Below are positions 1 through 64,000 of a stretch of 64,000 nucleotides of DNA, piece after piece (within the stretch, counting starts at the first letter, position 1; each line of letters starts with the position of its first letter). A program made the position numbers and the translations under genes. Origin of the DNA: Allosalinactinospora lopnorensis (GTDB taxonomy: Bacteria > Actinomycetota > Actinomycetes > Streptosporangiales > Streptosporangiaceae); the NCBI RefSeq assembly GCF_000981225.1, contig NZ_LAJC01000002.1, positions 62,001-126,000 of the forward strand, read 5' to 3'. The notes under the pieces are model-generated. The model was not told the DNA's origin. It saw only the letters and a program-made list of their open reading frames with translations, and did no database searches.

Positions 1-966
1 CACCAGGTCGCCCTCGGGCAGCCGCTGCCGATCGGCGACGGCCGCCTCGACGAGCTCCGCCATCCGCAGCGCCCCTTTGACGGCGGCCGCCTTCGGGGGG
101 TCGACCGCTGCTGCGCGGACTCCCGGGTGCAGTTCGCCGATGGTCGTCAGCACCACGTCGGTCTCGCCGAGCGACGGCAGCACCTGCCCGATGTAGCGCA
201 GGAACACGGCGTTGGGGCCGACCACGAGCACGCCGCGGCGTTCCAGCGTCGTCCGGTGCGTGTACAGCAGGTAAGCGGCACGGTGCAGCGCCGCGACGGT
301 CTTCCCTGTTCCGGGGCCGCCCTGCACCACCAGCGCGCCCGGAAGCTCGGAGCGGATCACCCGGTCCTGCTCCGACTGGATGGTGGCCACGATGTCGCCC
401 ATACGGCCGGTGCGTTCCTGGCGCAGCGTGGCCAGTAGGGCGGCTTCGCCGACCAGGGTGCGGCGGTCGGAGTCGGTGAGCCCTTCCAGGTCGAACACCT
501 CGTCGTCGAGATCGACGACGGTCCGGTCGCGGGTGTGGATGTGGCGGCGGCGCGTCAGGCCGCACGGCGATGAGGGGGTGGCCACATAGAAGGGGCGCGC
601 CGCCGGCGCGCGCCAGTCGATCAGCATCGGCTCGTGGTCCTCGTCGCGCAGGCCGATGCGCCCGATGTAGAGGGTCTCCCCGCCGACGCCGTCGACGCCC
701 TCGTGGTCGATCCGGCCGAAGCACAGCCTGTTCTCCACGGCCGAGAGCTGCGCTAGGCGGCCGGCGCGCTCTCCGACCTGCGCTTCGCGTTCTGTCCGGG
801 CGGCGTAGCCTCCGCCGCCGCCCTGGGCGTAGGCACTCCGGAGAGCATCGTGCGTGCCCTCGCGCAGGGTGTCCAGCCGCGCGTACAGTCGCGACACGTA
901 GGACTGCTCCTCATCGAGGGCGGAACCGCGGGCGTGCTCCGATCCGGCTTGACACTGCTCCGACAC
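1..966 (-). CDS. helR: HelD/HelR-type RNA polymerase-recycling helicase-like ATPase, N-terminal part (runs off window)
   Basis: UvrD/Rep-like superfamily-1 ATPase of the HelD class, which removes stalled RNA polymerase from DNA; actinobacterial members also contribute to rifampicin tolerance (family knowledge). The 322 codons in the window begin with a charged helical segment (about residues 8-75), like the N-terminal coiled coil that HelD inserts into the polymerase channel. Walker A GGPGTGKT follows at about residues 216-223, with the start of the 1A domain after it. The start is GTG at 966 with GAAAGG a few bases upstream. The C-terminal motor motifs lie beyond base 1. The 19-bp rifampicin-associated element reported upstream of some helR genes is not seen here. 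Confidence 0.85.
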   Translation of the reverse strand, partial: MSEQCQAGSEHARGSALDEEQSYVSRLYARLDTLREGTHDALRSAYAQGGGGGYAARTEREAQVGERAGRLAQLSAVENRLCFGRIDHEGVDGVGGETLYIGRIGLRDEDHEPMLIDWRAPAARPFYVATPSSPCGLTRRRHIHTRDRTVVDLDDEVFDLEGLTDSDRRTLVGEAALLATLRQERTGRMGDIVATIQSEQDRVIRSELPGALVVQGGPGTGKTVAALHRAAYLLYTHRTTLERRGVLVVGPNAVFLRYIGQVLPSLGETDVVLTTIGELHPGVRAAAVDPPKAAAVKGALRMAELVEAAVADRQRLPEGDLV

Positions 967-1063
967 GTGGTACCTTTCTTATGTGCTCTAATATGGGTGT
1001 ATTGTGTCCACAAGTAGCCATGTAGCTTAGCACTCGCCTCCGAGTCCAGCCAGGGCCGCTGGC

Positions 1064-1106
1064 GTAGGGCGCGCCCTACCGAACAGCCGGCGCGAGGCGC
1101 TACACT
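1064..1106 (+). promoter_or_regulatory. Putative trp promoter with a 16-bp perfect palindrome
   Basis: GTAGGGCGCGCCCTAC (1064-1079) is a perfect palindrome. TACACT at 1101-1106 fits a -10 box and lies seven bases before the leader ATG at 1114. The palindrome would overlap or abut the -35 position, as an operator often does. The -10 call rests on sequence match only. Confidence 0.45.
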
Positions 1107-1113
1107 CCTTCCC

Positions 1114-1158
1114 ATGCGAACCGAGCCGACGACTCGTCAGTGGTGGCGCCGCTCCTAG
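1114..1158 (+). CDS. trpL: trp operon leader peptide (14 aa, tandem Trp codons)
   Basis: The frame reads MRTEPTTRQWWRRS then TAG. Two consecutive TGG codons at 1141-1146 sit just before a hairpin, the layout of classical transcription-attenuation leader peptides; the Streptomyces trpE leader likewise carries consecutive Trp codons. Ribosome stalling at the Trp codons when charged tRNA-Trp is scarce would mask the first stem and favour read-through into trpEG. No Shine-Dalgarno is visible. A -10-like TACACT ends seven bases upstream of the ATG, so the transcript may be leaderless. Confidence 0.8.
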   Translation: MRTEPTTRQWWRRS

Positions 1159-1225
1159 GCGGCGCTCAAGGTTCGCATTCCCTGACCAGCGGCCGCCCGT
1201 ACCGGCGGCCTTCGGTCCTTTTCCG
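1146..1225 (+). promoter_or_regulatory. trp attenuator: leader stem and terminator hairpin
   Basis: Stem 1:2 pairs GCGCCGC (1146-1152) with GCGGCGC (1159-1165) around a 6-base loop holding the leader stop codon. A second perfect stem pairs GGCCGCC (1191-1197) with GGCGGCC (1204-1210) and is followed by the pyrimidine-rich TTCGGTCCTTTTCC, as in an intrinsic terminator. The order leader Trp codons, first stem, terminator, gene is that of a ribosome-mediated attenuator. The antiterminator pairing was not modelled. Confidence 0.7.
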
Positions 1226-1274
1226 GCCACGGTCCGGTGCGGCGCCCGAAGACCCAGCGCGAAAAGGATCGGCC

Positions 1275-3463
1275 TTGGACGCGAACTCCACCTCCTACCG
1301 CACCGGTGGCGGCCTCGATATTCGCCGCACCGCGACACCCTGCACCCCCGACGTCCTCACCGAGCTGGTCCGCGACGTCGAGCACCGCCGCGGCGGGGTG
1401 CTGTCCTCCGGGATGGAGTATCCGGGCCGCTACAGCCGCTGGCACCTCGGCTACGTGGACCCCTGCCTCGAAGTGGCCGCACGCGGGCGCCGTGTCACCG
1501 CGACCGCCCTGAACGACCGGGGGCGCGTCCTGACGCCCGTCATCGCCCATGCGCTGGGCGAGCACGGCGAGGCGACCGCCGCCGGCGGCACCGCGGAGGT
1601 CACCGTCCCCGAGCCCGGGGGGTTCTTCACCGAGGAGCAGCGCAGCCGCCGGCCGAGCGTCTTCTCCGTGCTGCGCTCCATCGTCGCGCTGTTCTCCTCC
1701 GACGCCGACCCGCACCTCGGTCTGTACGGGGCCTTCGGCTACGACCTCGCGTTCCAGTTCGAACCGATCGAGCAGGTCCTGGAACGCGCCCCGGAGGACC
1801 GCGACCTCGTGCTGCACCTGCCCGACGCGATCGTGGTACGCGACCGCAAGCGCGAGACCTGCCTCCGCTACACCTACGACTTCACCGTCCCCGCGTCGTT
1901 CACCGGCGACCGGGAGGGTGCCGCGACCGACGGACTGGCGCGCCGGACCGATCCCACCCCGGCCGTCGTGGCCGCCGAGACCCCAGCGCAGCCCGAGCCC
2001 GGCTCGTATGCGCGGATCGTCGCCGAAGCCAAGAAGAGGTTCGTCCGGGGCGACCTGTTCGAGGTGGTGCCCGGCCACCGCACCTACGGCGCCTGCGACT
2101 CCCCGGCCCGGTTCTACGAGCACCTGCGCGAGCGCAACCCCGCCCCCTACGAGTTCTTCTTCAACCTCGGCGAAGGGGAGTACCTGGTGGGGGCCTCGCC
2201 GGAGATGTTCGTCCGGGTCACCGGGGAGCCGGGCCGCGGGCAGCGGGTGGAGACCTGCCCGATCTCCGGCACCATCCGCCGCGGTGCGGACGCCCTCGGC
2301 GACGCCGAGAACATCCGCACGCTGCTCTCCTCCGTCAAGGAGGAGTCCGAACTGACGATGTGCACCGACGTCGACCGCAACGACAAGTCCCGGGTGTGCG
2401 AGCCGGGCAGCGTCCGCGTCATCGGCCGCCGGCAGATCGAGATGTACAGCAGGCTGATCCACACGGTCGACCACATCGAGGGCACGCTCCGCCCCGAGTT
2501 CGACGCTCTGGACGCCTTCCTCACCCACATGTGGGCCGTCACCGTCACCGGCGCGCCCAAGACCTGGGCCATGCGGTTCATCGAGCAGCACGAGACCACG
2601 CCGCGCCGCTGGTACGGAGGTGCCGTCGGTGCCGTCGGCTTCGACGGTTCGATGAACACCGGCTTGACACTGCGCACCGCGCACATCCGCGACGGCGTGG
2701 CCACCGTCCGGGTCGGCGCCACCCTGCTGTACGACTCCGACCCCGACGCCGAAGAGCGCGAGACGTTCCTCAAGGCGCGCGCGCTCCTGGAGACCCTCGC
2801 CCTGGACGGCGGCCCGCAGGCGGCTGGCAGGGAGACGGAGGCCGGCCCCGGCGCCGCGGAGCCGGAGGCCGCCGCGGCCGGTATGACGGTGCTCCTGGTC
2901 GACCACGAGGACTCCTTCGTGAACACCCTCGCCGACTACGTCCGCCGGCACGGTGCCGATGTCACCACCGTCCGCCACGGTTTCGACCCGGCGCTGCTGG
3001 ACGAGCTGGCCCCCGACCTCGTCGTCCTTTCCCCGGGGCCCGGGCTGCCCGCCGATTTCGACACCAACGCCCTGCTGGACGCCTGGACGGGCGGGGACTC
3101 CCGGTGTTCGGAGTCTGCCTGGGGCTGCAGGCGATGGTCGAGCACGCCGGCGGTGAGCTGTGCACGCTCCGGGAGCCGGTGCACGGAAAGCCGGGACAAG
3201 TCCAGGTCAACGGCGGCGAACTGCTGGCCGGCCTCGGCGGGTTCACCGCGGCCCGGTACCACTCGACCTACACGACGCCCGCCCAGGTGAAGAACTACGC
3301 GGTGACGGCCACCGTGGGCGACGGCTCCGACTCCGTAGTGATGGCGATCGAGGATCCCCGCGCCAGGCGGTGGGGCGTGCAGTTCCATCCCGAGTCCATT
3401 CTCACAGCCGCTGTCGGCGAGCGGATCATCGGCAACGTGCTGCGCCTGGCGCGCGCGAAGTAG
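1275..3463 (+). CDS. trpEG: Fused anthranilate synthase components I+II (TrpE-TrpG); one-base frameshift near 3093
   Basis: Makes anthranilate from chorismate and glutamine, the first step of tryptophan synthesis. The first ~530 residues are the chorismate-binding TrpE half (PISGTIRRG; ECx-like core with TMCTDVDRND). The last ~190 are a class-I glutaminase with GVCLGLQ nucleophile loop and FHPES. The start is TTG 1275 behind AAAAGGA. The frame breaks at the GGGG run 3093-3096: adding one G gives TGGGLPVFGVCLG and an intact protein of about 729 residues, the normal length of the fusion. The break is more likely a sequence error than a real mutation, since both flanks are fully conserved. Controlled by the attenuator just upstream. 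A PabB-PabA role is less likely because of the Trp leader. Confidence 0.88.
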
Positions 3464-3519
3464 CCGGGCGCCTCGCGCGTCGCGTGAACAAATGCCCAAT
3501 GGCCCATAAGCTCCGGATC

Positions 3520-4326
3520 ATGGATGTGAATCTTGGCAGGGTCGTGATCACCGGAGTGGCGGGCCGCATGGGCCCCACCGTGCGCGCCGGACTGCGTGAG
3601 GAAGCCGACCACCTTGTGCTCATCGACCGCGAACCCGTCACGGCGGAGGACGAGGACGAGACCGCGCTGGAGGGCGACCTTTCGGACCTGGCCACGCTGG
3701 TCAAGGCGTTCGACCGGGCCGACGCCGTCGTGCACCTGGCGGGGATGTCCGACGAGGCTTCCTTCGACGAGCTGCTTGAGGCCAACGTTCGGGGGACCTT
3801 CAATGTCTTGGAGGCGGCACGGCGCTCGGAGGTGCGACGCGTCGTGCTGCTCTCCAGCAACCGGGTAACGGGGAGCTACCCCATTCACCACCACGTCTTC
3901 CCCGACGAGCCGCCCCGGCCCGACGGGCTGTACGGGGTGAGCAAACTGGCAGTGGAGGCGCTCGGCCAGATGTACGCCGACACCTTCGGCCTGGAGGTCG
4001 TGGCTCTGCGCGCCGGCTCGTTCGAGGAGGAGCCCACCGAGACCCGCCACCTCGCCACGTGGCTCAGCCCGCGCGACTGCGCAGGCTTCGTCAAGGCCGC
4101 GCTGACCGCCTCCAACGTGAGTTACGTGGTGGCCTACGCGGTCTCGGCCAACGCCCGGCGCTTCTGGGACCTGACCGTCGCCGAGAACGAACTCGGCTAC
4201 CGGCCGGTCGACGACGCCGCGAAGTTCGCCTCGCAGTTTCCCGACGACGACCCGTTCTGGCACGGAGGCCCGCAGGGCGGGGACTACGCGACCCCGGAGT
4301 CCGTGCTCCCGCACCTCCCCGACTAG
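3520..4326 (+). CDS. NAD-dependent epimerase/dehydratase (extended SDR, uronate dehydrogenase-like)
   Basis: Extended short-chain dehydrogenase of 268 residues. The N-terminal nucleotide-binding loop is VVITGVAGRMG (TGxxGxxG type). DLSD sits in the adenine-pocket region, VHLAGM ends strand 4, and YGVSK is the catalytic YxxxK with an upstream LLSSN serine region. The size and the plan (GxAGxxG, YGVSK, C-terminal FWHGG-like end) resemble uronate dehydrogenases, but the substrate cannot be read from the sequence. The start is uncertain: ATG 3520 gives the family's usual length, ATG 3499 adds seven residues, and neither has a strong ribosome site. It stands alone between trpEG and the thyX-like gene. 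Confidence 0.75.
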   Translation: MDVNLGRVVITGVAGRMGPTVRAGLREEADHLVLIDREPVTAEDEDETALEGDLSDLATLVKAFDRADAVVHLAGMSDEASFDELLEANVRGTFNVLEAARRSEVRRVVLLSSNRVTGSYPIHHHVFPDEPPRPDGLYGVSKLAVEALGQMYADTFGLEVVALRAGSFEEEPTETRHLATWLSPRDCAGFVKAALTASNVSYVVAYAVSANARRFWDLTVAENELGYRPVDDAAKFASQFPDDDPFWHGGPQGGDYATPESVLPHLPD

Positions 4327-4589
4327 CGTCGTGGCCGGGAACGTGCCCCGGGTTCCCGGTCGCCCCGGATCTCAGCGGGGCCTCCCCGGCGGTCGCGCCT
4401 CCGTTCACGGAAAGCGACGGCAATGGAGGCCCCACCAGCGGGGTCGGCGGTACCGTCGGCCCTGGGTGCTAGGTTCGGACACGCGCCGGACACCGTGCAC
4501 GCCCGCAGCGGCGGTACGGCCGGCCCGATGTCGGATCGATGAGACCGGCGCGCGGGAGCGGCGCCGGATGTGGGGGAGAAGAAGCCACG

Positions 4590-5390
4590 GTGAAGAGTGT
4601 CGAGCCCGAGGTCCACCTGGTCGCGCGGCCGCAGCTGGACTACGACGAGATCGCCCGCTACCTCGCCGATGTCGGCGGGCAGAGCTGGCTGGAGCGGCTG
4701 GACCGTGGGGAAATGGACGCCGAACTCAACGACCCGCAGAACCTCGCCGAGTTCGCCGGGCGGCTCTGCTACCGCTCGTGGGAGCCGGGCCTCAACCCCA
4801 ACGTGACCCGGGTCCGCACCGACCAGGACCAGTACCTGAGCAACCTCCTGGCCAGCATGCACGGTTCGGTGCTGGAGCACGTCAGCTTCAGCTTCGTTCT
4901 GCACAACGTGAGCCGGGTACTGACACATGAGCTCATTCGGCATCGCCCCGGGGTGGCGATCTCCCAGGAGTCTCTGCGCTTCGTCCGGCTCACCGACCTG
5001 CCGTTCTGGTTCCCGGACTGGGCCAAGGACGACCCGGAGCTGATGAAGCGCTCCACCGAGATGCTCGCCCAGATGGAGCGGTTCCAGCAGTGGATGACCG
5101 AGCACTTCGGCCTGGACGAGGAGGGCGTGAAGTTCGCGGAGAAGAAGCACAAGACCTCCTTCATGCGCCGCTTCGCGCCCGAAGGCCTGGCCACCGGGCT
5201 GGTGTGGACCGCCAACGTCCGCACACTGCGGCACACCCTGGAGGCGCGCACCGCCCCCGGTGCCGAGGAGGAGATCCGGCTGCTGTTCGCCAAGATCGGC
5301 GAGGCGGTGCGCGCCGAGGCGCCCGCGCTGTTCGGCGACTACGAGATCACCGAGGACGGCGCCTGGGTCCCCAAGTGGCGCAAGGTGTGA
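4590..5390 (+). CDS. thyX: ThyX-family FAD-dependent thymidylate synthase (divergent clade)
   Basis: Flavin-dependent thymidylate synthases convert dUMP to dTMP using methylenetetrahydrofolate, NADPH and FAD. The 266-residue product has LASMHGSVLEHVSFSF and the RHR signature in LIRHRPGVAISQESLRF. Here RHR is followed by eight rather than the canonical seven residues before the serine, so the motif is atypical. An internal segment of about 70 residues (FWFPDWAKDD to EKKHKTSFMRR) and the length exceed typical ThyX. The start is GTG 4590 with purine-rich GGGGGAGAAGAAG upstream. It is a ThyX homologue; whether it is the housekeeping enzyme or a specialised paralogue is open. Confidence 0.75.
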   Translation: MKSVEPEVHLVARPQLDYDEIARYLADVGGQSWLERLDRGEMDAELNDPQNLAEFAGRLCYRSWEPGLNPNVTRVRTDQDQYLSNLLASMHGSVLEHVSFSFVLHNVSRVLTHELIRHRPGVAISQESLRFVRLTDLPFWFPDWAKDDPELMKRSTEMLAQMERFQQWMTEHFGLDEEGVKFAEKKHKTSFMRRFAPEGLATGLVWTANVRTLRHTLEARTAPGAEEEIRLLFAKIGEAVRAEAPALFGDYEITEDGAWVPKWRKV

Positions 5391-5396
5391 GCTGAA

Positions 5397-5420
5397 CCGC
5401 CCGGCCCGAGAGCCGGGCGG
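5397..5420. terminator. Hairpin between convergent genes
   Basis: A perfect 9-bp stem, CCGCCCGGC (5397-5405) with GCCGGGCGG (5412-5420), has a 6-base loop. It lies between the thyX-like stop and the stop of the opposite-strand gene and can serve both. There is no long T-run. Confidence 0.6.
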
Positions 5421-5427
5421 ACCGCTT

Positions 5428-6219
5428 TCAGCGGGCCCCGCCCGACCGCGCCTCGGCCACGGCGATGCCGGCGCGGCAGGCGCGCACCACTTCCTTGTGG
5501 TTGCGGTAGCGGCCGAGGAACCCGAACGGGGCCGGCTCCTCCTCCGGGGCGCCCTCGCCGGTGCGCACCGTCAGGGTCTCCTCGCGCACCGTCCCGGCGC
5601 GGTACCAGCGCTCCCAGCGTTCGAAGTCGGGGCTGTGCTGGTGCCCGAACGCGAACGCGGCCTCCCCCTCGCCCAGCAGCGAGCCACCGTCGCGGCGCCA
5701 CAGCTCCACGTTCGCCTCGTGCTCGCCGGGCCACGAGGGAGCGGTGACGAGGTCGACGCGGGGGGCCGTGCCCGCCGGGCGCACCAGCAGGGCGTCGCCG
5801 CCGGGGGAGCGGGCGGGCAGCGGGCGGACCTCGTCGACCGCGGTCAGGGTGATCAGCACGCGCGCGAGCCACCAGCGGTTCTCGCGGCGGGCCATCAGGC
5901 TGTCGGCGCGCAACCGTGTGGGCGGGTGCTTGATGATCTCCTGCTCCAGCAGGTGCTCCACGAAACGCTCACCGCCCAGATCGAAGTGGACATCGACGCG
6001 CCCGATGGCCACCAGGCCGGGCTCGCCGCCGGTGACACTGAGCGCCGCGCGCCGCGACGCCATGCTGTCGACCGCGTCCAGGTGCGCGAGCGGCAGCGCG
6101 ACGCACGGAGTGCCGTCCCAATCCAGTGGGACGACCGGGATGCCGGTGGGACCATCGGGCGCCAGCCAGCACAGTTCACCGGTCGTCGACCGTCGCCAGA
6201 CTGTGACAAAGTCGTGCAA
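5428..6219 (-). CDS. Uncharacterised split-barrel-like protein (possible pyridoxamine-phosphate-oxidase fold)
   Basis: A 263-residue soluble protein without signal peptide or membrane segment. The N-terminal half alternates short beta-like strands (GIPVVPLDWDG, PCVALPLAHLDAV, GLVAIGRVDVHFD), as in FMN-binding split barrels such as the pyridoxamine 5'-phosphate oxidase superfamily. The C-terminal half (RRDGGSLLGEG to GFLGRYRNHKEVVRACR) is not recognised. The start appears to be TTG 6219 with AAGGGG at good spacing. It is divergent from cstA across 146 bp. The fold assignment comes from pattern only; no flavin-binding residue can be named. Confidence 0.5.
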   Translation of the reverse strand: MHDFVTVWRRSTTGELCWLAPDGPTGIPVVPLDWDGTPCVALPLAHLDAVDSMASRRAALSVTGGEPGLVAIGRVDVHFDLGGERFVEHLLEQEIIKHPPTRLRADSLMARRENRWWLARVLITLTAVDEVRPLPARSPGGDALLVRPAGTAPRVDLVTAPSWPGEHEANVELWRRDGGSLLGEGEAAFAFGHQHSPDFERWERWYRAGTVREETLTVRTGEGAPEEEPAPFGFLGRYRNHKEVVRACRAGIAVAEARSGGAR

Positions 6220-6365
6220 AGCCGACCCCTTGCCTTCCGGGTGGGCAAAATCGCATGTTAATTTCTGGTGACTTTAGCTGATCAGACTGTCCGCAGTGTC
6301 CCCTATCACGGTCAGCCGGTGCCCCACCGGCCGGCCCATCCTCCATCCGGGAAGAAGGAACAGCC

Positions 6366-8101
6366 ATGCCAGCAGTCGTCGTCTTGCTCGCGGTCTTGGC
6401 GATCTTTGCACTGGGGTACATCTACTACTCCTCGTACTTGGCAAAACGCGTGTACGCGTTAGACCCCACGTTCGTCACACCGGCGCACACCTTCCGGGAC
6501 GGCGTCGACTTCGTCCCCACCAACAAGCACATCGTCTTCAGCCACCACTTCATCTCGGTGGCCGGGGCGGCGCCCATCGTCGGTCCGGCGGTCGCGGTCT
6601 TCTGGGGGTGGGGGCCCGCCCTGCTGTGGGTGGTGCTGGGCACCGTCTTCGCCGCCGGGGTGCACGACTTCGGCGCGCTCGTGGTGTCGGTGCGGCACAA
6701 GGCCAGAAGCATCGGAACACTCGCCAGCGAGGTGATCAGCAAGCGCGCCCGGACGCTCTTCCTGCTGATCATCTTCTTCCTGGTGACCATGGTCAACGCG
6801 GTGTTCGCGGTGGTCATCTCCATCCTGTTCGAGGGAACCCCCGAGGCGGTGCTGCCGGTCCTGGTCACCATCCGCTCGCGATCGGGGTGGGCCAGTACGT
6901 CTACCGCAAGCGCAGCGCGGCGCTCATCCCCTCCATCATCGCCCTGGTCATCGTCTACGCCTGCATCCCGCTCGGCCAGCTGCTGCCGATCACCACCGAC
7001 CCGGTCGCCGCGGCGCTCGGCGTCGAGCCGACGACGGTGTGGATCGTGCTGATCTACGTCTACACCTTCTTCGCGTCCCGGCTGCCGGTCTGGCTGCTGC
7101 TGCAGCCCCGCGACTACATCAACCAGCACCAGATGATGCTGGCGCTGGCGGTGATCATGCTCGGCGTCGCCGTGGGGATGAACACCATGGCCGCGCCGCT
7201 CGTCAACGACGTGCCGGCGGGCTCCCCGCCCTGGTTCCCGCTGCTGTTCGTGACCATCGCCTGCGGCGCGGTCTCCGGGTTCCACAGCCTGGTCTCCTCC
7301 GGGACGACCTCCAAGCAGCTCGACAAGGAGACCGACGCGCGCTACGTCGGCTACCTGGGCGCCCTCGGCGAGGGCACACTCGCGCTCTGCTCGATCCTCG
7401 CCTGCGCCGCCGGGGTCGTGGTGTTCGCCGCCGATCCCGCCGCCGAGTGGCAGACCCGCTACGCCGACTGGGACTCGGCCTCGGGCGGCGCCGTCGGCAA
7501 CTTCACCGAAGGGGTCGCCAACTTCGCCGGCAACCTGGGGATCCCGCTCGGCGTGGGCGGTGTGTTCGCGGCGGTCGTGGTCATCAGCTTCGCGGCGACC
7601 AGCCTGGACACCGCCGTCCGGCTGCAGCGCTACATCATCCAGGAGATCGCCGAGATCGTCCGGCTCAGGGCGGTGAGCCGCAACCTCACCATCCCCACGC
7701 TGCTGGCGGTGCTCATCCCCTTCGGACTGGCGATCATGCCGGGCGACTTCGCCTTCGGCACCCTGTGGCAGCTGTTCGGGACCACGAATCAGCTCACCGC
7801 GGGACTGGCGCTCGCGGTCATCGCGGTCTGGGTCACCAAGAACAACCGCAACCCGATCGCGGTGCTCGTCCCCCTGGTGTTCCTGGTGGCCATGACCACC
7901 TGGGCGCTGATCATCCAGCTGTTCGGCTTCGCCACCGCCGACGACCCGCTGCAGAAGTTCCTGCTGGCCCCGCTGGACGCGGTCATCTTCGGCCTCGCGC
8001 TGTGGCTGATCGTCGAGGCCGCGATCGCCCTGCGCAAGGCGTGGGCGGGACGCTCCGAGGCATCCTCGGAACCCAGCCGGGTCGAAACCGATGACGCGTG
8101 A
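6366..8101 (+). CDS. cstA: CstA-family carbon-starvation transporter; one-base frameshift near 6872
   Basis: Polytopic membrane carrier of the CstA family (pyruvate or peptide uptake in characterised members). ATG 6366 follows GAAGGAACAGCC. The N-terminal part has the family block FSHHFISVAGAAPIVGPA and GVHDFGALVVSVRHKARS. The C-terminal part has SGFHSLVSSGTTSKQL and about ten more hydrophobic helices. The frame breaks at the CC of 6872-6873: one extra C gives IPLAIGVGQYVYRKRS and a 578-residue protein of the short CstA class. It overlaps the next gene by 11 bp, so the three genes to 9319 form an operon. An AT-richer divergent promoter region lies at 6220-6365. Confidence 0.87.
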
Positions 8102-8399
8102 CGACGGCTTCGCGGCCCGGGTCCGCCCGGGCCGCCTGCGCCGGGCCGTCGAGGCCTGGCGCAGGGTCGAGGCGTTCCACGAGGCGGTGTTCGCCGCCCG
8201 CTGGCGGCACGCCCTGCGCCGCGAGGCACGCACCCAGGCCGACACGATGCGGGCGCTGCTGCTGCTCGAAACACTCGGAGTGGACAACCCGGTGGCCTAC
8301 GAGACCCTGGACCTGATCCCCTATATGCTCGCCGACCTGCATGAATGGCATCAGCGCATGGGGGATCCCGAGTTCGGGGACCCGGGGGTCTGCTGTTGA
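8091..8399 (+). CDS. Small protein ending in Cys-Cys (cory-CC-star type), CstA partner
   Basis: A 102-residue, mostly helical, Arg-rich protein whose last residues are GVCC followed at once by the stop. From memory this matches the actinobacterial family nicknamed cory-CC-star, named for the Cys-Cys-stop tail and found beside CstA genes; no biochemical role is known to me. The ATG overlaps the end of cstA and the TGA overlaps the TTG of the next gene, so translation is probably coupled on both sides. The paired terminal cysteines could bind metal, form disulfides or be lipidated (inference). Confidence 0.7.
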   Translation: MTRDDGFAARVRPGRLRRAVEAWRRVEAFHEAVFAARWRHALRREARTQADTMRALLLLETLGVDNPVAYETLDLIPYMLADLHEWHQRMGDPEFGDPGVCC

Positions 8400-9319
8400 A
8401 CGCCGGCACGCCGACGGCGGGGACGAGCACCGCGGAGAACACCGCCATCACCTTCTTCGGCGGTAAGGGCGGTGTGGGCAAGACGACGATGGCCGCGGCG
8501 GCGGCCATCGGGCTGGCGGACGCCGGGCAGCGCACCCTGGTCATCTCCACCGACCCCGCCCACTCGCTGGGCGATGCCCTGGAGACCCCGCTGGGCGACC
8601 GGCCGCGGCAGGTCGCCGACCGCCTGTGGGCGGCCGAACCCGACGCCGACGCCGCGGTGCGCCGCCGCGTCGAGCAGGTTACCGAGGACGCCTACGAGGC
8701 GCTGCCGCGCGAGATCATGCCGGCGGTGCGTCGCCACCTCACGCACGCGGCCGCCAGCCCCGGCATGGCCGAGTCAGCGCTCATCGACCTGCTCATCGAC
8801 ACGATGGAGCGCGTGCCGGGCGAGTGGGGCCGGCTTGTCGTGGACAGCGCCCCCACCGGGCACCTGCTGCGCATGATCAACCTTCCGACCCTGCTCACCC
8901 CCTGGGTGCAGGGTCTGGTCCGCCAGCGCGAGCGTGTCGCCGGAGCCGACAGCCTCATCGCGGGCATGGTCGGCACGGACCAGTCGGACCGGGCCGAGGA
9001 GGACCCGCTGCTGGAACGGCTGCGCGCGCGCCGGCACCGGCTGGAGGGCGCGGCCGCCCGGCTGCGGGAGGACGCGAGCGTACGCCTGGTCCTGCTGCCG
9101 CGGCGGATGGTGCTGGCCGAGACCGAACGTGCCGCCGACCAGCTCGCCGACGCCGGTTTCCGGCTGGGGCCCGTCGTGGTCAACCAGGTCCCCGACCAGC
9201 CCGACACGCAGGTCCTGGAGGCCGTGCGGCGCCGCTTCGCGCCCAACGGCATACGGGAGCTCCCGCTCGCCGATGTGGAACCGACCGGCATCGCCCGGTT
9301 GCGCGCCCTGGCCGCCTGA
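8396..9319 (+). CDS. ArsA/GET3-type P-loop ATPase
   Basis: Deviant Walker A GGKGGVGKTT about 20 residues from the start, STDPAHSLGDAL switch I, and DSAPTGHLLRMINLP switch II: the ArsA/Get3 class, which handles arsenite or tail-anchored proteins in characterised relatives. The 307-residue length is that of a single-domain ArsA. The start TTG 8396 shares TTGA with the stop of the upstream gene; an in-frame ATG at 8345 would overlap it further. No arsenic resistance genes are nearby. The cstA and Cys-Cys-tail neighbours point to a job in membrane-protein handling or CstA regulation (inference). Confidence 0.8.
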   Translation: MNAGTPTAGTSTAENTAITFFGGKGGVGKTTMAAAAAIGLADAGQRTLVISTDPAHSLGDALETPLGDRPRQVADRLWAAEPDADAAVRRRVEQVTEDAYEALPREIMPAVRRHLTHAAASPGMAESALIDLLIDTMERVPGEWGRLVVDSAPTGHLLRMINLPTLLTPWVQGLVRQRERVAGADSLIAGMVGTDQSDRAEEDPLLERLRARRHRLEGAAARLREDASVRLVLLPRRMVLAETERAADQLADAGFRLGPVVVNQVPDQPDTQVLEAVRRRFAPNGIRELPLADVEPTGIARLRALAA

Positions 9320-9450
9320 GCGGCGGGCCGGAGCGGCCCCGGCCCCGGTGCCGGAGCCGCCGGCCACCCGGAACACCGGCGGTGCCAGGGCGGGGACATG
9401 ACGCGCCGCTTGCCTGGGTAGGCTCGTGATCTGGGTATACGGGAGGTGGG

Positions 9451-10203
9451 GTGGCTATCGAAAGCAATCCGGCAGGCGACCGCGTCTGGACGGTTCCGAA
9501 CCTGCTGAGCATTCTGCGCTTGCTGGGTGTCCCCGTCTTCCTGTGGCTGGTGCTCGGGCCGGAGGAGGACTGGTGGGCACTGGGGGTGCTGGCCTTCGCG
9601 GGGATCTCCGACTGGCTCGACGGCAAGATCGCGCGGGCCTGGAACCAGACCAGTCGGCTCGGGACGATGCTCGACCCTCTGGCCGATCGGCTCTACATCT
9701 TCGCCGCGCTGCTCGGGCTGGTCGTCCGCGACATCGTCCCCTGGTGGCTCATGGCGATCCTGGTCGCGCGCGACGTGCTCATCGTGCTGGCCCTGCCGGT
9801 GCTGCGTTACTACGGATACGGTCCGCTGCCGGTGAATTTCGCGGGCAAGGCCGCCACCCTTTGCCTGCTCTACTCGTTCCCGTTGCTGTTCATCGCCGGA
9901 TATGCACACATTGTCGGCGATGTGGCACAAATCGTGGGTTGGGCGTTCGCCATCTGGGGAACGGCTATCTACTGGTGGGCCGGATTGCTGTATGCGGTGC
10001 AAGGGCAGCGCTTGATCCGGCAGACCCGGCGGGCCGACCGTTTATTCGGCGCGGGCGCGGAGCCCGCGGCGCGACCGGCGGCCACGTCCGACGAACCCGG
10101 TGCGGAGCAGGGCGGTCGCACGGCTGAGGAGTCGTGCGGTCGGTGTTCTGGCGGTTCCGGTCCATCCTCCAGCGATAGGAAGGGAGCGACGTCCCCACCA
10201 TGA
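9451..10203 (+). CDS. cls: CDP-alcohol phosphatidyltransferase (probable eukaryotic-type cardiolipin synthase)
   Basis: An integral membrane enzyme with the full CDP-alcohol motif [11 protein letters not shown]...[10 protein letters not shown] (D-x2-DG-x2-AR-x8-G-x3-D-x3-D) near residues 54-79, and about five transmembrane helices. The hydrophilic Gly/Ser/Glu-rich tail after about residue 195 is not part of the catalytic core. In Streptomyces coelicolor the homologous pair SCO1389 (shown to be a eukaryotic-like cardiolipin synthase) and SCO1388 (mannose-1-phosphate guanylyltransferase-like) has the same order as here, which supports cardiolipin synthase over phosphatidylglycerophosphate synthase. 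The start is GTG 9451 after GGGAGGTGGG. Confidence 0.75.
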
Positions 10204-10258
10204 GTGCACGCCCAAGGGCGTTCCGTCGAGCCGCGATCAGGGTATGGGGGTGGCCCTG

Positions 10259-12756
10259 GTGAAGGCAGTAGTCATGGCGGGCGGGGAAGGCACCCGCCTG
10301 CGGCCGATGACCGCCAATCAGCCCAAGCCACTTCTGCCCGTTATCAACAAGCCGATCATGGAGCACGTGCTGCGTCTGTTGAAGCGGCACGGATTCGAGG
10401 ACACGGTTGTCACCGTCCAGTTCCTGGCCACGCTGATCCGCAACCATTTCGGCGACGGCGAGGAACTCGGTATGAACCTCAACTACGTCGCGGAGGAAGT
10501 CCCCCTCGGTACCGCGGGCAGTGTCAAGAACGCCGAGGAATACCTGCGCGGCGAGCCGTTCATCGTCATCTCCGGTGACGCGCTCACCGACATCGACCTC
10601 TCGGACATGGTGCGGTTCCACCGCGAGAACGGCGCCATGGTCACCATCGGGCTCAAGCGGGTCGCCAACCCCCTGGAGTTCGGCATCATCATCGTGGACG
10701 AGCAGGGGCGCGTCCAGCGGTTCCTGGAGAAGCCCACCTGGGGGCAGGTCTTCTCCGACACGGTGAACACCGGAATCTACATCATGGAACCCGAGGTCCT
10801 CGACCACGTCGCCGAGGGCGAGATCGTGGACTGGTCCGGGGACGTCTTCCCCAAGCTGCTCAAGGACGGAGCCCCCCTCTACGGTTACATCACCGACGGC
10901 TACTGGGAGGATGTCGGAACGCACGAGAGCTACCTCAGCGCCCAGGCCGACGTCCTCTCGGGCAAGGTCGACGTCGAGATCGACGGGTTCGAGATGAAGC
11001 CGGGCGTCTGGGTGGCCGAGGGAGCCGAGGTCGACCCGGAGGCCAGCCTCAGGGGCCCCCTCTACATCGGCGACTACGCCAAGGTCGAGGCGGGCGCCGA
11101 GTTGCGCGAGTACACGGTGCTCGGGAGCAATGTCGTGGTGCGACCGGAGGCGTTCCTGCACCGTGCGGTCATCCACGGCAACGTCTACATCGGTTCCAGC
11201 GCGAACCTGCGCGGATGCGTCATCGGCAAGAACACCGATGTCATGCCGGGAGCCCGGGTCGAGGAGGGCGCCGTTGTCGGTGAGGAATGCGTCATCGAAT
11301 CCGAGGCCTACCTCTCCAACGACATCAAGGTGTACCCCTTCAAGACCATCGAGGCCGGAGCGGTCGTCAACGCCAACGTCATCTGGGAGTCCCGCGGCCA
11401 GCGGTCCCTGTTCGGGCCCCGCGGTGTGTCGGGTCTGATCAACGTTGAGATCACCCCGGAGTTGGCGGTCCGGCTGGCCAGCGCGTACGCGACCACGCTG
11501 AAGAAGGGGACGGTGGTCACGACCTCGCGGGACACCTCTCGGGCGGCCCGCACCCTGAAACGCGCCGTGATCAGCGCGCTCACCGCGGGCGCGATCGACG
11601 TCCGCGACCTCGAAGTGGTCCCCCTCCCCGTGGCGCGGTTCCACACCTCGCAGAGCGGGGTGAGCGGCGGCATAGCGCTGCGCACCACGCCCGGCGCGCC
11701 GCAGTCGGTGGACATCATCTTCTTCGACGACCGCGGCGCCGACCTGTCGCCGGCGGGCCAACGCAAGCTGGAACGGGTTTTCTCCCGCGGTGAGTACCGG
11801 CGCGCGTTCCCCGGTGAGATCGCCGAACTCACCTTTCCCTCCCGCGGTGTGGAGAACTACGCACACGAACTGCTGCGGAGTATCGACACCTCGGGGGTGG
11901 ACGACGCCGGACTGAAAGTCGTCGTGGACTGCGCGGGCGGCACGGGGGCGCTGATCGTGCCCGCTCTCCTGGGGCGTATCGGGATCGAGGTGCTCACGGT
12001 CAACAACCGGCTGAACGAGGCCTCGCCCACCGACACCCTCGCCAAGCAGATGCGCGACCTGCAGCGCCTGGGGGAGCTGGTCTCCTCCTCCGGTGCCGAC
12101 TTCGGCGTGCGGTTCGACCCGGTGGGCGAACGGTTGTCGATCGTGGACGAGAACGGCGAGCTGGTCGACAACGAACGCGCGCTGCTGGTGGTGCTGGACC
12201 TGGTGGCGGCCGAACGCCGGCGAGGCCGGGTCGCGCTGCCGGTCACCACCACGCGCGTGGCCGAACAGGTCGCCTCCTTCCACGGCGTCGAGGTGCAGTG
12301 GACCCCCACCACCACGGACGAGCTCACCAAGCCGCGCAGGCCGAGGACATCATCTTCGCCGCCGACGGTCGGGGAGGTTTCGTCCTTCCCGAGTTCTCCC
12401 GGACCAGTGATGGGATCGCCGCATTCGTCCGCCTTCTGGGGCTGGTGGCGCGCACCAAGCTGTCGCTGAGCCAGATCGGCCAGCGCATCCCGCGTGCGCA
12501 CCTGCTCCGCCGGTCGGTGCCCACCCCATGGGCCGTCAAGGGCAGCGTCATGCGCGCTGTGGTGGAGGCCGCGGAGGACCGAGAGGTCGACACCACCGAT
12601 GGTGTACGGGTGCTGGAGCCCGGTGGTGGCTGGGCGCTGGTGCTGCCCGACACCTCGGAGGCGGTCACACACCTCTGGGCCGAAGGTCCCGACTCCGACA
12701 CCGCGGAGCGGCTGCTGGAGGAATGGGCCGCGGTGGTCGAGCGGGCCGAAAGCTGA
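10259..12756 (+). CDS. Mannose-1-phosphate guanylyltransferase/phosphomannomutase-like fusion; one-base frameshift near 12331
   Basis: Domain order: NTP-transferase ([13 protein letters not shown] at the N-terminus, [32 protein letters not shown]), left-handed beta-helix hexapeptide repeats (about residues 245-370), then a phosphohexomutase-like module. It would make GDP-mannose or a related sugar nucleotide. The mutase half lacks the TxSHNP serine loop (it has [12 protein letters not shown]) and the DGDxDR metal loop (FDPVGERLS), so it is probably not catalytic. The frame breaks at 12331; one extra G ([17 protein letters not shown]) restores 832 residues. The chosen start is GTG 10259 with GGGGGTGG before it. 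It follows the cls gene as in Streptomyces. Confidence 0.82.
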
Positions 12757-12767
12757 GCGGCGGGCCT

Positions 12768-12803
12768 GGGCCTGTGGAGCGCCGGCCGGCGCTCCACAGG
12801 CCC
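12768..12803. terminator. Strong hairpin after the mannose-1-P gene
   Basis: GGGCCTGTGGAGCGCC (12768-12783) pairs perfectly over 16 bp with 12788-12803 across a GGCC loop, 12 bases after the stop codon. It has no T-run, as is common for high-GC actinobacterial terminators. Confidence 0.7.
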
Positions 12804-13199
12804 TCCCGAGCGTTGCATCGCCCCCGCAGCGCGGTTTGTGGTAAAGCGGGGTGTGGTTCGTGCGGGGAGAGATGCCGAGCGCGTCCGGTATCGGCGGGCC
12901 GTTACAGATCGAGGTCTGCGCCGGCCCCCTGAAGCAGGGATATGGTTTAGAGTCGAGTGTTCCCACAACACCGCGCTCGGCCGTATCGGCGGTGGTCGCC
13001 GAAGAACCGAGTGCGCCGGGGGTGTGGAGAGGAGCCATCGTGGGGGATGAGATCTTGTAACCGACCGTGAATAGAGCCGGGTGCCGCACCGGCCCACCAC
13101 GTTCCGCGGCGCCGGGGAACGGTCCGTCGGACCATCCGGCGCAATGACCACCAAGCCGATTCAAGCACCGCCCCGTGCGGTAGGAGGCCGAGCCGACCT
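12804..13199. other. Gene-free interval upstream of the FHA gene
   Basis: About 400 bp with no convincing gene; short open frames here lack a ribosome site and family likeness. AT-richer patches at 12936-12960 (GGATATGGTTTAGAGT) and 13052-13075 (ATCTTGTAACCGACC, GTGAATAGAG) may hold promoters for the FHA gene, but no spacing is convincing. The interval ends with an AGGAGG ribosome site about 14 bases before ATG 13200. Confidence 0.4.
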
Positions 13200-13742
13200 A
13201 TGTCGAGCGTTTACTGCACGCAGTGCGGTCACGCCGTTGCGGATGATGCCCGTTTCTGCTCCAACTGTGGGACCCCTCTCCGCGGGGCCGGCCAGGAGGC
13301 TCCGCACACCAGCGAGTCCCGCGACTCAGTCGGCGAGACCACGTCCACGATCTCCATCTCCGGGATCCAGGCGCTCGAGAACGAGACCGAGGCCGGCGAG
13401 GACATCGCCACTGATACCGCCGGCGTCGAAGCACTGCCCGCGGGCACGGCCCTGCTGGTCGTCAAGCGCGGCCCGAACGCGGGCAGCCGTTTCCTGCTGG
13501 ACAGCGACGTCACTACGGCCGGGCGCCACCCCAACAGCGATATCTTCCTCGATGACGTGACGGTCTCCCGCCGGCACGTGGAGTTCTTCCGGCGCGGCGA
13601 CGGTTTCGGAGTTCGCGATGTGGGCAGTTTGAACGGAACGTATGTGAACCGGGAACGGATCGACGAGGCCGAACTCGGCGGAGGCGACGAGGTGCAGATC
13701 GGTAAATTCCGGCTGGTGCTGCTGACCCAGCCACGGCGCTGA
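13200..13742 (+). CDS. Zinc-ribbon FHA-domain protein (GarA/OdhI-like)
   Basis: A 180-residue cytosolic protein. An N-terminal zinc ribbon has two CxxC pairs (CTQCGH, CSNCGT, residues 6-26). A threonine motif GETTSTISISG (about 45-55) resembles the ETTS phospho-switch of GarA/OdhI. An FHA domain spans about 85-175 with GRHPNSDIFLDD, VSRRHVEF and SLNGTYVN phosphothreonine-binding loops. GarA, phosphorylated by Ser/Thr kinases, binds 2-oxoglutarate-linked enzymes and tunes glutamate metabolism. The neighbours (DUF151, MerR, gcvP) repeat the mycobacterial garA locus, supporting this role. The ribbon is an addition relative to mycobacterial GarA. ATG is preceded by AGGAGG. Confidence 0.85.
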   Translation: MSSVYCTQCGHAVADDARFCSNCGTPLRGAGQEAPHTSESRDSVGETTSTISISGIQALENETEAGEDIATDTAGVEALPAGTALLVVKRGPNAGSRFLLDSDVTTAGRHPNSDIFLDDVTVSRRHVEFFRRGDGFGVRDVGSLNGTYVNRERIDEAELGGGDEVQIGKFRLVLLTQPRR

Positions 13743-13936
13743 ACGGGTAGCGGGCCCGGCAGGTTTGCCCTCTTTCTCCGCCGGACAGCCTTGTGATGAA
13801 GAGTGGCGCTTAGCGGGTGCCGCCCGAGCCTGCTCGGACGGCCTTGCGCCTTGGCGGTGTACCGTGAAAGAAAACGGAGCAGAGCACAGCTCGGCGAATG
13901 CCCAGTCGGCACGACGAGTCGTGGGACGGAGCCGCA

Positions 13937-14407
13937 GTGAAGCACATGGAGGTTGTCGGCGTCCGGGTTGAGATGCCCTCGAACCAACCGATCGTCCTGC
14001 TCAAAGAGTCTGATGGAGAACGCTACCTCCCGATATGGATCGGAGCGGTCGAGGCTACTGCCATCGCACTGGCTCAGCAGGGTGTCGTTCCCGCGCGCCC
14101 GCTCACCCATGACCTTTTCCGCGATGTCCTGGATGCGCTGGACACAGGCCTGAACACAGTGAACATCACCGCGTTGAGCGATGGCATCTTCTATGCCGAG
14201 CTGGTGTTCTCCAACGGCGTGGAGGTCAGCGCGCGGCCCTCGGACTCCATCGCTCTCGCCTTGCGCACAGGAGCACCGATCTACGCCGACGAAGACGTGA
14301 TCGACGAGGCCGGAGTGCCCATCCCCGACGAGCAGGAGGACGAGGTCGAGAAGTTCCGCGAGTTCCTCGACCAGATCACGCCCGAGGACTTCGGGCGCAC
14401 CACCTGA
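13937..14407 (+). CDS. DUF151 / bifunctional nuclease family protein
   Basis: A 156-residue member of the DUF151 (bifunctional nuclease) family, equivalent to mycobacterial Rv1829. It shows the family blocks NQPIVLLKESDGERYLPIWIG, EATAIALAQQGV, PLTHDLF and ARPSDSIALALRTG. Plant members have DNase/RNase activity; the bacterial function is not settled. An acidic tail (DEQEDEVEKFREFLDQI) closes the protein. The start is GTG 13937; ATG 13946 is possible. In mycobacteria an extra MerR gene (Rv1828) lies between the FHA and DUF151 genes and is absent here: the 194-bp gap holds no gene. Confidence 0.85.
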   Translation: MKHMEVVGVRVEMPSNQPIVLLKESDGERYLPIWIGAVEATAIALAQQGVVPARPLTHDLFRDVLDALDTGLNTVNITALSDGIFYAELVFSNGVEVSARPSDSIALALRTGAPIYADEDVIDEAGVPIPDEQEDEVEKFREFLDQITPEDFGRTT

Positions 14408-14534
14408 CCCGGTGGCGGGGCTCTGCGGGTGGGCCGCCGGTTCGGTCGGCGGACCTGGCGGCGCCGGTTGCGGATGTTCGGTGTGGCGGCCGCGCGGCAG
14501 CGGAAGAGGTTCCGCGACGCGCCGATGGGTGTCG

Positions 14535-14563
14535 TTGACGCTGTCCGTTCCCCCGGCTTACCT
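14535..14563 (+). promoter_or_regulatory. Candidate sigma-70-type promoter of the MerR gene
   Basis: TTGACG (14535-14540) and TTACCT (14558-14563) are separated by exactly 17 bp, about 80 bp upstream of the MerR start. The -10 box is weak. Confidence 0.4.
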
Positions 14564-14643
14564 TCAATGTCGGATGGACCCGCGGCGCACCCTTCGTTCT
14601 CCCCCTGTCAAACCGCCGTGGGCTGAGGAGCCGGAGGTTCGGC

Positions 14644-15249
14644 GTGGCGGTTACAAGCGGCAAGCGGCAGGAAGCCCCCGGCGCCAGGCGATCAGCGATA
14701 CGACGAGCTGGAGAGCAGGGCCTGCTGTGTGAAGAGGACGTGGTGGCGCTGCCTATGGACGTCGGCTATCGGGGCCCCACTGCGTGTGCGGCTGCCGGAA
14801 TCACCTACCGTCAACTCGACTACTGGGCCAGGACCCAGCTGGTCGAACCGAGTGTGCGTCCTGAGGAGGGCGCGGGCGGCCCATCCCTGTACAGTTTCCG
14901 CGACATTCTGATTCTGAAGGTCGTCAAGCGCCTGCTCGACACCGGGATCTCGCTGCAGCAGATACGTACAGCAGTGGGGCATCTGCGTTTCCGGAGCACG
15001 GTCGACCTCGCCCAGATCACCCTGATGAGCGATGGCGTGAGCGTCTACGAGTGCACCTCTCCCGGCGAGGTGGTCGATCTCCTGCAGGGCGGCCAGGGCG
15101 TGTTCGGTATCGCGCTGGGACGCGTCTGGCGGGAGCTGGAAGGGTCCCTGAACGAAGTCCAGGGAGAGCGCCTCGCCGAGCCGCTGGCGACCGATTCGCA
15201 CCCCGCTGACGAGCTCGAACGCCGCAGGCGCGAGCGCAAGACCGGCTGA
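14644..15249 (+). CDS. MerR-family transcriptional regulator (Rv1830-like)
   Basis: A 201-residue protein with a winged-helix MerR domain at about 40-110: YRGPTACAAAGITYRQLDYW, LYSFRDILILKVVKRLLDTG and SLQQIRTAV. It closely matches mycobacterial Rv1830 down to QGLL at the N-terminus, VYECTSPGEVVDLLQGGQGVFGIA in the middle and a basic tail. No effector-binding domain is recognised. The start is GTG 14644 behind GGAGG. The next gene is gcvP with its own riboswitch and promoter, 335 bp away, as in the mycobacterial garA-gcvB order; regulation of glycine metabolism by this protein is not shown. Confidence 0.85.
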   Translation: MAVTSGKRQEAPGARRSAIRRAGEQGLLCEEDVVALPMDVGYRGPTACAAAGITYRQLDYWARTQLVEPSVRPEEGAGGPSLYSFRDILILKVVKRLLDTGISLQQIRTAVGHLRFRSTVDLAQITLMSDGVSVYECTSPGEVVDLLQGGQGVFGIALGRVWRELEGSLNEVQGERLAEPLATDSHPADELERRRRERKTG

Positions 15250-15403
15250 GCCGCCGGGTCCGGCCCCATTCCGCTCGGAGAGGCGGACATCCAGTACGGT
15301 CGGAAGTGAGTGCCGCGCTCGATCGTACTTTCGGCGCCCCGGGAGTGATCGCGGCCCGGCGTTCGTTGGATAATGCTAATGAAGGACCTGGCCGTTGATA
15401 CCA

Positions 15404-15496
15404 CGCGGGAGAGACCCTCATCCGGGCGCCGACGGGGCAATACTCCCCAGTAACCTCTCAGGCACAAAGGACCGCGTGGAGGAGGCCACTCTGGAG
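15404..15496 (+). promoter_or_regulatory. Glycine riboswitch (single aptamer) upstream of gcvP
   Basis: The conserved aptamer elements occur in order: GCGGGAGAGACC, GGGCGCCGACGGGGCAA, ACCTCTCAGGCACAAAGGAC and CGTGGAGGAGGCCACTCTGGAG. This is the glycine-aptamer layout with a P1 closure GGAGAG/CTCTGGAG. Only one aptamer is seen; the next 88 bases to the ATG hold no second copy but could contain the ghost helix of singlet glycine riboswitches. A -10-like GATAAT at 15369-15374 would start the RNA about 30 bases upstream. In glycine-cleavage genes the ligand normally turns expression on. Confidence 0.88.
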
Positions 15497-15584
15497 CGGT
15501 AGGCGACCGTGCGATCGCGTGCGACAGAGGGGGAGACCACATAGGAGCAGCCGGACACCCGGCTAATGCGACCAGGAGGTCTCC

Positions 15585-18488
15585 ATGCCGGAGCAGCCCA
15601 AGCATGACCAGGTCCCAGACACCACGCCCGCCCGTGGCTTCGCCGACCGGCACATCGGCCCGAACCCGTCGGAACTCGCCGAGATGCTCAAGGTCGTTGG
15701 GTACGAGTCCGTGACGGACCTGATGGCCGCAGCGGTTCCGGAGAGCATCCTCAGCGCGGCGGGCAAGCCCGCGCCGCTGAGCCTGCCCGAAGCCGCCGGC
15801 GAGACCGCTGCGCTGGCCGAGCTCCGCGGACTCAGCCGCAGCAATCAGGTCCTGACCTCGATGCTGGGTCTGGGGTACCACGACACGATCACCCCGCCGG
15901 TGATCCTGCGCAACATCCTGGAAAACCCCGCCTGGTACACGGCTTACACGCCCTACCAGCCGGAGATCTCGCAGGGTCGGCTCGAAGCGCTGCTGAACTT
16001 CCAGACGATGGTCTCCGACCTCACCGGCCTCGCTGTCTCGGGTGCCTCGCTGCTGGACGAGGCGACCGCCGCGGGCGAGGCCATGACGCTGGCGCGCCGG
16101 GTCACCAAGGGCAAGAACTCGACCTTCATCGTCGACTCCGACATCTACCCGCAGACCCTGGCGGTGCTGCGTACCCGTGCTGAGCCGCTGGGCATCGACA
16201 TCGTGGTGGCCGACCTCTCCCAGGGGTTGCCCGAAGGCGACGCTTTCGGCGTACTCGTGCAGTACCCCGCGTCGAGCGGTGCCGTGCGCGACCCGAGCGG
16301 GGTCATCGAGGCGGCGCACGAACGCGGGGCGATGGCCGTGGTCGCCGCCGACATCCTCGCGCTGACCATGCTGCGCAGCCCCGGCGAACTGGGCGCCGAC
16401 ATCGCGGTCGGCTCGACGCAGCGGTTCGGGGTACCCATGGGCTTCGGCGGGCCGCACGCCGGTTACATGTCGGTCCGCGAAGGCCTGCAGCGCCAGCTTC
16501 CCGGCCGCCTTGTCGGCGTTTCCGTGGACAACGCGGGCAAGCCCGCCTACCGCCTCGCGCTGCAGACCCGCGAACAGCACATCCGTCGGGAGAAGGCCAC
16601 CAGCAACATCTGCACCGCCCAGGTGCTGCTCGCCGTCATGGCCGGGATGTATGCCGTCTACCACGGGCCCTACGGCCTGCGGGCGATCGCCGAGCGGGTG
16701 CACGGGCACACGGTCCGGCTCGCCGAAGGACTGCGTGCCCGCGGCTTCGAGGTGCTGCACGGTGAGTTCTTCGACACGCTGCGGGTGCGCGTGCGCGACG
16801 GCGCCGACGGCGTGATCGAGGCCGGGCGGGAGCTCGGTATCAACCTGCTGCGCACCGACCACGACATCGTCGGCGTCACGTGCGACGAAGCCACCTCCGA
16901 AGAGCACCTGCGGCTGGTGCTGGCGGCGTTCGGTGGTAGGGACAGCAGGGCCGCGGCCGCGTCGGCCTCCGACGAGGGAGGTCTCGCCCTACCTGAGACG
17001 CTCCGCCGCGATGTGGACTACCTGCGGCACCCGGTCTTCAACACCCACCGCAGCGAGACCTCGCTGCTGCGCTACATGCGGCGCCTCGCCGACAAGGACC
17101 TGGCGCTCGACCGGTCGATGATCCCGCTGGGATCGTGCACGATGAAGCTCAACGCCACCGCCGAGATGGAGCCCATCACCTGGCCGGAGTTCGCCGCGCT
17201 GCACCCCTTCGCCCCGCTGGAGCAGGCGGCCGGCACGGTGGCCCTGGTGCGCGACCTGGAGAAGTGGCTGGCCGAGATCACCGGGTATGACGCCGTGTCG
17301 CTGCAGCCCAACGCCGGTTCGCAGGGAGAGCTCGCCGGCCTGATGGCGATCCGCGGCTACCACCGGGGTCGCGGCGAGGGGCAGCGGGACGTCTGCCTGA
17401 TCCCCAGTTCCGCGCACGGCACCAATGCGGCCAGCGCGATCATGGCGGGAATGCGGGTCAGCGTGGTGGCCTGTGACGACGGCGGCAACGTCGACCTCGA
17501 CGATCTGCGTGCCAAGACCGAGAAACACAGTGAGGACCTGGCCGCGATCATGGTGACCTACCCCTCCACGCACGGCGTGTACGAGGGCACGATCACCGAG
17601 GTGTGCCGTCTGGTGCACGATGCCGGGGGACAGGTCTACGTCGACGGGGCCAACCTGAACGCCCTGCTCGGCTGGGCCAAGCTGGGGGAGTTCGGCGCCG
17701 ACGTCAGCCACCTCAACCTGCACAAGACGTTCTGCATCCCGCACGGCGGCGGCGGTCCGGGGGTCGGCCCGGTAGCGGTGCGTTCGCACCTGGCCGGTTT
17801 CCTGCCCAACCATCCGGGCCAGCCCGACTCCGGACCGCACACCGGTGTCGGGCCCGTCTCGGCCGCGCCCTTCGGATCGGCCGGCATCCTGCCCATCTCC
17901 TGGGCCTACATCCGGATGATGGGGGAGGAGGGGCTCCGCGCGGCCACAGAGGCGGCGGTACTCAGCGCCAACTACGTGGCCAAGCGGCTGGAGCCCTACT
18001 ACCCGGTGCTCTATGCCGGTTCCGGCGGGCTGGTCGCCCACGAGTGCATCCTCGACATCCGGGGGCTGGCCAAGAAGACCGGCATCACCAACGAGGATGT
18101 GGCCAAGCGGCTGATCGACTACGGGTTCCACGCGCCCACGATGTCCTTCCCCGTGGCCGGGACCCTCATGGTCGAACCGACGGAGAGCGAGAACCTGGAG
18201 GAACTGGACCGCTTCATCGAAGCGATGATCGCGATCCGGACCGAGATCGACCGCGTCGCCGACGGCAGTTACGACTCCGAGGACAACCCGCTGAAGAACG
18301 CCCCGCACACCGCCGAGGCGCTCACGGCCGACGACTGGAAGCACGCCTACTCGCGCAGCGAGGCCGGCTATCCGGTCGCGAGCCTGCGGCTCACCAAGTA
18401 CTGGTCCCCGGTCGGCCGGATCGACCAGGCCTACGGTGACCGCAATCTGGTCTGCGCGTGCCCGCCGCCCGAGGCGTTCGAGGAGTAA
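15585..18488 (+). CDS. gcvP: Glycine dehydrogenase (aminomethyl-transferring), P-protein of the glycine cleavage system
   Basis: Pyridoxal-phosphate enzyme that decarboxylates glycine and passes the aminomethyl group to the lipoyl H-protein. Full length at 967 residues, with both halves of the fused P-protein: [14 protein letters not shown] near residue 22, [22 protein letters not shown], and the PLP lysine loop [20 protein letters not shown] 15585 follows CCAGGAGG at ideal spacing. Its partners gcvT and gcvH are not in the window, so it is transcribed alone under the upstream glycine riboswitch and ends at a strong hairpin. Confidence 0.97.
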
Positions 18489-18497
18489 CCGGAACAG

Positions 18498-18531
18498 GAG
18501 AGGCCGCCCGGCCGCGGCCGGGCGGCCTCTC
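18498..18531. terminator. gcvP terminator hairpin
   Basis: A 34-base perfect palindrome nine bases after the gcvP stop: GAGAGGCCGCCCGGCCG (18498-18514) pairs with 18515-18531. It has no T-run. Confidence 0.7.
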
Positions 18532-18716
18532 GGCCGTGCAACACTCAAAATCTACGCTGTAAAGGTAGTGCTTTCGAGTCGGTATCGACTATCCCGCCGA
18601 CACTGTCCGCTAACCCGCCCGATCACCCGGGACCGCACGTTAGGCTCCCATGAACGGCAATCCGGCCGGGCCGGGTGGCCGCCGGATCCCCACCCCCTTC
18701 TGGAAAGCAGCTGGTG

Positions 18717-19901
18717 ATGACCGCGACGTCCGGTCCCTCCGCGTTCGACGCCGCCGGAGACGAATCGGAGTTCGCGAGCCTCTGCGAGCAGGCGCGCGAT
18801 CTGGCCGAGAGCGGCCACCTGAAACGCGCGGCCCAGGTCTATGAACGGGTACTGGAAGGCGGCTCGGAGCGGCACCGGGCGCGGGCCGCGCTCGGACTGG
18901 CCGTGGTCCAGCACGACCTGGGCGACACCCGCGCGGCGCGCAGGGCCGACCGGATCGCCATCGAGACCGGGCACCCCGAGTTCGCCCCGCGCGCCGCTTA
19001 CCACCTCGCACTCACCTACGAGGAGGAGGGGGCGAACGACGAGGCCGCCGAGGCCTGGCGCGCGGTGCTGAAATCCGAGAACGAGCGCTACACCCCTGCG
19101 GCGCACTACGGGCTGGCCCGGATCGCCGAGGAGGAGGGGGAACCCGAGTCGGCCCGGCGGCACTGGGAGCTGGTGCTACGCTCCGGGGCGGTGGGCGTCG
19201 TCCCCGAAGCGGCGCACGACTTCGCCGGGCGTCTTCTGGCCCGCGGCGACACGGACACCGCCGAGGAGGTCATACGGCAGGGGCTGGAGGTCGCGGAGCA
19301 TCCGGGACTGCGGCTGCTGATGGGAGCGGTACACGTGGAGCGCGCGATTGGTGAGTTCGGCGCGGTCGTCGAGGCGGCGGAGCCCGATCCGGAGGGCGCC
19401 GCGGCGGCGGACCCGGGGACCGCCGGGGCCGCCTTCGAGCTGCTGGCCCGGCTGCTCACGATGCGCGGCGACGCCGACGGCGCCGAGCGGACATGGGGGC
19501 GCGGCCTCATGCACACCGACGAGGCGACCGCTGATGAAGTGCGCTCCCGGCTGCGCCGAGGATTCCTGGTCCCCGACGACAGTAGTGAGGACGGGGACAG
19601 CGGCGAAGGAGCGGGTTGGTGGGACCCCTACGTCGAGGCGGCGGTGGCCCAGGACAGTGCGCCGATGCTCATCGGGGAGCTTTTCGTGGCGCTGAACCAG
19701 ATGTACACGCACCTGGCCGTACCGTTCGCGGGTAACGAGACGCGGGCCGCTGTGTTGCGCCAGGCCGTCGCGGAGGCTGTGCGCACGCCCAGCGAGTACG
19801 TCTGGGGACGTGCGCTGCACGACGACTTCCGGGAACGGCTTCGTCAGGCGGCCGGGAGCGACACCGAAGTGCTGCCGGAGGGGTGGCCGGACACCGAATG
19901 A
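18717..19901 (+). CDS. TPR-repeat protein
   Basis: A 394-residue soluble protein made mainly of tetratricopeptide-like helical pairs from about residue 17 to 270: AERGxxxxAxxxYExxL-type spacing in LAESGHLKRAAQVYERVL, LGDTRAARRADRIAI, EGANDEAAEAWRAVL and EEEGEPESARRHWELVL. An acidic linker (DDSSEDGDSGEG) leads to a helical C-terminal domain ending in PSEYVWGRALHDDFRERLRQ. It has no signal peptide or enzyme motif, so the role is probably protein scaffolding. ATG 18717 has GGAAAG upstream. It is transcribed alone, facing the minus-strand DUF5999 gene. Confidence 0.7.
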   Translation: MTATSGPSAFDAAGDESEFASLCEQARDLAESGHLKRAAQVYERVLEGGSERHRARAALGLAVVQHDLGDTRAARRADRIAIETGHPEFAPRAAYHLALTYEEEGANDEAAEAWRAVLKSENERYTPAAHYGLARIAEEEGEPESARRHWELVLRSGAVGVVPEAAHDFAGRLLARGDTDTAEEVIRQGLEVAEHPGLRLLMGAVHVERAIGEFGAVVEAAEPDPEGAAAADPGTAGAAFELLARLLTMRGDADGAERTWGRGLMHTDEATADEVRSRLRRGFLVPDDSSEDGDSGEGAGWWDPYVEAAVAQDSAPMLIGELFVALNQMYTHLAVPFAGNETRAAVLRQAVAEAVRTPSEYVWGRALHDDFRERLRQAAGSDTEVLPEGWPDTE

Positions 19902-19916
19902 CAGCGTGCCGCCGGG

Positions 19917-20114
19917 TCAGGCCACCATCTGGACATAGCTCGGGCGGTGCGGTGCGATCACGCCGCCGTCGGGCAGCAGGTCGCCGGTGTCCTCGAACAC
20001 CACAACACCGTTGCACAGGAGGCTCCACCCCTGCTCCGGGTGACTGGCCACCACGCGCGCGGCTTCACGATCGGGGTGGCTGAAGGGTGGACAAGTGGGA
20101 GTGTGCTGGCACAT
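19917..20114 (-). CDS. DUF5999 family protein (65 aa)
   Basis: A small actinomycete-specific protein beginning MCQHTPTCPP, with the family core VASHPEQGWSLLCNGVVVFEDTG and LLPDG...APHRP. The N-terminal Cys-x2-His-x3-Cys and a later Cys could bind metal. Function unknown. The ATG at 20114 has GGAAAGGG eight bases upstream. It lies convergent to the TPR gene and downstream of the endonuclease V remnant. Confidence 0.8.
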   Translation of the reverse strand: MCQHTPTCPPFSHPDREAARVVASHPEQGWSLLCNGVVVFEDTGDLLPDGGVIAPHRPSYVQMVA

Positions 20115-20327
20115 CAGAGTGCCCTTTCCGTTTAGTCGTGTCAGATTCCACTGTAGTGGCACCAGGGGCCACTCTAGTGGCATGGGCCACATTCCATCTT
20201 CTTTCTGTAGCCATAGGACGTATCGCGGTCCGCGCTGGCTCGATCCGGCGGGAGATTGGCCGGATGCGGACGCCGGCCGAACCGAAACCGGCTCCGGCGC
20301 ATCGAAGCCGTTTCTCCGCTCCCCCGA

Positions 20328-20591
20328 TCGATACGTGCCGGGAGAGCCGGTCGGCGCGGCGGATCGGCTCGGGCAACCGGTACTCCGGTGCGAGCCGCAG
20401 CACGACCGCGGCCGCCACCAGATGCTCGTCGTCCGCTGTGTAGCTGACGTCGAGCCCGGCCACGAGTGAGACCCGGTCGGGGCCCCGGACTCCGTCCGCA
20501 CCAGGCGGGCCATGCGGTCCTGCACTGCGCGGGCCTCATCGGGGTCCGTCGGCCAGGTGCCGGCGGAGTCGTCGCGAAGACCGGGATCCAT
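20328..20591 (-). pseudogene. nfi: Endonuclease V (nfi) remnant with internal deletion
   Basis: The first ~40 codons read like the N-terminus of actinobacterial endonuclease V (TWPTDPDEARAVQDRMARL). After a one-base slip near 20464 the frame continues AGLDVSYTADDEHLVAAAVVLR, the first catalytic strand, and then jumps directly into LAPEYRLPEPIRRADRLSR, which is the C-terminal end of the family. About 130 central residues, including the remaining active-site acids, are missing. Endonuclease V normally cuts DNA or RNA next to inosine. Even with the slip repaired, the product could not be active. The remainder down to 20115 encodes nothing recognisable. Confidence 0.6.
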
Positions 20592-20638
20592 AAGCCTTCG
20601 AGCCTACCGGCGCCGGCTGGCGACAGCACCGGAGCCGC

Positions 20639-22066
20639 CTAATACCCGCCGCGGGTCCGCCGCGCGGCAGGGCGGTGCCGCCGGCCCGCTCCGGCGAGAC
20701 CGCCGCGCTGGAACGCCCGCACGAGCTCACCACCGAGGTTGACCCCCGCACCCAGCGCGAGCCCGACCGCGACCGCCTCGGACAGGCTGAGCAGGCCTGT
20801 TACGACGTCACCCAGGGTGATCTGCAGTAGTCCGCGGTAGAGGATGCTTCCCGGCAGCAGCGGAGCGATCGCCGGAATGACGAAGGGCAGCACGGGGCGG
20901 TGGGTCTGTCGTGCCAGCCAGTGCCCGACCATCCCGATCGCGATGGCGCCGGCGACGGTGCCCATGATGGGCGGCGCTTCCAGCACGGAGCGCGTCCCCG
21001 CGTAGATCAGCCAGATCAGCACGCCCATGCCGCCGATCATCGGCAGGATCCGCGGCGGCACAGCGAGGGACACGGCGAACGCCATGGCGATCCCCGCGGC
21101 ACCGATCAGCACCGCGGCCTCGACCGACGTGCCCGCCGAGGGAAGGTTGTCCAGATCCATGTCGACGCCGAGCCGCACCGCCGTGTAGGCCACGGCACCG
21201 ACTCCGGAGATGATGGCACCGAGAGTGAAGAACACCTCCAGCAACCGGGCCGAGGAGGAGACGTAGCTCCCGCTGATGCCGTCCTGCAGGCTCGACACCA
21301 GAGGGCGTCCGGGGAGCAGCGCCATGATGTTACCGGTGATGACCGCGCCGGCGTGCAGTCCCAGATCGAGCTCGGAGCTGGTCCACAACAGTACGAGGCC
21401 GATGACGGAGGCGATCCCGGCCGCCGCCGTCATCTGGTAGAACTCCGCGATCCCGCGTTTGGCCAGCCACGCCGAGACACGGTCGCCCAGCACGGTGGCG
21501 ATGAACGCGACCGCGGCGACGATGAACTGACCTCCGACCATGAGGCTGGCGCTGGAGGCGATCAGCCCGAAGCCGGTGACGACCAGCCAGTTGGGGTACG
21601 GCGGGCGGGCGCGCTTGATGGTGCGCAGCCGGGTGATCGCGCCCTCCAGCTCGATCCGTCCCAGAGCCGCGTCCTGCACCAGCGAGTGCAGCTCGGTGAC
21701 GCGGAAGTAGTCGAGCGTGCGCCGCCGCACCACGCGCTCACCGGTGATCGGAGGCTGGTCGCCGCCGGGATGGGTCGAGAGCGTGATGGCGGTGAACGTC
21801 ACCGAGACCTCTGCGCGCGGCAGCTCGAAGGCGACGGACAGGCTCAGCATCGCTTCGCCCACGGCCTCTGTGCCTTCGCCGCTGGCCAGGAGCAGTTCTC
21901 CGACGCGCAGCACGAGGTCGATGGCCCGCGGGTCGGGCAACTCGACGACTTCGTCGTCGAGGCCGTCGGTGTGCAGTTCCGATTCGCGGGCGGTACGCCA
22001 GTCCCTTAGCCGGGTCAGCAGGTTGGTGTCGTTCAGCGGGGCAGGCCGCTGCGAGGTCCGGTGCAT
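20639..22066 (-). CDS. ThrE-type threonine/serine exporter family protein
   Basis: A 475-residue inner-membrane protein joining the two halves of the ThrE family. The N-terminal cytosolic domain has LRVGELLLASGEGTEAVGEAM and a five-helix bundle (PNWLVVTGFGLIASSASLMVGG onward). A second C-terminal bundle ends with IAPLLPGSILYRGLLQ. About ten transmembrane helices in total. Characterised members export threonine and serine by proton exchange. The start is ATG 22066 behind AGGAGAG, rather than upstream in-frame codons. Monocistronic, with 180 bp of gene-free sequence upstream. Confidence 0.85.
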   Translation of the reverse strand: MHRTSQRPAPLNDTNLLTRLRDWRTARESELHTDGLDDEVVELPDPRAIDLVLRVGELLLASGEGTEAVGEAMLSLSVAFELPRAEVSVTFTAITLSTHPGGDQPPITGERVVRRRTLDYFRVTELHSLVQDAALGRIELEGAITRLRTIKRARPPYPNWLVVTGFGLIASSASLMVGGQFIVAAVAFIATVLGDRVSAWLAKRGIAEFYQMTAAAGIASVIGLVLLWTSSELDLGLHAGAVITGNIMALLPGRPLVSSLQDGISGSYVSSSARLLEVFFTLGAIISGVGAVAYTAVRLGVDMDLDNLPSAGTSVEAAVLIGAAGIAMAFAVSLAVPPRILPMIGGMGVLIWLIYAGTRSVLEAPPIMGTVAGAIAIGMVGHWLARQTHRPVLPFVIPAIAPLLPGSILYRGLLQITLGDVVTGLLSLSEAVAVGLALGAGVNLGGELVRAFQRGGLAGAGRRHRPAARRTRGGY

Positions 22067-22327
22067 CGGCGGCTCTCCTCGCGGGGAGTGAGGGTGAATG
22101 GGAGTCGCGGGCGAGGGATTTCCGACATCTCCCCCGGGTGTGACCATCTGTGAGACGCCGATATTCCTGGCCCGGTTGGCGATTCCCGGCCCGTGTCCGG
22201 GTGAGCTCCATCACCGCACCGCTTCCGCGGTCCATGGCGGAGGTGCCCGCGCTCCGCGCACGCCGGAGGGACCGATCCTTCCGCGTTGAGCCCGAGCTGG
22301 ACGGGAGGCGGCGGCTCCGGGCGCGGC

Positions 22328-23134
22328 TCACTCCGGCAGCGGCGGGGGAGTGCCGCCGAACTCCGGGCAGATCTCCTGGTGGTCGCACCAGCCGCACAGC
22401 TTGCTGGGTTTGGGCGACCACCGGCCCGAGCGCGCCGTCGCCTCGATGTCGGCCCAGATCGCGGTGATCTCGGCCTCAGCGTTCAGCAGCTCGGTCTCGG
22501 TCGGCTCGTACCAGCGCACCCCGCCGTCGCCCAGGTACATCAACTGCAGCCGCGTGGGTATCTCGCCGAGCTCGCGCCAAAGCATCACCGCGTAGCAGAA
22601 GATCTGGAACCTGGCCTTGTCCTCGAAACGCGGACGGGGCGACTTCCCGGTCTTGTAGTCGACCAGCCGGATCTGGCCGGTGGGCGCGACATCGAGCCGG
22701 TCGACATAGCCGCGCAGGCGCAGTCCCGAGGAGAGGGTCACATCCAGGCGCATCTCCCGTTCCCGGGGTTCCAGCCGCTGCGGCTGCTCCATCTGGAAAT
22801 AGCGGTTGAGCAGCGCCCGCGCCTCCTCCAGCCACGCCGCGAGCTCCTTCTCATCGCCGAAGAGCTCCTCGCTCTCAGGCCGCTCGGTGCGCAACTGCTC
22901 CCACTGCGGCTCCAGCAGCGACAGCGCCGTGCGCGGGGTGCGGGACTCGGCGGGCAGTTCGAACAGGCGCTCCAGAACGGCGTGTACGAGCGTTCCGCGC
23001 AGCGCCGCTGCGCTCGGCTTTTCGGGGAGGCGGTCGATGACCCGGAAGCGGAACAGCAACGGGCACTGCAGGAAGTCGGAGGCCCGGGAGGGGGAGAGCG
23101 CGGGAACCCGGGGAGCGGCGTTCGGGTAGTCCAT
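22328..23134 (-). CDS. RecB-family (PD-(D/E)XK) exonuclease, Rv2119-like
   Basis: A 268-residue single-domain nuclease: LSPSRASDFLQCPLLFRFR at the N-terminus, RGTLVHAVLERLFE, the catalytic LVDYKTGK, QIFCYAVMLW, and a C-terminal CGWCDHQEICPEF cluster. With the N-terminal cysteine, that cluster may form the Fe-S cluster seen in Cas4/AddB-type nucleases. It corresponds to mycobacterial Rv2119, which sits at the edge of the same proteasome block. The physiological substrate is unknown. The start ATG 23134 is only 65 bp from the divergent M50 gene. Confidence 0.83.
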   Translation of the reverse strand: MDYPNAAPRVPALSPSRASDFLQCPLLFRFRVIDRLPEKPSAAALRGTLVHAVLERLFELPAESRTPRTALSLLEPQWEQLRTERPESEELFGDEKELAAWLEEARALLNRYFQMEQPQRLEPREREMRLDVTLSSGLRLRGYVDRLDVAPTGQIRLVDYKTGKSPRPRFEDKARFQIFCYAVMLWRELGEIPTRLQLMYLGDGGVRWYEPTETELLNAEAEITAIWADIEATARSGRWSPKPSKLCGWCDHQEICPEFGGTPPPLPE

Positions 23135-23199
23135 AGGAGCCCAGCTTATGGCTTCCGCCCCCGGCGGTGCGGCGGTCCTTGAGCACGTAGCCTGGCACC

Positions 23200-24366
23200 G
23201 TGACGGAACACGGCAGCGAGCCCCCATTGGCCCGCACGGGCACCGACGAACCAGCCGGCGGGCGCCGGCCCGGCATGCTGATGGGCCGCCCCTTCGGCAT
23301 CCCCGTCTACGTCTCACCGTCCTGGCTGATCATCGCTGCCATCATCACCGTGCTCTACCAGCCGGTGGTCGACCGGACGCTGGCGCTCGGACCGGTCTCC
23401 TACCTGGTGGCGTTCGTCTTCGCGGTGCTGCTCTACGTGTCGGTGCTGATCCACGAGCTCGCCCACTCGGTCGTCGCGCGGATGTACCGGTTGCCGGTCC
23501 GCCGGATCGTCCTCTACATGCTCGGCGGGGTCTCCGAGATCGAGCGCGAGGCCCCCACTCCGGGCAGGGAGTTCTGGATCGCCTTCTCCGGGCCGCTGCT
23601 CTCCCTGGCACTGGCCGGCCTCGGCTTCCTGAGCTACACGCTCGTCGATCCCTACACGATCGCCGGCGTGCTCATCTGGCAGTTGTGGGTCGCCAACCTG
23701 CTGGTCGGCGTGTTCAACCTGCTTCCGGGGCTGCCGCTGGACGGCGGGCGGCTGATCCGGGCGGCCGTGTGGTGGCTGACGCGCCGCCCCACCGCGGGGA
23801 CCGTCGTGGCCGCTTGGGGAGGCCGGCTGCTCGCGGTGGTCGTGGTATCGCTCCCCTTCCTGTGGGCCTGGTCGTTGCAGACCTCTCCCAGCGTGTTCGC
23901 GGTGCTGTGGGCCGTGCTGCTGGCCGCTTTCATCTGGATGGGGGCGGGCTCGGCGCTGCGCGGTGCCAGGATGCGCGAGCGCCTTCCGCGGCTGCGCGCC
24001 GACCAGCTGGCCCGCCGGGTCGTGACGGTGCCCGCCGACACGTCGGTGGCCGAGGCCCGGCGCCGGATGGGCGCCGCGGGCGCCGAAGCGATCCTGGCCG
24101 TCGACACGGCCGGCACCCCGACCTCGATCGTGAACGAGGCCGCGGCCTCGGCCGTCCCGGAAGCGCGGCGCCCATGGGTCCCGGTCTCCAGCGTCGCCCG
24201 CGCCATCAGCCCCGGCGCGGTCATCACGGCCGGGCTCGCCGGCGAGCAGCTGCTGGATGCCATGCGCCGCGCCCCGGCCGCGGAGTACCTGCTGTTGGCG
24301 GAGGACGGCCAGGTCTACGGCGTGCTGCGCACCGCCGATGTCAACGCCGCCCTCGCCCGGGTGTGA
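23200..24366 (+). CDS. Site-2 protease (M50B) with CBS-like C-terminal domain
   Basis: A 388-residue intramembrane zinc protease. It has about six hydrophobic helices, the zinc site HELAHS near residue 88 and the second motif LPGLPLDGGRL near residue 180. A soluble C-terminal part (about 270-388) has VPADTSVAEARRRMGAAGAEAILAVD and YLLLAEDGQVYGVLRTADVNAAL, which look like a CBS pair. CBS-bearing site-2 proteases are usually controlled by adenosine nucleotides; the substrate here (anti-sigma factor or other) is unknown. The start is GTG 23200. Likely regulated from the short divergent region shared with the nuclease gene. Confidence 0.85.
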   Translation: MTEHGSEPPLARTGTDEPAGGRRPGMLMGRPFGIPVYVSPSWLIIAAIITVLYQPVVDRTLALGPVSYLVAFVFAVLLYVSVLIHELAHSVVARMYRLPVRRIVLYMLGGVSEIEREAPTPGREFWIAFSGPLLSLALAGLGFLSYTLVDPYTIAGVLIWQLWVANLLVGVFNLLPGLPLDGGRLIRAAVWWLTRRPTAGTVVAAWGGRLLAVVVVSLPFLWAWSLQTSPSVFAVLWAVLLAAFIWMGAGSALRGARMRERLPRLRADQLARRVVTVPADTSVAEARRRMGAAGAEAILAVDTAGTPTSIVNEAAASAVPEARRPWVPVSSVARAISPGAVITAGLAGEQLLDAMRRAPAAEYLLLAEDGQVYGVLRTADVNAALARV

Positions 24367-24384
24367 GAGCACTCCCGCGCTGGC

Positions 24385-24858
24385 TCACCTCCGTGCGCCC
24401 TGCGGCCAGATGACCGTCACCGGGCGTTTCCGCTCCCTCGCGTAGCCGACGATGTCGGCGGTTCCACCGGGGCCGCGCGGGGGCCGACCGTCCCATACCG
24501 CGATGAGTTCGTCGCTGTGGTCTACCATGTGGCGACCGGCGTCCAAGTGGGACTGCGGCGTCGACTCGACATGGGGAAGGCGGTGCACGCCGGCGGCGGC
24601 GGCCAGCAAGGCGTCGTAGATGGCGTGGTGGGAGGAGGGAAGGTTCGCGCGGTAGAGCCTGGCCGGGACGATCACCTCCAGTGAGGCCCCGGAGTCCACG
24701 ACCGCCCGGGCGAAGATGGTGTCGGCGCCGTCAGCCAGGCAGGACAGCCCCACCAGCGAATCGCCGAACTCCGAGACACGGGCGCGGATCCCTTCCTCCA
24801 CCGCCCGTTCCACCTCTGGCGGCAACCCGCGATGGCCGGTGATCGCGATCCGTCGCAC
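24385..24858 (-). CDS. SLOG-like Rossmann-fold protein
   Basis: A 157-residue cytosolic protein beginning RIAITGHRGLP, with LSCLADGADTIFARAVVD, a central HLDAGRHMVDHSDELIAVWDG and a C-terminal GPGGTADIVGYARER. This pattern (GHR start, D-x-x-A-V-W-DG, GGTA-x2-x-YA) matches SLOG/LOG-type proteins, thought to bind nucleotides or nucleotide-derived signals (family prediction). The start is GTG 24858 behind GGGGGG, 33 bp after the stop of the XRE gene, so the two form an operon. I cannot name a ligand or enzymatic activity. Confidence 0.6.
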   Translation of the reverse strand: MRRIAITGHRGLPPEVERAVEEGIRARVSEFGDSLVGLSCLADGADTIFARAVVDSGASLEVIVPARLYRANLPSSHHAIYDALLAAAAGVHRLPHVESTPQSHLDAGRHMVDHSDELIAVWDGRPPRGPGGTADIVGYARERKRPVTVIWPQGARR

Positions 24859-24891
24859 GGTGGTACCCCCCTTGCACGGTGATTCGTTTCC

Positions 24892-26169
24892 TCATCTCTC
24901 ACGTCGGCCGGTGAGCAGGTCGTTCAGCAGTCCGTCGAACTCCTGTACGCTCCGGGCCCGGGGTCCCCGGTAGCCGCGCCGGAATCGGCGCACCCGTGTG
25001 ATCACCCGTTCCGAGCGGAACGCCGCGCCGGTGCGAAGCGCCTCCGAAGCCAGTCGGAAGGCCTCGTCGACGTCGCCGGCGTCGGCGTGCGCCGAGGCCA
25101 GCTCCACCTTGAGCACGGCGGCCTGCTTGGCGCCGGGCCGGGGGCCGTTCAGCGCCTCGGAGAAGGCGGCTCTCGCGTCGTTCGGGCGGCGCAGCCGCAC
25201 GCCCGCCAGGGCGCGGTAGCCCGCCACCTTGGCGTCGTCGAAGGCGAACACCCACGGCCATGGGGGGTCGGCGTTCTCGCGCCGCGCCACATTGGTCTCC
25301 GCGAGCGCGAGCTCCCGGGCGCTGGCGGACTCGTCGCCCAGCGCGGCGTGCCCCAGGGCGCGGACACATGACAGCCAGGCCTTGGCTGTGGGGTGGGCGT
25401 TCGCCCCCATCCGGCGCCCCGCTTCGGCGGCGAGGCCGAGCCCGAGCTCGGGGTCCTCGGCCTCGATCTCGAACGCCGAGAGGCTGCCGAGCATGTAGAC
25501 GTCGAGCAGGTGGTGCCCCGACTGCCGGGCGCGTGTGATGGCGGACCGGTAGTAGGAGCGGGCCGAGCCCGAGTCGCCCATGTCGGCGTGCAGCCAGGCG
25601 GCGAACCCCGCGGCTTCGCTCGCCGCCGCCGCGATGTCCGGGGCGAACGGCGTGTGCTGCGCTCGGCCGAGGGCGCGTCCGGTCAGCTCCACGTGGGCGA
25701 TCGCCCCTCTGGTCAGGTCGTGCGCCGGGGAGGAGACGTCGAGCCGCCGCTGCCCACCTGTGATGGCGCGTAGAGTCGGTGCCGTCCCCTCGTCGATGTC
25801 GGTACCGGCCGACGTCGCCGGCAGCGGCAGCGCGGCCGCGGCGACGACCTTCCCGAAGTCCCTGCGTCGCGTAGGACCCGCCCCCTTCCCCAACTCGGCG
25901 GCGCTCGCGAACCGGAGGAGGTGGACAGGGATGTCCAGTCGCCCGGCGAGGTCGCGGACCTGCTCGACGGTGAGCGACTGCTGCCCGTTGATCACCCGCG
26001 AGACCCAGCTCTGGGAGTAGCCCACCGCTTGGGCCAGCTCACCCTGGGACCACCCCCGGGCGAGACGGATCTCCTCCACGATCACGGCCATGTCGCAGGT
26101 GATGAGTGCGGCGGCCATCGCCGGCCGTGACCAGAACTCCGGCGGTAGAGCACCGTGGTGTTGGGGCAT
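24892..26169 (-). CDS. XRE-family regulator with TPR domain
   Basis: A 425-residue regulator. The helix-turn-helix lies at about 28-85: IRLARGWSQGELAQAVGYSQ, SWVSRVINGQQ. A helical C-terminal domain follows from about 140, with repeated A/L-rich helices (DSGSARSYYRSAITRARQSG, ALGDESASARELALAE, DAGDVDEAFRLASEAL), i.e. TPR-like. The plan resembles both RRNPP peptide-responsive regulators and the many actinomycete XRE-TPR proteins of unknown ligand. No DUF397 partner lies next to it; a SLOG-like gene follows in the same operon. A TAATCT six bases before ATG 26169 would make the transcript leaderless. Confidence 0.75.
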   Translation of the reverse strand: MPQHHGALPPEFWSRPAMAAALITCDMAVIVEEIRLARGWSQGELAQAVGYSQSWVSRVINGQQSLTVEQVRDLAGRLDIPVHLLRFASAAELGKGAGPTRRRDFGKVVAAAALPLPATSAGTDIDEGTAPTLRAITGGQRRLDVSSPAHDLTRGAIAHVELTGRALGRAQHTPFAPDIAAAASEAAGFAAWLHADMGDSGSARSYYRSAITRARQSGHHLLDVYMLGSLSAFEIEAEDPELGLGLAAEAGRRMGANAHPTAKAWLSCVRALGHAALGDESASARELALAETNVARRENADPPWPWVFAFDDAKVAGYRALAGVRLRRPNDARAAFSEALNGPRPGAKQAAVLKVELASAHADAGDVDEAFRLASEALRTGAAFRSERVITRVRRFRRGYRGPRARSVQEFDGLLNDLLTGRRER

Positions 26170-26341
26170 GAGCCTAGATTAGGGTGCCCACCTGCTCTTG
26201 GTGGCTATGTGTAATAGAAATGATGCTATGCGTAGCGTGCATAAAGATGTTCTCGCGGTGTCCGCGCGACGTGGCCGAAGAGCGGTCTAGAGGCGAAAGT
26301 CCCTGGTATTCCGGGAAAATCTCCAGAAAGGGAGAATGCAG
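26170..26341. promoter_or_regulatory. Divergent AT-richer control region with inverted repeat
   Basis: Between the XRE gene and the micro-ORF the sequence is clearly AT-richer than its surroundings (26205-26250). TATGC (26227-26231) and GCATA (26239-26243) form an inverted repeat around 7 bp, suited to a dimeric XRE repressor. Strand-specific promoter boxes are not unambiguous. Confidence 0.4.
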
Positions 26342-26452
26342 GTGAGCGGTCGCTCTCTGTTTTCAGTGCGTCGAGTGTGGCCGGACGTGGTCAACGCCTT
26401 GACAATTCCGAAGGGCGTTTTCACCTGGGTGTGCGCGGGATGGTCCTGCTGA
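26342..26452 (+). CDS. Candidate 36-aa peptide with Cys/Trp-rich C-terminus
   Basis: GTG 26342 follows AGGGAG at seven bases; an upstream in-frame ATG at 26336 has poorer spacing. The peptide has a basic N-terminal part (SGRSLFSVRRVWPD) and a hydrophobic tail GVFTWVCAGWSC ending right at the stop. Third-position GC is about 70 percent, lower than neighbouring genes. I recognise no family. The divergent XRE-TPR regulator makes a signal-peptide or small effector role conceivable, but that is inference. It could also be a chance frame; no modification enzymes are nearby. Bases 26453-26553 hold only a loose inverted repeat (GGCGGACAG at 26483, CTGTCCGCC at 26527). Confidence 0.4.
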   Translation: MSGRSLFSVRRVWPDVVNALTIPKGVFTWVCAGWSC

Positions 26453-26553
26453 GGAGCCGCGTTCCTGCGGACTTGGGGAGAGGGCGGACAGTGCCGGCGG
26501 AGCCGTGGGCGCGACCGTCCACCGTCCTGTCCGCCGTCCCGGCCGGACGCCGT

Positions 26554-27339
26554 TCAGCCGCCGTCCCGGCCGAGCCGCTCCGCGGCCGTGATGGCCGCGC
26601 CCGCGATGCCCGCGGTGTTGCGCAGGCGCGCGGCGACGATCGGGGTGCGCAGCCGCAGGTGCGGCAGGAACCTGTCGGCCTTGCGGCTCACCCCGCCCCC
26701 GACCACGATCAGGTCCGGCGACAAGAGGTCCTCCATGACCGAGTAGTAGCGCTGCAGCCGCCCCTCTGCCCAATCCCGGTAGGAGAGCCCCTCCTGCTTT
26801 CTGATGCTGGAGGCCGCGCGCGTCTCGGCGTCGTGCCCGTCGATCTCCACGTGGCCCAGCTCCGTGTTGGGCACCAGCCGGCCGCCGACGAGCAGTGCCG
26901 TGCCGATGCCGGTCCCCAGGGTCGTCATCAGCACGACCCCTTCGGCCTCCTGCGCCGCCCCGTAGCGGTGCTCGGCCACGGCGGCCGCGTCGGCGTCGTT
27001 GAGCACGTGCACCCGCTGCCCGGTCACCTCAGCGAGCAGCCGCTCCGTGTCCACCCCCACCCAGGACGGGGCCACGTGCGCCGCGCTGCGCGCGACACCG
27101 TGCTTGACCACACCGGGGAAGGCGACCCCGACCGGGCAGCCGGGCCCGGCGTGCCCCGGGAAGGCCGCGGCGATCTCCGCCACGACCGCGGCGACGGCCG
27201 CCGGCGTGGCCGGCACCGGTGTCAGGATCTTGAGCCGATCAGAGGTGAACTCCCCGGTGTCCAGGTCGACCGGTGCGCCCTTGATCCCGCTCCCGCCGAT
27301 GTCGATTCCCAGCCCGACAGGCGACGTGCCGTCCGCCAT
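26554..27339 (-). CDS. ppgK: Polyphosphate glucokinase
   Basis: ROK-family kinase that phosphorylates glucose from polyphosphate or ATP. The 261-residue protein opens with [17 protein letters not shown] (phosphate-binding loop). It has [27 protein letters not shown] with the catalytic Asp, [11 protein letters not shown] and the zinc/sugar loop [11 protein letters not shown]. The C-terminus has [13 protein letters not shown], all typical of actinobacterial PpgK. ATG 27339 is chosen for family length. It is divergent from trmI with 142 bp between. It feeds glucose-6-phosphate into glycolysis and links polyphosphate reserves to sugar uptake. Confidence 0.93.
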
Positions 27340-27481
27340 CGGTTGCCCCCTTCCGCGTCGCGCGCGTTCCCGCGTCCTCCCTCATTCCACTCCTGATCGC
27401 GATTACGCCGACCCAGGTCAGGATGGATAGCCTGGGCGACCGCTCGAACAAGAGACCAACAACGCAGGAGAGACGAAAATA

Positions 27482-28396
27482 GTGACCGGCATCCACGGCC
27501 GCCGCGGACCCTTCGACGATGGCGACATCGTCCAGCTGACCGACCCCAAGGGGCGGAAGCACACCATCACTCTGCGCCCAGGCTCGGTGTTCCACACCCA
27601 CCGGGGAAGCCTGGCTCATGACGATCTGATCGGCGGTCCTGAGGGGAGCGTGGTCCGGTCCTCCGCGGGAACCGCGTATGTGGCCCTGCGCCCGTTGCTG
27701 CCCGATTTCACGTTGTCGATGAAGCGCGGTGCCACCATCGTCTACCCCAAGGACGCCGCGCAGATCCTCGCCCAGGCCGACGTCTTCCCGGGCGCCCGGG
27801 TGGTCGAGGCCGGAGCCGGCTCAGGGGCGCTCTCGTGCTGGCTGCTGCGCGCCGTGGGCGAGGAGGGCCTGGTCTCCTCCTACGAGCAGCGGGCGGATTT
27901 CGCCGAGATCGCGCGGAACAACGTCGAGCGCTACTTCGGCCGGGAGCACCCGGCCTGGCGGCTCACGGTGGGAGAGCTCGCCGAGGCGATCGCCGATGCC
28001 GACATCGACCGGGTCGTTCTCGATATGCTGACGCCGTGGGAGTGCATCGGCGCCGCAGCCAAGGCGCTTGTACCCGGTGGGCTGATCTGCGTTTACGTCG
28101 CCACCACCACCCAGCTTTCGCGCGTCGTCGAGGAGCTGCGCCAGCACGGCTCCTTCTACGAGCCGCGCGCCTGGGAGACCATGGTGCGCGACTGGCACGT
28201 CGAGGGTCTGGCCGTGCGTCCTGACCACAAGATGATCGGCCACACAGGGTTCCTGGTGACCGCGCGCCGCCTCGCCGATGGAGTCGAGCCTCCCGAGCGC
28301 CGCCGCCGTCCGGCCAAGGGCGCCTACGGCGAGGACTACCGCAAGTCCCGTGGACCGGCCGAAGGAGTGGGGCCGGGTGAGAGGATGCCGGACTAG
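27482..28396 (+). CDS. trmI: tRNA (adenine58-N1)-methyltransferase
   Basis: S-adenosylmethionine-dependent enzyme making m1A58 in the T-loop of tRNA. The 304-residue protein has the N-terminal substrate-binding beta domain (GDIVQLTDPKGRKHTITLRPG), then the Rossmann core: IVYPKDAAQIL, VVEAGAGSGALSCWLL (SAM motif I), SYEQRADFAEIARNNV (motif II) and DRVVLDMLTPWE (motif IV). It is equivalent to mycobacterial Rv2118c, which also precedes the proteasomal ATPase. The start is GTG 27482 behind AGGAG. The C-terminal RRRRPAKGAYGEDYRKSRG tail is basic and probably disordered. Confidence 0.95.
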   Translation: MTGIHGRRGPFDDGDIVQLTDPKGRKHTITLRPGSVFHTHRGSLAHDDLIGGPEGSVVRSSAGTAYVALRPLLPDFTLSMKRGATIVYPKDAAQILAQADVFPGARVVEAGAGSGALSCWLLRAVGEEGLVSSYEQRADFAEIARNNVERYFGREHPAWRLTVGELAEAIADADIDRVVLDMLTPWECIGAAAKALVPGGLICVYVATTTQLSRVVEELRQHGSFYEPRAWETMVRDWHVEGLAVRPDHKMIGHTGFLVTARRLADGVEPPERRRRPAKGAYGEDYRKSRGPAEGVGPGERMPD

Positions 28397-28505
28397 ATGT
28401 CAACGTTACTTTCTCATTACGGTGCGTGCTCCTGTATCAAGTTGACCTAGGCATTCGCAAGATCGAAAAATGAGTCCTCCGACACTGGCCGCATGGGGGA
28501 GGTTA

Positions 28506-28531
28506 GGAATAGTCCACGGGTAGGTAGGGTT
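28506..28531 (+). promoter_or_regulatory. Sigma-R-type promoter of arc (GGAAT-N18-GTT)
   Basis: GGAAT at 28506-28510 and GTT at 28529-28531 are separated by exactly 18 bp, the consensus of actinobacterial SigR/SigH (thiol-oxidative stress) promoters. It ends 35 bp before the arc start. A separate TTGACC at 28442-28447 may belong to a housekeeping promoter. Confidence 0.65.
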
Positions 28532-28566
28532 CCGAGTAGTCGTCCTCTTATAGGGAGGTGGCGGAC

Positions 28567-30326
28567 GTGGCCGATCGCGACGACGAGCGTCAGGCGGAGC
28601 GCGACCGTGAAGTCGCAGAACTCACGGCTCAGGTCTCCTATTTGGAAAAGGAACTAAGCGTGGTCCGGCGGAAGCTCGCCGATTCCCCCCGCCACGTACG
28701 GCTGCTTGAAGACCGGCTCCGTGAGGCGCAGGCCAACCTGGCCGCTGCCAACAGTCAGAACGAGCGCCTCGTGGCGACCCTGAAGGAGGCCCGCGATCAG
28801 ATCGTGGCGCTGAAGGAAGAAGTCGACCGGTTGGCCCAGCCGCCGTCCGGTTTCGGGGTCTTCCTTGAGGCGCGCGATGACGAGACTGTCGAGATCTTCA
28901 CCAACGGCCGCAAGATGCGCGTCAACATCAGCCCCTCGGTCGACATCGAGGAGCTGCGCCCCGGCCAGGAGGTCATGCTCAACGAGGCGTTCAACGTCGT
29001 CGAGGTACAGTCGTTCGAGACCGTGGGCGAGGTCGTCATGCTCAAGGAGCTCCTTGAGGACGGCCATCGCGCGCTCGTCATCTCCAACCACGACGAAGAG
29101 AAGATCGTGCGGCTGGCCGAGCCGCTGCGCGACCAGCCGGTACGCCCCGGCGACTCCCTGCTCCTGGAGGCGCGTTCCGGCTACGTCTACGAACGTATCC
29201 CCAAGTCCGAGGTCGAGGAGCTGATCCTCGAAGAGGTCCCCGATATCGCCTATACCGATATCGGCGGACTCGGCGGCAGATCGAGATGATCCGCGACGCG
29301 GTCGAGCTGCCCTACCTGCACAAGGACCTGTTCTACGAGCACCAGCTGCGCCCGCCCAAGGGCGTGCTGCTCTACGGCCCTCCCGGTTGTGGGAAGACTC
29401 TCATCGCCAAGGCGGTGGCCAACTCGCTGGCCAAGCAGGTCGCCGAGAAGACCGGCCACGATGTCGGCAAGAGCTTCTTTTTGAACATCAAGGGTCCGGA
29501 GCTGCTGAACAAGTACGTCGGCGAGACCGAGCGCCACATCCGTGTGGTGTTCCAGCGGGCCAGGGAGAAGGCCGGCGAGGGCACACCGGTCATCGTGTTC
29601 TTCGACGAGATGGACTCGATCTTCCGCACCCGCGGGTCGGGTGTGTCCAGCGATGTCGAGAACACGATCGTGCCGCAGCTGCTCAGCGAGATCGACGGTG
29701 TCGAAGGGCTGGAGAACGTCATCGTCATCGGCGCCTCCAACCGCGAGGACATGATCGACCCGGCGATCCTGCGGCCCGGCCGGCTCGACGTCAAGATCAA
29801 GATCGAGCGGCCCGACGCCGAGGCGGCGCGAGACATCTTCTCCAAGTACATCACCGAGGGACTGCCGCTGCACGACGAGGATCTGGCCGAGCACGGCGAC
29901 TCGCGGAGGGCCACGGTCGACGCCATGATCCAGCGAGTCGTCGAGCGGATGTACACCGAGAACGAGGAGAACCGCTTCCTGGAAGTGACCTACGCCAACG
30001 GCGATAAAGAGGTCCTGTACTTCAAGGACTTCAACTCCGGTGCCATGATCGAGAACATCGTGGACCGCGCCAAGAAGATGGCGATCAAGGACTTCATCGA
30101 CAACCGGGCCAAGGGGATCCGGGTCTCGCACCTGATGCAGGCCTGCGTCGACGAGTTCAGCGAGAACGAGGACCTCCCCAACACCACCAACCCCGACGAC
30201 TGGGCGCGGATCTCCGGGAAGAAGGGGGAGCGGATCGTCTACATCCGTACCCTGATCTCCGGCAAGGAAGGATCCGACTCCGGCCGCTCCATCGACACCG
30301 TGGCGAATACCGGCCAGTACCTCTGA
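28567..30326 (+). CDS. arc: Proteasomal AAA ATPase ARC/Mpa; one-base frameshift near 29275
   Basis: Hexameric unfoldase that recognises pupylated proteins through its coiled coil and threads them into the 20S proteasome. N-terminal coiled coil at about residues 8-75, two OB folds at about 80-225, then the AAA domain ([19 protein letters not shown] Walker [16 protein letters not shown] Walker B). The C-terminus is GQYL, the penultimate Tyr docking motif. The frame is cut after YTDIGGLGG; adding one G at 29275-29276 gives [18 protein letters not shown] and a normal 586-residue protein. As the rest is perfectly conserved, the break is probably a sequence error. GTG 28567 is preferred because GGGAGG is nine bases upstream; GTG 28558 is too close. 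Confidence 0.95.
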
Positions 30327-30354
30327 GGCTGATCCGCGGCACAAACGCATCGAT

Positions 30355-30390
30355 GGCCGGTCCTCGGGGCGAGGATCGGCCGTCCGTTTT
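30355..30390 (+). terminator. Rho-independent terminator after arc
   Basis: GGCCGGTCCTCG (30355-30366) pairs with CGAGGATCGGCC (30370-30381) over 12 positions with one G-T, followed by GTCCGTTTTCC. It separates arc from dop, which then needs its own promoter in the remaining 130 bp. Confidence 0.7.
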
Positions 30391-30521
30391 CCTGGGGGCG
30401 TGATGACGCCAATAACGGAACGAACCGCCCACATCCCGCAACGCGCCCGAAAACGGCCGCTGCCGGGCCACAATTCGCGACTTGGCGTTCAAGAGGCCGC
30501 AACGGTGGATAACCTTCCATC

Positions 30522-32041
30522 ATGAGTGTGCGGCGGATTATGGGCATCGAGACCGAGTACGGCATCTCCGTGCCCGGCAACCCCGGTGCTAACGCGATGG
30601 TGACCTCGACCCAGGTGGTCAACGCCTACCTGGCGGCTTCGGCCGCGCGGGCCCGCAAGGCCCGGTGGGACTTCGAGGAGGAGAACCCGCTTCGTGACGC
30701 GCGCGGATTCGATCTCGCGCGCGAGGTCGCCGACCCTACCCAGCTCACCGACGAGGATCTGGGCCTGGCCAACGTCATCCTCACCAACGGTGCACGGCTC
30801 TACGTCGACCACGCCCACCCCGAGTACTCCGCGCCCGAGGTCACCAACCCCCGCGACGCGGTGCTGTGGGACAAAGCCGGCGAGCAGGTGATGGCCGATG
30901 CATCGCGGCGCGCCGCTGCCATCCCCGGTGTCGAGGCGATCCAGCTCTACAAGAACAACACCGACAACAAGGGCGCCTCGTACGGCTGCCACGAGAACTA
31001 CCTGATGCGCCGGTCGACGCCGTTCGGCGACATCGTGCGGCACCTGATCCCGTTCTTCGTCTCCCGGCAGGTCGTCTGCGGGGCCGGGCGGGTCGGCATC
31101 GGCGCCGACGGCCGCGACAGCGGTTTCCAGATCAGCCAGCGAGCCGACTTCTTCGAGGTCGAGGTGGGTCTGGAGACCACCTTGAAGCGGCCGATCATCA
31201 ACACCCGCGACGAGCCGCACGCCGACCCGGACAAGTACCGGAGGCTGCACGTCATCATCGGCGACGCAACATGAGCGAGATCTCCACCTACCTCAAGCTC
31301 GGCACCACGTCGATCGTGCTGGCCATGATCGAGGACGGGTTCCTCAGCGTCGACCTCTCGCTGGAGACCCCCGTGGCCGACCTCCGGGCGTTCTCGCACG
31401 ACCCCGGGCTGAGCCACACCGCCCGGCTGCGGGACGGCCGCCGGATGACGGCCCTCCAGCTCCAGCGCGAGTACCTCGAACAGGCCCGCAAGTACGTCGA
31501 GGACCGGTACGGCACCGACACCGCGCCCGACACCACCGATGTGCTGAACCGTTGGGAATCCGTCCTGGACCGCCTCACCGACGATCCCATGAAGCTCTGC
31601 GAGGAACTCGACTGGGTGGCCAAGCTCAAGCTGCTGGAGGGGTACCGCCAGCGCGACGACATCGACTGGGGCCACCACCGCCTGCAGCTCGTCGACCTGC
31701 AGTACTCCGATGTTCGCCCGGACAGGGGGCTGTACAACCGGCTTGTGGCGCGTGGCCGGATGCAGCGACTGCTCGACCCGGCCGAGGTGGAGCATTCCAT
31801 CACCGAGCCTCCCGAGGACACCCGCGCCTACTTCCGCGGGCGCTGCCTGGCCAAGTACGCCGACTCGGTGGCCGCCGCCTCGTGGGATTCGGTCATATTC
31901 GACCTGCCCGGTTACGACTCTCTGCAACGTGTGCCCACCCTGGAGCCGCTGCGCGGCACCAAGGAGCACGTGGGATCCCTTCTGGAGCGTTCCCCGACGG
32001 CCGCTGACCTGGTGGCGGTGCTGACCGGAGAGAGGCGCTGA
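30522..32041 (+). CDS. dop: Depupylase / Pup deamidase Dop; one-base frameshift near 31267
   Basis: Carboxylate-amine-ligase-fold enzyme that removes Pup from substrates and deamidates Pup-Gln. It starts [16 protein letters not shown] (the catalytic E-x-E-Y loop) and has the Dop-specific insertion [32 protein letters not shown] and [23 protein letters not shown] are shared with PafA. The frame fails at 31267: one added C gives [17 protein letters not shown] and 506 residues, the usual length. Pup here ends in Glu, so the deamidase step is not required and the depupylase role should dominate (inference). Confidence 0.94.
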
Positions 32042-32274
32042 GGGCGCTGCGGAGTGGTCAGCGCCGCGCGGTGCCCGTCCGCGCGGAGGACGGGCTGTCC
32101 AAAGAGCGCATCCGGCTTGTGTGCGATTCGGGGACTGCGGCCGCGGGTACCAGCGTTCGCACGGGTGTACGGCACGGACATGGGTAACGTGCCGACAACG
32201 GGGGCCGTGATCGAGGTTGAGGCGTCCGTGGTTGGGCCAAGATAAGAGCAGAGCCCGAATAGGAGGTTGCTTCG

Positions 32275-32478
32275 ATGGCGACAAAGGACACCGGTGGTCA
32301 GAAGCACGCGGGCCGCCGCGACGAAGAGGCCGAAGAGGTCGAGGCGAGCACCGAGACCACAGAGCGCAACGAGAAGCTGGACGAGGAAGTCGACGACATC
32401 CTGGATGAGATCGACGAGGTGCTCGAGGCCAACAGCGAGGACTTCGTGCGGCAGTTCGTCCAGAAGGGCGGAGAATAG
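32275..32478 (+). CDS. pup: Prokaryotic ubiquitin-like protein Pup (ends Gly-Gly-Glu)
   Basis: A 67-residue intrinsically disordered tag, covalently attached by PafA to substrate lysines through its C-terminal Glu. The Arg-containing N-terminal part is disordered; the central acidic helix (NEKLDEEVDDILDEIDEVLE) is the part bound by the ARC coiled coil. The end EDFVRQFVQKGGE is the ligation tail. The last codon is GAA, so Pup is made directly in the Glu form rather than as the Gln form that Dop must deamidate. ATG follows AGGAGGTTGCTTCG. It sits between dop and prcB. Confidence 0.97.
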   Translation: MATKDTGGQKHAGRRDEEAEEVEASTETTERNEKLDEEVDDILDEIDEVLEANSEDFVRQFVQKGGE

Positions 32479-32586
32479 CCGAACGCCGGGTCCCGGGGGA
32501 GCAGGCGTGCCGGATCGGCGGTGAGCGGTTCCGCCGCCGGTTCGCTGAGAGCACAGTCGGGACCGGTGCTTGGCAGCCGATCTGCA

Positions 32587-32636
32587 TGGTCATAAGGGCG
32601 CCATGGTCAGTAAGGTCCGGCGTGGTCAGTAAGGTC
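32587..32636. repeat. Tandem direct repeats upstream of prcB
   Basis: TGGTCAGTAAGGTC occurs exactly at 32604-32617 and 32623-32636. A degenerate copy, TGGTCATAAGGGC, starts at 32587. The steps are 17 and 19 bp, near two helical turns. The block lies in the otherwise empty 232 bp between pup and prcB and may be an operator or promoter element for prcBA. Confidence 0.55.
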
Positions 32637-32710
32637 GAGCTATCAGCAGTTCTGATCACCCGACGCTCCCCGCTCCACTCCACGGGCGGGGCGCCACTGA
32701 AGGGAGTCGC

Positions 32711-33559
32711 GTGTCCGAAACGTTCGAAGGCGGGGGACGGTTGCCCGCGGCGTTCATGACCCCGGGAACATCGTCCTTCACCGACTTTCTCCGCGAGGTC
32801 AACCCCGACCTTCTGCCGGGGCGGTCCGACCTGCCCCAGGGCGGTTCGTCCGCGCATCTCACCCCTGAGGCCACCACAATCGTCTCGTTGACCTTCCCAG
32901 GGGGCGTCGCCCTGGCGGGCGACCGCCGGGCAACGTCGGGAAACGTCATCGCGCACCGCGATATGGACAAGCTCTTCCGCGCCGACGAGTTCTCCGCCCT
33001 CGCCATCGCCGGCGCGGCGGGTATCGGTATTGAGCTGGCCAAGCTGTTCCAGGTGGAACTGGAGCACTACGAGAAGATGGAGGGGCACTCCCTCTCTCTG
33101 GAGGGCAAGGCCAACAAGCTCGCCACGATGATCCGCGGGAACCTGCCTATGGCGCTCCAGGGCTTCGTGGTGGTCCCGCTGCTCGTCGGCTACGACGAGG
33201 CCCACCGCAAGGGCCGGATCTTCAGCTACGACCCGGTGGGCGGGCGCTATGAGGAGCACCGTTTCCACTCGATCGGTTCCGGCTCGGTGTACGCCGGCGG
33301 CGCGCTGAAGAAGCTCTTCACCGAGGACCTCTCCCAGGACGACGCCGTAACCGCGGCCGTGCAGTCCCTTTACGACGCCGCCGACGACGACGCCGCCACT
33401 GGTGGCCCCGATGTGCATCGCAAGATCTACCCACTGGTCGACGTGATCACCGAGGACGGGCACCGCCGGTTGCCGAATGAGGAGATCGCCCGGGTGGCCG
33501 AGGCGGTCGTCGCGGCACGCAGCGAGCGGCCTGACGGCCCGACCGCGCCGTTGCGCTGA
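32711..33559 (+). CDS. prcB: Proteasome beta subunit (catalytic)
   Basis: Proteolytic subunit of the 20S core. The 282-residue precursor has a 54-residue propeptide and the mature N-terminus [21 protein letters not shown], with Thr55 as nucleophile released by autocleavage, Asp and Lys partners in GDRRATSGN and [11 protein letters not shown], and [16 protein letters not shown]. The start is GTG 32711 with GGGAG upstream. It is followed by prcA after 37 bp, so the two are co-transcribed. A promoter is expected in the repeat-bearing gap upstream. Confidence 0.97.
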
Positions 33560-33596
33560 TATCCCGATCCCTACTTGAGTAAAGGAACGATCCGCG

Positions 33597-34337
33597 GTGT
33601 CGATGCCGTTCTACGTCTCCCCCGAACAGAGCATGAAGGACAAGGCGGACTACGCGCGTAAGGGGATCGCGCGGGGCCGCAGCGCCGTCGTACTGCGCTA
33701 CGACGGCGGCATCCTGCTCGTGGCCGACAACATGTCCCGCACCCTGCACAAGATCAGCGAGCTCTACGACCGCATCGCTTTCGCCGCGGTGGGGCGCTAC
33801 AACGAGTTCGAGAACCTGCGGCAGGCGGGGGTGAAGTTCGCCGATGTCCGCGGCTACGCCTACGACCGCCGCGACGTCAACGGGCGGATGCTGGCCAACG
33901 CCTACGCTCAGACGCTGGGAGCGGTGTTCAGCGAGAGCAGCAAGCCCTGGGAAGTGGAGATCGTGGTCGCCGAGGTGGGGGAGACCGCCGACTCCGACCA
34001 GATCTACCGGGTCACCTTCGACGGCTCGGTGGTCGACGAGCGCGACTTCGTCGCCATGGGCGGCTCGGCCGACCGGGTCAGCGCCACGTTGAAGGAGCAC
34101 TTCGACAAGGACGCCTCCCTTGCCGGTGCGCTGGCCGCGGCGATGCACGCGCTGGCCCACGAGAACGGGGAACAGCGCGGGCTGGAGGCGAGCAGCCTCG
34201 AGGTCGCGGTGCTGGACCGGGCGCGCGAGCACCGCAAGTTCCGCCGCATCCAGGGAGAGCGGCTCAACCGGCTCGTCGAGGAGGGGAGGACGGCCGAGAA
34301 TTCCGCCGACGGGGGCGAAGACGGCGGTGATTCCTGA
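33597..34337 (+). CDS. prcA: Proteasome alpha subunit
   Basis: Forms the outer rings and gate of the 20S proteasome and binds the ARC C-termini. 246 residues, beginning [24 protein letters not shown], the gate and alpha-type H0 helix, with no catalytic Thr. The core has [21 protein letters not shown] and [16 protein letters not shown]. The acidic C-terminal tail ([11 protein letters not shown]) is typical of actinobacterial PrcA. The start is GTG 33597, 37 bp after prcB. A strong hairpin follows. Confidence 0.97.
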
Positions 34338-34356
34338 CGAGTCCCGGTGGCGTGGT

Positions 34357-34395
34357 GGGCGCCGGGGCGGTGGGCTGCCCACCGCCCCGGCGCCC
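34357..34395. terminator. prcBA terminator hairpin
   Basis: 34357-34375 pairs with 34377-34395 over up to 19 bp of G/C-rich sequence, 19 bases after the prcA stop. It isolates prcBA from pafA. Confidence 0.75.
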
Positions 34396-34501
34396 GCAGT
34401 CTTCGCGGGCCCGTTGTGCGGCCAGGACATAGGGTGGAGCCGTGGAGCGCCGCGGTGGCGTGACCGGGGCGCCCGTGGGACGGGAAGTTGGGTGAGTCCG
34501 C

Positions 34502-35860
34502 GTGGAACGTCGCATCTTTGGTCTGGAGAACGAGTACGGCGTAACGTGCACGTTCCGGGGACAGCGGCGGCTGTCCCCGGATGAGGTAGCACGCTACCTG
34601 TTCCGGCGGGTGGTCTCGTGGGGACGCAGCAGCAATGTCTTCCTCCGCAATGGCGCGCGCCTCTACCTCGATGTCGGGAGCCACCCGGAGTACGCGACCC
34701 CTGAATGCGACAACCTCGCCGATCTGGTGGCGCACGACAAGGCGGGCGAACGGATCCTCGAAGGGCTCCAGGTCGACGCCGAGCAGCGGCTGCACGAAGA
34801 GGGGATCGCCGGGGAGATCTACCTGTTCAAGAACAACACCGACTCCGCGGGCAACTCCTATGGCTGCCATGAGAACTACCTGGTGGGGCGGCACGGAGAG
34901 TTCGGGCGGCTGGCAGATGTCCTCATCCCGTTCCTGGTGACCCGGCAGATCATCTGCGGCGCGGGCAAGGTGCTGCAGACACCTCGGGGGGCGCTGTACT
35001 GCGTGAGCCAGCGGGCCGAGCACATCTGGGAGGGCGTCTCCTCGGCGACCACCCGCTCCCGGCCGATCATCAACACCCGCGACGAGCCGCACGCCGATGC
35101 CGAACGGTTCCGGCGGCTGCACGTGATCGTCGGCGACTCCAACATGAGCGAGATGACCACCCTGCTCAAGCTGGCGTCCACGGACCTCGTGCTGCGGATG
35201 GTCGAGACCGGCATGGTCATGCGCGACTACACCCTTGAGAACCCGATCCGGGCGATCCGCGAGGTCAGCCACGACATGACCGGTCGGCGCAAGGTGCGCC
35301 TGGCCAACGGGCGCGAGGCGAGCGCGCTTGAGATCCAGCGGGAGTACCTGGAGAAGGTGCAGACCTACGTCGACCGGCACGGTACCGACGCCACCGGCAA
35401 GCGGATCCTGGAGCTGTGGGAACGCACGCTGGAGGCAGTGGAGACGCAGAACCTGAGCCTGGTGCAGCACGAGATCGACTGGGCGGCGAAGTACCTGCTC
35501 CTGGAGCGGTACCGGGAGAAGCACGGGCTGTCGCTGTCGTCGCCGCGCATCGCCCAGCTGGACCTGACCTACCACGACATCCACCGCGACCGCGGGCTCT
35601 TCTACCTGCTGCAGAGCAGGGGCCAGATGGATCGGGTGGTCGGCGACCTCAAGATCTTCGGGGCCAAGTCGCTGCCGCCGCAGACGACACGGGCCCGGCT
35701 GCGCGGCGAGTTCATCCGCCGGGCCCAGGAGCAGCGGCGCGATTTCACCGTGGACTGGGTGCACCTGAAGCTGAACGACCAGGCTCAGCGGACCGTGCTG
35801 TGCAAGGATCCGTTCAAGGCCGTGGACGAACGGGTGGAGAAACTCATCGCCGGGATGTAG
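34502..35860 (+). CDS. pafA: Pup-protein ligase PafA
   Basis: ATP-dependent ligase joining the Pup C-terminal Glu to substrate lysines. Intact at 452 residues: [17 protein letters not shown] carries the catalytic E-x-E-Y strand with the Asp base further on, [20 protein letters not shown] the ATP/Mg site, and [21 protein letters not shown] the loop shared with Dop. It lacks the Dop-specific insertion, which separates it from the paralogue 4 kb upstream. The start is GTG 34502 with GGGTGAG upstream. It lies in its own transcription unit after the prcA hairpin. Confidence 0.97.
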
Positions 35861-35956
35861 CCGCCCGTACTTACGTGGCTCTCACCCCTGGCACGGCAGT
35901 GTTGCCGTTTCGATAGTGTGTCGGGGACCCGAGCCGGATTATTGAGGTAATGACGT

Positions 35957-36988
35957 ATGCGACGACGTGCCGCCCTCGTGGTGCCGTTCTCCGCCGTGCT
36001 GCTGGCGGTGTCGAGTTGTGGCTCCATACCGGAGGACTGGAAGACCCCGGCCTTCATGCAGGGCGACGAGGAGGAACTCGACGATCGGTTGCCCACCGTC
36101 ACCGGTGAGATCGGTGAGGAGCCGAAGGTCGAGTTCCCCGACATCCCGCCGCCCGACGAGCAGGTGTCGGGTGTCCTGGAGAAGGGCGAAGGTGAGGGTG
36201 AGCTCGTCCGCGCCGACGACATGATCCTGGCCGAGATCGTGGACTACCAGTGGACGGCCAAGGGCGAGACCGAGAAGACGCAGTCCACCTACGAGACGGG
36301 GGCGCCGGTCCTGCTGGAGCTGGGGCAGATGGGTGAGGAACTCACCGGCGAGCTGGTGGACCAGCCGGTCGGCACCCGCGTCGAGTTCGTGTTCCCGCCC
36401 CAGGACTCCGAAGAGGCCCAGGCCATGGGCCAGGAGCCGGAGCCCGGGGCGTCGGTGTCGATCGTCGACGTCATGGGCCGCTACGGCAAGGGCGACACCG
36501 TCGCGGGCGAGCAGACCAACGACGGCGGCGGCGGCCTGCCCACGGCTACGGACGCCGGCTCCGACGAGCCCGAGATCCAGATTCCCGAGGGCGACCCGCC
36601 GGAGGAGCTCGAGTCGGTCCGGATGGTCGAGGGAGACGGCCCCGAGGTCGAGGAGGAGCAGCAGCTCATCGTCCAGTACACCGGGGTGACGTGGAACGAT
36701 GGCAAGGTCTTCGACTCGACCTGGAGCCGCGGCGGTACGCCGGCCACCTTCCCGATCGGTGTCGGCCAGGTCATCGAGGGCTGGGACGAGGGCCTGGTCG
36801 GAGAGAACGTCGGCAGCCGGGTGATGCTGGCGATCCCCGAGGACAAGGCCTACGGCGGCAAAGCGGCGGAGAGCGGATCGCCGGAGGGGGCGCTCGTCTT
36901 CGTCGTGGACATTCTCGGCGCGATCGACAGCCAGCCGGCGGAGGAGCAGCCCGCCGAGGAGGGCGAAGGCGGCGGGGAAGGGGAATAG
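35957..36988 (+). CDS. FKBP-type peptidyl-prolyl isomerase lipoprotein
   Basis: A 343-residue exported lipoprotein: basic start, hydrophobic stretch and lipobox VSSC with Cys21. Two FKBP-like modules follow. The first (about 85-175) is degenerate. The second (about 230-325) is canonical with YTGVTWNDGKVFDSTW, FPIGVGQVIEGWDEGLVG and IPEDKAYGG. Linkers and the C-terminus are strongly acidic and Gly/Glu-rich. It probably helps fold secreted proteins outside the membrane. It stands directly after pafA, as related FKBP genes do in many actinobacterial proteasome loci. Confidence 0.9.
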   Translation: MRRRAALVVPFSAVLLAVSSCGSIPEDWKTPAFMQGDEEELDDRLPTVTGEIGEEPKVEFPDIPPPDEQVSGVLEKGEGEGELVRADDMILAEIVDYQWTAKGETEKTQSTYETGAPVLLELGQMGEELTGELVDQPVGTRVEFVFPPQDSEEAQAMGQEPEPGASVSIVDVMGRYGKGDTVAGEQTNDGGGGLPTATDAGSDEPEIQIPEGDPPEELESVRMVEGDGPEVEEEQQLIVQYTGVTWNDGKVFDSTWSRGGTPATFPIGVGQVIEGWDEGLVGENVGSRVMLAIPEDKAYGGKAAESGSPEGALVFVVDILGAIDSQPAEEQPAEEGEGGGEGE

Positions 36989-37073
36989 CCGCCCGGACTC
37001 CGGCTATCCGCGGCGCGCCCGGCGCCTCCTGCACACCTGCGAGGGCCGTGCTGTGCGCCGCGAGGCGGCGCCT

Positions 37074-38150
37074 TCAGAGCAGGGCCGCCGCGTGCCGTCC
37101 GGCGGCGGCCGCGGTGAGGAAGTAGGCGCCGTCCTCGTCGAGCGTGCGGCCCATGCTGGAGAGCGGCACCGGGAGCTCGCGCAGCGCCGTGTCGAGGCCG
37201 TCGATGGCGACCTCCACCAGCCGGTGGCGTTCCCCCAGGACGGCGGCCTCGGTGCGGACGCGCTCACCGAAGGCGCCGGCCAGCCGGGGCAGCACCACAT
37301 CGGCCGGTGCCAGGGCCACGCGGCCGTAGGCGGTGATGCTGTGGTGGGAGACGCCCCTGTGGCGCTCCCGCCCATCGGCCTCGCTCACGCGCAGCGACGC
37401 CACTGGGCGGCCCTCCAGGACGGCGGCGGCGTTGACGGCCTCGCCGCAGGAGACACCCGAGAAACCCCACGGGGTGCCGGTACCGAGATTCCCCGGCCCC
37501 TGGGCGACGACCGCGATCTCGGCGTCCAGCACGTGGCGTGCCGCGAGCAGGCCGGTGTGCACGGTGACGGTCTCCAGGTCGCCGCCGAAGGCCTGGCCGG
37601 CGGTGACGGTCGCGGCGAGCCGGCCGGAGGAGCGCAGCCCCGCCAGCGACCGGGAGAAGACCGCGGGGAGCGCGCCGCCGTCGAGCATCACGTAGACGAC
37701 CCTGGTTCCGGGGCGTTCGGCCTCCACACCGGCGAGCACCGCGGGCAGCGCCGAATGCAGGTCGGCGGTGACGACCGGCATACCGCCCACCTCGTGGGCG
37801 TCGCGGAGGGCGGCGTGGTGCGGAGAGTCCTGCTCGTCGGCGCCGAGTACCGTGACCTGCGACGAGGTATAGCGGGCCTTCACCAGGTGGCCGGAATCGT
37901 CCGGATCCGGCGGCAGCCGGTCGGGCACGGCGACCACCATCGCGTAGCCGCCGGTCCCCAGCCCCATCTCCAGGGCGGTGGTGTTGAGCAGCACCCGATC
38001 GCCGGGCTCCGGACACCCCACGAGGCCGGTGTAGGCCAGCGCGCGGCGGGTGTGTTCCCCGTCCGCCTCATCCAGGACGGCCTCGATCTCGACAGCCCCC
38101 GGCCAGGACCGCAGGACCGCGGTGACCTCGCCCGCTCGCCACCGGATCAC
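37074..38150 (-). CDS. DUF3866 family protein
   Basis: A 358-residue soluble actinobacterial protein of unknown role, often found at proteasome loci. It begins VIRWRAGEVTAVLRSWPGAVEIE, followed by the family block GDRVLLNTTALEMGLGTGGYAMVVA and VVAQGPGNLGTGTPWGFSGV near residue 235. No catalytic motif is recognised. The start is GTG 38150 with GTGAGG upstream. It is divergent from pafBC, only 128 bp away, so the two may share control; it converges with the FKBP gene. Confidence 0.8.
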   Translation of the reverse strand: MIRWRAGEVTAVLRSWPGAVEIEAVLDEADGEHTRRALAYTGLVGCPEPGDRVLLNTTALEMGLGTGGYAMVVAVPDRLPPDPDDSGHLVKARYTSSQVTVLGADEQDSPHHAALRDAHEVGGMPVVTADLHSALPAVLAGVEAERPGTRVVYVMLDGGALPAVFSRSLAGLRSSGRLAATVTAGQAFGGDLETVTVHTGLLAARHVLDAEIAVVAQGPGNLGTGTPWGFSGVSCGEAVNAAAVLEGRPVASLRVSEADGRERHRGVSHHSITAYGRVALAPADVVLPRLAGAFGERVRTEAAVLGERHRLVEVAIDGLDTALRELPVPLSSMGRTLDEDGAYFLTAAAAGRHAAALL

Positions 38151-38278
38151 CGCCGCCTCACCACTGCGCCTCGACCTTCGAACCGGGAAGGAATGGCGTT
38201 CTTGCACACGTCTGGCACGGTACCGTCTTGGCTAGAGGGGTACGGGGCGGACGCGCGCGACGAGGGGACGGATCGGCG

Positions 38279-40297
38279 ATGTCGCGGAGGAAGACCGAAC
38301 GGCAGCTCAACCTGGTGATCTGCCTGCTAGCTACGCGGCGTTTCCTCACCGCTCGGGAGATCCGCGCGACGGTGGCCGGCTATGCCGAGGCCGAGAGCGC
38401 GACCGCGTTCAAGCGGATGTTCGAGCGCGACAAGAAGGAGCTCCGGGACAGCGGGATCCCGATCGAGACGGGGAGCGCCGACGTCTGGAGTGACGAGGAG
38501 GGCTACCGCATATCGCGGGCCGACTACGAGCTTCCCGCGATCGAACTGCTGCCCGACGAGGCGGCCGTCCTCGGGCTGGCTGCGCGGGCGTGGCGGTACG
38601 CGGCCCTGGGTGACGCCGCGGCCAACGCGGTGCTGAAGCTGAGGGCGGCCGGAGTCCCGGTCGACTCCGACGCCGCGCCCGGCATCACACCGGTGCTGAA
38701 CACCGACGAGCCGGCGTTCCTGCCGTTGTGGCAGGCGATCCGCGACCGCCGTCCGGTGCGCTTCGACTATCGCAAGCCCGGTGCGGAGGTGACCTCCCGG
38801 CACCTGGAGCCGTGGGGCGTGGTCAATGTGCGCGGCCGGTGGTACGTCGCCGGGTACGACTGCGACCGAGAGGCCCAACGGGTGTTCCGGCTGAGCCGGG
38901 TCACCGGTGAGGTCACCGTGTTGCGCTCCGGTCCCGGGGTCGAGGTTCCTGAGGGAGTCGATGTCCGGTCGGTGGTTCGCGCCCAGCGCCCGGAGGCCGA
39001 GCGCGTGGCGCGGCTGCGGGTACGTTCGGACTCCGGACACGAACTGCGGCGCGGTGCGCTGCGGATCCTGCCCGGGGACGGTGGCCCAGGTGAGCAGCGC
39101 TGGGACCGGGTGGATTACCCCTATGTCGATGTCGCGGAGCTGGTGGCCGCTGTTGCGCGGTTCGGGGACCGCGTGGTGGTCGAGGCGCCGTCCGAGGCGC
39201 GCGAGGCGATGGTGGAGCACCTCGCGGCGGTGGCGGCGAGGGAGCCGGAGGCCGACGAGCACGAGGCGACTGTCGCGGGCGACGCGCCCGTGCCCCGGGC
39301 CGGGCGTGGCGCTGCCTCCTCCGAGCAGCTGCGCCGGTTGCTCATGCTGGTGCCCTACGCGCTCAGCCACGATGTCCGCGTGCCGGAGGTGGCCAAGCAC
39401 TTCGGCCTGAACGAGAAACAGGTGCTGAAGGACCTGAGCTTGCTGTGGATGTGCGGGCTACCGGGCTACACGCCCGGTGATCTGATCGACGTGGACCTCG
39501 ACGCCGCTCACTCCACCGGAGAGATCATCATCGACAACGCCGACACGCTGGCTCAGCCGCTGCGGCTGACGGCCGACGAGGCCGCGAGCCTGATCGTCGG
39601 CGTGGGGCTGCTCGGTGAGCTGCCCGGGATGGCCGGGAGCGACGCCCTGAAGCGGGTCGGCGAGAAGCTGCGCATGGCCGCGGAGCAGGGAAGGAACGAA
39701 CAGGCGGGCGCGGTCGACCGACTGGTCGGCGCTGTCGGGGTTCGCCTCGATCTGAGCGATGAGACCCGCGAGCTGCAGCGGCGCTGCGACGATGCGCTGA
39801 GCGCCGGCCAGCGCGTACACCTGCGCTACCTCTCCGGTTACGTCGACGAGGTGACCGAGCGCGACGTCGATCCCATGAGGCTGGTCGTCCAGGACGGCCA
39901 TGCCTTCCTGGAGGGGTGGTGCCGGCTGCGTCAGGACGTCCGGCTGTTCCGGTTGGACCGGGTGCTGGATATGACGGTGCTTCCGGTATCGGCGGAGGTG
40001 CCGCCCCGGGCCCGCCGCCGCGATCTGCGCGACGGAGTGCTGCAGCTGTCCGATGCCGACACGCTGGTGACACTGGAACTCGAACCGGCGGCGCGCTGGG
40101 TGACGGAAGAGTACGTGTGCACCGGCGTCCGGGAACTGCCCGACGGCCGGATCCGGGCGACGCTGCGGACGCCGGCCCCGGTGTGGGTGCGCAGGTTCGC
40201 CCTGCGGCTGGGGCCGCAGGCGCGGGTCGTGGCGCCGGCGGAGCTCGCCACGCGGGTGCGCGAGGACGCCCGCCGGGCCCTGGCCGCATACGGGTGA
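38279..40297 (+). CDS. pafBC: PafBC: fused WYL-domain transcriptional activator of the DNA-damage response
   Basis: A 672-residue natural fusion of PafB and PafC. Order: winged helix (KTERQLNLVICLLATRRFLTA), WYL domain (about 140-220, VRFDYRK, RWYVAGYDCDREAQRVFRLSR) and WCX domain. Then a second winged helix (about 355-420, QLRRLLMLVPYALSH), second WYL (RVHLRYLSGY, AFLEGWCRLRQDVRLFRLDR) and WCX. In mycobacteria these are two genes that act as a heterodimer to activate LexA-independent repair genes; a fused form is known in Arthrobacter. ATG 38279 is close to the divergent DUF3866 gene. Confidence 0.93.
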   Translation: MSRRKTERQLNLVICLLATRRFLTAREIRATVAGYAEAESATAFKRMFERDKKELRDSGIPIETGSADVWSDEEGYRISRADYELPAIELLPDEAAVLGLAARAWRYAALGDAAANAVLKLRAAGVPVDSDAAPGITPVLNTDEPAFLPLWQAIRDRRPVRFDYRKPGAEVTSRHLEPWGVVNVRGRWYVAGYDCDREAQRVFRLSRVTGEVTVLRSGPGVEVPEGVDVRSVVRAQRPEAERVARLRVRSDSGHELRRGALRILPGDGGPGEQRWDRVDYPYVDVAELVAAVARFGDRVVVEAPSEAREAMVEHLAAVAAREPEADEHEATVAGDAPVPRAGRGAASSEQLRRLLMLVPYALSHDVRVPEVAKHFGLNEKQVLKDLSLLWMCGLPGYTPGDLIDVDLDAAHSTGEIIIDNADTLAQPLRLTADEAASLIVGVGLLGELPGMAGSDALKRVGEKLRMAAEQGRNEQAGAVDRLVGAVGVRLDLSDETRELQRRCDDALSAGQRVHLRYLSGYVDEVTERDVDPMRLVVQDGHAFLEGWCRLRQDVRLFRLDRVLDMTVLPVSAEVPPRARRRDLRDGVLQLSDADTLVTLELEPAARWVTEEYVCTGVRELPDGRIRATLRTPAPVWVRRFALRLGPQARVVAPAELATRVREDARRALAAYG

Positions 40298-40380
40298 CCC
40301 TGCAGGGCAGGGGCGCGCGGATGTGTCCGGTTAATCCCGGGGCCAGCCGCGATTCATATCCGGCGAGGTAGAATAAGGGA

Positions 40381-40569
40381 GTGTTTGCGATCGCTGGCCT
40401 TGTTACCGTGACCGTTCTCGGCCTGCTCGCCGTGGGGTTCTTCGCCGTCCGGCTGCTGGCGCAGGTGCGGCGGCTCCGGGAACAGGTGGCGCGTACCAGG
40501 GACGACCTGGAACCGCACTATCGCGGACTGCGTTCGAAGACCGACCGTGCTCGTGTGGACATCCGCTGA
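40381..40569 (+). CDS. Small single-pass membrane protein (62 aa)
   Basis: One N-terminal transmembrane helix (FAIAGLVTVTVLGLLAVGFFAVRLL), then a charged helical tail rich in Arg, Glu and Asp (QVRRLREQVARTRDDLEPHY). The start is GTG 40381. It lies between pafBC and tatA, 65 bp upstream of tatA, and resembles the small membrane proteins often annotated at this spot in actinomycetes. The topology looks a little like a mini TatB, but it lacks the Tat glycine-proline hinge. Function unknown. Confidence 0.6.
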   Translation: MFAIAGLVTVTVLGLLAVGFFAVRLLAQVRRLREQVARTRDDLEPHYRGLRSKTDRARVDIR

Positions 40570-40634
40570 CCCGTTGTCGGACAAGGCGTAGTATCAGTGG
40601 CGCGGGGTAGCGCCGTGAAAAGAGGTTTTCAGAC

Positions 40635-40958
40635 ATGGGTATGGACTTCCGCACGCTGCTCATTCTCCTGCTCATCGCGCTCGTGTTGTTCGGCGCCAAG
40701 AAGCTGCCGGACCTGGCCCGCTCGATCGGCCGCAGCGCCCGGATCCTCAAGTCCGAGACCAAGGGCTTCAGGGAGGACGAGGAGAGCGGTGACGAGTCCA
40801 CCGGCGAGGGCAGGCCGACGCAGAACGCGCAGCCCCAGGCCTACGATTCCCAGCAGGGACCCGCTCAATCGCAGTCGCCGGGCTACCCCGAGCTTCCCCC
40901 GGGCCAGCACGTCGTCGACGAGAACGGCGAACCGGTTCGGCGGAGGTACGGCGACTAG
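40635..40958 (+). CDS. tatA: Twin-arginine translocase subunit TatA
   Basis: A 107-residue pore-forming Tat component. Short N-terminal transmembrane helix ([23 protein letters not shown]) with the FGAKKLP hinge, an amphipathic helix ([18 protein letters not shown]), then an acidic, Gln/Pro-rich disordered tail. It moves folded proteins across the membrane with TatC. ATG 40635 is preceded by AGAGGTTTTCAG. The gene order pafC-tatA-tatC is that of mycobacteria. A TatB gene is not in the window. Confidence 0.93.
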
Positions 40959-41052
40959 CGGAACCGGCCGTTAGGGACGGCCACGCGGCGGCACCGCGGA
41001 CGGTGGCGCAGGACAAGGGTGCGAGCCAGGGTTCGAGGAGCGTAGGCGGGCG

Positions 41053-41907
41053 ATGCAGGCGCGGCAACAGCAGCGGGACAGGGACCCGGAAGCCCGCATG
41101 CCGCTGATGGAGCACTTGCGTGAGCTGCGCAACCGGGTGCTCAAGTCGCTGGTCTTCGTGACGGTCGGCGTCGGGCTGGGGTTCGTCTTCTTCGATCCGG
41201 TCTGGGAGTTCCTGAAGCAGCCCTACTGCGCGCTGCCGCAGTCCAACGAGGTCGTCGGCGGCGACACGGAAGCCTGCAGCCTGATATACACCGGCATCTT
41301 CGAGGCGTTCTTCCTGAAGTTCAAGGTCGCGGTGATCGTCGGTATCGTGGCGGCCTGCCCGTTCTGGCTCTACCAGTTGTGGGCCTTCGTCGCACCGGCA
41401 CTGCGCGGCAAGGAGAAGCGCTACACCTACGCCTTCGTCGCCACCGCGGTACCGCTGTTCCTGACCGGCGCCGCGCTGGCCTACTTCATCACCCAGAAGA
41501 CGCTGGAGATCCTGTTCGGTTTCGCCTCCGAAGGCGAGATCGCCATGATCACCATCACCAACTACCTCAACTACATGATCACCATGATCCTGGTGTTCGG
41601 GATCGCCTTCGTCGTCCCGCTGATCGTGGTGCTGCTGAACCTCATCGGCGTGCTGCCCCACGCCGCCATCGCCAAGTGGCGGCGTCTCATCATCTTCCTG
41701 GCCTGCGTCCTCGCCGCGGTGGTCACCCCGGCCGAGCCCTTCTCCATGGTGGCGCTGGCGATCCCGGTCGTTCTCCTCTTCGAGATGGCCGAGCTCTTCT
41801 GCTACGTCAACGACCGCCGGAAGGGGAAGGCCGACCCTATGGCCGGGCTCGACGACGATGAGGCCTCTCCGCTGGAGGAGACCCCCGGCGCCGCACCGAA
41901 CCGTTAA
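41053..41907 (+). CDS. tatC: Twin-arginine translocase subunit TatC
   Basis: Receptor for twin-arginine signal peptides. A 284-residue protein with six transmembrane helices. MPLMEHLRELRNRVLKSL is the conserved N-terminal motif with its Glu, FVAPALRGKEKRY follows helix 2, and FGIAFVVPLIVVLLNLIG and ACVLAAVVTPAEPFSM are the later conserved segments. The first periplasmic loop carries two cysteines (QPYCALPQ, TEACSL). The C-terminal tail is acidic. The ATG lies 94 bp after tatA, probably in the same transcript. Confidence 0.95.
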   Translation: MQARQQQRDRDPEARMPLMEHLRELRNRVLKSLVFVTVGVGLGFVFFDPVWEFLKQPYCALPQSNEVVGGDTEACSLIYTGIFEAFFLKFKVAVIVGIVAACPFWLYQLWAFVAPALRGKEKRYTYAFVATAVPLFLTGAALAYFITQKTLEILFGFASEGEIAMITITNYLNYMITMILVFGIAFVVPLIVVLLNLIGVLPHAAIAKWRRLIIFLACVLAAVVTPAEPFSMVALAIPVVLLFEMAELFCYVNDRRKGKADPMAGLDDDEASPLEETPGAAPNR

Positions 41908-41980
41908 GGTCGTCCGGGGGTCCGGCCGCCCGGAAACGGAGCGGTTCGGGCCGGGTCCGATCTTCGAAGGAGGAGCACCG

Positions 41981-42349
41981 ATGAGTGAGCAGTCCGGTAC
42001 CGGCCGCGAGCTGCCCCCTGAGGCCCAGGGGAACGAGAAGTGGCACGACACCACCAACGCGGTGTGGAAGCGGTCGTCGCTGTCGAGTGAGGACTCCGAC
42101 GCCATAGTGGAGGTCGCCAAGTTCGACGACGGTTTCCGCGCGGTGCGCGACGGCAAGAACCCAGAGAAGGGGATCCTCTTCTTCACCCCGGCCGAGTGGG
42201 AGGCGTTCGTCCTGGGCGCCAAGGACGGCGAGTTCGACATCCCCGAGGAGTACCTGACTCCCGAGGAAGCGGCCATGCAGCGGGGCGAGATCCCCGTCAA
42301 GGCGGTACCCTCGCCGAACAGCACTCGGGAATCCGGCGGCGCCGAATAG
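41981..42349 (+). CDS. DUF397-domain protein without XRE partner
   Basis: A 122-residue protein whose middle (about 28-85) matches DUF397: VWKRSSLSSEDSDAIVEVA, GFRAVRDGKNPEKGILFFTPAEWEAFV. DUF397 proteins usually sit next to XRE regulators, some acting as antagonists of them. Here there is none, and the gene stands between tatC and a lipid-kinase gene. A long tail after the domain (EEYLTPEEAAMQRGEIPVK) is unusual for the family. ATG 41981 has GAAGGAGGAGC upstream, a very strong ribosome site. Soluble; function unknown. Confidence 0.8.
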   Translation: MSEQSGTGRELPPEAQGNEKWHDTTNAVWKRSSLSSEDSDAIVEVAKFDDGFRAVRDGKNPEKGILFFTPAEWEAFVLGAKDGEFDIPEEYLTPEEAAMQRGEIPVKAVPSPNSTRESGGAE

Positions 42350-42392
42350 CGGCGGCCCCGGACCGTCCCCTACCCCTCGGATCGGCCCGCTC

Positions 42393-43301
42393 ATGACGCA
42401 GAACATCGCGATCCTCGTCAACCCCACCGCGGGAAGCGGCCGCTCGGCGGTGACCGCGACACGGCTCATTCGTTCCCTGCGTGAGCGCGGCGCCGAGGCC
42501 ACGGTCATCGCCGGGCGCTCCGCGGAGGACAGCGTCCGGCTCGCCCGCGAGGCCGTGCGGGCCGCCCCCGACGCGCTGGTGGCCGTGGGCGGCGACGGCC
42601 TGGTCCACACGGCGCTGCAGGGCGTCGTCGGCACCGGCGTGCCGCTGGGTGTAGTGCCGACCGGTACCGGAAACGACATCGCCCGGGAGTTCGGGCTGCC
42701 GCGCTCGGTTCCGGCCGCGGTCGAGACGATCCTGGACGGACGCGCCGTCGCGGTCGACACGGTCCGCGCCGGCGGACGGCACTACCTCAGCGTTCTTGCC
42801 TGCGGGTTCGACTCCAGGGTGAACGAGCGGGTGAACGGCTTCCGGCTCTCCCTCGGTCGTGCCAGCTACCTTGTGGGGCTGCTGGCCGAGCTGCGCACGT
42901 TCACCCCCATCCGCTACGTCCTGGAGGTCGACGGCGAGCCGCTCGTGGCGGAGGGGATGTGCGTGGCCGTGGGCAACACCGCGAGCTACGGCGGCGGCAT
43001 GCGGATCTGCCCGGACGCCGTATACGACGACAGGCTGCTGGACGTCGTCTTCGTGCACGCGATGTCCCGCCCGGCGTTCCTCCGGTTCTTCCCCAGAGTC
43101 TTCCGCGGGACGCATCCCGAGCTGGACGAGATCACCGTCCTGCGCGGCCGCACGGTCACGATCGCCACCGAGGGGGCGGGCGGGCCGCCGACCGTGGGGT
43201 ACGCCGATGGTGAACGGCTCACCGAGACCCCTATCACGTGTGAGGCCATACCGGGGTCGGTTCGGGTGTTGACGGCGTCCGCACCGCCCCGTACGTCCTA
43301 G
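42393..43301 (+). CDS. Diacylglycerol kinase (DagK/YegS family)
   Basis: A 302-residue soluble lipid kinase. LVNPTAGSGR near the start, the nucleotide-binding VAVGGDGLVHTALQGV and GVVPTGTGNDIAREFG define the DAGK catalytic domain. A beta-sandwich C-terminal domain follows (GNTASYGGGMRICPDAVYDDRLLDVV). It phosphorylates diacylglycerol or a related lipid, recycling it for phospholipid synthesis. It corresponds to the DagK-family gene beside helY in mycobacteria (Rv2252 type is elsewhere there, so orthology is unsure). ATG 42393; helY starts 11 bp after its stop. Confidence 0.88.
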   Translation: MTQNIAILVNPTAGSGRSAVTATRLIRSLRERGAEATVIAGRSAEDSVRLAREAVRAAPDALVAVGGDGLVHTALQGVVGTGVPLGVVPTGTGNDIAREFGLPRSVPAAVETILDGRAVAVDTVRAGGRHYLSVLACGFDSRVNERVNGFRLSLGRASYLVGLLAELRTFTPIRYVLEVDGEPLVAEGMCVAVGNTASYGGGMRICPDAVYDDRLLDVVFVHAMSRPAFLRFFPRVFRGTHPELDEITVLRGRTVTIATEGAGGPPTVGYADGERLTETPITCEAIPGSVRVLTASAPPRTS

Positions 43302-43312
43302 GCTTGATCGAT

Positions 43313-46140
43313 ATGAGTACGCACGCCGCGCGGTACGCCGCGTTCCGTCGGCGCCAGGCCGAGTCCAGTGCCACGATCGAGGATTTCCAGGGACTCTACG
43401 ACTTCGAGTTCGATCCTTTCCAGGTCCGGGCCTGCAAGGCGGTGGAGGCCGGGCACGGCGTGCTGGTCGCGGCCCCCACCGGCTCGGGGAAGACGGTCGT
43501 GGGGGAGTTCGCGGTGCACCTCGCGCTGAGCGGGGGCGGCAAGTGCTTCTACACCACGCCCATCAAGGCGCTGTCCAACCAGAAGTACACCGACCTCGTA
43601 CGCCGGTACGGCTCCGACAGTGTCGGCCTGCTCACCGGGGACAACAGTGTCAACGGCGAGGCCCCGATCGTGGTCATGACCACCGAGGTCCTCCGCAACA
43701 TGCTCTACGCGGGTTCGCAGACCCTCAAGGGGCTGGCCTACGTGGTCATGGACGAGGTGCACTACCTCGCCGACCGTTTCCGCGGCGCGGTGTGGGAGGA
43801 GGTCATCATCCACCTGCCGGAGTCGGTGCGGATGGTGGCCCTGTCGGCGACGGTCAGCAACGCCGAGGAGTTCGGCGAGTGGTTACAGCAGGTGCGCGGT
43901 GACACCACGGTGATCGTCGACGAGCAGCGTCCGGTGCCGCTGTGGCAGCACGTGATGGTCGGCAAGCGGATCCACGACCTGTTCGTCCCGGCCGGAGAGT
44001 CCGAGGAGGCGGAGGGCAACGGCCGCAGGCGCACCCGCAAGCGCGACCGCCGGGAGAGCGGCGGCAGGAGCACCGAGGTCGTGGTCAACGGGGAGAAGAT
44101 GCGGGTGAATCCGCGGCTGGTTCGGCTGTCCGAGGAGGAGGACCGGCTCTCCCAGCTCGCGTACAAGCGCCGCCTCCCTCAGGCGCGCGGGCGCCGCGCG
44201 CCCGCCCCTCGGGCCAAGTTCGCCCCGCCCAACCGCGTGCAGATCATCGACGAACTGGACCGGGAGGGGCTCCTTCCGGTGATCACGTTCATTTTCAGCC
44301 GGGCCGGTTGTGACGACGCCGTCCGCCAGTGCGTGTACTCCGGTCTGCGCCTCACGACCGAGGACGAGGCCGAGGAGATCCGCGCCTACGCCGAGCGCCA
44401 GTGCGCCGAGATCCCGCCCGCAGACCTGGCCGTGCTCGGGTACCACGAGTGGCTGGGCGCCCTGGAACGGGGCGTTTCCGCCCACCACGCCGGGATGCTG
44501 CCGACCTTCAAGGAGGTCGTCGAGACGCTCTTCTCCCGCGGCTCATCCGGGCGGTGTTCGCCACGGAGACCCTGGCGCTGGGGATCAACATGCCCGCGCG
44601 CACCGTGGTCATCGAGAAGCTCGACAAGTGGAACGGGGAGACGCACGCGGCCCTCACACCGGGGGAGTACACCCAGCTGACCGGACGGGCCGGTCGGCGC
44701 GGCATCGACGTCGAGGGCCACGCCGCGGTCGTCTGGCAGCCCGGCACCGACCCGGAGGCGGTCGCGGGGTTGGCCAGCACCCGCACCTACCCGCTGAACT
44801 CCAGTTTCCAGCCCTCCTACAACATGGCTGTCAACCTCGTCGGCCAGGTCGGACGCGAACGCAGCAGGAACATGCTGGAGTCCTCCTTCGCCCAGTTTCA
44901 GGCGGATCGCGCCGTTGTCGGCCTGGTCCGCCAGCTGCGCAAGCACGAAGATGCGCTCGATGGCTACGCCAAGGCCGCCGAATGCCACCTCGGCGACTTC
45001 ATGGAGTACGCATCGCTGCGCCGGGAGCTCAGCGACGCCGAGAAACGGGCGGCCAGGGGGCGTAGCGCCAGGCGGCGCGACGAAGCGGTGCGCAGCCTGG
45101 AGCGGCTCCGCCCCGGCGACATCATCAGAGTCCCCAGGGGCCGGCATACCGGTTTCGCCGTGGTCCTCGACCCCGGCACCGGCGGCGACGTCCCGACGCC
45201 CCTGGTCCTGACCTACAACCGCCAGGTCAAGCGGGTGAACGCGGCCGACTTCCCGGCGGTGGTGGAACCGGTCGGCCGACTGCGCATTCCGAAGAACTTC
45301 TCGGCTCGTTCCGCGCAGTCCCGGCGCGACCTCGCCTCCTCACTGCGGAACAAACTTGACGAGGGAGAGGCGGAGCCGCCGCCGCGGCACGCCCGCGAGG
45401 ATGAGGGGGAGGAGCCGGAGATCACCCGACTGCGCCGCGAACTGCGCGCCCACCCCTGCCACGGCTGTGCCGACCGCGAGGATCACGCGCGCTGGGCGGA
45501 ACGCTACTTCCGGCTGTCGAAGGAGACCGAGGGACTGCGCCGCCGGGTCGAGGGGCGCTCCCATGTGATCGCCCGCACCTTCGACCGTGTCTGCGGTGTG
45601 CTGCAGGACCTGAACTACCTCGACGGCGACGCCGTCACCGGCGAAGGGCGGCTGCTGGCCAAGGTCTACTCCGAACTCGACCTGCTCGTCGCCGAGTGTC
45701 TGCGCCGCGGCCTGTGGGAGGAGCTGGACCCGGTCGACCTGGCCGCCTGCGTGGCGTCCCTGGTGTACGAGTCACGACGGTCCGACGACGCGTTCCCGAG
45801 GGTCCCCGACGGCGCTCCGGCGGACACCCTGGCGGAGATGGAGCGGCTCTGGGGCGAACTGCACGAGGTCGAGCGCGAACACCGTGTGTCGTTCCTGCGC
45901 GAGCCCGATCTGGGGTTCGTGTGGACCGCCTACCGGTGGGCGCGCGGCGACCGGCTGGACCGGATCCTCATGGACGCGGACATGCCCGCCGGCGATTTCG
46001 TGCGCACCGCCAAGCAGCTCATCGACATGCTGGGCCAGATCGCGGACGCCGCACCGGCCGAGGGAACGGTGAGGGAGAACGCCCGAAGCGCCATGGACCT
46101 GGTCCGCCGGGGGGTCGTGGCCTATTCATCGGTCGGCTGA
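43313..46140 (+). CDS. helY: Ski2/Mtr4-like DEAD-box helicase HelY; one-base frameshift near 44540
   Basis: Superfamily-2 helicase of the Ski2 class, thought to act on RNA. Motifs: AAPTGSGKTVVGEFA (I), TTPIKALSNQKY (Ia), MDEVHYLADRFRG (II, DEVH), LSATVSN (III), FIFSRAGCDDAV (IV), ATETLALGINMPARTVV (V) and QLTGRAGRRGID (VI). A Ski2-type C-terminal helical region follows, with CHGCADREDHARW. An Arg-rich insertion separates motifs III and IV. The frame breaks at GG 44540-44541; one extra G gives FSRGLIRAVFATETLAL and 942 residues. Equivalent to Rv2092c, the last gene of the mycobacterial block. ATG 43313 is chosen over an upstream TTG. Confidence 0.92.
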
Positions 46141-46334
46141 CCGGGCGCTGCGCCACTGGACGCGGGGCGGGAGGGCTCCGGTCGTGCCTGGGCCTCGGAG
46201 CCCGGCGGCGAGAATGAAACCGAAAACACGGTCCGGGACCGCGTTGTGGTTGCTTGCGCAGGGCAGGCCTGAGCTTAGTGTGATGTCATTCGCGCCTGCC
46301 TGTCCTTCGCGATCACAAAATAAGGTTCTCCGCA

Positions 46335-47471
46335 ATGTCGCAGCGCATCCTGCTGATCACCAACGGTCTTCCGCCGCGTAAGGGCGGGAGCGAGACGCTC
46401 GGCTACGAGCTGGTCCGGCGTCTGCCCGAGACCGGCGAAGGGAGCGCGGTCGTCTACACCTCCGCCGGTTCCGGGGGCCATGAGTCCGATGAGGCCCAGC
46501 CGCTTCTGGTCGTGCGCGATTCCGCCAGAACCCTGCTGCCCACCCGGCGCGTCGCGCGGCGGGCGGCCGACCTGGTGCAGGAGTACGGCTGCGACCGCGT
46601 CGTGCTCGGGACCGCGGTACCGCTGGGTCTGCTGGCCCGCGGGCTGCGCACCGCGGGGGCGAAAGAGATCATCGCCCTGACCCACGGTTCCGAGGTGGGA
46701 TGGTCCCGGATACCGGGGGTGCGGCCGATCCTGCGCAGGATCGGCGAGGACGTCGACGCGCTGACCTATCCGGGGGAGTTCGTCCGCGGCGGGGTGCAGC
46801 GCGCGGTCGGTTCCACTGCCAGCCACCGGCTTGTCCGGCTCAGGCCGGGCGTCGACACCGACCTCTTCCACCCGGAGGCGGACGGCTCGTGGGTTCGGGA
46901 GAGGTTCCGGCTGGACGACGGGCCGGTGATCCTGTGCGTTTGCCGGCTGGTGCCCCATAAGGGGGTCGACGCGCTGATCCGGGCGATGTCGTGGGTGCGG
47001 GCGCGCTACCCCCGGACACGGCTGCTCGTGGTAGGGGACGGGCCGGACGAGCGCCGGTTGCGGGCGCTGGCCGCCTGGGCGGGGGTCGACGCCGGGGTGG
47101 TCTTCGCGGGTGGGCAGCCCCACGAGCGGATGCCCGCGTTCTACGCGGCGGCGGACCTGTTCGCGCTGCCCAGCCGGCCCCGCCGCACCGGCCCGCAGAC
47201 CGAAGGGCTGGGGCTCGTCTACCTGGAGGCGGCCGCGTGCGGGCTGCCGGTCCTGGCCGGCGACTCCGGCGTGGCACCCGAGACCGTACGGCACGGGGAG
47301 ACCGGGTACGTCGTCGATGGCCGCGATCCCCGGGGAGTGGCCGAGCGCGCGAACCGGCTTCTCTGGTCTCCAGGGCACGCTCGGACCATGGGCAGGCGCG
47401 GCCGGGAGTGGATGCTCGACGAGTGGACCTGGGAGCAGGCCGTCCGGTGCCTGGAGATGCTGCACAGCTGA
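46335..47471 (+). CDS. GT4-family glycosyltransferase (PimB-like)
   Basis: A 378-residue GT-B-fold enzyme. The N-terminal donor/acceptor half starts ILLITNGLPPRKGGSETL and includes THGSEVGW. The C-terminal nucleotide-sugar half has VCRLVPHKGVDALI, LLVVGDGPDERRL and the GT4 EX7E-type motif EGLGLVYLEAAACGLPVLAG. The nearest described relatives are mannosyltransferases of phosphatidylinositol mannoside synthesis (PimB'), so PIM or related glycolipid assembly is plausible; donor and acceptor are not proven. ATG 46335 has TAAGG upstream. It stands alone, with 194 bp of gene-free sequence before it. Confidence 0.82.
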   Translation: MSQRILLITNGLPPRKGGSETLGYELVRRLPETGEGSAVVYTSAGSGGHESDEAQPLLVVRDSARTLLPTRRVARRAADLVQEYGCDRVVLGTAVPLGLLARGLRTAGAKEIIALTHGSEVGWSRIPGVRPILRRIGEDVDALTYPGEFVRGGVQRAVGSTASHRLVRLRPGVDTDLFHPEADGSWVRERFRLDDGPVILCVCRLVPHKGVDALIRAMSWVRARYPRTRLLVVGDGPDERRLRALAAWAGVDAGVVFAGGQPHERMPAFYAAADLFALPSRPRRTGPQTEGLGLVYLEAAACGLPVLAGDSGVAPETVRHGETGYVVDGRDPRGVAERANRLLWSPGHARTMGRRGREWMLDEWTWEQAVRCLEMLHS

Positions 47472-47611
47472 ACAGGGGTGGCGGACGGCCGCCGCGGCGG
47501 CCCCCGCCCGGAGGTGGTACCCGCGGTGCGCCGCGTCCCGGCGTGACCATATACTTTGACGACCTACTAAATATTCGGACCGCCCGGGCCACAACGATGT
47601 GGGGGTTTGCC

Positions 47612-48765
47612 ATGGCCGTAGAACGCACCCTTCCTACTCCGGAATCCGAGGACCTACTGGACCTGGTCCGGGCCCTGGTCGGCAAGGAACTCACCCCCCG
47701 CGCCGCCACCGAGGAGGAGAAGGAGGCCTTCCCCCGGGACGTCTTCATCCGGCTCGGCCGGGCCGGGCTCCTCGGTCTGCCCTACCCGGCGGCCTACGGG
47801 GGAGGCGACCAGCCTATGAGGTGTACCTGCAGGTCGTGGAGGAGCTGGCGAGCGGATGGCTCGCCGTGGGGCTCGGGGTGAGTGTGCACACCCTGGCCTG
47901 CTTCCCGGTCGCCGGTTACGGCGACGAGGACCAGCGGGCCTCGCTGCTGCCCGATCTGATCGGCGGCGAACTGCTGGGCGCCTACTGCCTCTCGGAGGCC
48001 CATTCCGGATCCGACGCCGCTGCCCTGGCGACCCGTGCGACCCCCACCGGCGACGGCTACCTGATCGAGGGCGGCAAGGCCTGGACCACCCACGGCGGAG
48101 TCGCCGACTTCTACACCCTCTTCGCCCGCACCGGCGGGCCAGGGTCGGGTTCGCACGGCATCAGCTGCTTCCATGTCCCCGCTTCGACCGGCGGCGTCAG
48201 GGCCGATCCTCCCGAGCGGAAGATGGGGATGTCCTCCTCCCCCACGGCCGCGGTGCGGTTCGACGAGGCAAGCGTCGACGGGCGGGCGCTCATCGGCAGT
48301 GAGGGGCAGGGGTTCTCCATCGCGCTGGCCGCGCTGGACTCCGGACGGCTCGGCATCGCCGCGTGCGGGGTCGGCGTCGCTCAGGCCGCGCTGGACCTCG
48401 CGGCCGACTACTCGCGCCGGCGCCACCAGTTCGGCAGGGCCATCGGCGACTTCCAGGGCGTGAGCTTCCTGCTCGCCGACATGGCGACACAGGTCGAGGC
48501 GGCGCGCGAGCTCTACCTGGCGGCGGCCCGGAGCCGGGATTCCGGCCGGCCCTTCGGAAAGCAGGCGGCTATGGCGAAACTGTTCGCCACCGACACGGCC
48601 ATGCGGGTGACCACCGACACCGTGCAGATCCTGGGCGGCTACGGCTACACCCGCGACTTCCCGGCCGAGCGCCTGATGCGCGAGGCCAAGGTACTCCAGA
48701 TCGTCGAGGGCACCAACCAGATCCAGCGCATGGTCATCGGCCGCCACCTTTCCGGCCGGCAGTGA
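47612..48765 (+). CDS. Acyl-CoA dehydrogenase; one-base frameshift near 47813
   Basis: FAD enzyme introducing the alpha-beta double bond into acyl-CoA. Motifs: LGLPYPAAYGGG near residue 60, AYCLSEAHSGSDAAALATRA (signature 1), GKAWTTHGGVADFYTLFART, and QILGGYGYTRDFPAERLMREAKVL with catalytic Glu in IVEGTNQIQR. The frame breaks at CC 47813-47814; one added C gives GGGDQPYEVYLQVVEELASG and 384 residues, normal length. Substrate chain length is unknown. An AT-rich stretch (47550-47575) upstream, including TATACT and TACTAAATAT, probably holds the promoter. ATG 47612 is preferred over ATG 47597. Confidence 0.87.
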
Positions 48766-48847
48766 CCGACAGTAGCCTTTTCCGCTTTGCCGTGGTTTCA
48801 CGCCTTGGGAACGGATTGGTAACAGGGCGTCAGGGCGCCTGTCGCGG

Positions 48848-48882
48848 CGATGCACATCACTGATACGACTATGCATGCATCG
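48848..48882. promoter_or_regulatory. Inverted repeat before the sugar ABC operon
   Basis: CGATGCA (48848-48854) and TGCATCG (48876-48882) are perfect inverted arms 21 bp apart, overlapping an ATGCATGCAT palindrome (48871-48880). They sit 34-68 bp before the ATPase start, where a repressor of the transport operon could bind. No regulator gene is adjacent. Confidence 0.45.
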
Positions 48883-48915
48883 GTGTGGCGCGGGTCACTC
48901 ACCTGGAGGTTCGTT

Positions 48916-50148
48916 GTGGCGAAAGTCCGCTTGGCGGGGATCAGCAAGATCTACCCTGATGGCACGAGCGCGGTGAGTGATCTCCACCTCGATATCAGCG
49001 AAGGAGAGTTCCTCGTACTGGTCGGCCCTTCGGGATGCGGCAAGACCACGGCGCTGCGCATGGTCGCCGGACTGGAGGAGATCAGTTCCGGGACTCTGAC
49101 CATCGGCGAACGCGTCGTCAACCGGGTGCCCGCACGCGACCGGGACGTCGCCATGGTGTTCCAGAGCTACGCTCTGTATCCACACCTCTCAGTGCGCGAC
49201 AACATCGCCTTCGGCCTGCAACTACGCAAAGTCGCCAAATCCGAGATCAGGCGGCGGGTCGAGGGCGCCGCCGGGACCCTCGGCCTCACCGACCACTTGG
49301 ACCGCAGGCCGCGCAACCTCTCCGGGGGCCAGCGCCAGCGGGTGGCCATGGGACGGGCCATCGTCCGCAGCCCGCAGGCGTTCCTCATGGACGAGCCGCT
49401 GTCCAACCTCGACGCCAAGCTACGGGTGCAGATGCGTGCGGAGATCTCCCGGATCCAGCGCGATCTCGGAGTCACCACGATCTACGTGACCCACGACCAG
49501 GTCGAAGCGATGACACTGGGCGACCGCGTCGCCGTCATGAAGAAAGGCGTACTGCAGCAGGTCGCACCGCCACAGGAACTCTACGAGCGCCCGACCAACA
49601 TATTCGTCGCCGGGTTCATCGGGTCCCCCTCGATGAACCTGCTCCAGGGCAGGCTGGAGTCCGACGGCGCCGGTGCCCGCCTCGCGCTGGGCGAGCAGGC
49701 GCTCACGGTGCCCGCATCACTGCTGGCCGAACGGCCGGCGCTGCGCGACTACCTCGGGCGCGACGTCGCCGTGGGCATCCGGCCCGAGGACATGGAGGAC
49801 GCCGATCTCGTCGAGGCGTCCGAGGGAACGGTGTTGACCTCCACGACCGACCTCGTCGAGGCGCTCGGCTCCGAACTGCTCCTGCACTTCCGGCTCAACG
49901 TCTCTCCCGTGGTCACCGAGGACACCAAGGAGCTGGCGCGGGACGCAGGCGCTGACCAGATCGACACCGAAAGCCGGTACAGCGACCTCATCGCGCGCTG
50001 CAGCCCCCGGTCGGGCGCCACGAGTGGACAGCCGCTCCGGGTGCGCGTTGACACAGGCCGGCTGTACTTCTTCGACCCACTCTCGGGCGCGGGCATCTGG
50101 GGCGAATCCGCTCCCGCGCTCCAGCACAAGGAGGGAAGCCATGTCTGA
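48916..50148 (+). CDS. Carbohydrate ABC transporter ATP-binding protein (MsmK/UgpC type)
   Basis: A 410-residue ATPase energising the importer encoded by the next three genes. Walker A GPSGCGKTTALRMVAGLEE, Q-loop MVFQSYALYPHLSVRDN, signature [16 protein letters not shown], Walker [18 protein letters not shown]-loop [18 protein letters not shown]. The C-terminal regulatory beta domain (about 240-400) with [15 protein letters not shown] is that of the MalK/MsiK group. GTG 48916 follows GGAGG. Its end overlaps the binding-protein ATG by 8 bp. A second, very similar ATPase lies convergent at 53777. Confidence 0.92.
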   Translation: MAKVRLAGISKIYPDGTSAVSDLHLDISEGEFLVLVGPSGCGKTTALRMVAGLEEISSGTLTIGERVVNRVPARDRDVAMVFQSYALYPHLSVRDNIAFGLQLRKVAKSEIRRRVEGAAGTLGLTDHLDRRPRNLSGGQRQRVAMGRAIVRSPQAFLMDEPLSNLDAKLRVQMRAEISRIQRDLGVTTIYVTHDQVEAMTLGDRVAVMKKGVLQQVAPPQELYERPTNIFVAGFIGSPSMNLLQGRLESDGAGARLALGEQALTVPASLLAERPALRDYLGRDVAVGIRPEDMEDADLVEASEGTVLTSTTDLVEALGSELLLHFRLNVSPVVTEDTKELARDAGADQIDTESRYSDLIARCSPRSGATSGQPLRVRVDTGRLYFFDPLSGAGIWGESAPALQHKEGSHV

Positions 50149-51439
50149 GCACAGGTGGAATAGCCGCGGTGCGATCGCGGTAGCGGCTGCCGGAGCGCTG
50201 GTCGCCAGTGCCTGTAGTCCGGGAGCGGGGCCGACCGGCGGCGGCGAACTCGGAGGCGTGGAACTCACGGTGGCCGGCAAGTGGACCGGGGTGGAGCAGG
50301 AAGGCTTCGAAGCCGTCCTCGCCTCGTTCGAGGAGGAGACCGGAGCCTCGGTCTCCTACGAGTCGACCGGTGAGGACACCGGAGCCTATCTCGGGCCGAA
50401 GATCGAGGCGGGGGAGCCGCCGGACGTCGCCGTCCTCCCGCAGCCCGGTCTGGTGGACGAATACGCCGAACAGGACGCCCTGGTGCCGCTGGAGGGCGAG
50501 GCGGCAACGACGCTGGACGAGCAGTACACCGACTACTGGCGGGACCTGGGGTCTGTCGGGGACGAGACCTACGGTGTGCTGATCAAGGCGGCGCACAAGT
50601 CGCTCATCTGGTACCGGCCCGGCGCCTTCGACGAAGCGGGCGTGGCGGCGCCCGAAACCTGGGACGAACTGACGGACACCACCTCCGGGACGCTGTCCGA
50701 CGCCGGTATCACCCCGTTCGCGATGTGCGGCGCCTCCGGATGGACGCTCACCGACTGGTTCGAGAACGTCTACCTCTCCGAGGCGGGGCCGGAGTCCTAC
50801 GACCAGCTGGCCGGGGGCGAACTCTCCTGGACCGACGAAAGCGTCGTGCAGACGCTGGAGACCCTCGCCGAGATCTGGGACGAGGGCGGGATGATGGCCG
50901 GCGGCCAGTCGGGCGCGGTGCAGACCGACTTCCCGACCTGCGTCACCCAGGTTTACGGCCAGGAGGACGCCGCCATGGTCTTCGAGGGCGACTTCGTCTC
51001 GGCCCCCGCGGCCGAAGCCGGAGCCACCGTCGGTGAGGACGCCATCGCCTTCCCGTTCCCGGCCGTCGGCGAGGAACCGCCGGTGGTCGTCGCGGGCGAC
51101 ATCGCCGTGGCCATGACCGAGGACGAAGGGGTCCAGGAACTCCTCGCCTACCTCGCCTCGGCCGACGCCCAGTCGGTCTGGGCCGAACAGGGCGGCTACC
51201 TGTCCGCCAACTCCGAGGTCACGGCCGACGCCTACGAGGACGAGTTCACCCAGGAACTCGCCCAGACCATCCTCGATGCCGGCGAGAACGTCCGCTACGA
51301 CCTGTCCGACCAGGTGCCCAGTGCGTTCGGGGCGACCGAGGGCGCGGGCATGTGGGCGATCCTGCAGGACTTCCTGCGCGACCCGAGCGATCCCGAAGGT
51401 ACGGCCGAAGAGCTGGAGCAGGCGGCGCCGGAGTCCTGA
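50141..51439 (+). CDS. Sugar ABC transporter substrate-binding lipoprotein
   Basis: A 432-residue extracytoplasmic solute-binding protein of the carbohydrate family. Lipobox VASAC with Cys25, then VELTVAGKWTGVEQEGFEAVLASFEEETG, the usual opening, and PDVAVLPQPGLVDEYAEQDAL in lobe 1. LIWYRPGAFDEAGVAAPETWDEL is the typical hinge block and YLASADAQSVWAEQGGYLSAN the C-terminal block. The overall plan resembles alpha-glucoside (AglE-type) binding proteins; the sugar is not determined. ATG 50141 has AAGGAGGGAAGCC upstream, inside the end of the ATPase gene. Confidence 0.9.
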   Translation: MSEHRWNSRGAIAVAAAGALVASACSPGAGPTGGGELGGVELTVAGKWTGVEQEGFEAVLASFEEETGASVSYESTGEDTGAYLGPKIEAGEPPDVAVLPQPGLVDEYAEQDALVPLEGEAATTLDEQYTDYWRDLGSVGDETYGVLIKAAHKSLIWYRPGAFDEAGVAAPETWDELTDTTSGTLSDAGITPFAMCGASGWTLTDWFENVYLSEAGPESYDQLAGGELSWTDESVVQTLETLAEIWDEGGMMAGGQSGAVQTDFPTCVTQVYGQEDAAMVFEGDFVSAPAAEAGATVGEDAIAFPFPAVGEEPPVVVAGDIAVAMTEDEGVQELLAYLASADAQSVWAEQGGYLSANSEVTADAYEDEFTQELAQTILDAGENVRYDLSDQVPSAFGATEGAGMWAILQDFLRDPSDPEGTAEELEQAAPES

Positions 51440-51455
51440 GCGGAAGTAGGTTTCG

Positions 51456-52838
51456 ATGACTGAAACCGGAGGAACGACGCCTCCTGCCACACCCGACGCG
51501 TCCGAAGGGGCCGCCGCGGGCGACGGCACCACTGCTCCCGGGGGGACGGGCCGTCTCGGCCCGCCCTCCTGGCTGGCACTGGTGTTCCTGCTGCCGGCGC
51601 TGCTGTTCCTGGGCGCCTACCTGGTCTATCCGATCCTCTTCTCGGCGTACCGGAGCCTGTGGGACGCCTCGGGTACGGAGTTCGTCGGGCTCGACAACTA
51701 CCTGAAGATGTTCACCACGCCTTCCACCTTCGTGGCGTTGCGCAACAACGTCATCTGGGTGGTCGTGGCGCCGATCGTGGTGACCATCGCGGGCCTCATA
51801 TTCGCGGTGCTCACCGAGCGGATCCGGTGGTCCACGGCTTTCAAGATCGTGATCTTCATGCCCATGGCGATCTCGTTCCTCGCCTCGGGTGTGATCTTCC
51901 GCCTCGTCTACGAGCAGGACCCCGAGCGGGGGCTGGCGAACGCGGTCATCACCACCGTCCAGGACACAGTCTCGGCGGCGGCCGCCTATCCTGACGCGAA
52001 CCCCCGCCCCGGCGCCCCGCTCGCCGAGGCGTCCGGCGGCGGGTACGAGTCCACCGAGGAGGTCTCGCCCGGTGAGACGGTTTTCCTGCCGCTGGTGGGT
52101 GTGCAGGCCGATGAGCTGCCGGAGGGGGCCGAGCCCGCCGCCGAGGCGGCGGTCGGCGGCCAGGACGAGCTCACCGGTACCGTCTGGCTGGACTTCACCC
52201 GCGGCGGCGGTGGTGAAGAAGGCGCCATGGACCCCGAGGAGTTGGGGCTGCCCGGCTTGGAGGTGCAGGCGGTGCGCGACGGCGAGGTCGTCGCCACGGC
52301 CTTCACCGAGAACGACGGCACCTTCCTTTTGGAGGACGTCGGCGGCGGCCAGTACACGATCCGGCTCGCGGCGGACAACTTCACCGAGCCCTACAGGGGG
52401 GTCACCTGGCTGGGGCCCACACTGATCACCCCCGCCATCATCGGTGCCTACCTGTGGGTGTGGGCCGGCTTCGCCATGGTTCTCATCGCGGCCGGGCTGG
52501 CGGCGATCCCCCGCGAGGCGCTGGAAGCGGCGCGCGTCGACGGCGCCACCGAATGGCAGGTGTTCCGCCGGGTGACGGTACCGCTGCTTTCACCGGTGCT
52601 GCTGGTCGTCTTCGTCACGCTGATGATCTACGTGTTGAAGATCTTCGACCTGGTACTGGTCATCGCACCGGGGTCGGTGCAGGCCGACGCCAACGTACTG
52701 GCCCTGCAGATGTGGCGGGTCTCCTTCGGCGGCGGAAACGACCAGGGAATGGGCAGTGCGCTAGCGGTCTTCCTGCTCGTACTGGTCGTGCCCGCGATGA
52801 TCTTCCAGATCCGACGGTTCCGGCAGGAGAGCCAATGA
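51456..52838 (+). CDS. Sugar ABC transporter permease (MalF-like) with inserted extracellular beta-domain
   Basis: A 460-residue inner-membrane subunit. TM1 near 38-64, TM2 near 88-115 and TM3 near 130-152. Then a hydrophilic insertion of about 160 residues (155-315), and the usual TM4-6 with the EAA loop EALEAARVDGATEWQVFRRV. The insertion has an acidic Pro/Gly/Glu-rich start and a module like a carboxypeptidase-regulatory or SdrD_B fold (GLEVQAVRDGEVVATAFTEN, DGTFLLEDVGGGQYTIRL). It occupies the position of the E. coli MalF P2 loop. ATG 51456 follows the binding-protein stop by 16 bp and ends in an ATGA overlap with the next permease. Confidence 0.9.
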   Translation: MTETGGTTPPATPDASEGAAAGDGTTAPGGTGRLGPPSWLALVFLLPALLFLGAYLVYPILFSAYRSLWDASGTEFVGLDNYLKMFTTPSTFVALRNNVIWVVVAPIVVTIAGLIFAVLTERIRWSTAFKIVIFMPMAISFLASGVIFRLVYEQDPERGLANAVITTVQDTVSAAAAYPDANPRPGAPLAEASGGGYESTEEVSPGETVFLPLVGVQADELPEGAEPAAEAAVGGQDELTGTVWLDFTRGGGGEEGAMDPEELGLPGLEVQAVRDGEVVATAFTENDGTFLLEDVGGGQYTIRLAADNFTEPYRGVTWLGPTLITPAIIGAYLWVWAGFAMVLIAAGLAAIPREALEAARVDGATEWQVFRRVTVPLLSPVLLVVFVTLMIYVLKIFDLVLVIAPGSVQADANVLALQMWRVSFGGGNDQGMGSALAVFLLVLVVPAMIFQIRRFRQESQ

Positions 52839-53722
52839 CTACACCCCACGGCGAGTACGAGGGTGCGCCGCGCAGGACGGCGGTCTCCAGGGTTGTCGGT
52901 TTCCTGGGGTCGAGTATCGTCCAGGTGCTGCTGGTCTGCATCGGCCTCTTCTGGTTGATGCCGACACTGGGGCTGTTCGTCACCAGCCTGCGCTCCCCGC
53001 AGGACAACGCCGCCTCCGGCTGGTGGACGACTCTCCAGGAGCCCGCTCAGCTTACGCTGGAGAACTACGCCAGCCTGCTGGACAATCCGTCCTTCGTCGC
53101 CTCGTTCTTCAACACCATTCTGATCACGGTGCCCTCGACGCTGATCATCGTAGCGATCGCGTCACTGGCCGCCTACGCGTTCGCCTGGTTGGAGTTCCCC
53201 GGGCGCGACTGGCTGTTCCTTCTCGTGGTGGGCTTGCTGGTGGTCCCGCTGCAGGTGGCACTCATCCCCATCGCCCAGATCTACGGTGGGGCGGGAATCT
53301 ACGGCTCGATCCTCGGTGTGGTGCTGTTCCACGTCGGTTTCGGGCTGCCGTTCGCGATCTTCCTGCTTCGGAACTTCTTCGCCGCGATCCCCCGCGATCT
53401 GCTGGAGGCCGCGCGGATGGACGGCGGCAAAGAGCACACCATCTTCCGGCGGGTGATCCTGCCGCTGGGCGGTCCGGCGATCGCGTCGCTGACGATCTTC
53501 CAGTTCCTGTGGGTGTGGAACGACCTGCTGGTCGCACTGGTCTTCGCCGATGCTCAGGCTCAGCCCATGACCGTGGCACTGCAGTCGGAGATGCGGCAGT
53601 TCGGCGCGAACCTCGACGTGATCTCGGCCGGGGCGTTCCTGTCCATGGTGGTGCCCCTGGTGGTGTTCTTCGCCTTCCAGCGTTACTTCGTCCAGGGCGT
53701 CATGGCCGGGTCGGTGAAATAA
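52835..53722 (+). CDS. Sugar ABC transporter permease (MalG-like)
   Basis: A 295-residue second membrane subunit. An N-terminal cytosolic stretch precedes six transmembrane helices. Typical blocks are FVTSLRSPQDNAASGWW, SLAAYAFAWLEFPGRDWLF and the EAA loop DLLEAARMDGGKEHTIFRRVILPLGGP with its Gly. The C-terminus FQRYFVQGVMAGSVK is the classical end of MalG-type permeases. ATG 52835 overlaps the stop of the first permease (ATGA), indicating translational coupling. The operon ends at a 13-bp stem hairpin. Confidence 0.93.
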   Translation: MTTPHGEYEGAPRRTAVSRVVGFLGSSIVQVLLVCIGLFWLMPTLGLFVTSLRSPQDNAASGWWTTLQEPAQLTLENYASLLDNPSFVASFFNTILITVPSTLIIVAIASLAAYAFAWLEFPGRDWLFLLVVGLLVVPLQVALIPIAQIYGGAGIYGSILGVVLFHVGFGLPFAIFLLRNFFAAIPRDLLEAARMDGGKEHTIFRRVILPLGGPAIASLTIFQFLWVWNDLLVALVFADAQAQPMTVALQSEMRQFGANLDVISAGAFLSMVVPLVVFFAFQRYFVQGVMAGSVK

Positions 53723-53727
53723 GCGCA

Positions 53728-53762
53728 ATAGCCCGGGCCCCGGAGGGAAGGGCCCGGGCTAT
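53728..53762. terminator. Bidirectional terminator between convergent transport genes
   Basis: ATAGCCCGGGCCC (53728-53740) pairs perfectly with 53750-53762 around a 9-base loop. It lies six bases after the permease stop and 15 bases from the stop of the opposite ATPase gene. Confidence 0.75.
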
Positions 53763-53776
53763 CGGTCCGCGACAGG

Positions 53777-54994
53777 TCAGCGGTTCGCCGGGTGGCCGAT
53801 GGCCAGCCCGCTCTCCTTGTCGAAGTAGTGCAGCTGGGTGGTGTCGACGGCGAGTTCCAGGGTTCCGCCGGGGCGGACGTTGCTGCGCGGGTTGACACGA
53901 GCGGTGAAGACGGACTTGTTGCCGGACAGTGGCATCGCGGCGGCCTCCAGCTCCCCGTCGCCCGCGGCGTCGGCGGCCAGCGCGGCGGCCTCCTCGTGCT
54001 GCACCGGCGGGGCGTCGATGCCGAAGATCACGTTGATCTCGGTCCCCAGCTCCTCGGTGATATCGGCGGTGACCTCCATGGCGGTGCCGCCGTTCGGGAA
54101 CAGGGAGGCGTCGTCGAAGTCGGAGGGCCGGATCCCCAGGATGATCTGCCGGCCGAAGTAGTCGCGCAACCGGGGACGCTCCGACAGCGTGGCGTGGGGG
54201 ACCGGAAGGGTGTGGTCGGCGAACTTCAGCACCGCGGCGTCGCCGTCCTGCTGCATCTCGGCGCCGACGAAGTTCATGGCGGGGGAGCCGATGAAGCCGG
54301 CGACGAACAGGTTCACCGGGTTGTCGAAGAGGTTCTTGGGCGTGTCGACCTGCTGCAGCCGGCCGTCGCGCAGCACCGCGACCCGGTCGCCCAGGGTCAT
54401 CGCCTCCACCTGGTCGTGGGTGACGTAGACCGTGGTGACACCGAGACGCTCGTGCAGCTGGTTGAGCGAGGCGCGCATCTGCACACGCAGCTTGGCATCG
54501 AGGTTGGACAGCGGTTCGTCCATGAGGAAGGCCTGGGGTTCGCGGACGATGGCCCGCCCCATGGCCACCCGCTGGCGCTGACCGCCGGAGAGGGCAGCGG
54601 GCTTGCGCTTGAGGTAGGGAGCCAGGCCGAGCATGGCCGCTGCCTCGTCAACCCGGCGCTTGATCTCGGACTTGGAGATCTTGCGCAGCTTGAGGCCGAA
54701 GGCGAGGTTCTGCTCCACGCTCATGTGCGGGTAGAGCGCGTAGTTCTGGAACACCATGGCGATGTCGCGGTCCTTGGGCGGGCGGTCGTTGACCACCTGG
54801 TCGCCGATGAACAGTTCGCCGTCGGTGATCTCCTCCAGGCCCGCGATCATGCGCAGCGCGGTGGACTTGCCGCATCCGGACGGGCCCACGAGAACCATGA
54901 ACTCGCCGTCGGTGATTTCCAGGTTGAGGTCGTCGACGGCCTTCACGCCGCCTGAGTAGACCTTGTCGACGCCGTCGAGAACGATCTTCGCCAT
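53777..54994 (-). CDS. msiK: Multiple-sugar ABC ATPase (MsiK/UgpC-like)
   Basis: A 405-residue ATPase with [70 protein letters not shown] and [18 protein letters not shown], plus the MalK-type regulatory domain ([15 protein letters not shown]). Streptomyces MsiK is a stand-alone ATPase that serves many sugar importers, and this gene likewise stands alone. It is close in sequence to the operon-borne ATPase at 48916, but longer by an Ala/Glu-rich stretch near 345-365. ATG 54994. Upstream lie two 11-bp direct repeats 60 bp apart. Confidence 0.88.
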
Positions 54995-55065
54995 CGGCCA
55001 GCAGCTCCCGTGTGCCCTCGGCCCGTCCCGCCGTGGAACGGGTGGATTTTCGTGAGATGATCATT

Positions 55066-55136
55066 TCGTTTCGATCTGTTCCAGATATCTGACCGCAAAC
55101 TGACCGGTTCTGTCCAGAGATTCGCTCGTTTCGATC
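55066..55136 (-). repeat. 11-bp direct repeats upstream of msiK
   Basis: TCGTTTCGATC is present at 55066-55076 and 55126-55136 (GATCGAAACGA on the msiK strand), exactly 60 bp apart and 72-142 bp before the msiK start. The region is AT-rich for this genome. Possible regulator sites. Confidence 0.5.
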
Positions 55137-55394
55137 CAGAATCATCCACAATGTGAGACGGCGTGGGGTGGAGTCGTCGAGATGCCGCGGGACCGGCAGA
55201 CCCGGGGCCGCACGCCGGTGCCCGTGCTAAGTGGACTGGCATCGAAATCGCGGGTGCGTTAGCCTGGCCGTCAGTTATCCGGTTCCCGTCCGCGGCGCCA
55301 ACTCGCCTACCACAGTGAACGTCGCAGAGGTGTTCACGACACGTGGGCCGGGGGTTGCGGCGGAGGGCGGGGAGTCTGGGTAGTCTACGAACCA

Positions 55395-55437
55395 GTCCAG
55401 TACTGGACGGACCGGGGAATTCAGTCCAGCACTGGAT
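55395..55437. promoter_or_regulatory. Twin palindromic operators
   Basis: GTCCAGTACTGGAC (55395-55408) is a perfect 14-bp palindrome. GTCCAGCACTGGAT (55424-55437) is a near copy 29 bp downstream, each followed by GGACCGG. This is the look of a TetR-family operator pair. A TAGTCT/AGACTA box lies immediately beside it at 55381-55386. Confidence 0.55.
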
Positions 55438-55801
55438 GGACCGGTCAACGGTCCGGTTCTTTGCGCGTCGGCTGCCGTACCACGCACCAGGTACGTGCGG
55501 AGGAGCGCGAAGAGCCGGGGTGCCATGACCGGGCGGGGGGTTGGACCCGGGAAAGGCTCGAACATCCAGTAGACAACGGTCTCCGCGCTCGCCGCCGACG
55601 GGACGGATCCGGTCCGAAGGGTGCTTCGAGCCTTTTTCCGTGTCCCCCCTTCCTCGTTCCCTCCCCGACCGGGACTGGTTTCGCTCAACCCGGCGCCCAC
55701 GCCGTAGCCTCTAAGGTGCCATCGCCCCCGTGCAGGGGGGCGGCTCCGGGCCCGGGCCGTTCGGCGGTCGTGCGGCCCCTCAGGTGGAAAGCGAGCCACG
55801 C

Positions 55802-57487
55802 GTGGTTGCTGAAGACACCCGACAGGAGACGGCCGAGGCCGACGCGGCGCCGGGCGGGGACTCCCCCCTGGCTTCCTCGCCACGGTGGGGCCGTTTCGAT
55901 CTCTTTTGGCGTGTGCTCGCAGCGGCGGCCTCCGGTTTGGCCCAGCTGTTCGCCCTGCCCCCGTACGGCCTGTGGTGGCTGGCGCCGTTGAGCGCGGCGC
56001 TGCTCGCCTTCGCGGTGCTCGGAACCCGGCTGCGGCGAGCCGCCTGGCTGGGGGCCGTCAGCGGCGCTGCTCTGATGGTCCCGCTGGTGAAGTGGCAGGA
56101 GGTCTTCGGCGCCGACGTCTGGCTGCTGATCGCCGCGGCCGAGACCGTGTACTACATCCCCATGGCCGCCGGGCTCGCCTGCGTGCTGCGCATACCCGGC
56201 TGGCCGGTGTGGACGGCCGCTCTGTGGGTGCTGCAGGAAGCGGTGCGCGCCCGCTTCCCGTTCGACGGTTTCCCGTGGGGGAAGCTGGCGTTCAGCCAGC
56301 CCGGCGGGCCCCTTGCCGGTTACGCCTCCCTGGGCTCCTCCGCCCTGGTCACGTTCATGGTGGCGCTGACCGGGGCGCTTCTGCTGTGGGCGGTGCTGCG
56401 GGTGGCGGGCGCGGCGCGTCCGGCCAGGCCCGCCCTCCGCACGGCGGAGGCGCCTCGCGCCGGAGGGGGTCTCCGCACCGGGGTGCTTCCCGGAACGGCC
56501 GCGCTGGCCGGGGCCGCGGCGATCCTCGCCGCAGGGGCCGCCGTTCCGGAGGTCGGAGCGCCCGCGCGGGACCGTGCGGTCAACGTGGCGCTGGTGCAGG
56601 GCAACGTTCCCCGCGTGGGGGAGATGGACATCCTGGGCGAGCGTATGCAGGTGCTGCAGAACCACGTGGACGGCGTGCACCGCCTCGCCGACCGGGTGCG
56701 CGCAGGGGAGGTCGAGCAGCCCGACCTGGTGGTCCTGCCGGAGAACTCCAGCGACATCGACGCCTATACGGACCAGGAGGCCGCCGCGATGATCGGCGCC
56801 GCGGCCCGGGACATCGACGCCCCCCTGCTCTTCGGTATCACCCGGTTCCACGAGGACGGCCTCACCAGGGAGGCCCGCAGCGTCGTGTGGGATCCGCAGG
56901 ACGGTCCGGGCGAGTACTACACCAAGCGCTTCCTGGTCCCCTTCGGCGAGTACATCCCCTACCGCGATTTCTTCACGGGATTCGTGTCCCGCCTGGAACA
57001 GGTCTCCACCGACTCCGTGCCCGGAACCGAGCCGGGGGACGTGACACTGGGCGGCACCACCCTGGCCACCGCCATCTGCTTCGACGTCGCCTTCGACCGT
57101 CCGGTGCGCGAGGCCGTGGCAGCGGGAGGCGAGATCATCGCGGTTCCCACCAACAACGCCAACTACAACTTCACCGGACAGACCGACCAGCAGCTGGCGA
57201 TCACCCGGCTGCGCGCCGTCGAGCACGGGCGTCCCGCCGTGGTCGCCGCCACCAGCGGGGTCAGCGCGGTCGTGGGTGCCGACGGCGGCCTGTCGTACCG
57301 CTCCGCGGAGGCCGAGCCCGCCGAACACGTCGCCGAGGTGCCCGCGATGGCCGGACAGACCATCGCCACCCGGATCGGCGCGCTGCCCGAAGCCGCCCTG
57401 TGCGCCATCGCCGCGGGGGCGGTCATCGCCGGGGTCGCCCTCGCACGCCGCGTGCGGAGCCGGGAGCGCGCGGCGGAGCGCCGCTGA
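55802..57487 (+). CDS. lnt: Apolipoprotein N-acyltransferase
   Basis: A polytopic membrane enzyme adding the third acyl chain to lipoproteins. About six N-terminal transmembrane helices (FWRVLAAAASGLAQLFALPP onward), then an extracellular nitrilase-fold domain with the catalytic triad Glu314 (VVLPENSS), Lys375 (YYTKRFLVPFGEYIPYR) and Cys426 (TAICFDVAFD). A final helix and basic tail close it. N-acylation occurs in actinobacteria. GTG 55802 with GGAAAGCGAG upstream is preferred; GTG 55784 would add six residues. It would modify lipoproteins such as those at 35957 and 50141. Confidence 0.92.
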   Translation: MVAEDTRQETAEADAAPGGDSPLASSPRWGRFDLFWRVLAAAASGLAQLFALPPYGLWWLAPLSAALLAFAVLGTRLRRAAWLGAVSGAALMVPLVKWQEVFGADVWLLIAAAETVYYIPMAAGLACVLRIPGWPVWTAALWVLQEAVRARFPFDGFPWGKLAFSQPGGPLAGYASLGSSALVTFMVALTGALLLWAVLRVAGAARPARPALRTAEAPRAGGGLRTGVLPGTAALAGAAAILAAGAAVPEVGAPARDRAVNVALVQGNVPRVGEMDILGERMQVLQNHVDGVHRLADRVRAGEVEQPDLVVLPENSSDIDAYTDQEAAAMIGAAARDIDAPLLFGITRFHEDGLTREARSVVWDPQDGPGEYYTKRFLVPFGEYIPYRDFFTGFVSRLEQVSTDSVPGTEPGDVTLGGTTLATAICFDVAFDRPVREAVAAGGEIIAVPTNNANYNFTGQTDQQLAITRLRAVEHGRPAVVAATSGVSAVVGADGGLSYRSAEAEPAEHVAEVPAMAGQTIATRIGALPEAALCAIAAGAVIAGVALARRVRSRERAAERR

Positions 57488-57604
57488 GGGGCGGGCGGTG
57501 AGCGCGAAGGACGGCTCCGCGGGTGTCCGCGCTTCGGTGGGAACGAAAGCGGCACTCGGTGCGTTTCCCCTGAGGGACGCGAGATGTCTTCGAGGATGGT
57601 GCCC

Positions 57605-58126
57605 ATGCCGCTGTTGATCGTGCTAGCGCTGATGGCGCTGCCTTTCCTGGAGATCTGGCTGATCATCCTGGCGGGCCAGCAGATCGGTGTCGCCTGGACC
57701 ATCGCCGCATTGTTCCTGCTGAGCGCCTCCGGTCTCCTGGTGTTGCGTGGCGCCGGGACCAAGGCGTTCCGCGAGGCCGACGAGACGATGCGCACCGGTG
57801 TCCCTCCGCAGGGAAGCCTGCTCGACACTCTCATGACCCTGGTCGGCGGCATCCTGCTGCTCACACCGGGCTTCATCACCGGCGCGGTCGGCGCCGTGCT
57901 CGCGCTCCCGTTCACCCGCCCTGCACTGAAGTGGGCGTTCATCGGCTGGGCCGAGCGGCGGATCCAGAAGATGGGCGCCACCGTCCACGGGTCCGACGGG
58001 CCGGTCGTCACCCTGGGGGGCCAGAACACCTCCTGGCGGGAGCGAGGCGGGAGCGCGCCCGGCGGCGGCAGGGTCGTTCCGGGCCACATCGTCGAGGACG
58101 ACGAGACCGGCGACGCCAAGGGCTGA
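57605..58126 (+). CDS. fxsA: FxsA-family membrane protein
   Basis: A small cytoplasmic-membrane protein of the FxsA family; E. coli FxsA relieves phage-T7 exclusion by F plasmids, otherwise the role is unknown. Starts [20 protein letters not shown] with the conserved E, then [20 protein letters not shown] and a third helix region [21 protein letters not shown] with the family LLTPGFITD-like motif. The soluble tail is Gly/Arg/Asp-rich. ATG 57605 has GAGG nine bases upstream; ATG 57584 and GTG 57599 are in-frame alternatives. It follows lnt by 117 bp. Confidence 0.85.
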
Positions 58127-58205
58127 CCGCGGTGTCGGCCTCCGCAGCACCGACCCTGCGGCGACCAGTACGCATCCGCTTCCGGGCCGGGGGACAATCG
58201 AAGGC

Positions 58206-59027
58206 GTGACCAACGAACACCCGTGGAACTACCTCATGGACATGGACGGGGTCCTCGTGCGCGAGGAGCACCTCGTCCCTGGCGCCGACAGCCTGATCGC
58301 GGAGCTGCGCGAGAAGGGCACTCCCTTCATGGTGTTGACCAACAACTCCATTTACACCCCTCGCGACCTGCGGGCACGCCTCCTCCGTATCGGTTTGGAC
58401 ATCCCCGAGGGCTCCATCTGGACCTCCGCGCTGGCGACCGCCCAGTTCCTGGAGACGCAGCGCCCCGGAGGATCGGCGTTCGTGGTGGGGGAGTCGGGCC
58501 TGACGACCGCTTTGCACAACATCGGCTACGTGCTGACCGAGAGCGACCCCGACTACGTGGTTCTGGGGGAGACCCGCACCTACAGCTTCGAGGCGATCAC
58601 CCGGGCTATCCGGCTGGTCGAAGGGGGCGCGCGGTTCATCGCCACCAACCCCGACGAGAAAGGGCCGAGCCGGGAGGGGTCGCTGCCCGCCACCGGCGCG
58701 GTGGCGGCGCTGATCGAGAAGGCCACCGGGCGCGCTCCCTACTATGTCGGCAAACCCAACCCGTTGATGATGCGCTCGGCGCTGCGCAGGCTCGGTGCGC
58801 ATTCCGAGAACACGCTGATGATCGGCGACCGCATGGACACCGATGTCTGCTCCGGTCTGGAGGCGGGGCTGCAGACGATCCTCGTGCTGTCCGGGATCTC
58901 CAAAAGCGAGACCGCCGACCTGTTCCCTTACCGACCGACGAAGGTGATCGGGTCGGTCGCCGACCTCGTCGGCAACACCGAGGATCCGTTCGACACGAAA
59001 AAGGACGACAGTACGGCCACAGCCTGA
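58206..59027 (+). CDS. HAD-superfamily phosphatase, NagD-like
   Basis: A 273-residue cytosolic HAD IIA phosphatase. Motif I is LMDMDGVLV (nucleophile Asp plus DxD partner), motif II VLTNNS, the cap domain follows (about 80-190), motif [14 protein letters not shown] and motif [11 protein letters not shown]. Relatives dephosphorylate nucleoside or sugar phosphates. The start is GTG 58206. It converges on rbpA with a very long palindrome between them. Confidence 0.92.
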
Positions 59028-59053
59028 CCCGGCGGTCCGACACGGGGGCGGAA

Positions 59054-59103
59054 CGCGTGAGTGGGGGGAGGCGGCCCTAGGGCCGCCTCCCCCCACTCAC
59101 GCG
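59054..59103. terminator. 50-bp perfect palindrome between convergent genes
   Basis: 59054-59078 and 59079-59103 are perfect inverted arms of 25 bp, with AGTGGGGGGAGGCGGCC in the left arm. It lies 27 bp after the phosphatase stop and two bases before the rbpA stop, so it can terminate both transcripts; in RNA the tip must open into a small loop. Confidence 0.75.
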
Positions 59104-59105
59104 GG

Positions 59106-59488
59106 TCAGGCGCTCTGACGCTGCTGCGCCAGCTCCTGTATGTGCTCCTGCTCTTCCTTACGGCGCGCCCGGAGCAGCTCCAGCCGTTCGGCCAGGACCT
59201 CCTCCAGGTCCTCCATGCTCCGACGCTCCAGCAGCATGTCCCAGTGTGTCCGCGCGGGTTTCGCCTTCTTCTCCTGCTGCTCCTCGCCGTCGACCATGAG
59301 GCGTTGTCGCCGCAGAAGCGGCACTCCCAGCGGGTCGGGATCTCTGCCTCGGTCGCGAAGGTGACAGAGAAGCGATGACCCCCGGGGCAGTCGTAGGTGA
59401 CCTCTTGGCGCGGGGCCAGGTCGGTGTTGCGGTCGTTCTCGTAGCTGGTTGCCCCGAGCCGTGTTCCGCGAAGTGCTCGCTCGGCCAT
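59106..59488 (-). CDS. rbpA: RNA polymerase-binding protein RbpA; one-base frameshift near 59300
   Basis: Essential actinobacterial transcription factor that binds RNA polymerase and principal sigma factor and helps open promoters. [20 protein letters not shown] is the N-terminal tail. The zinc-binding core has the pair CPGGHRFSV and CRFCGDNA, and the sigma-interacting helix is MEDLEEVLAERLELLRARR. The frame breaks at GG 59300-59301 of the plus strand. Adding one base gives CGDNALMVDGEEQQEKK and a 127-residue protein, normal for RbpA. ATG 59488 follows GGAGG. A sigma-R-type promoter lies upstream. Confidence 0.95.
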
Positions 59489-59817
59489 CGTGTACGTGCC
59501 TCCAGGCGCTCTTGCGGTCTCGTGGGTGTAACGCGTCGTTCCGTGTCAGGATTCCCCGGACATCGGCCGTCCAACCGTGCGGCGACGTCCGGTCGCCGTT
59601 CCCGACTGCGCTACGGCAGGGTTCACCGTACATTTCCGCATCGCGTCCGCTGCCTCGCGGGGGAGACTCGCCCCGGTGCGGCGGTTTTTGGGGAATCCTT
59701 TGCCGGAACGGGACGGCCACGGTGAGTTACCCGTATCACGGTTCTTTCACCGATGACTCACGGCGGAAACATTGCAGGCCTATCTTCAGGGCCCCGACCG
59801 CCTGCGAGGAGTCCACG
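59489..59817. other. Divergent region between rbpA and the P450 gene
   Basis: 329 bp without a gene. The left side holds the rbpA ribosome site and sigma-R promoter. The right side (59715-59790) is less GC-rich (GTTACCCGTATCACGG, GGAAACATTGCAGGCCTATC) and probably carries the P450 promoter, but no clear boxes stand out. Confidence 0.4.
59530..59555 (-). promoter_or_regulatory. Sigma-R-type promoter of rbpA (GGAAT-N18-GTT)
   Basis: On the minus strand GGAAT (59555-59551) and GTT (59532-59530) are exactly 18 bp apart, ending 41 bp before the rbpA ATG. In S. coelicolor rbpA is a known SigR target, which supports the call. Confidence 0.75.
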
Positions 59818-61341
59818 ATGAGCCATGCTTCCCGCTATGCCGGCGTCGCGGATCGGCGCGCCGCCGGCCAGTGCCCGATGAGTGCCGAGGCAGTCCCGCT
59901 GTATACCGAGGCGACGACCGATGACCGCGGCGCGGTATGGGAGAGGCTGCGCGCGAGATACGGGCCGGTCGCCCCTGTCGAGGTCGCTCCCGGAACCGTC
60001 GGCTGGCTGCTGCTGGGATACCACGAGAACCTGGAGGCGCTGCGGGACCAGAACCGCTTCTTCGCCGAGCCGGGGTTGTGGGACGGCCCGCCGCGCGCAC
60101 GGGCGCTCGCCGGCGGCGGCGACGAGCACCGGCGACTGCGAGCCCCCATTGTGGACGCGCTGGCCCGGCTGACGCCGGCGCGGATCACCGCCGAGGTCGA
60201 GAGCGTGGCGGGGGCGCTCCTCGACGGTATCGCGACCGCGGGCCGGGCCGACCTGATCGGCCAGTATGCCGAGCCGCTGTCCGCCCTCCTGCTCAACCGG
60301 CTGCTGGGGCTCCCGGACGACTACGGGCGGCTGCTCGCCGATCTGACCACGGCGGTGTGGAGCGGCGAACACGCCCGCGCCGAGCCGGCGGCGCGGGGGG
60401 TTCACGACTACTTCACCGGTACTGTCGCCCGCAAGCGGGAGCATCCGGGCGAGGACCTGGCCACCTGGCTGCTGCGGCACCCGGCGGCACTGAGCGACCA
60501 GGAGGCCGCGCAGGAGCTGATGTCGCTGTGGACGGCCGGGCACGAACCCACGACGCACCTCATCGGCAACGCCCTGGCCCGGCTGCTCGGCGACCCCGAG
60601 ATCGCGATGACCTACGGTAGTGCCACGCTGCCCGCCGACGACTTCCTCGACTACGTTATGTGGGTCGATCCGCCGCTGAAGATGCTCGCCGGCCGCTTCA
60701 GCGCCCACGACATGCGAATCGGTGGCGCCGAGATCAAGAAGGGCGAGGCGATGCTCGTCGGGTTCGCCCCGGCGCACGCCGATCCGGCCGTGACCGGTTC
60801 CGGCGATGCGCGCTCCTTCGCCGGGAACCGCGCGCACCTTATGTGGGGAGCCGGGGCGCACGCCTGCCCCGCGCAGGGACTGGCACGCGAGATCGCCCGG
60901 ATCGCCCTCGATACCGTGGTCGCCCGGTTGCGCGGGGCGACTCTGGCCACCGTGCCGGACAACCTGCGGTGGCGCGATTCGCTTTCGGTGCGCGGGCTGG
61001 TGGAGCTGCCGGTCGTCTTCGCCGCGGCGAGGCCGGCCCCTGATGACACCGCAGCCGCGGAGGAGAAACCGGTCCGCGGGATCGGCCGCCGGATACGCAA
61101 GACCGCGCGCCCCCGGCGGCAGGGCGCCCGCTATCAGGCGCCCTCGGCTCCGGCGGAGGAGGACTCCCCTGTTCGGAAGGAGGCACCCGCAGCCGGAGTG
61201 CGGCCGGTTCCGGCGCGGCCGCGCCGGCAGTCCCCCTCAGGTGCCCGCTACCAGGCGCCCGGTTCCGCGGCCGCCGAGGAACCCCGGCCGGACGCACTGG
61301 AACGGCTCCTCGGCGCGTGGCGGGCAGAACCGGCGCCGTGA
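59818..61341 (+). CDS. Cytochrome P450 lacking the ExxR motif, with a C-terminal repeat tail
   Basis: A 507-residue protein. The core (1-400) has VGWLLLGYHENLEAL, the oxygen-activation helix TAGHEPTTH (A240 region) and the heme loop LMWGAGAHACPAQGLARE with Cys350. The K-helix, normally ExxR, reads DYVMWVDPP (278-286), so the otherwise near-universal Glu and Arg are absent. CYP157 of Streptomyces conservons is known to lack ExxR too, and this may be a relative, though no conservon genes lie here. A tail of about 100 residues carries two copies of RRQ...GARYQAP in a Pro/Glu/Arg-rich context. ATG 59818 follows GCGAGGAG. Substrate unknown. Confidence 0.88.
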   Translation: MSHASRYAGVADRRAAGQCPMSAEAVPLYTEATTDDRGAVWERLRARYGPVAPVEVAPGTVGWLLLGYHENLEALRDQNRFFAEPGLWDGPPRARALAGGGDEHRRLRAPIVDALARLTPARITAEVESVAGALLDGIATAGRADLIGQYAEPLSALLLNRLLGLPDDYGRLLADLTTAVWSGEHARAEPAARGVHDYFTGTVARKREHPGEDLATWLLRHPAALSDQEAAQELMSLWTAGHEPTTHLIGNALARLLGDPEIAMTYGSATLPADDFLDYVMWVDPPLKMLAGRFSAHDMRIGGAEIKKGEAMLVGFAPAHADPAVTGSGDARSFAGNRAHLMWGAGAHACPAQGLAREIARIALDTVVARLRGATLATVPDNLRWRDSLSVRGLVELPVVFAAARPAPDDTAAAEEKPVRGIGRRIRKTARPRRQGARYQAPSAPAEEDSPVRKEAPAAGVRPVPARPRRQSPSGARYQAPGSAAAEEPRPDALERLLGAWRAEPAP

Positions 61342-61746
61342 TCAGGCGCGGGGTTCCAGGACGACCACCGGGATGGGGCGGTCGGTCTTCGCCTGGTAAC
61401 TGTCGTAGTCCGGCCAGACTTCGGCCATGTACGGCCATAGCCGCGCCTTTTCCTCAGCGCTGGCGTCCCGAGCGCGCGCGGGTACCCGGTCGGCCTTGAC
61501 CTGGAGTTCGACCTCGGAGCCCGCGCTCAGGTTCTTGTACCAGGACGGATGGTCCTCGGCGCCGCCGTTGGAGGCGACCACGACATAGTCGTCGCCGTCG
61601 CGCCGGTAGATGAGCGGTGTGCTCCGCTGCAGCCCCGAGCGCCGGCCGGTCGTGGTGAGAATGAGGACGGTGGTCCCCTGCCAATCGTGCCCCACCTCCC
61701 CGTTGGTCTCCATGTAGCGCTTCACGTGTTCATGACCGAACAGCAT
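61342..61746 (-). CDS. Nitroreductase-family deazaflavin-dependent oxidoreductase (Ddn-like)
   Basis: A 134-residue split-barrel protein of the actinobacterial F420-dependent Ddn/FDOR family: GTTVLILTTTGRRSGLQRSTPL near residue 25, VVVASNGGAEDHPSWYKNL near 55, then VELQVKADRVPARARDASAEE and a C-terminal Trp/Tyr-rich WPDYDSYQAKTDR. This is the typical order TTTGRKSG, ASxGGxxxxPxWxxNL. Such enzymes reduce quinones or nitro compounds with F420H2 outside or at the membrane. The ATG is at 61746. Its stop abuts the P450 stop directly (convergent, no gap). Confidence 0.9.
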   Translation of the reverse strand: MLFGHEHVKRYMETNGEVGHDWQGTTVLILTTTGRRSGLQRSTPLIYRRDGDDYVVVASNGGAEDHPSWYKNLSAGSEVELQVKADRVPARARDASAEEKARLWPYMAEVWPDYDSYQAKTDRPIPVVVLEPRA

Positions 61747-62016
61747 GCTGCTCCTCCACTCGGTTCGCGCGGCCGTGCTCGTTGGTCACCCTCCGGATAC
61801 CCGCTACGGGAGAGGGAGCACCGGAGCCGCGGGCACAACCGCTTACGTGCAGGGCGTCGGATGCGGACACCGTGACCGGAACCGGCCACCCCGTCCTCGG
61901 GGAGCGGGTACGCGACGGCGCGCCCACGGCTGAGGGGTTATGGAACTCCGGATTTCCGCTTAATGTTCGGCGGGCATGCATTGCCGGAATCCACCGTTCG
62001 CACAGGAGGTTCAAGG

Positions 62017-63462
62017 GTGATCCCCGGTCCGTGTCTCCCGACGTCGTGGCGCGCCGCTACCGTGGCGCTGCCACTGGTGCTCGTGTCCGCTCTGATCCTA
62101 ACCGCGGCCCCCGCAGGCGCCGAACAGCGCGCCGCCGACGAGGGCGATGACATAGCCGACCGCCTCGAAGAGGTACCCGGACTCACGGTCGTGGCGGAAC
62201 AGGACACCGAACCCGGTTTCCGGCACTTCGTTCTCGAGTACGAGCAGCCCGCCGACCACGACGATCCCGACAAGGGGACCTTCAACCAGCGCATGACCCT
62301 GCTGCACCGCGGGCTGGACCGCCCCACCGTGCTGCACACCAGCGGCTACCACGTGTACACCGACCCCTTCCGCGCCGAGCCCACGCGCCTCGTCGACGGC
62401 AACCAGCTCTCCACCGAGCAGCGGTTCTTCGAGCCCTCGAAGCCGGACTCCGCGGACTACGCCGACCTGGACATCCGCCAGGCCGCCGCGGACCACCACC
62501 GCATCCTCCGGGCCCTCGACGGCATCTACGAGCGTGAATGGATCTCCACCGGCGCGTCCAAGGGCGGTATGACGTCGGTTTACCACAGGCGCTTCTATCC
62601 CGACGACCTCGACGGCACCGTCGCCTACGTCGCGCCGAACGATGTGGACAACGACGAAGACAGCGCCTACCTGGAGTTCTTCGACGGGGTGGGTACCGAC
62701 CCCCAGTGCCAGCAGGACCTGGCCGCCCTGCAGCGGGAAGCCCTGGAGCGCCGCGGGGAACTCGTCGAGCACTACGAGAAGCTCGCCGCGGAGGAGGGGT
62801 GGACCTTCGGCCGGAGCCTCGGGAGCGCCGACGCCGCCTTCGAAGTGACGGTGTTGGACACCCCATGGGCGTTCTGGCAGTACCAGACGGAGGAACGCTG
62901 CGGCGAGATCCCCGGCGACGACGCCTCCGCCGACGAGATCGCGGCGTTCCTGGACGACGTCTACGGCTTCGACTTCAGCACCGACCAGGGCGTCGAGCCC
63001 TACATTCCGTACTACTACCAGGCCGCCACGCAGCTGGGCTCCCCGAGCGTACCCACTGACCACATCGACGACCTGCTGGAATACCCGGGGCTGTTCGACG
63101 CGGCCAGTTACCTGCCCGATGACATCGCGCTGCCCGACTTCGACGCGGACGCCATGCCCGACATCGACCGGTGGGTGCGCACCCGGGGCGAGCAGTTGCT
63201 GTTCGTCGACGGGGAGTTCGACCCATGGGGCGCCGAGCCGTTCCATGTCCGGGAGGGGAAGCGCGACACCATGCGGTTCGTCGCTCCCGAGGCCAACCAC
63301 GGCGCCAGCATCGGGCAGCTGACGCCGGAGGAGGGAGCCGCCGCCACCGCAGCGGTGCGCCGCTGGGCCGGCGTGGACGACGAGGTCCTGGTCCGGTCGT
63401 TCGAACGCGTCCCGGCGCTCGACGACGCCGGCGAGGAGGAACGCGAGCGCCGTACCCCGTAG
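62017..63462 (+). CDS. Secreted S28-family tripeptidyl aminopeptidase
   Basis: A 481-residue exported serine peptidase, cf. Streptomyces PS-10-type tripeptidyl aminopeptidases. The signal peptide (about 1-35, ATVALPLVLVSALILTAAPAGA) ends in AGA. The nucleophile Ser181 lies in STGASKGGMTS, the Asp in FVDGEFDPWG and the His in ANHGASIG. Acidic, Asp/Glu-rich composition fits an extracellular enzyme. GTG 62017 is preferred because AGGAGG stands eight bases upstream; the longer in-frame version has no ribosome site. The 270 bp before it contain no recognisable gene. Confidence 0.88.
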   Translation: MIPGPCLPTSWRAATVALPLVLVSALILTAAPAGAEQRAADEGDDIADRLEEVPGLTVVAEQDTEPGFRHFVLEYEQPADHDDPDKGTFNQRMTLLHRGLDRPTVLHTSGYHVYTDPFRAEPTRLVDGNQLSTEQRFFEPSKPDSADYADLDIRQAAADHHRILRALDGIYEREWISTGASKGGMTSVYHRRFYPDDLDGTVAYVAPNDVDNDEDSAYLEFFDGVGTDPQCQQDLAALQREALERRGELVEHYEKLAAEEGWTFGRSLGSADAAFEVTVLDTPWAFWQYQTEERCGEIPGDDASADEIAAFLDDVYGFDFSTDQGVEPYIPYYYQAATQLGSPSVPTDHIDDLLEYPGLFDAASYLPDDIALPDFDADAMPDIDRWVRTRGEQLLFVDGEFDPWGAEPFHVREGKRDTMRFVAPEANHGASIGQLTPEEGAAATAAVRRWAGVDDEVLVRSFERVPALDDAGEEERERRTP

Positions 63463-63511
63463 CGGCGCCCGGGCGGCCGCGGAGCGGGGCCCGCCCCGCG
63501 GCCGCCCCGCC

Positions 63512-64000
63512 TCAGATCCGCGAGGGAAGGTCGTTGCCCGCCCCGCGGATACCGCGGCGCAGGTCGGTCCGCCACAGCAGGATCCCGCCGAGGATGAAGA
63601 ACACGATCAGCGAGAAGATGGCGATCCGGTACTCCCCGGTCAGGTTGACCGCGATGGTCACGGCCAGCGACCCCAGGAAAGTCGAGCCGCGGTCGCTGAT
63701 CTGGTAGATCCCGAAGTACTCCGCCTCCCGACCGCGCGGGATCAGCTGGGAGAACATCGACCGCGCCAGCGCCTGGGTGCCGCCCAGCACGATGCCGATT
63801 CCGACCCCCAGAGCCATGAACAGCAGCGGGGCCCCGGCCGGCAGCAGGTATCCCAGTGTCACCAGGACGCACCACACCACCAGGGAGCCCAGCACGGCGT
63901 TCTTGGCGCCGATGCGCCGGGCGATCCGCCCGACGAGGAGCGCACCGCCGAACGCCACGAACTGGATCATCAGGATGGTGCCCATCAGGACGTCCTGGTC
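63512..64000 (-). CDS. MFS transporter, UMF1-like, C-terminal part (runs off window)
   Basis: The 162 codons in the window hold the last five or so transmembrane helices of a major-facilitator protein: ILMIQFVAFGGALLVGRIARRIG, LVVWCVLVTLGYLLP and the block GTQALARSMFSQLIPRGREAEYFGIYQISDRGSTF. This sequence is typical of the UMF1/Atg22-like family. It ends RRGIRGAGNDLPSRI. The true start lies beyond base 64000. The substrate is unknown. Confidence 0.82.
   Translation of the reverse strand, partial: DQDVLMGTILMIQFVAFGGALLVGRIARRIGAKNAVLGSLVVWCVLVTLGYLLPAGAPLLFMALGVGIGIVLGGTQALARSMFSQLIPRGREAEYFGIYQISDRGSTFLGSLAVTIAVNLTGEYRIAIFSLIVFFILGGILLWRTDLRRGIRGAGNDLPSRI

Follow-up and report, generated by a model that had tools for sequence, protein, structure and literature searches.

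The fused anthranilate synthase gene trpEG of Allosalinactinospora lopnorensis is preceded by a short reading frame that has adjacent tryptophan codons and lacks a ribosome-binding site, which raises the question of whether, and how, such a leader controls the gene. We analyzed a 64,000-nucleotide window around it (contig NZ_LAJC01000002.1, positions 62,001 to 126,000); coordinates below are window positions on the plus strand unless stated otherwise. The trpEG gene (1275 to 3463) matches NCBIfam PRK13566 and TrpE-clade3 as well as Pfam models, and its Shine-Dalgarno sequence AAAAGGA and TTG start codon span 1262 to 1277, with the protein match beginning at residue 1 of the TTG start (1275). 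The reading frame is broken by a one-base frameshift near 3092 to 3098, within a GGGG-containing stretch (3085 to 3100) just ahead of the TrpG FGVCLG motif, where relatives stay in frame; this may be either a sequencing error or a genuine lesion. A divergent helicase-like gene occupies 1 to 966 on the minus strand, its UvrD match being weak and under the Pfam cut-off. The initial annotation described a complete trp attenuator in this interval, and every element it named proved to be in place when the sequence was checked.

The leader peptide MRTEPTTRQWWRRS is encoded by 14 codons (1114 to 1158, with the stop codon TAG at 1156 to 1158), the A of its ATG being the putative +1, and tandem TGG at codons 10 and 11 (1141 to 1146) are marked as the regulatory codons by their sequence and by the Trp counts of relatives. 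A trpEG match was found in 36 of 60 related genomes, and a scan of GTDB genomes added 80 further loci, including ones in Streptomonospora, Nocardiopsis, Actinomadura, Nonomuraea, Microbispora, Streptosporangium, and Glycomyces. The annotated leader frame with its Trp codons recurs in the 87 trpEG leaders that remained once identical copies had been removed, and nearly every orthologous locus compared conserves it in the form M-R-x(n)-(Q)-W-W-(W)-R-R-stop, with two Trp codons in 67 leaders and three in 20. Both the leader frame and the stems, whose loss in close relatives had been named as an observation that would tell against the annotation, are kept across this set. The same arrangement, a short frame with tandem Trp codons immediately upstream of a trp gene, extends to 171 distinct leaders across the Actinomycetes, located upstream of trpEG, trpE, or trpS. 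A covariance model built on 25 trpEG leaders matched 92 of the 394 genomes in the class, and the downstream gene is trpE or trpS in 56 of the 58 such loci checked.

Several loci depart from this pattern. The Glycomyces leaders and one other (L019) start with GTG. Two Streptomyces trpEG-like genes (L101 and L103), which adjoin a dehydrogenase-like gene and are perhaps biosynthetic-cluster copies, have no leader. In a metagenome-assembled genome (L022 and L065, apparently one locus), the leader upstream of trpEG is lost and the -10 box adjoins a terminator remnant. Another trpEG locus (L013) keeps both strands of the terminal helix described below, with a single Trp codon and without the usual stop, and is possibly an attenuator in decay. 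Two genomes of one genus carry a Trp leader and terminator upstream of a methyltransferase-like (Methyltransf_11) gene (L153, 391 to 490; L166, 471 to 572).

Folding places a stem around the leader stop codon (1145 to 1166) that is formed by region 1 (1145 to 1153) and region 2 (1158 to 1166); its core is 1146 to 1152 paired with 1159 to 1165, and it has 9 bp in the minimum-energy fold. This stem recurs in the 87 trpEG leaders, with at least 6 bp in 84 of them. The terminator (1184 to 1222) pairs GGCCGCC (1191 to 1197) with GGCGGCC (1204 to 1210), is flanked by GACC (1184 to 1187) and GGUC (1214 to 1217), and ends in UUUU (1219 to 1222). A third, alternative fold is the antiterminator, in which region 2 (GGCGGCGCU) pairs with region 3 (AGCGGCCGCC, 1188 to 1197) around one bulged base. 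Of the 87 leaders, 41 have GGCGGC:GCCGCC as their region 2:3 core and 10 have GGCGGU:ACCGCC, where the two regions co-vary; in 23 the core is shortened to GGCGG:CCGCC. One terminator pair likewise covaries, being GC or AU at about equal frequency across the trpEG leaders. The annotated stop-codon stem and terminator are thus borne out, their stems and spacing recurring in the 171 leaders class-wide, and the proposed check by folding and covariation in relatives found the stems kept and both the region 2:3 and terminator pairs covarying. Sequence, folding, and covariation together indicate that antiterminator and intrinsic terminator are mutually exclusive; the antiterminator is short, with 5 to 6 contiguous pairs in most leaders, and the U-tract is weak.

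We therefore read trpEG control as ribosome-mediated trp transcription attenuation on a leaderless mRNA, a reading predicted from sequence to which we assign a probability of about 0.85. The conservation of frame, stems, and terminator ahead of the Trp-linked targets trpE, trpEG, and trpS supports the attenuator claim well. By sequence comparison, region 2, just past the stop codon, would pair with either region 1 or region 3, and region 3 with region 4 would form the terminator. By analogy with known attenuators, a ribosome short of Trp-tRNA would stall on UGG and cover region 1, so that region 2 becomes available to region 3 and transcription continues into trpEG; when Trp is ample, a ribosome at the stop codon would cover region 2 and the terminator would form. 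When a stalled ribosome was imposed as a mask in equilibrium folding, the terminator still formed, a result with little bearing on co-transcriptional folding.

The second part of this reading concerns the 5' end. The window sequence has no Shine-Dalgarno motif before the leader ATG at 1114, nor room for one between that codon and the -10 hexamer TACACT (1101 to 1106), a TAnnnT promoter element that ends 7 nt upstream; no clear TTG -35 is present. The spacing is conserved among the 171 leaders: the box ends 6 to 7 nt before the start codon in 161, the background rate of TAnnnT at this spacing from a random position being 0.4%. In the trpEG set the gap is 6 or 7 nt in 82 of 87 leaders and 8 to 10 nt in the others. 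SD-like motifs occur in only 8 of 171 leaders, and a TTG -35, where present, peaks 17 to 18 nt upstream of the box. The leader set was picked for a TAnnnT box within 5 to 11 nt of the start, so the informative features are the sharp peak within that range, the low background, the scarcity of SD-like motifs, and the independent TTG peak. The box-to-start arrangement is shared by 57 of the 58 class-wide loci drawn from the covariance-model matches. The leaderless start, which the initial annotation had put forward as a possibility, is now strongly supported: a -10 box lies directly 5' of the start codon, an SD is absent, and Streptomyces lividans homologues are reported to be leaderless. Because of the conserved spacing and the leaderless reports from S. 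lividans and Sinorhizobium meliloti, we consider it very likely that the trpEG transcript begins with the first base of the leader ATG. That the attenuator instead sits on a leadered transcript, with a start farther upstream and the TAnnnT spacing incidental, would fit the one leader (L156) that has no such box, and we judge it highly improbable in view of the spacing, the -35 peak, the near absence of SD motifs, the S. lividans homologues, and a pairing signal, described next, that ends at the AUG.

The initial annotation listed the attenuator parts correctly and overlooked one, a conserved helix that joins the start of the RNA to a segment past the stop codon. Its 5' strand, AUGCGAACC (1114 to 1122), is coding and holds the start codon, and is a perfect 9-bp complement of the non-coding 3' strand, GGUUCGCAU (1170 to 1178). 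The minimum-energy fold of the 105-nt leader (1114 to 1218; -55 kcal/mol, z = -3.6) consists of this terminal helix, the stop-codon stem, and the terminator. In a 25-sequence alignment, 90% of the cells in the terminal helix hold standard pairs, and one of its pairs shows double changes. RNAalifold on a plain MAFFT alignment did not recover the helix, whose 3' strand is thrown out of register by bulges and by differing numbers of codons; we therefore asked, by permutation, whether the 5' end of a leader has a lower duplex energy with the linker of that leader than with the linkers of other leaders. For 83 trpEG leaders, the native energy was -13.8 kcal/mol and the permuted energy -11.5 kcal/mol (z = -9.5; none of 20,000 permutations equaled the native value), and reducing the set to a single sequence for each distinct 5' end left the signal unchanged. 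Across all 171 leaders, the values were -15.0 and -12.25 kcal/mol (z = -14.5), the native pairing again surpassing every permutation, and stems of at least 8 pairs formed in 52% of native versus 20% of permuted combinations. Related sequences are not independent and these z-scores overstate significance, yet kinship gives no reason to expect stronger pairing with native partners than with those of other clades.

A scan of the DNA with a sliding 7-mer located the pairing signal at +3 to about +15; between -24 and the AUG, and past about +15 in the middle codons, the signal is not positive. The AUG itself is nearly invariant and so can display no covariation. The paired sequences differ by group: AUGCGAACC/GGUUCGCAU in Streptosporangiales, GUACGCGA/UCGCGUAC and AUGUACGC/GCGUACAU in MYA-type trpE leaders, and UCGCGCAUGU/ACAUGCGCGA in a streptomycete-type trpS leader. 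In the streptomycete trpS leaders the helix begins a few bases 3' of the start codon. A first impression that the Streptomyces-type trpE class (so labeled because its leader peptides are near-identical to those of S. lividans) has no helix was dropped: it arose because the linker had been cut four bases past the stop, and the full linker pairs at -12.8 kcal/mol against -8.1 kcal/mol when shuffled. Inside this class, the native linker is hardly better than a swapped one.

What the helix does can be approached from its geometry. Helix and antiterminator cross as a pseudoknot; the stop-codon stem, by contrast, is nested within the helix, and the terminator lies next to it. This geometry favors a function in the state in which transcription terminates and no ribosome is bound. 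By sequence comparison, the first 9 to 15 nt or so would pair with the segment downstream of the stop codon; when the ribosome is absent or gone, this 5' helix would close over the stem, stabilize the terminating fold, and bury the start codon. A leader not promptly translated might thus be terminated, and a terminated leader not re-initiated, steps of which we are less certain. We infer that the helix probably stabilizes the terminating fold and hides the leader start region when ribosome-free. Since 155 of 171 leaders have their first Trp at codon 8 to 10, a ribosome paused on it would by our own estimate cover roughly +12 to +41, leaving the first bases exposed except in the shortest leaders, where they would be covered.

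A bolder extension, which we offer tentatively, is that the helix acts as a start-codon timer peculiar to leaderless attenuators, requiring the ribosome to load before the pairing segment about 60 nt downstream is made; a late ribosome would then find the start sealed and transcription ended, and each leader would be translated essentially once. Within the same attenuator, the helix might instead serve mainly to shield the terminated leader RNA from 5'-end decay, yielding a stable sRNA that may, by analogy, act in trans like rnTrpL of S. meliloti. Such protection accords with the position of the helix at or near the transcript 5' end in most leaders and with the S. meliloti trpLE(G) leader, which is leaderless ahead of a fused trpE(G) and gives an sRNA and a functional peptide (PMC7298713). 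Only 44% of the 171 leaders have their first nucleotide paired, which tells against such protection, and as the main function we find it rather unlikely. The same figure, together with a second nucleotide paired in 60% and the later helix start in streptomycete trpS leaders, also counts against the lid-like role. Stabilization of the terminated RNA is nevertheless a serious alternative to the lid-like role we prefer, and both could hold.

The initial annotation also proposed a second, repressor-based layer acting through a palindrome at the promoter. The perfect 16-bp palindrome GTAGGGCGCGCCCTAC (1064 to 1079) is indeed present, and the conservation that was to support the proposal did not hold: it is missing in the relatives examined. 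Two-layer control, in which attenuation is combined with a repressor or activator bound at about -50 to -35, draws on the perfect symmetry of this promoter element, centered at -42.5, and on its being locally uncommon by position alone. Among about 40 same-family promoters, all from other genera, none carries the palindrome, a comparison that leaves room for a genus-level site; it has one exact copy in the genome, and copies with 2 mismatches are no commoner than those of a reversed control. The window has 9 perfect palindromes of at least 16 bp, where base composition predicts about 3, and this one sits in a divergent promoter region common to trpEG and the helicase-like gene. Neither conservation in orthologous promoters nor repetition at related genes was found. 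We thus rejected the operator reading as not conserved, single-copy, and at chance level; the palindrome probably lies outside the system, and a second layer is very unlikely. Several of the 9 palindromes are much longer; those at 59054 to 59103 (50 bp), 12768 to 12803 (36 bp), and 18498 to 18531 (34 bp) far exceed the expected length.

Rfam gave no relevant match to 1000 to 1300 up to E = 5, with no family above the gathering threshold, and over the whole window the sole family above threshold is a glycine riboswitch aptamer (15396 to 15484), away from the leader. As no Rfam model matched, the leader could be curated as an RNA family.

The E. coli trp attenuator works by the pairing of region 1 with 2, 2 with 3, and 3 with 4, and its leader has an SD, a 5' UTR, and a TrpR operator. 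The window leader shares this pairing logic; unlike in E. coli, neither an SD with a 5' UTR nor an operator was found. Trp attenuators of Streptomyces and Corynebacterium were predicted in 2005 (Seliverstov et al., PMC1262725), with the same tandem UGG and overlapping antiterminator and terminator triples; that alignment runs from the Trp codons to the terminator, with the 5' end and its helix outside it and Streptosporangiales absent. We found no account of the covarying 5' helix in the accessible literature and it appears to be undescribed there; as that body takes in only a minority of subscription papers and neither of the original S. venezuelae and S. meliloti reports, the absence is weak evidence. 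The helix offers a mutable handle on ribosome initiation at a 5'-terminal AUG during RNA synthesis. In S. meliloti, the trpLE(G) transcript is reported to begin at the leader ATG (Bae and Crawford 1990, cited in PMC7298713), and a 14-aa leader, a fused trpE(G), and attenuation are shared with the window, in a different phylum and with a peptide and sRNA that act in trans. Closest are the S. lividans leaders TrpL1 (MFAHSTRNWWWTAHPAAH, trpE) and TrpL2 (trpS), which, in the part of the report available, are transcribed leaderless by RNA-seq and combine a Trp leader peptide with hairpins ahead of the same genes (PMC8079986). That part makes no mention of a 5' helix, and TrpL1 differs from the window leader in having WWW followed by TAHPAAH and a trpE unfused to trpG. 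Streptomycete leaders found here, such as MFAHSTQNWWWTAHPAAH, are near-identical to the S. lividans ones, and streptomycete-type leaders matching them were caught by the same covariance model. Leaderless trp attenuators are therefore already known (reported 2021), and our survey indicates that leaderless Trp attenuation occurs widely among the sampled Actinomycetes, ahead of trpE, trpEG, and trpS.
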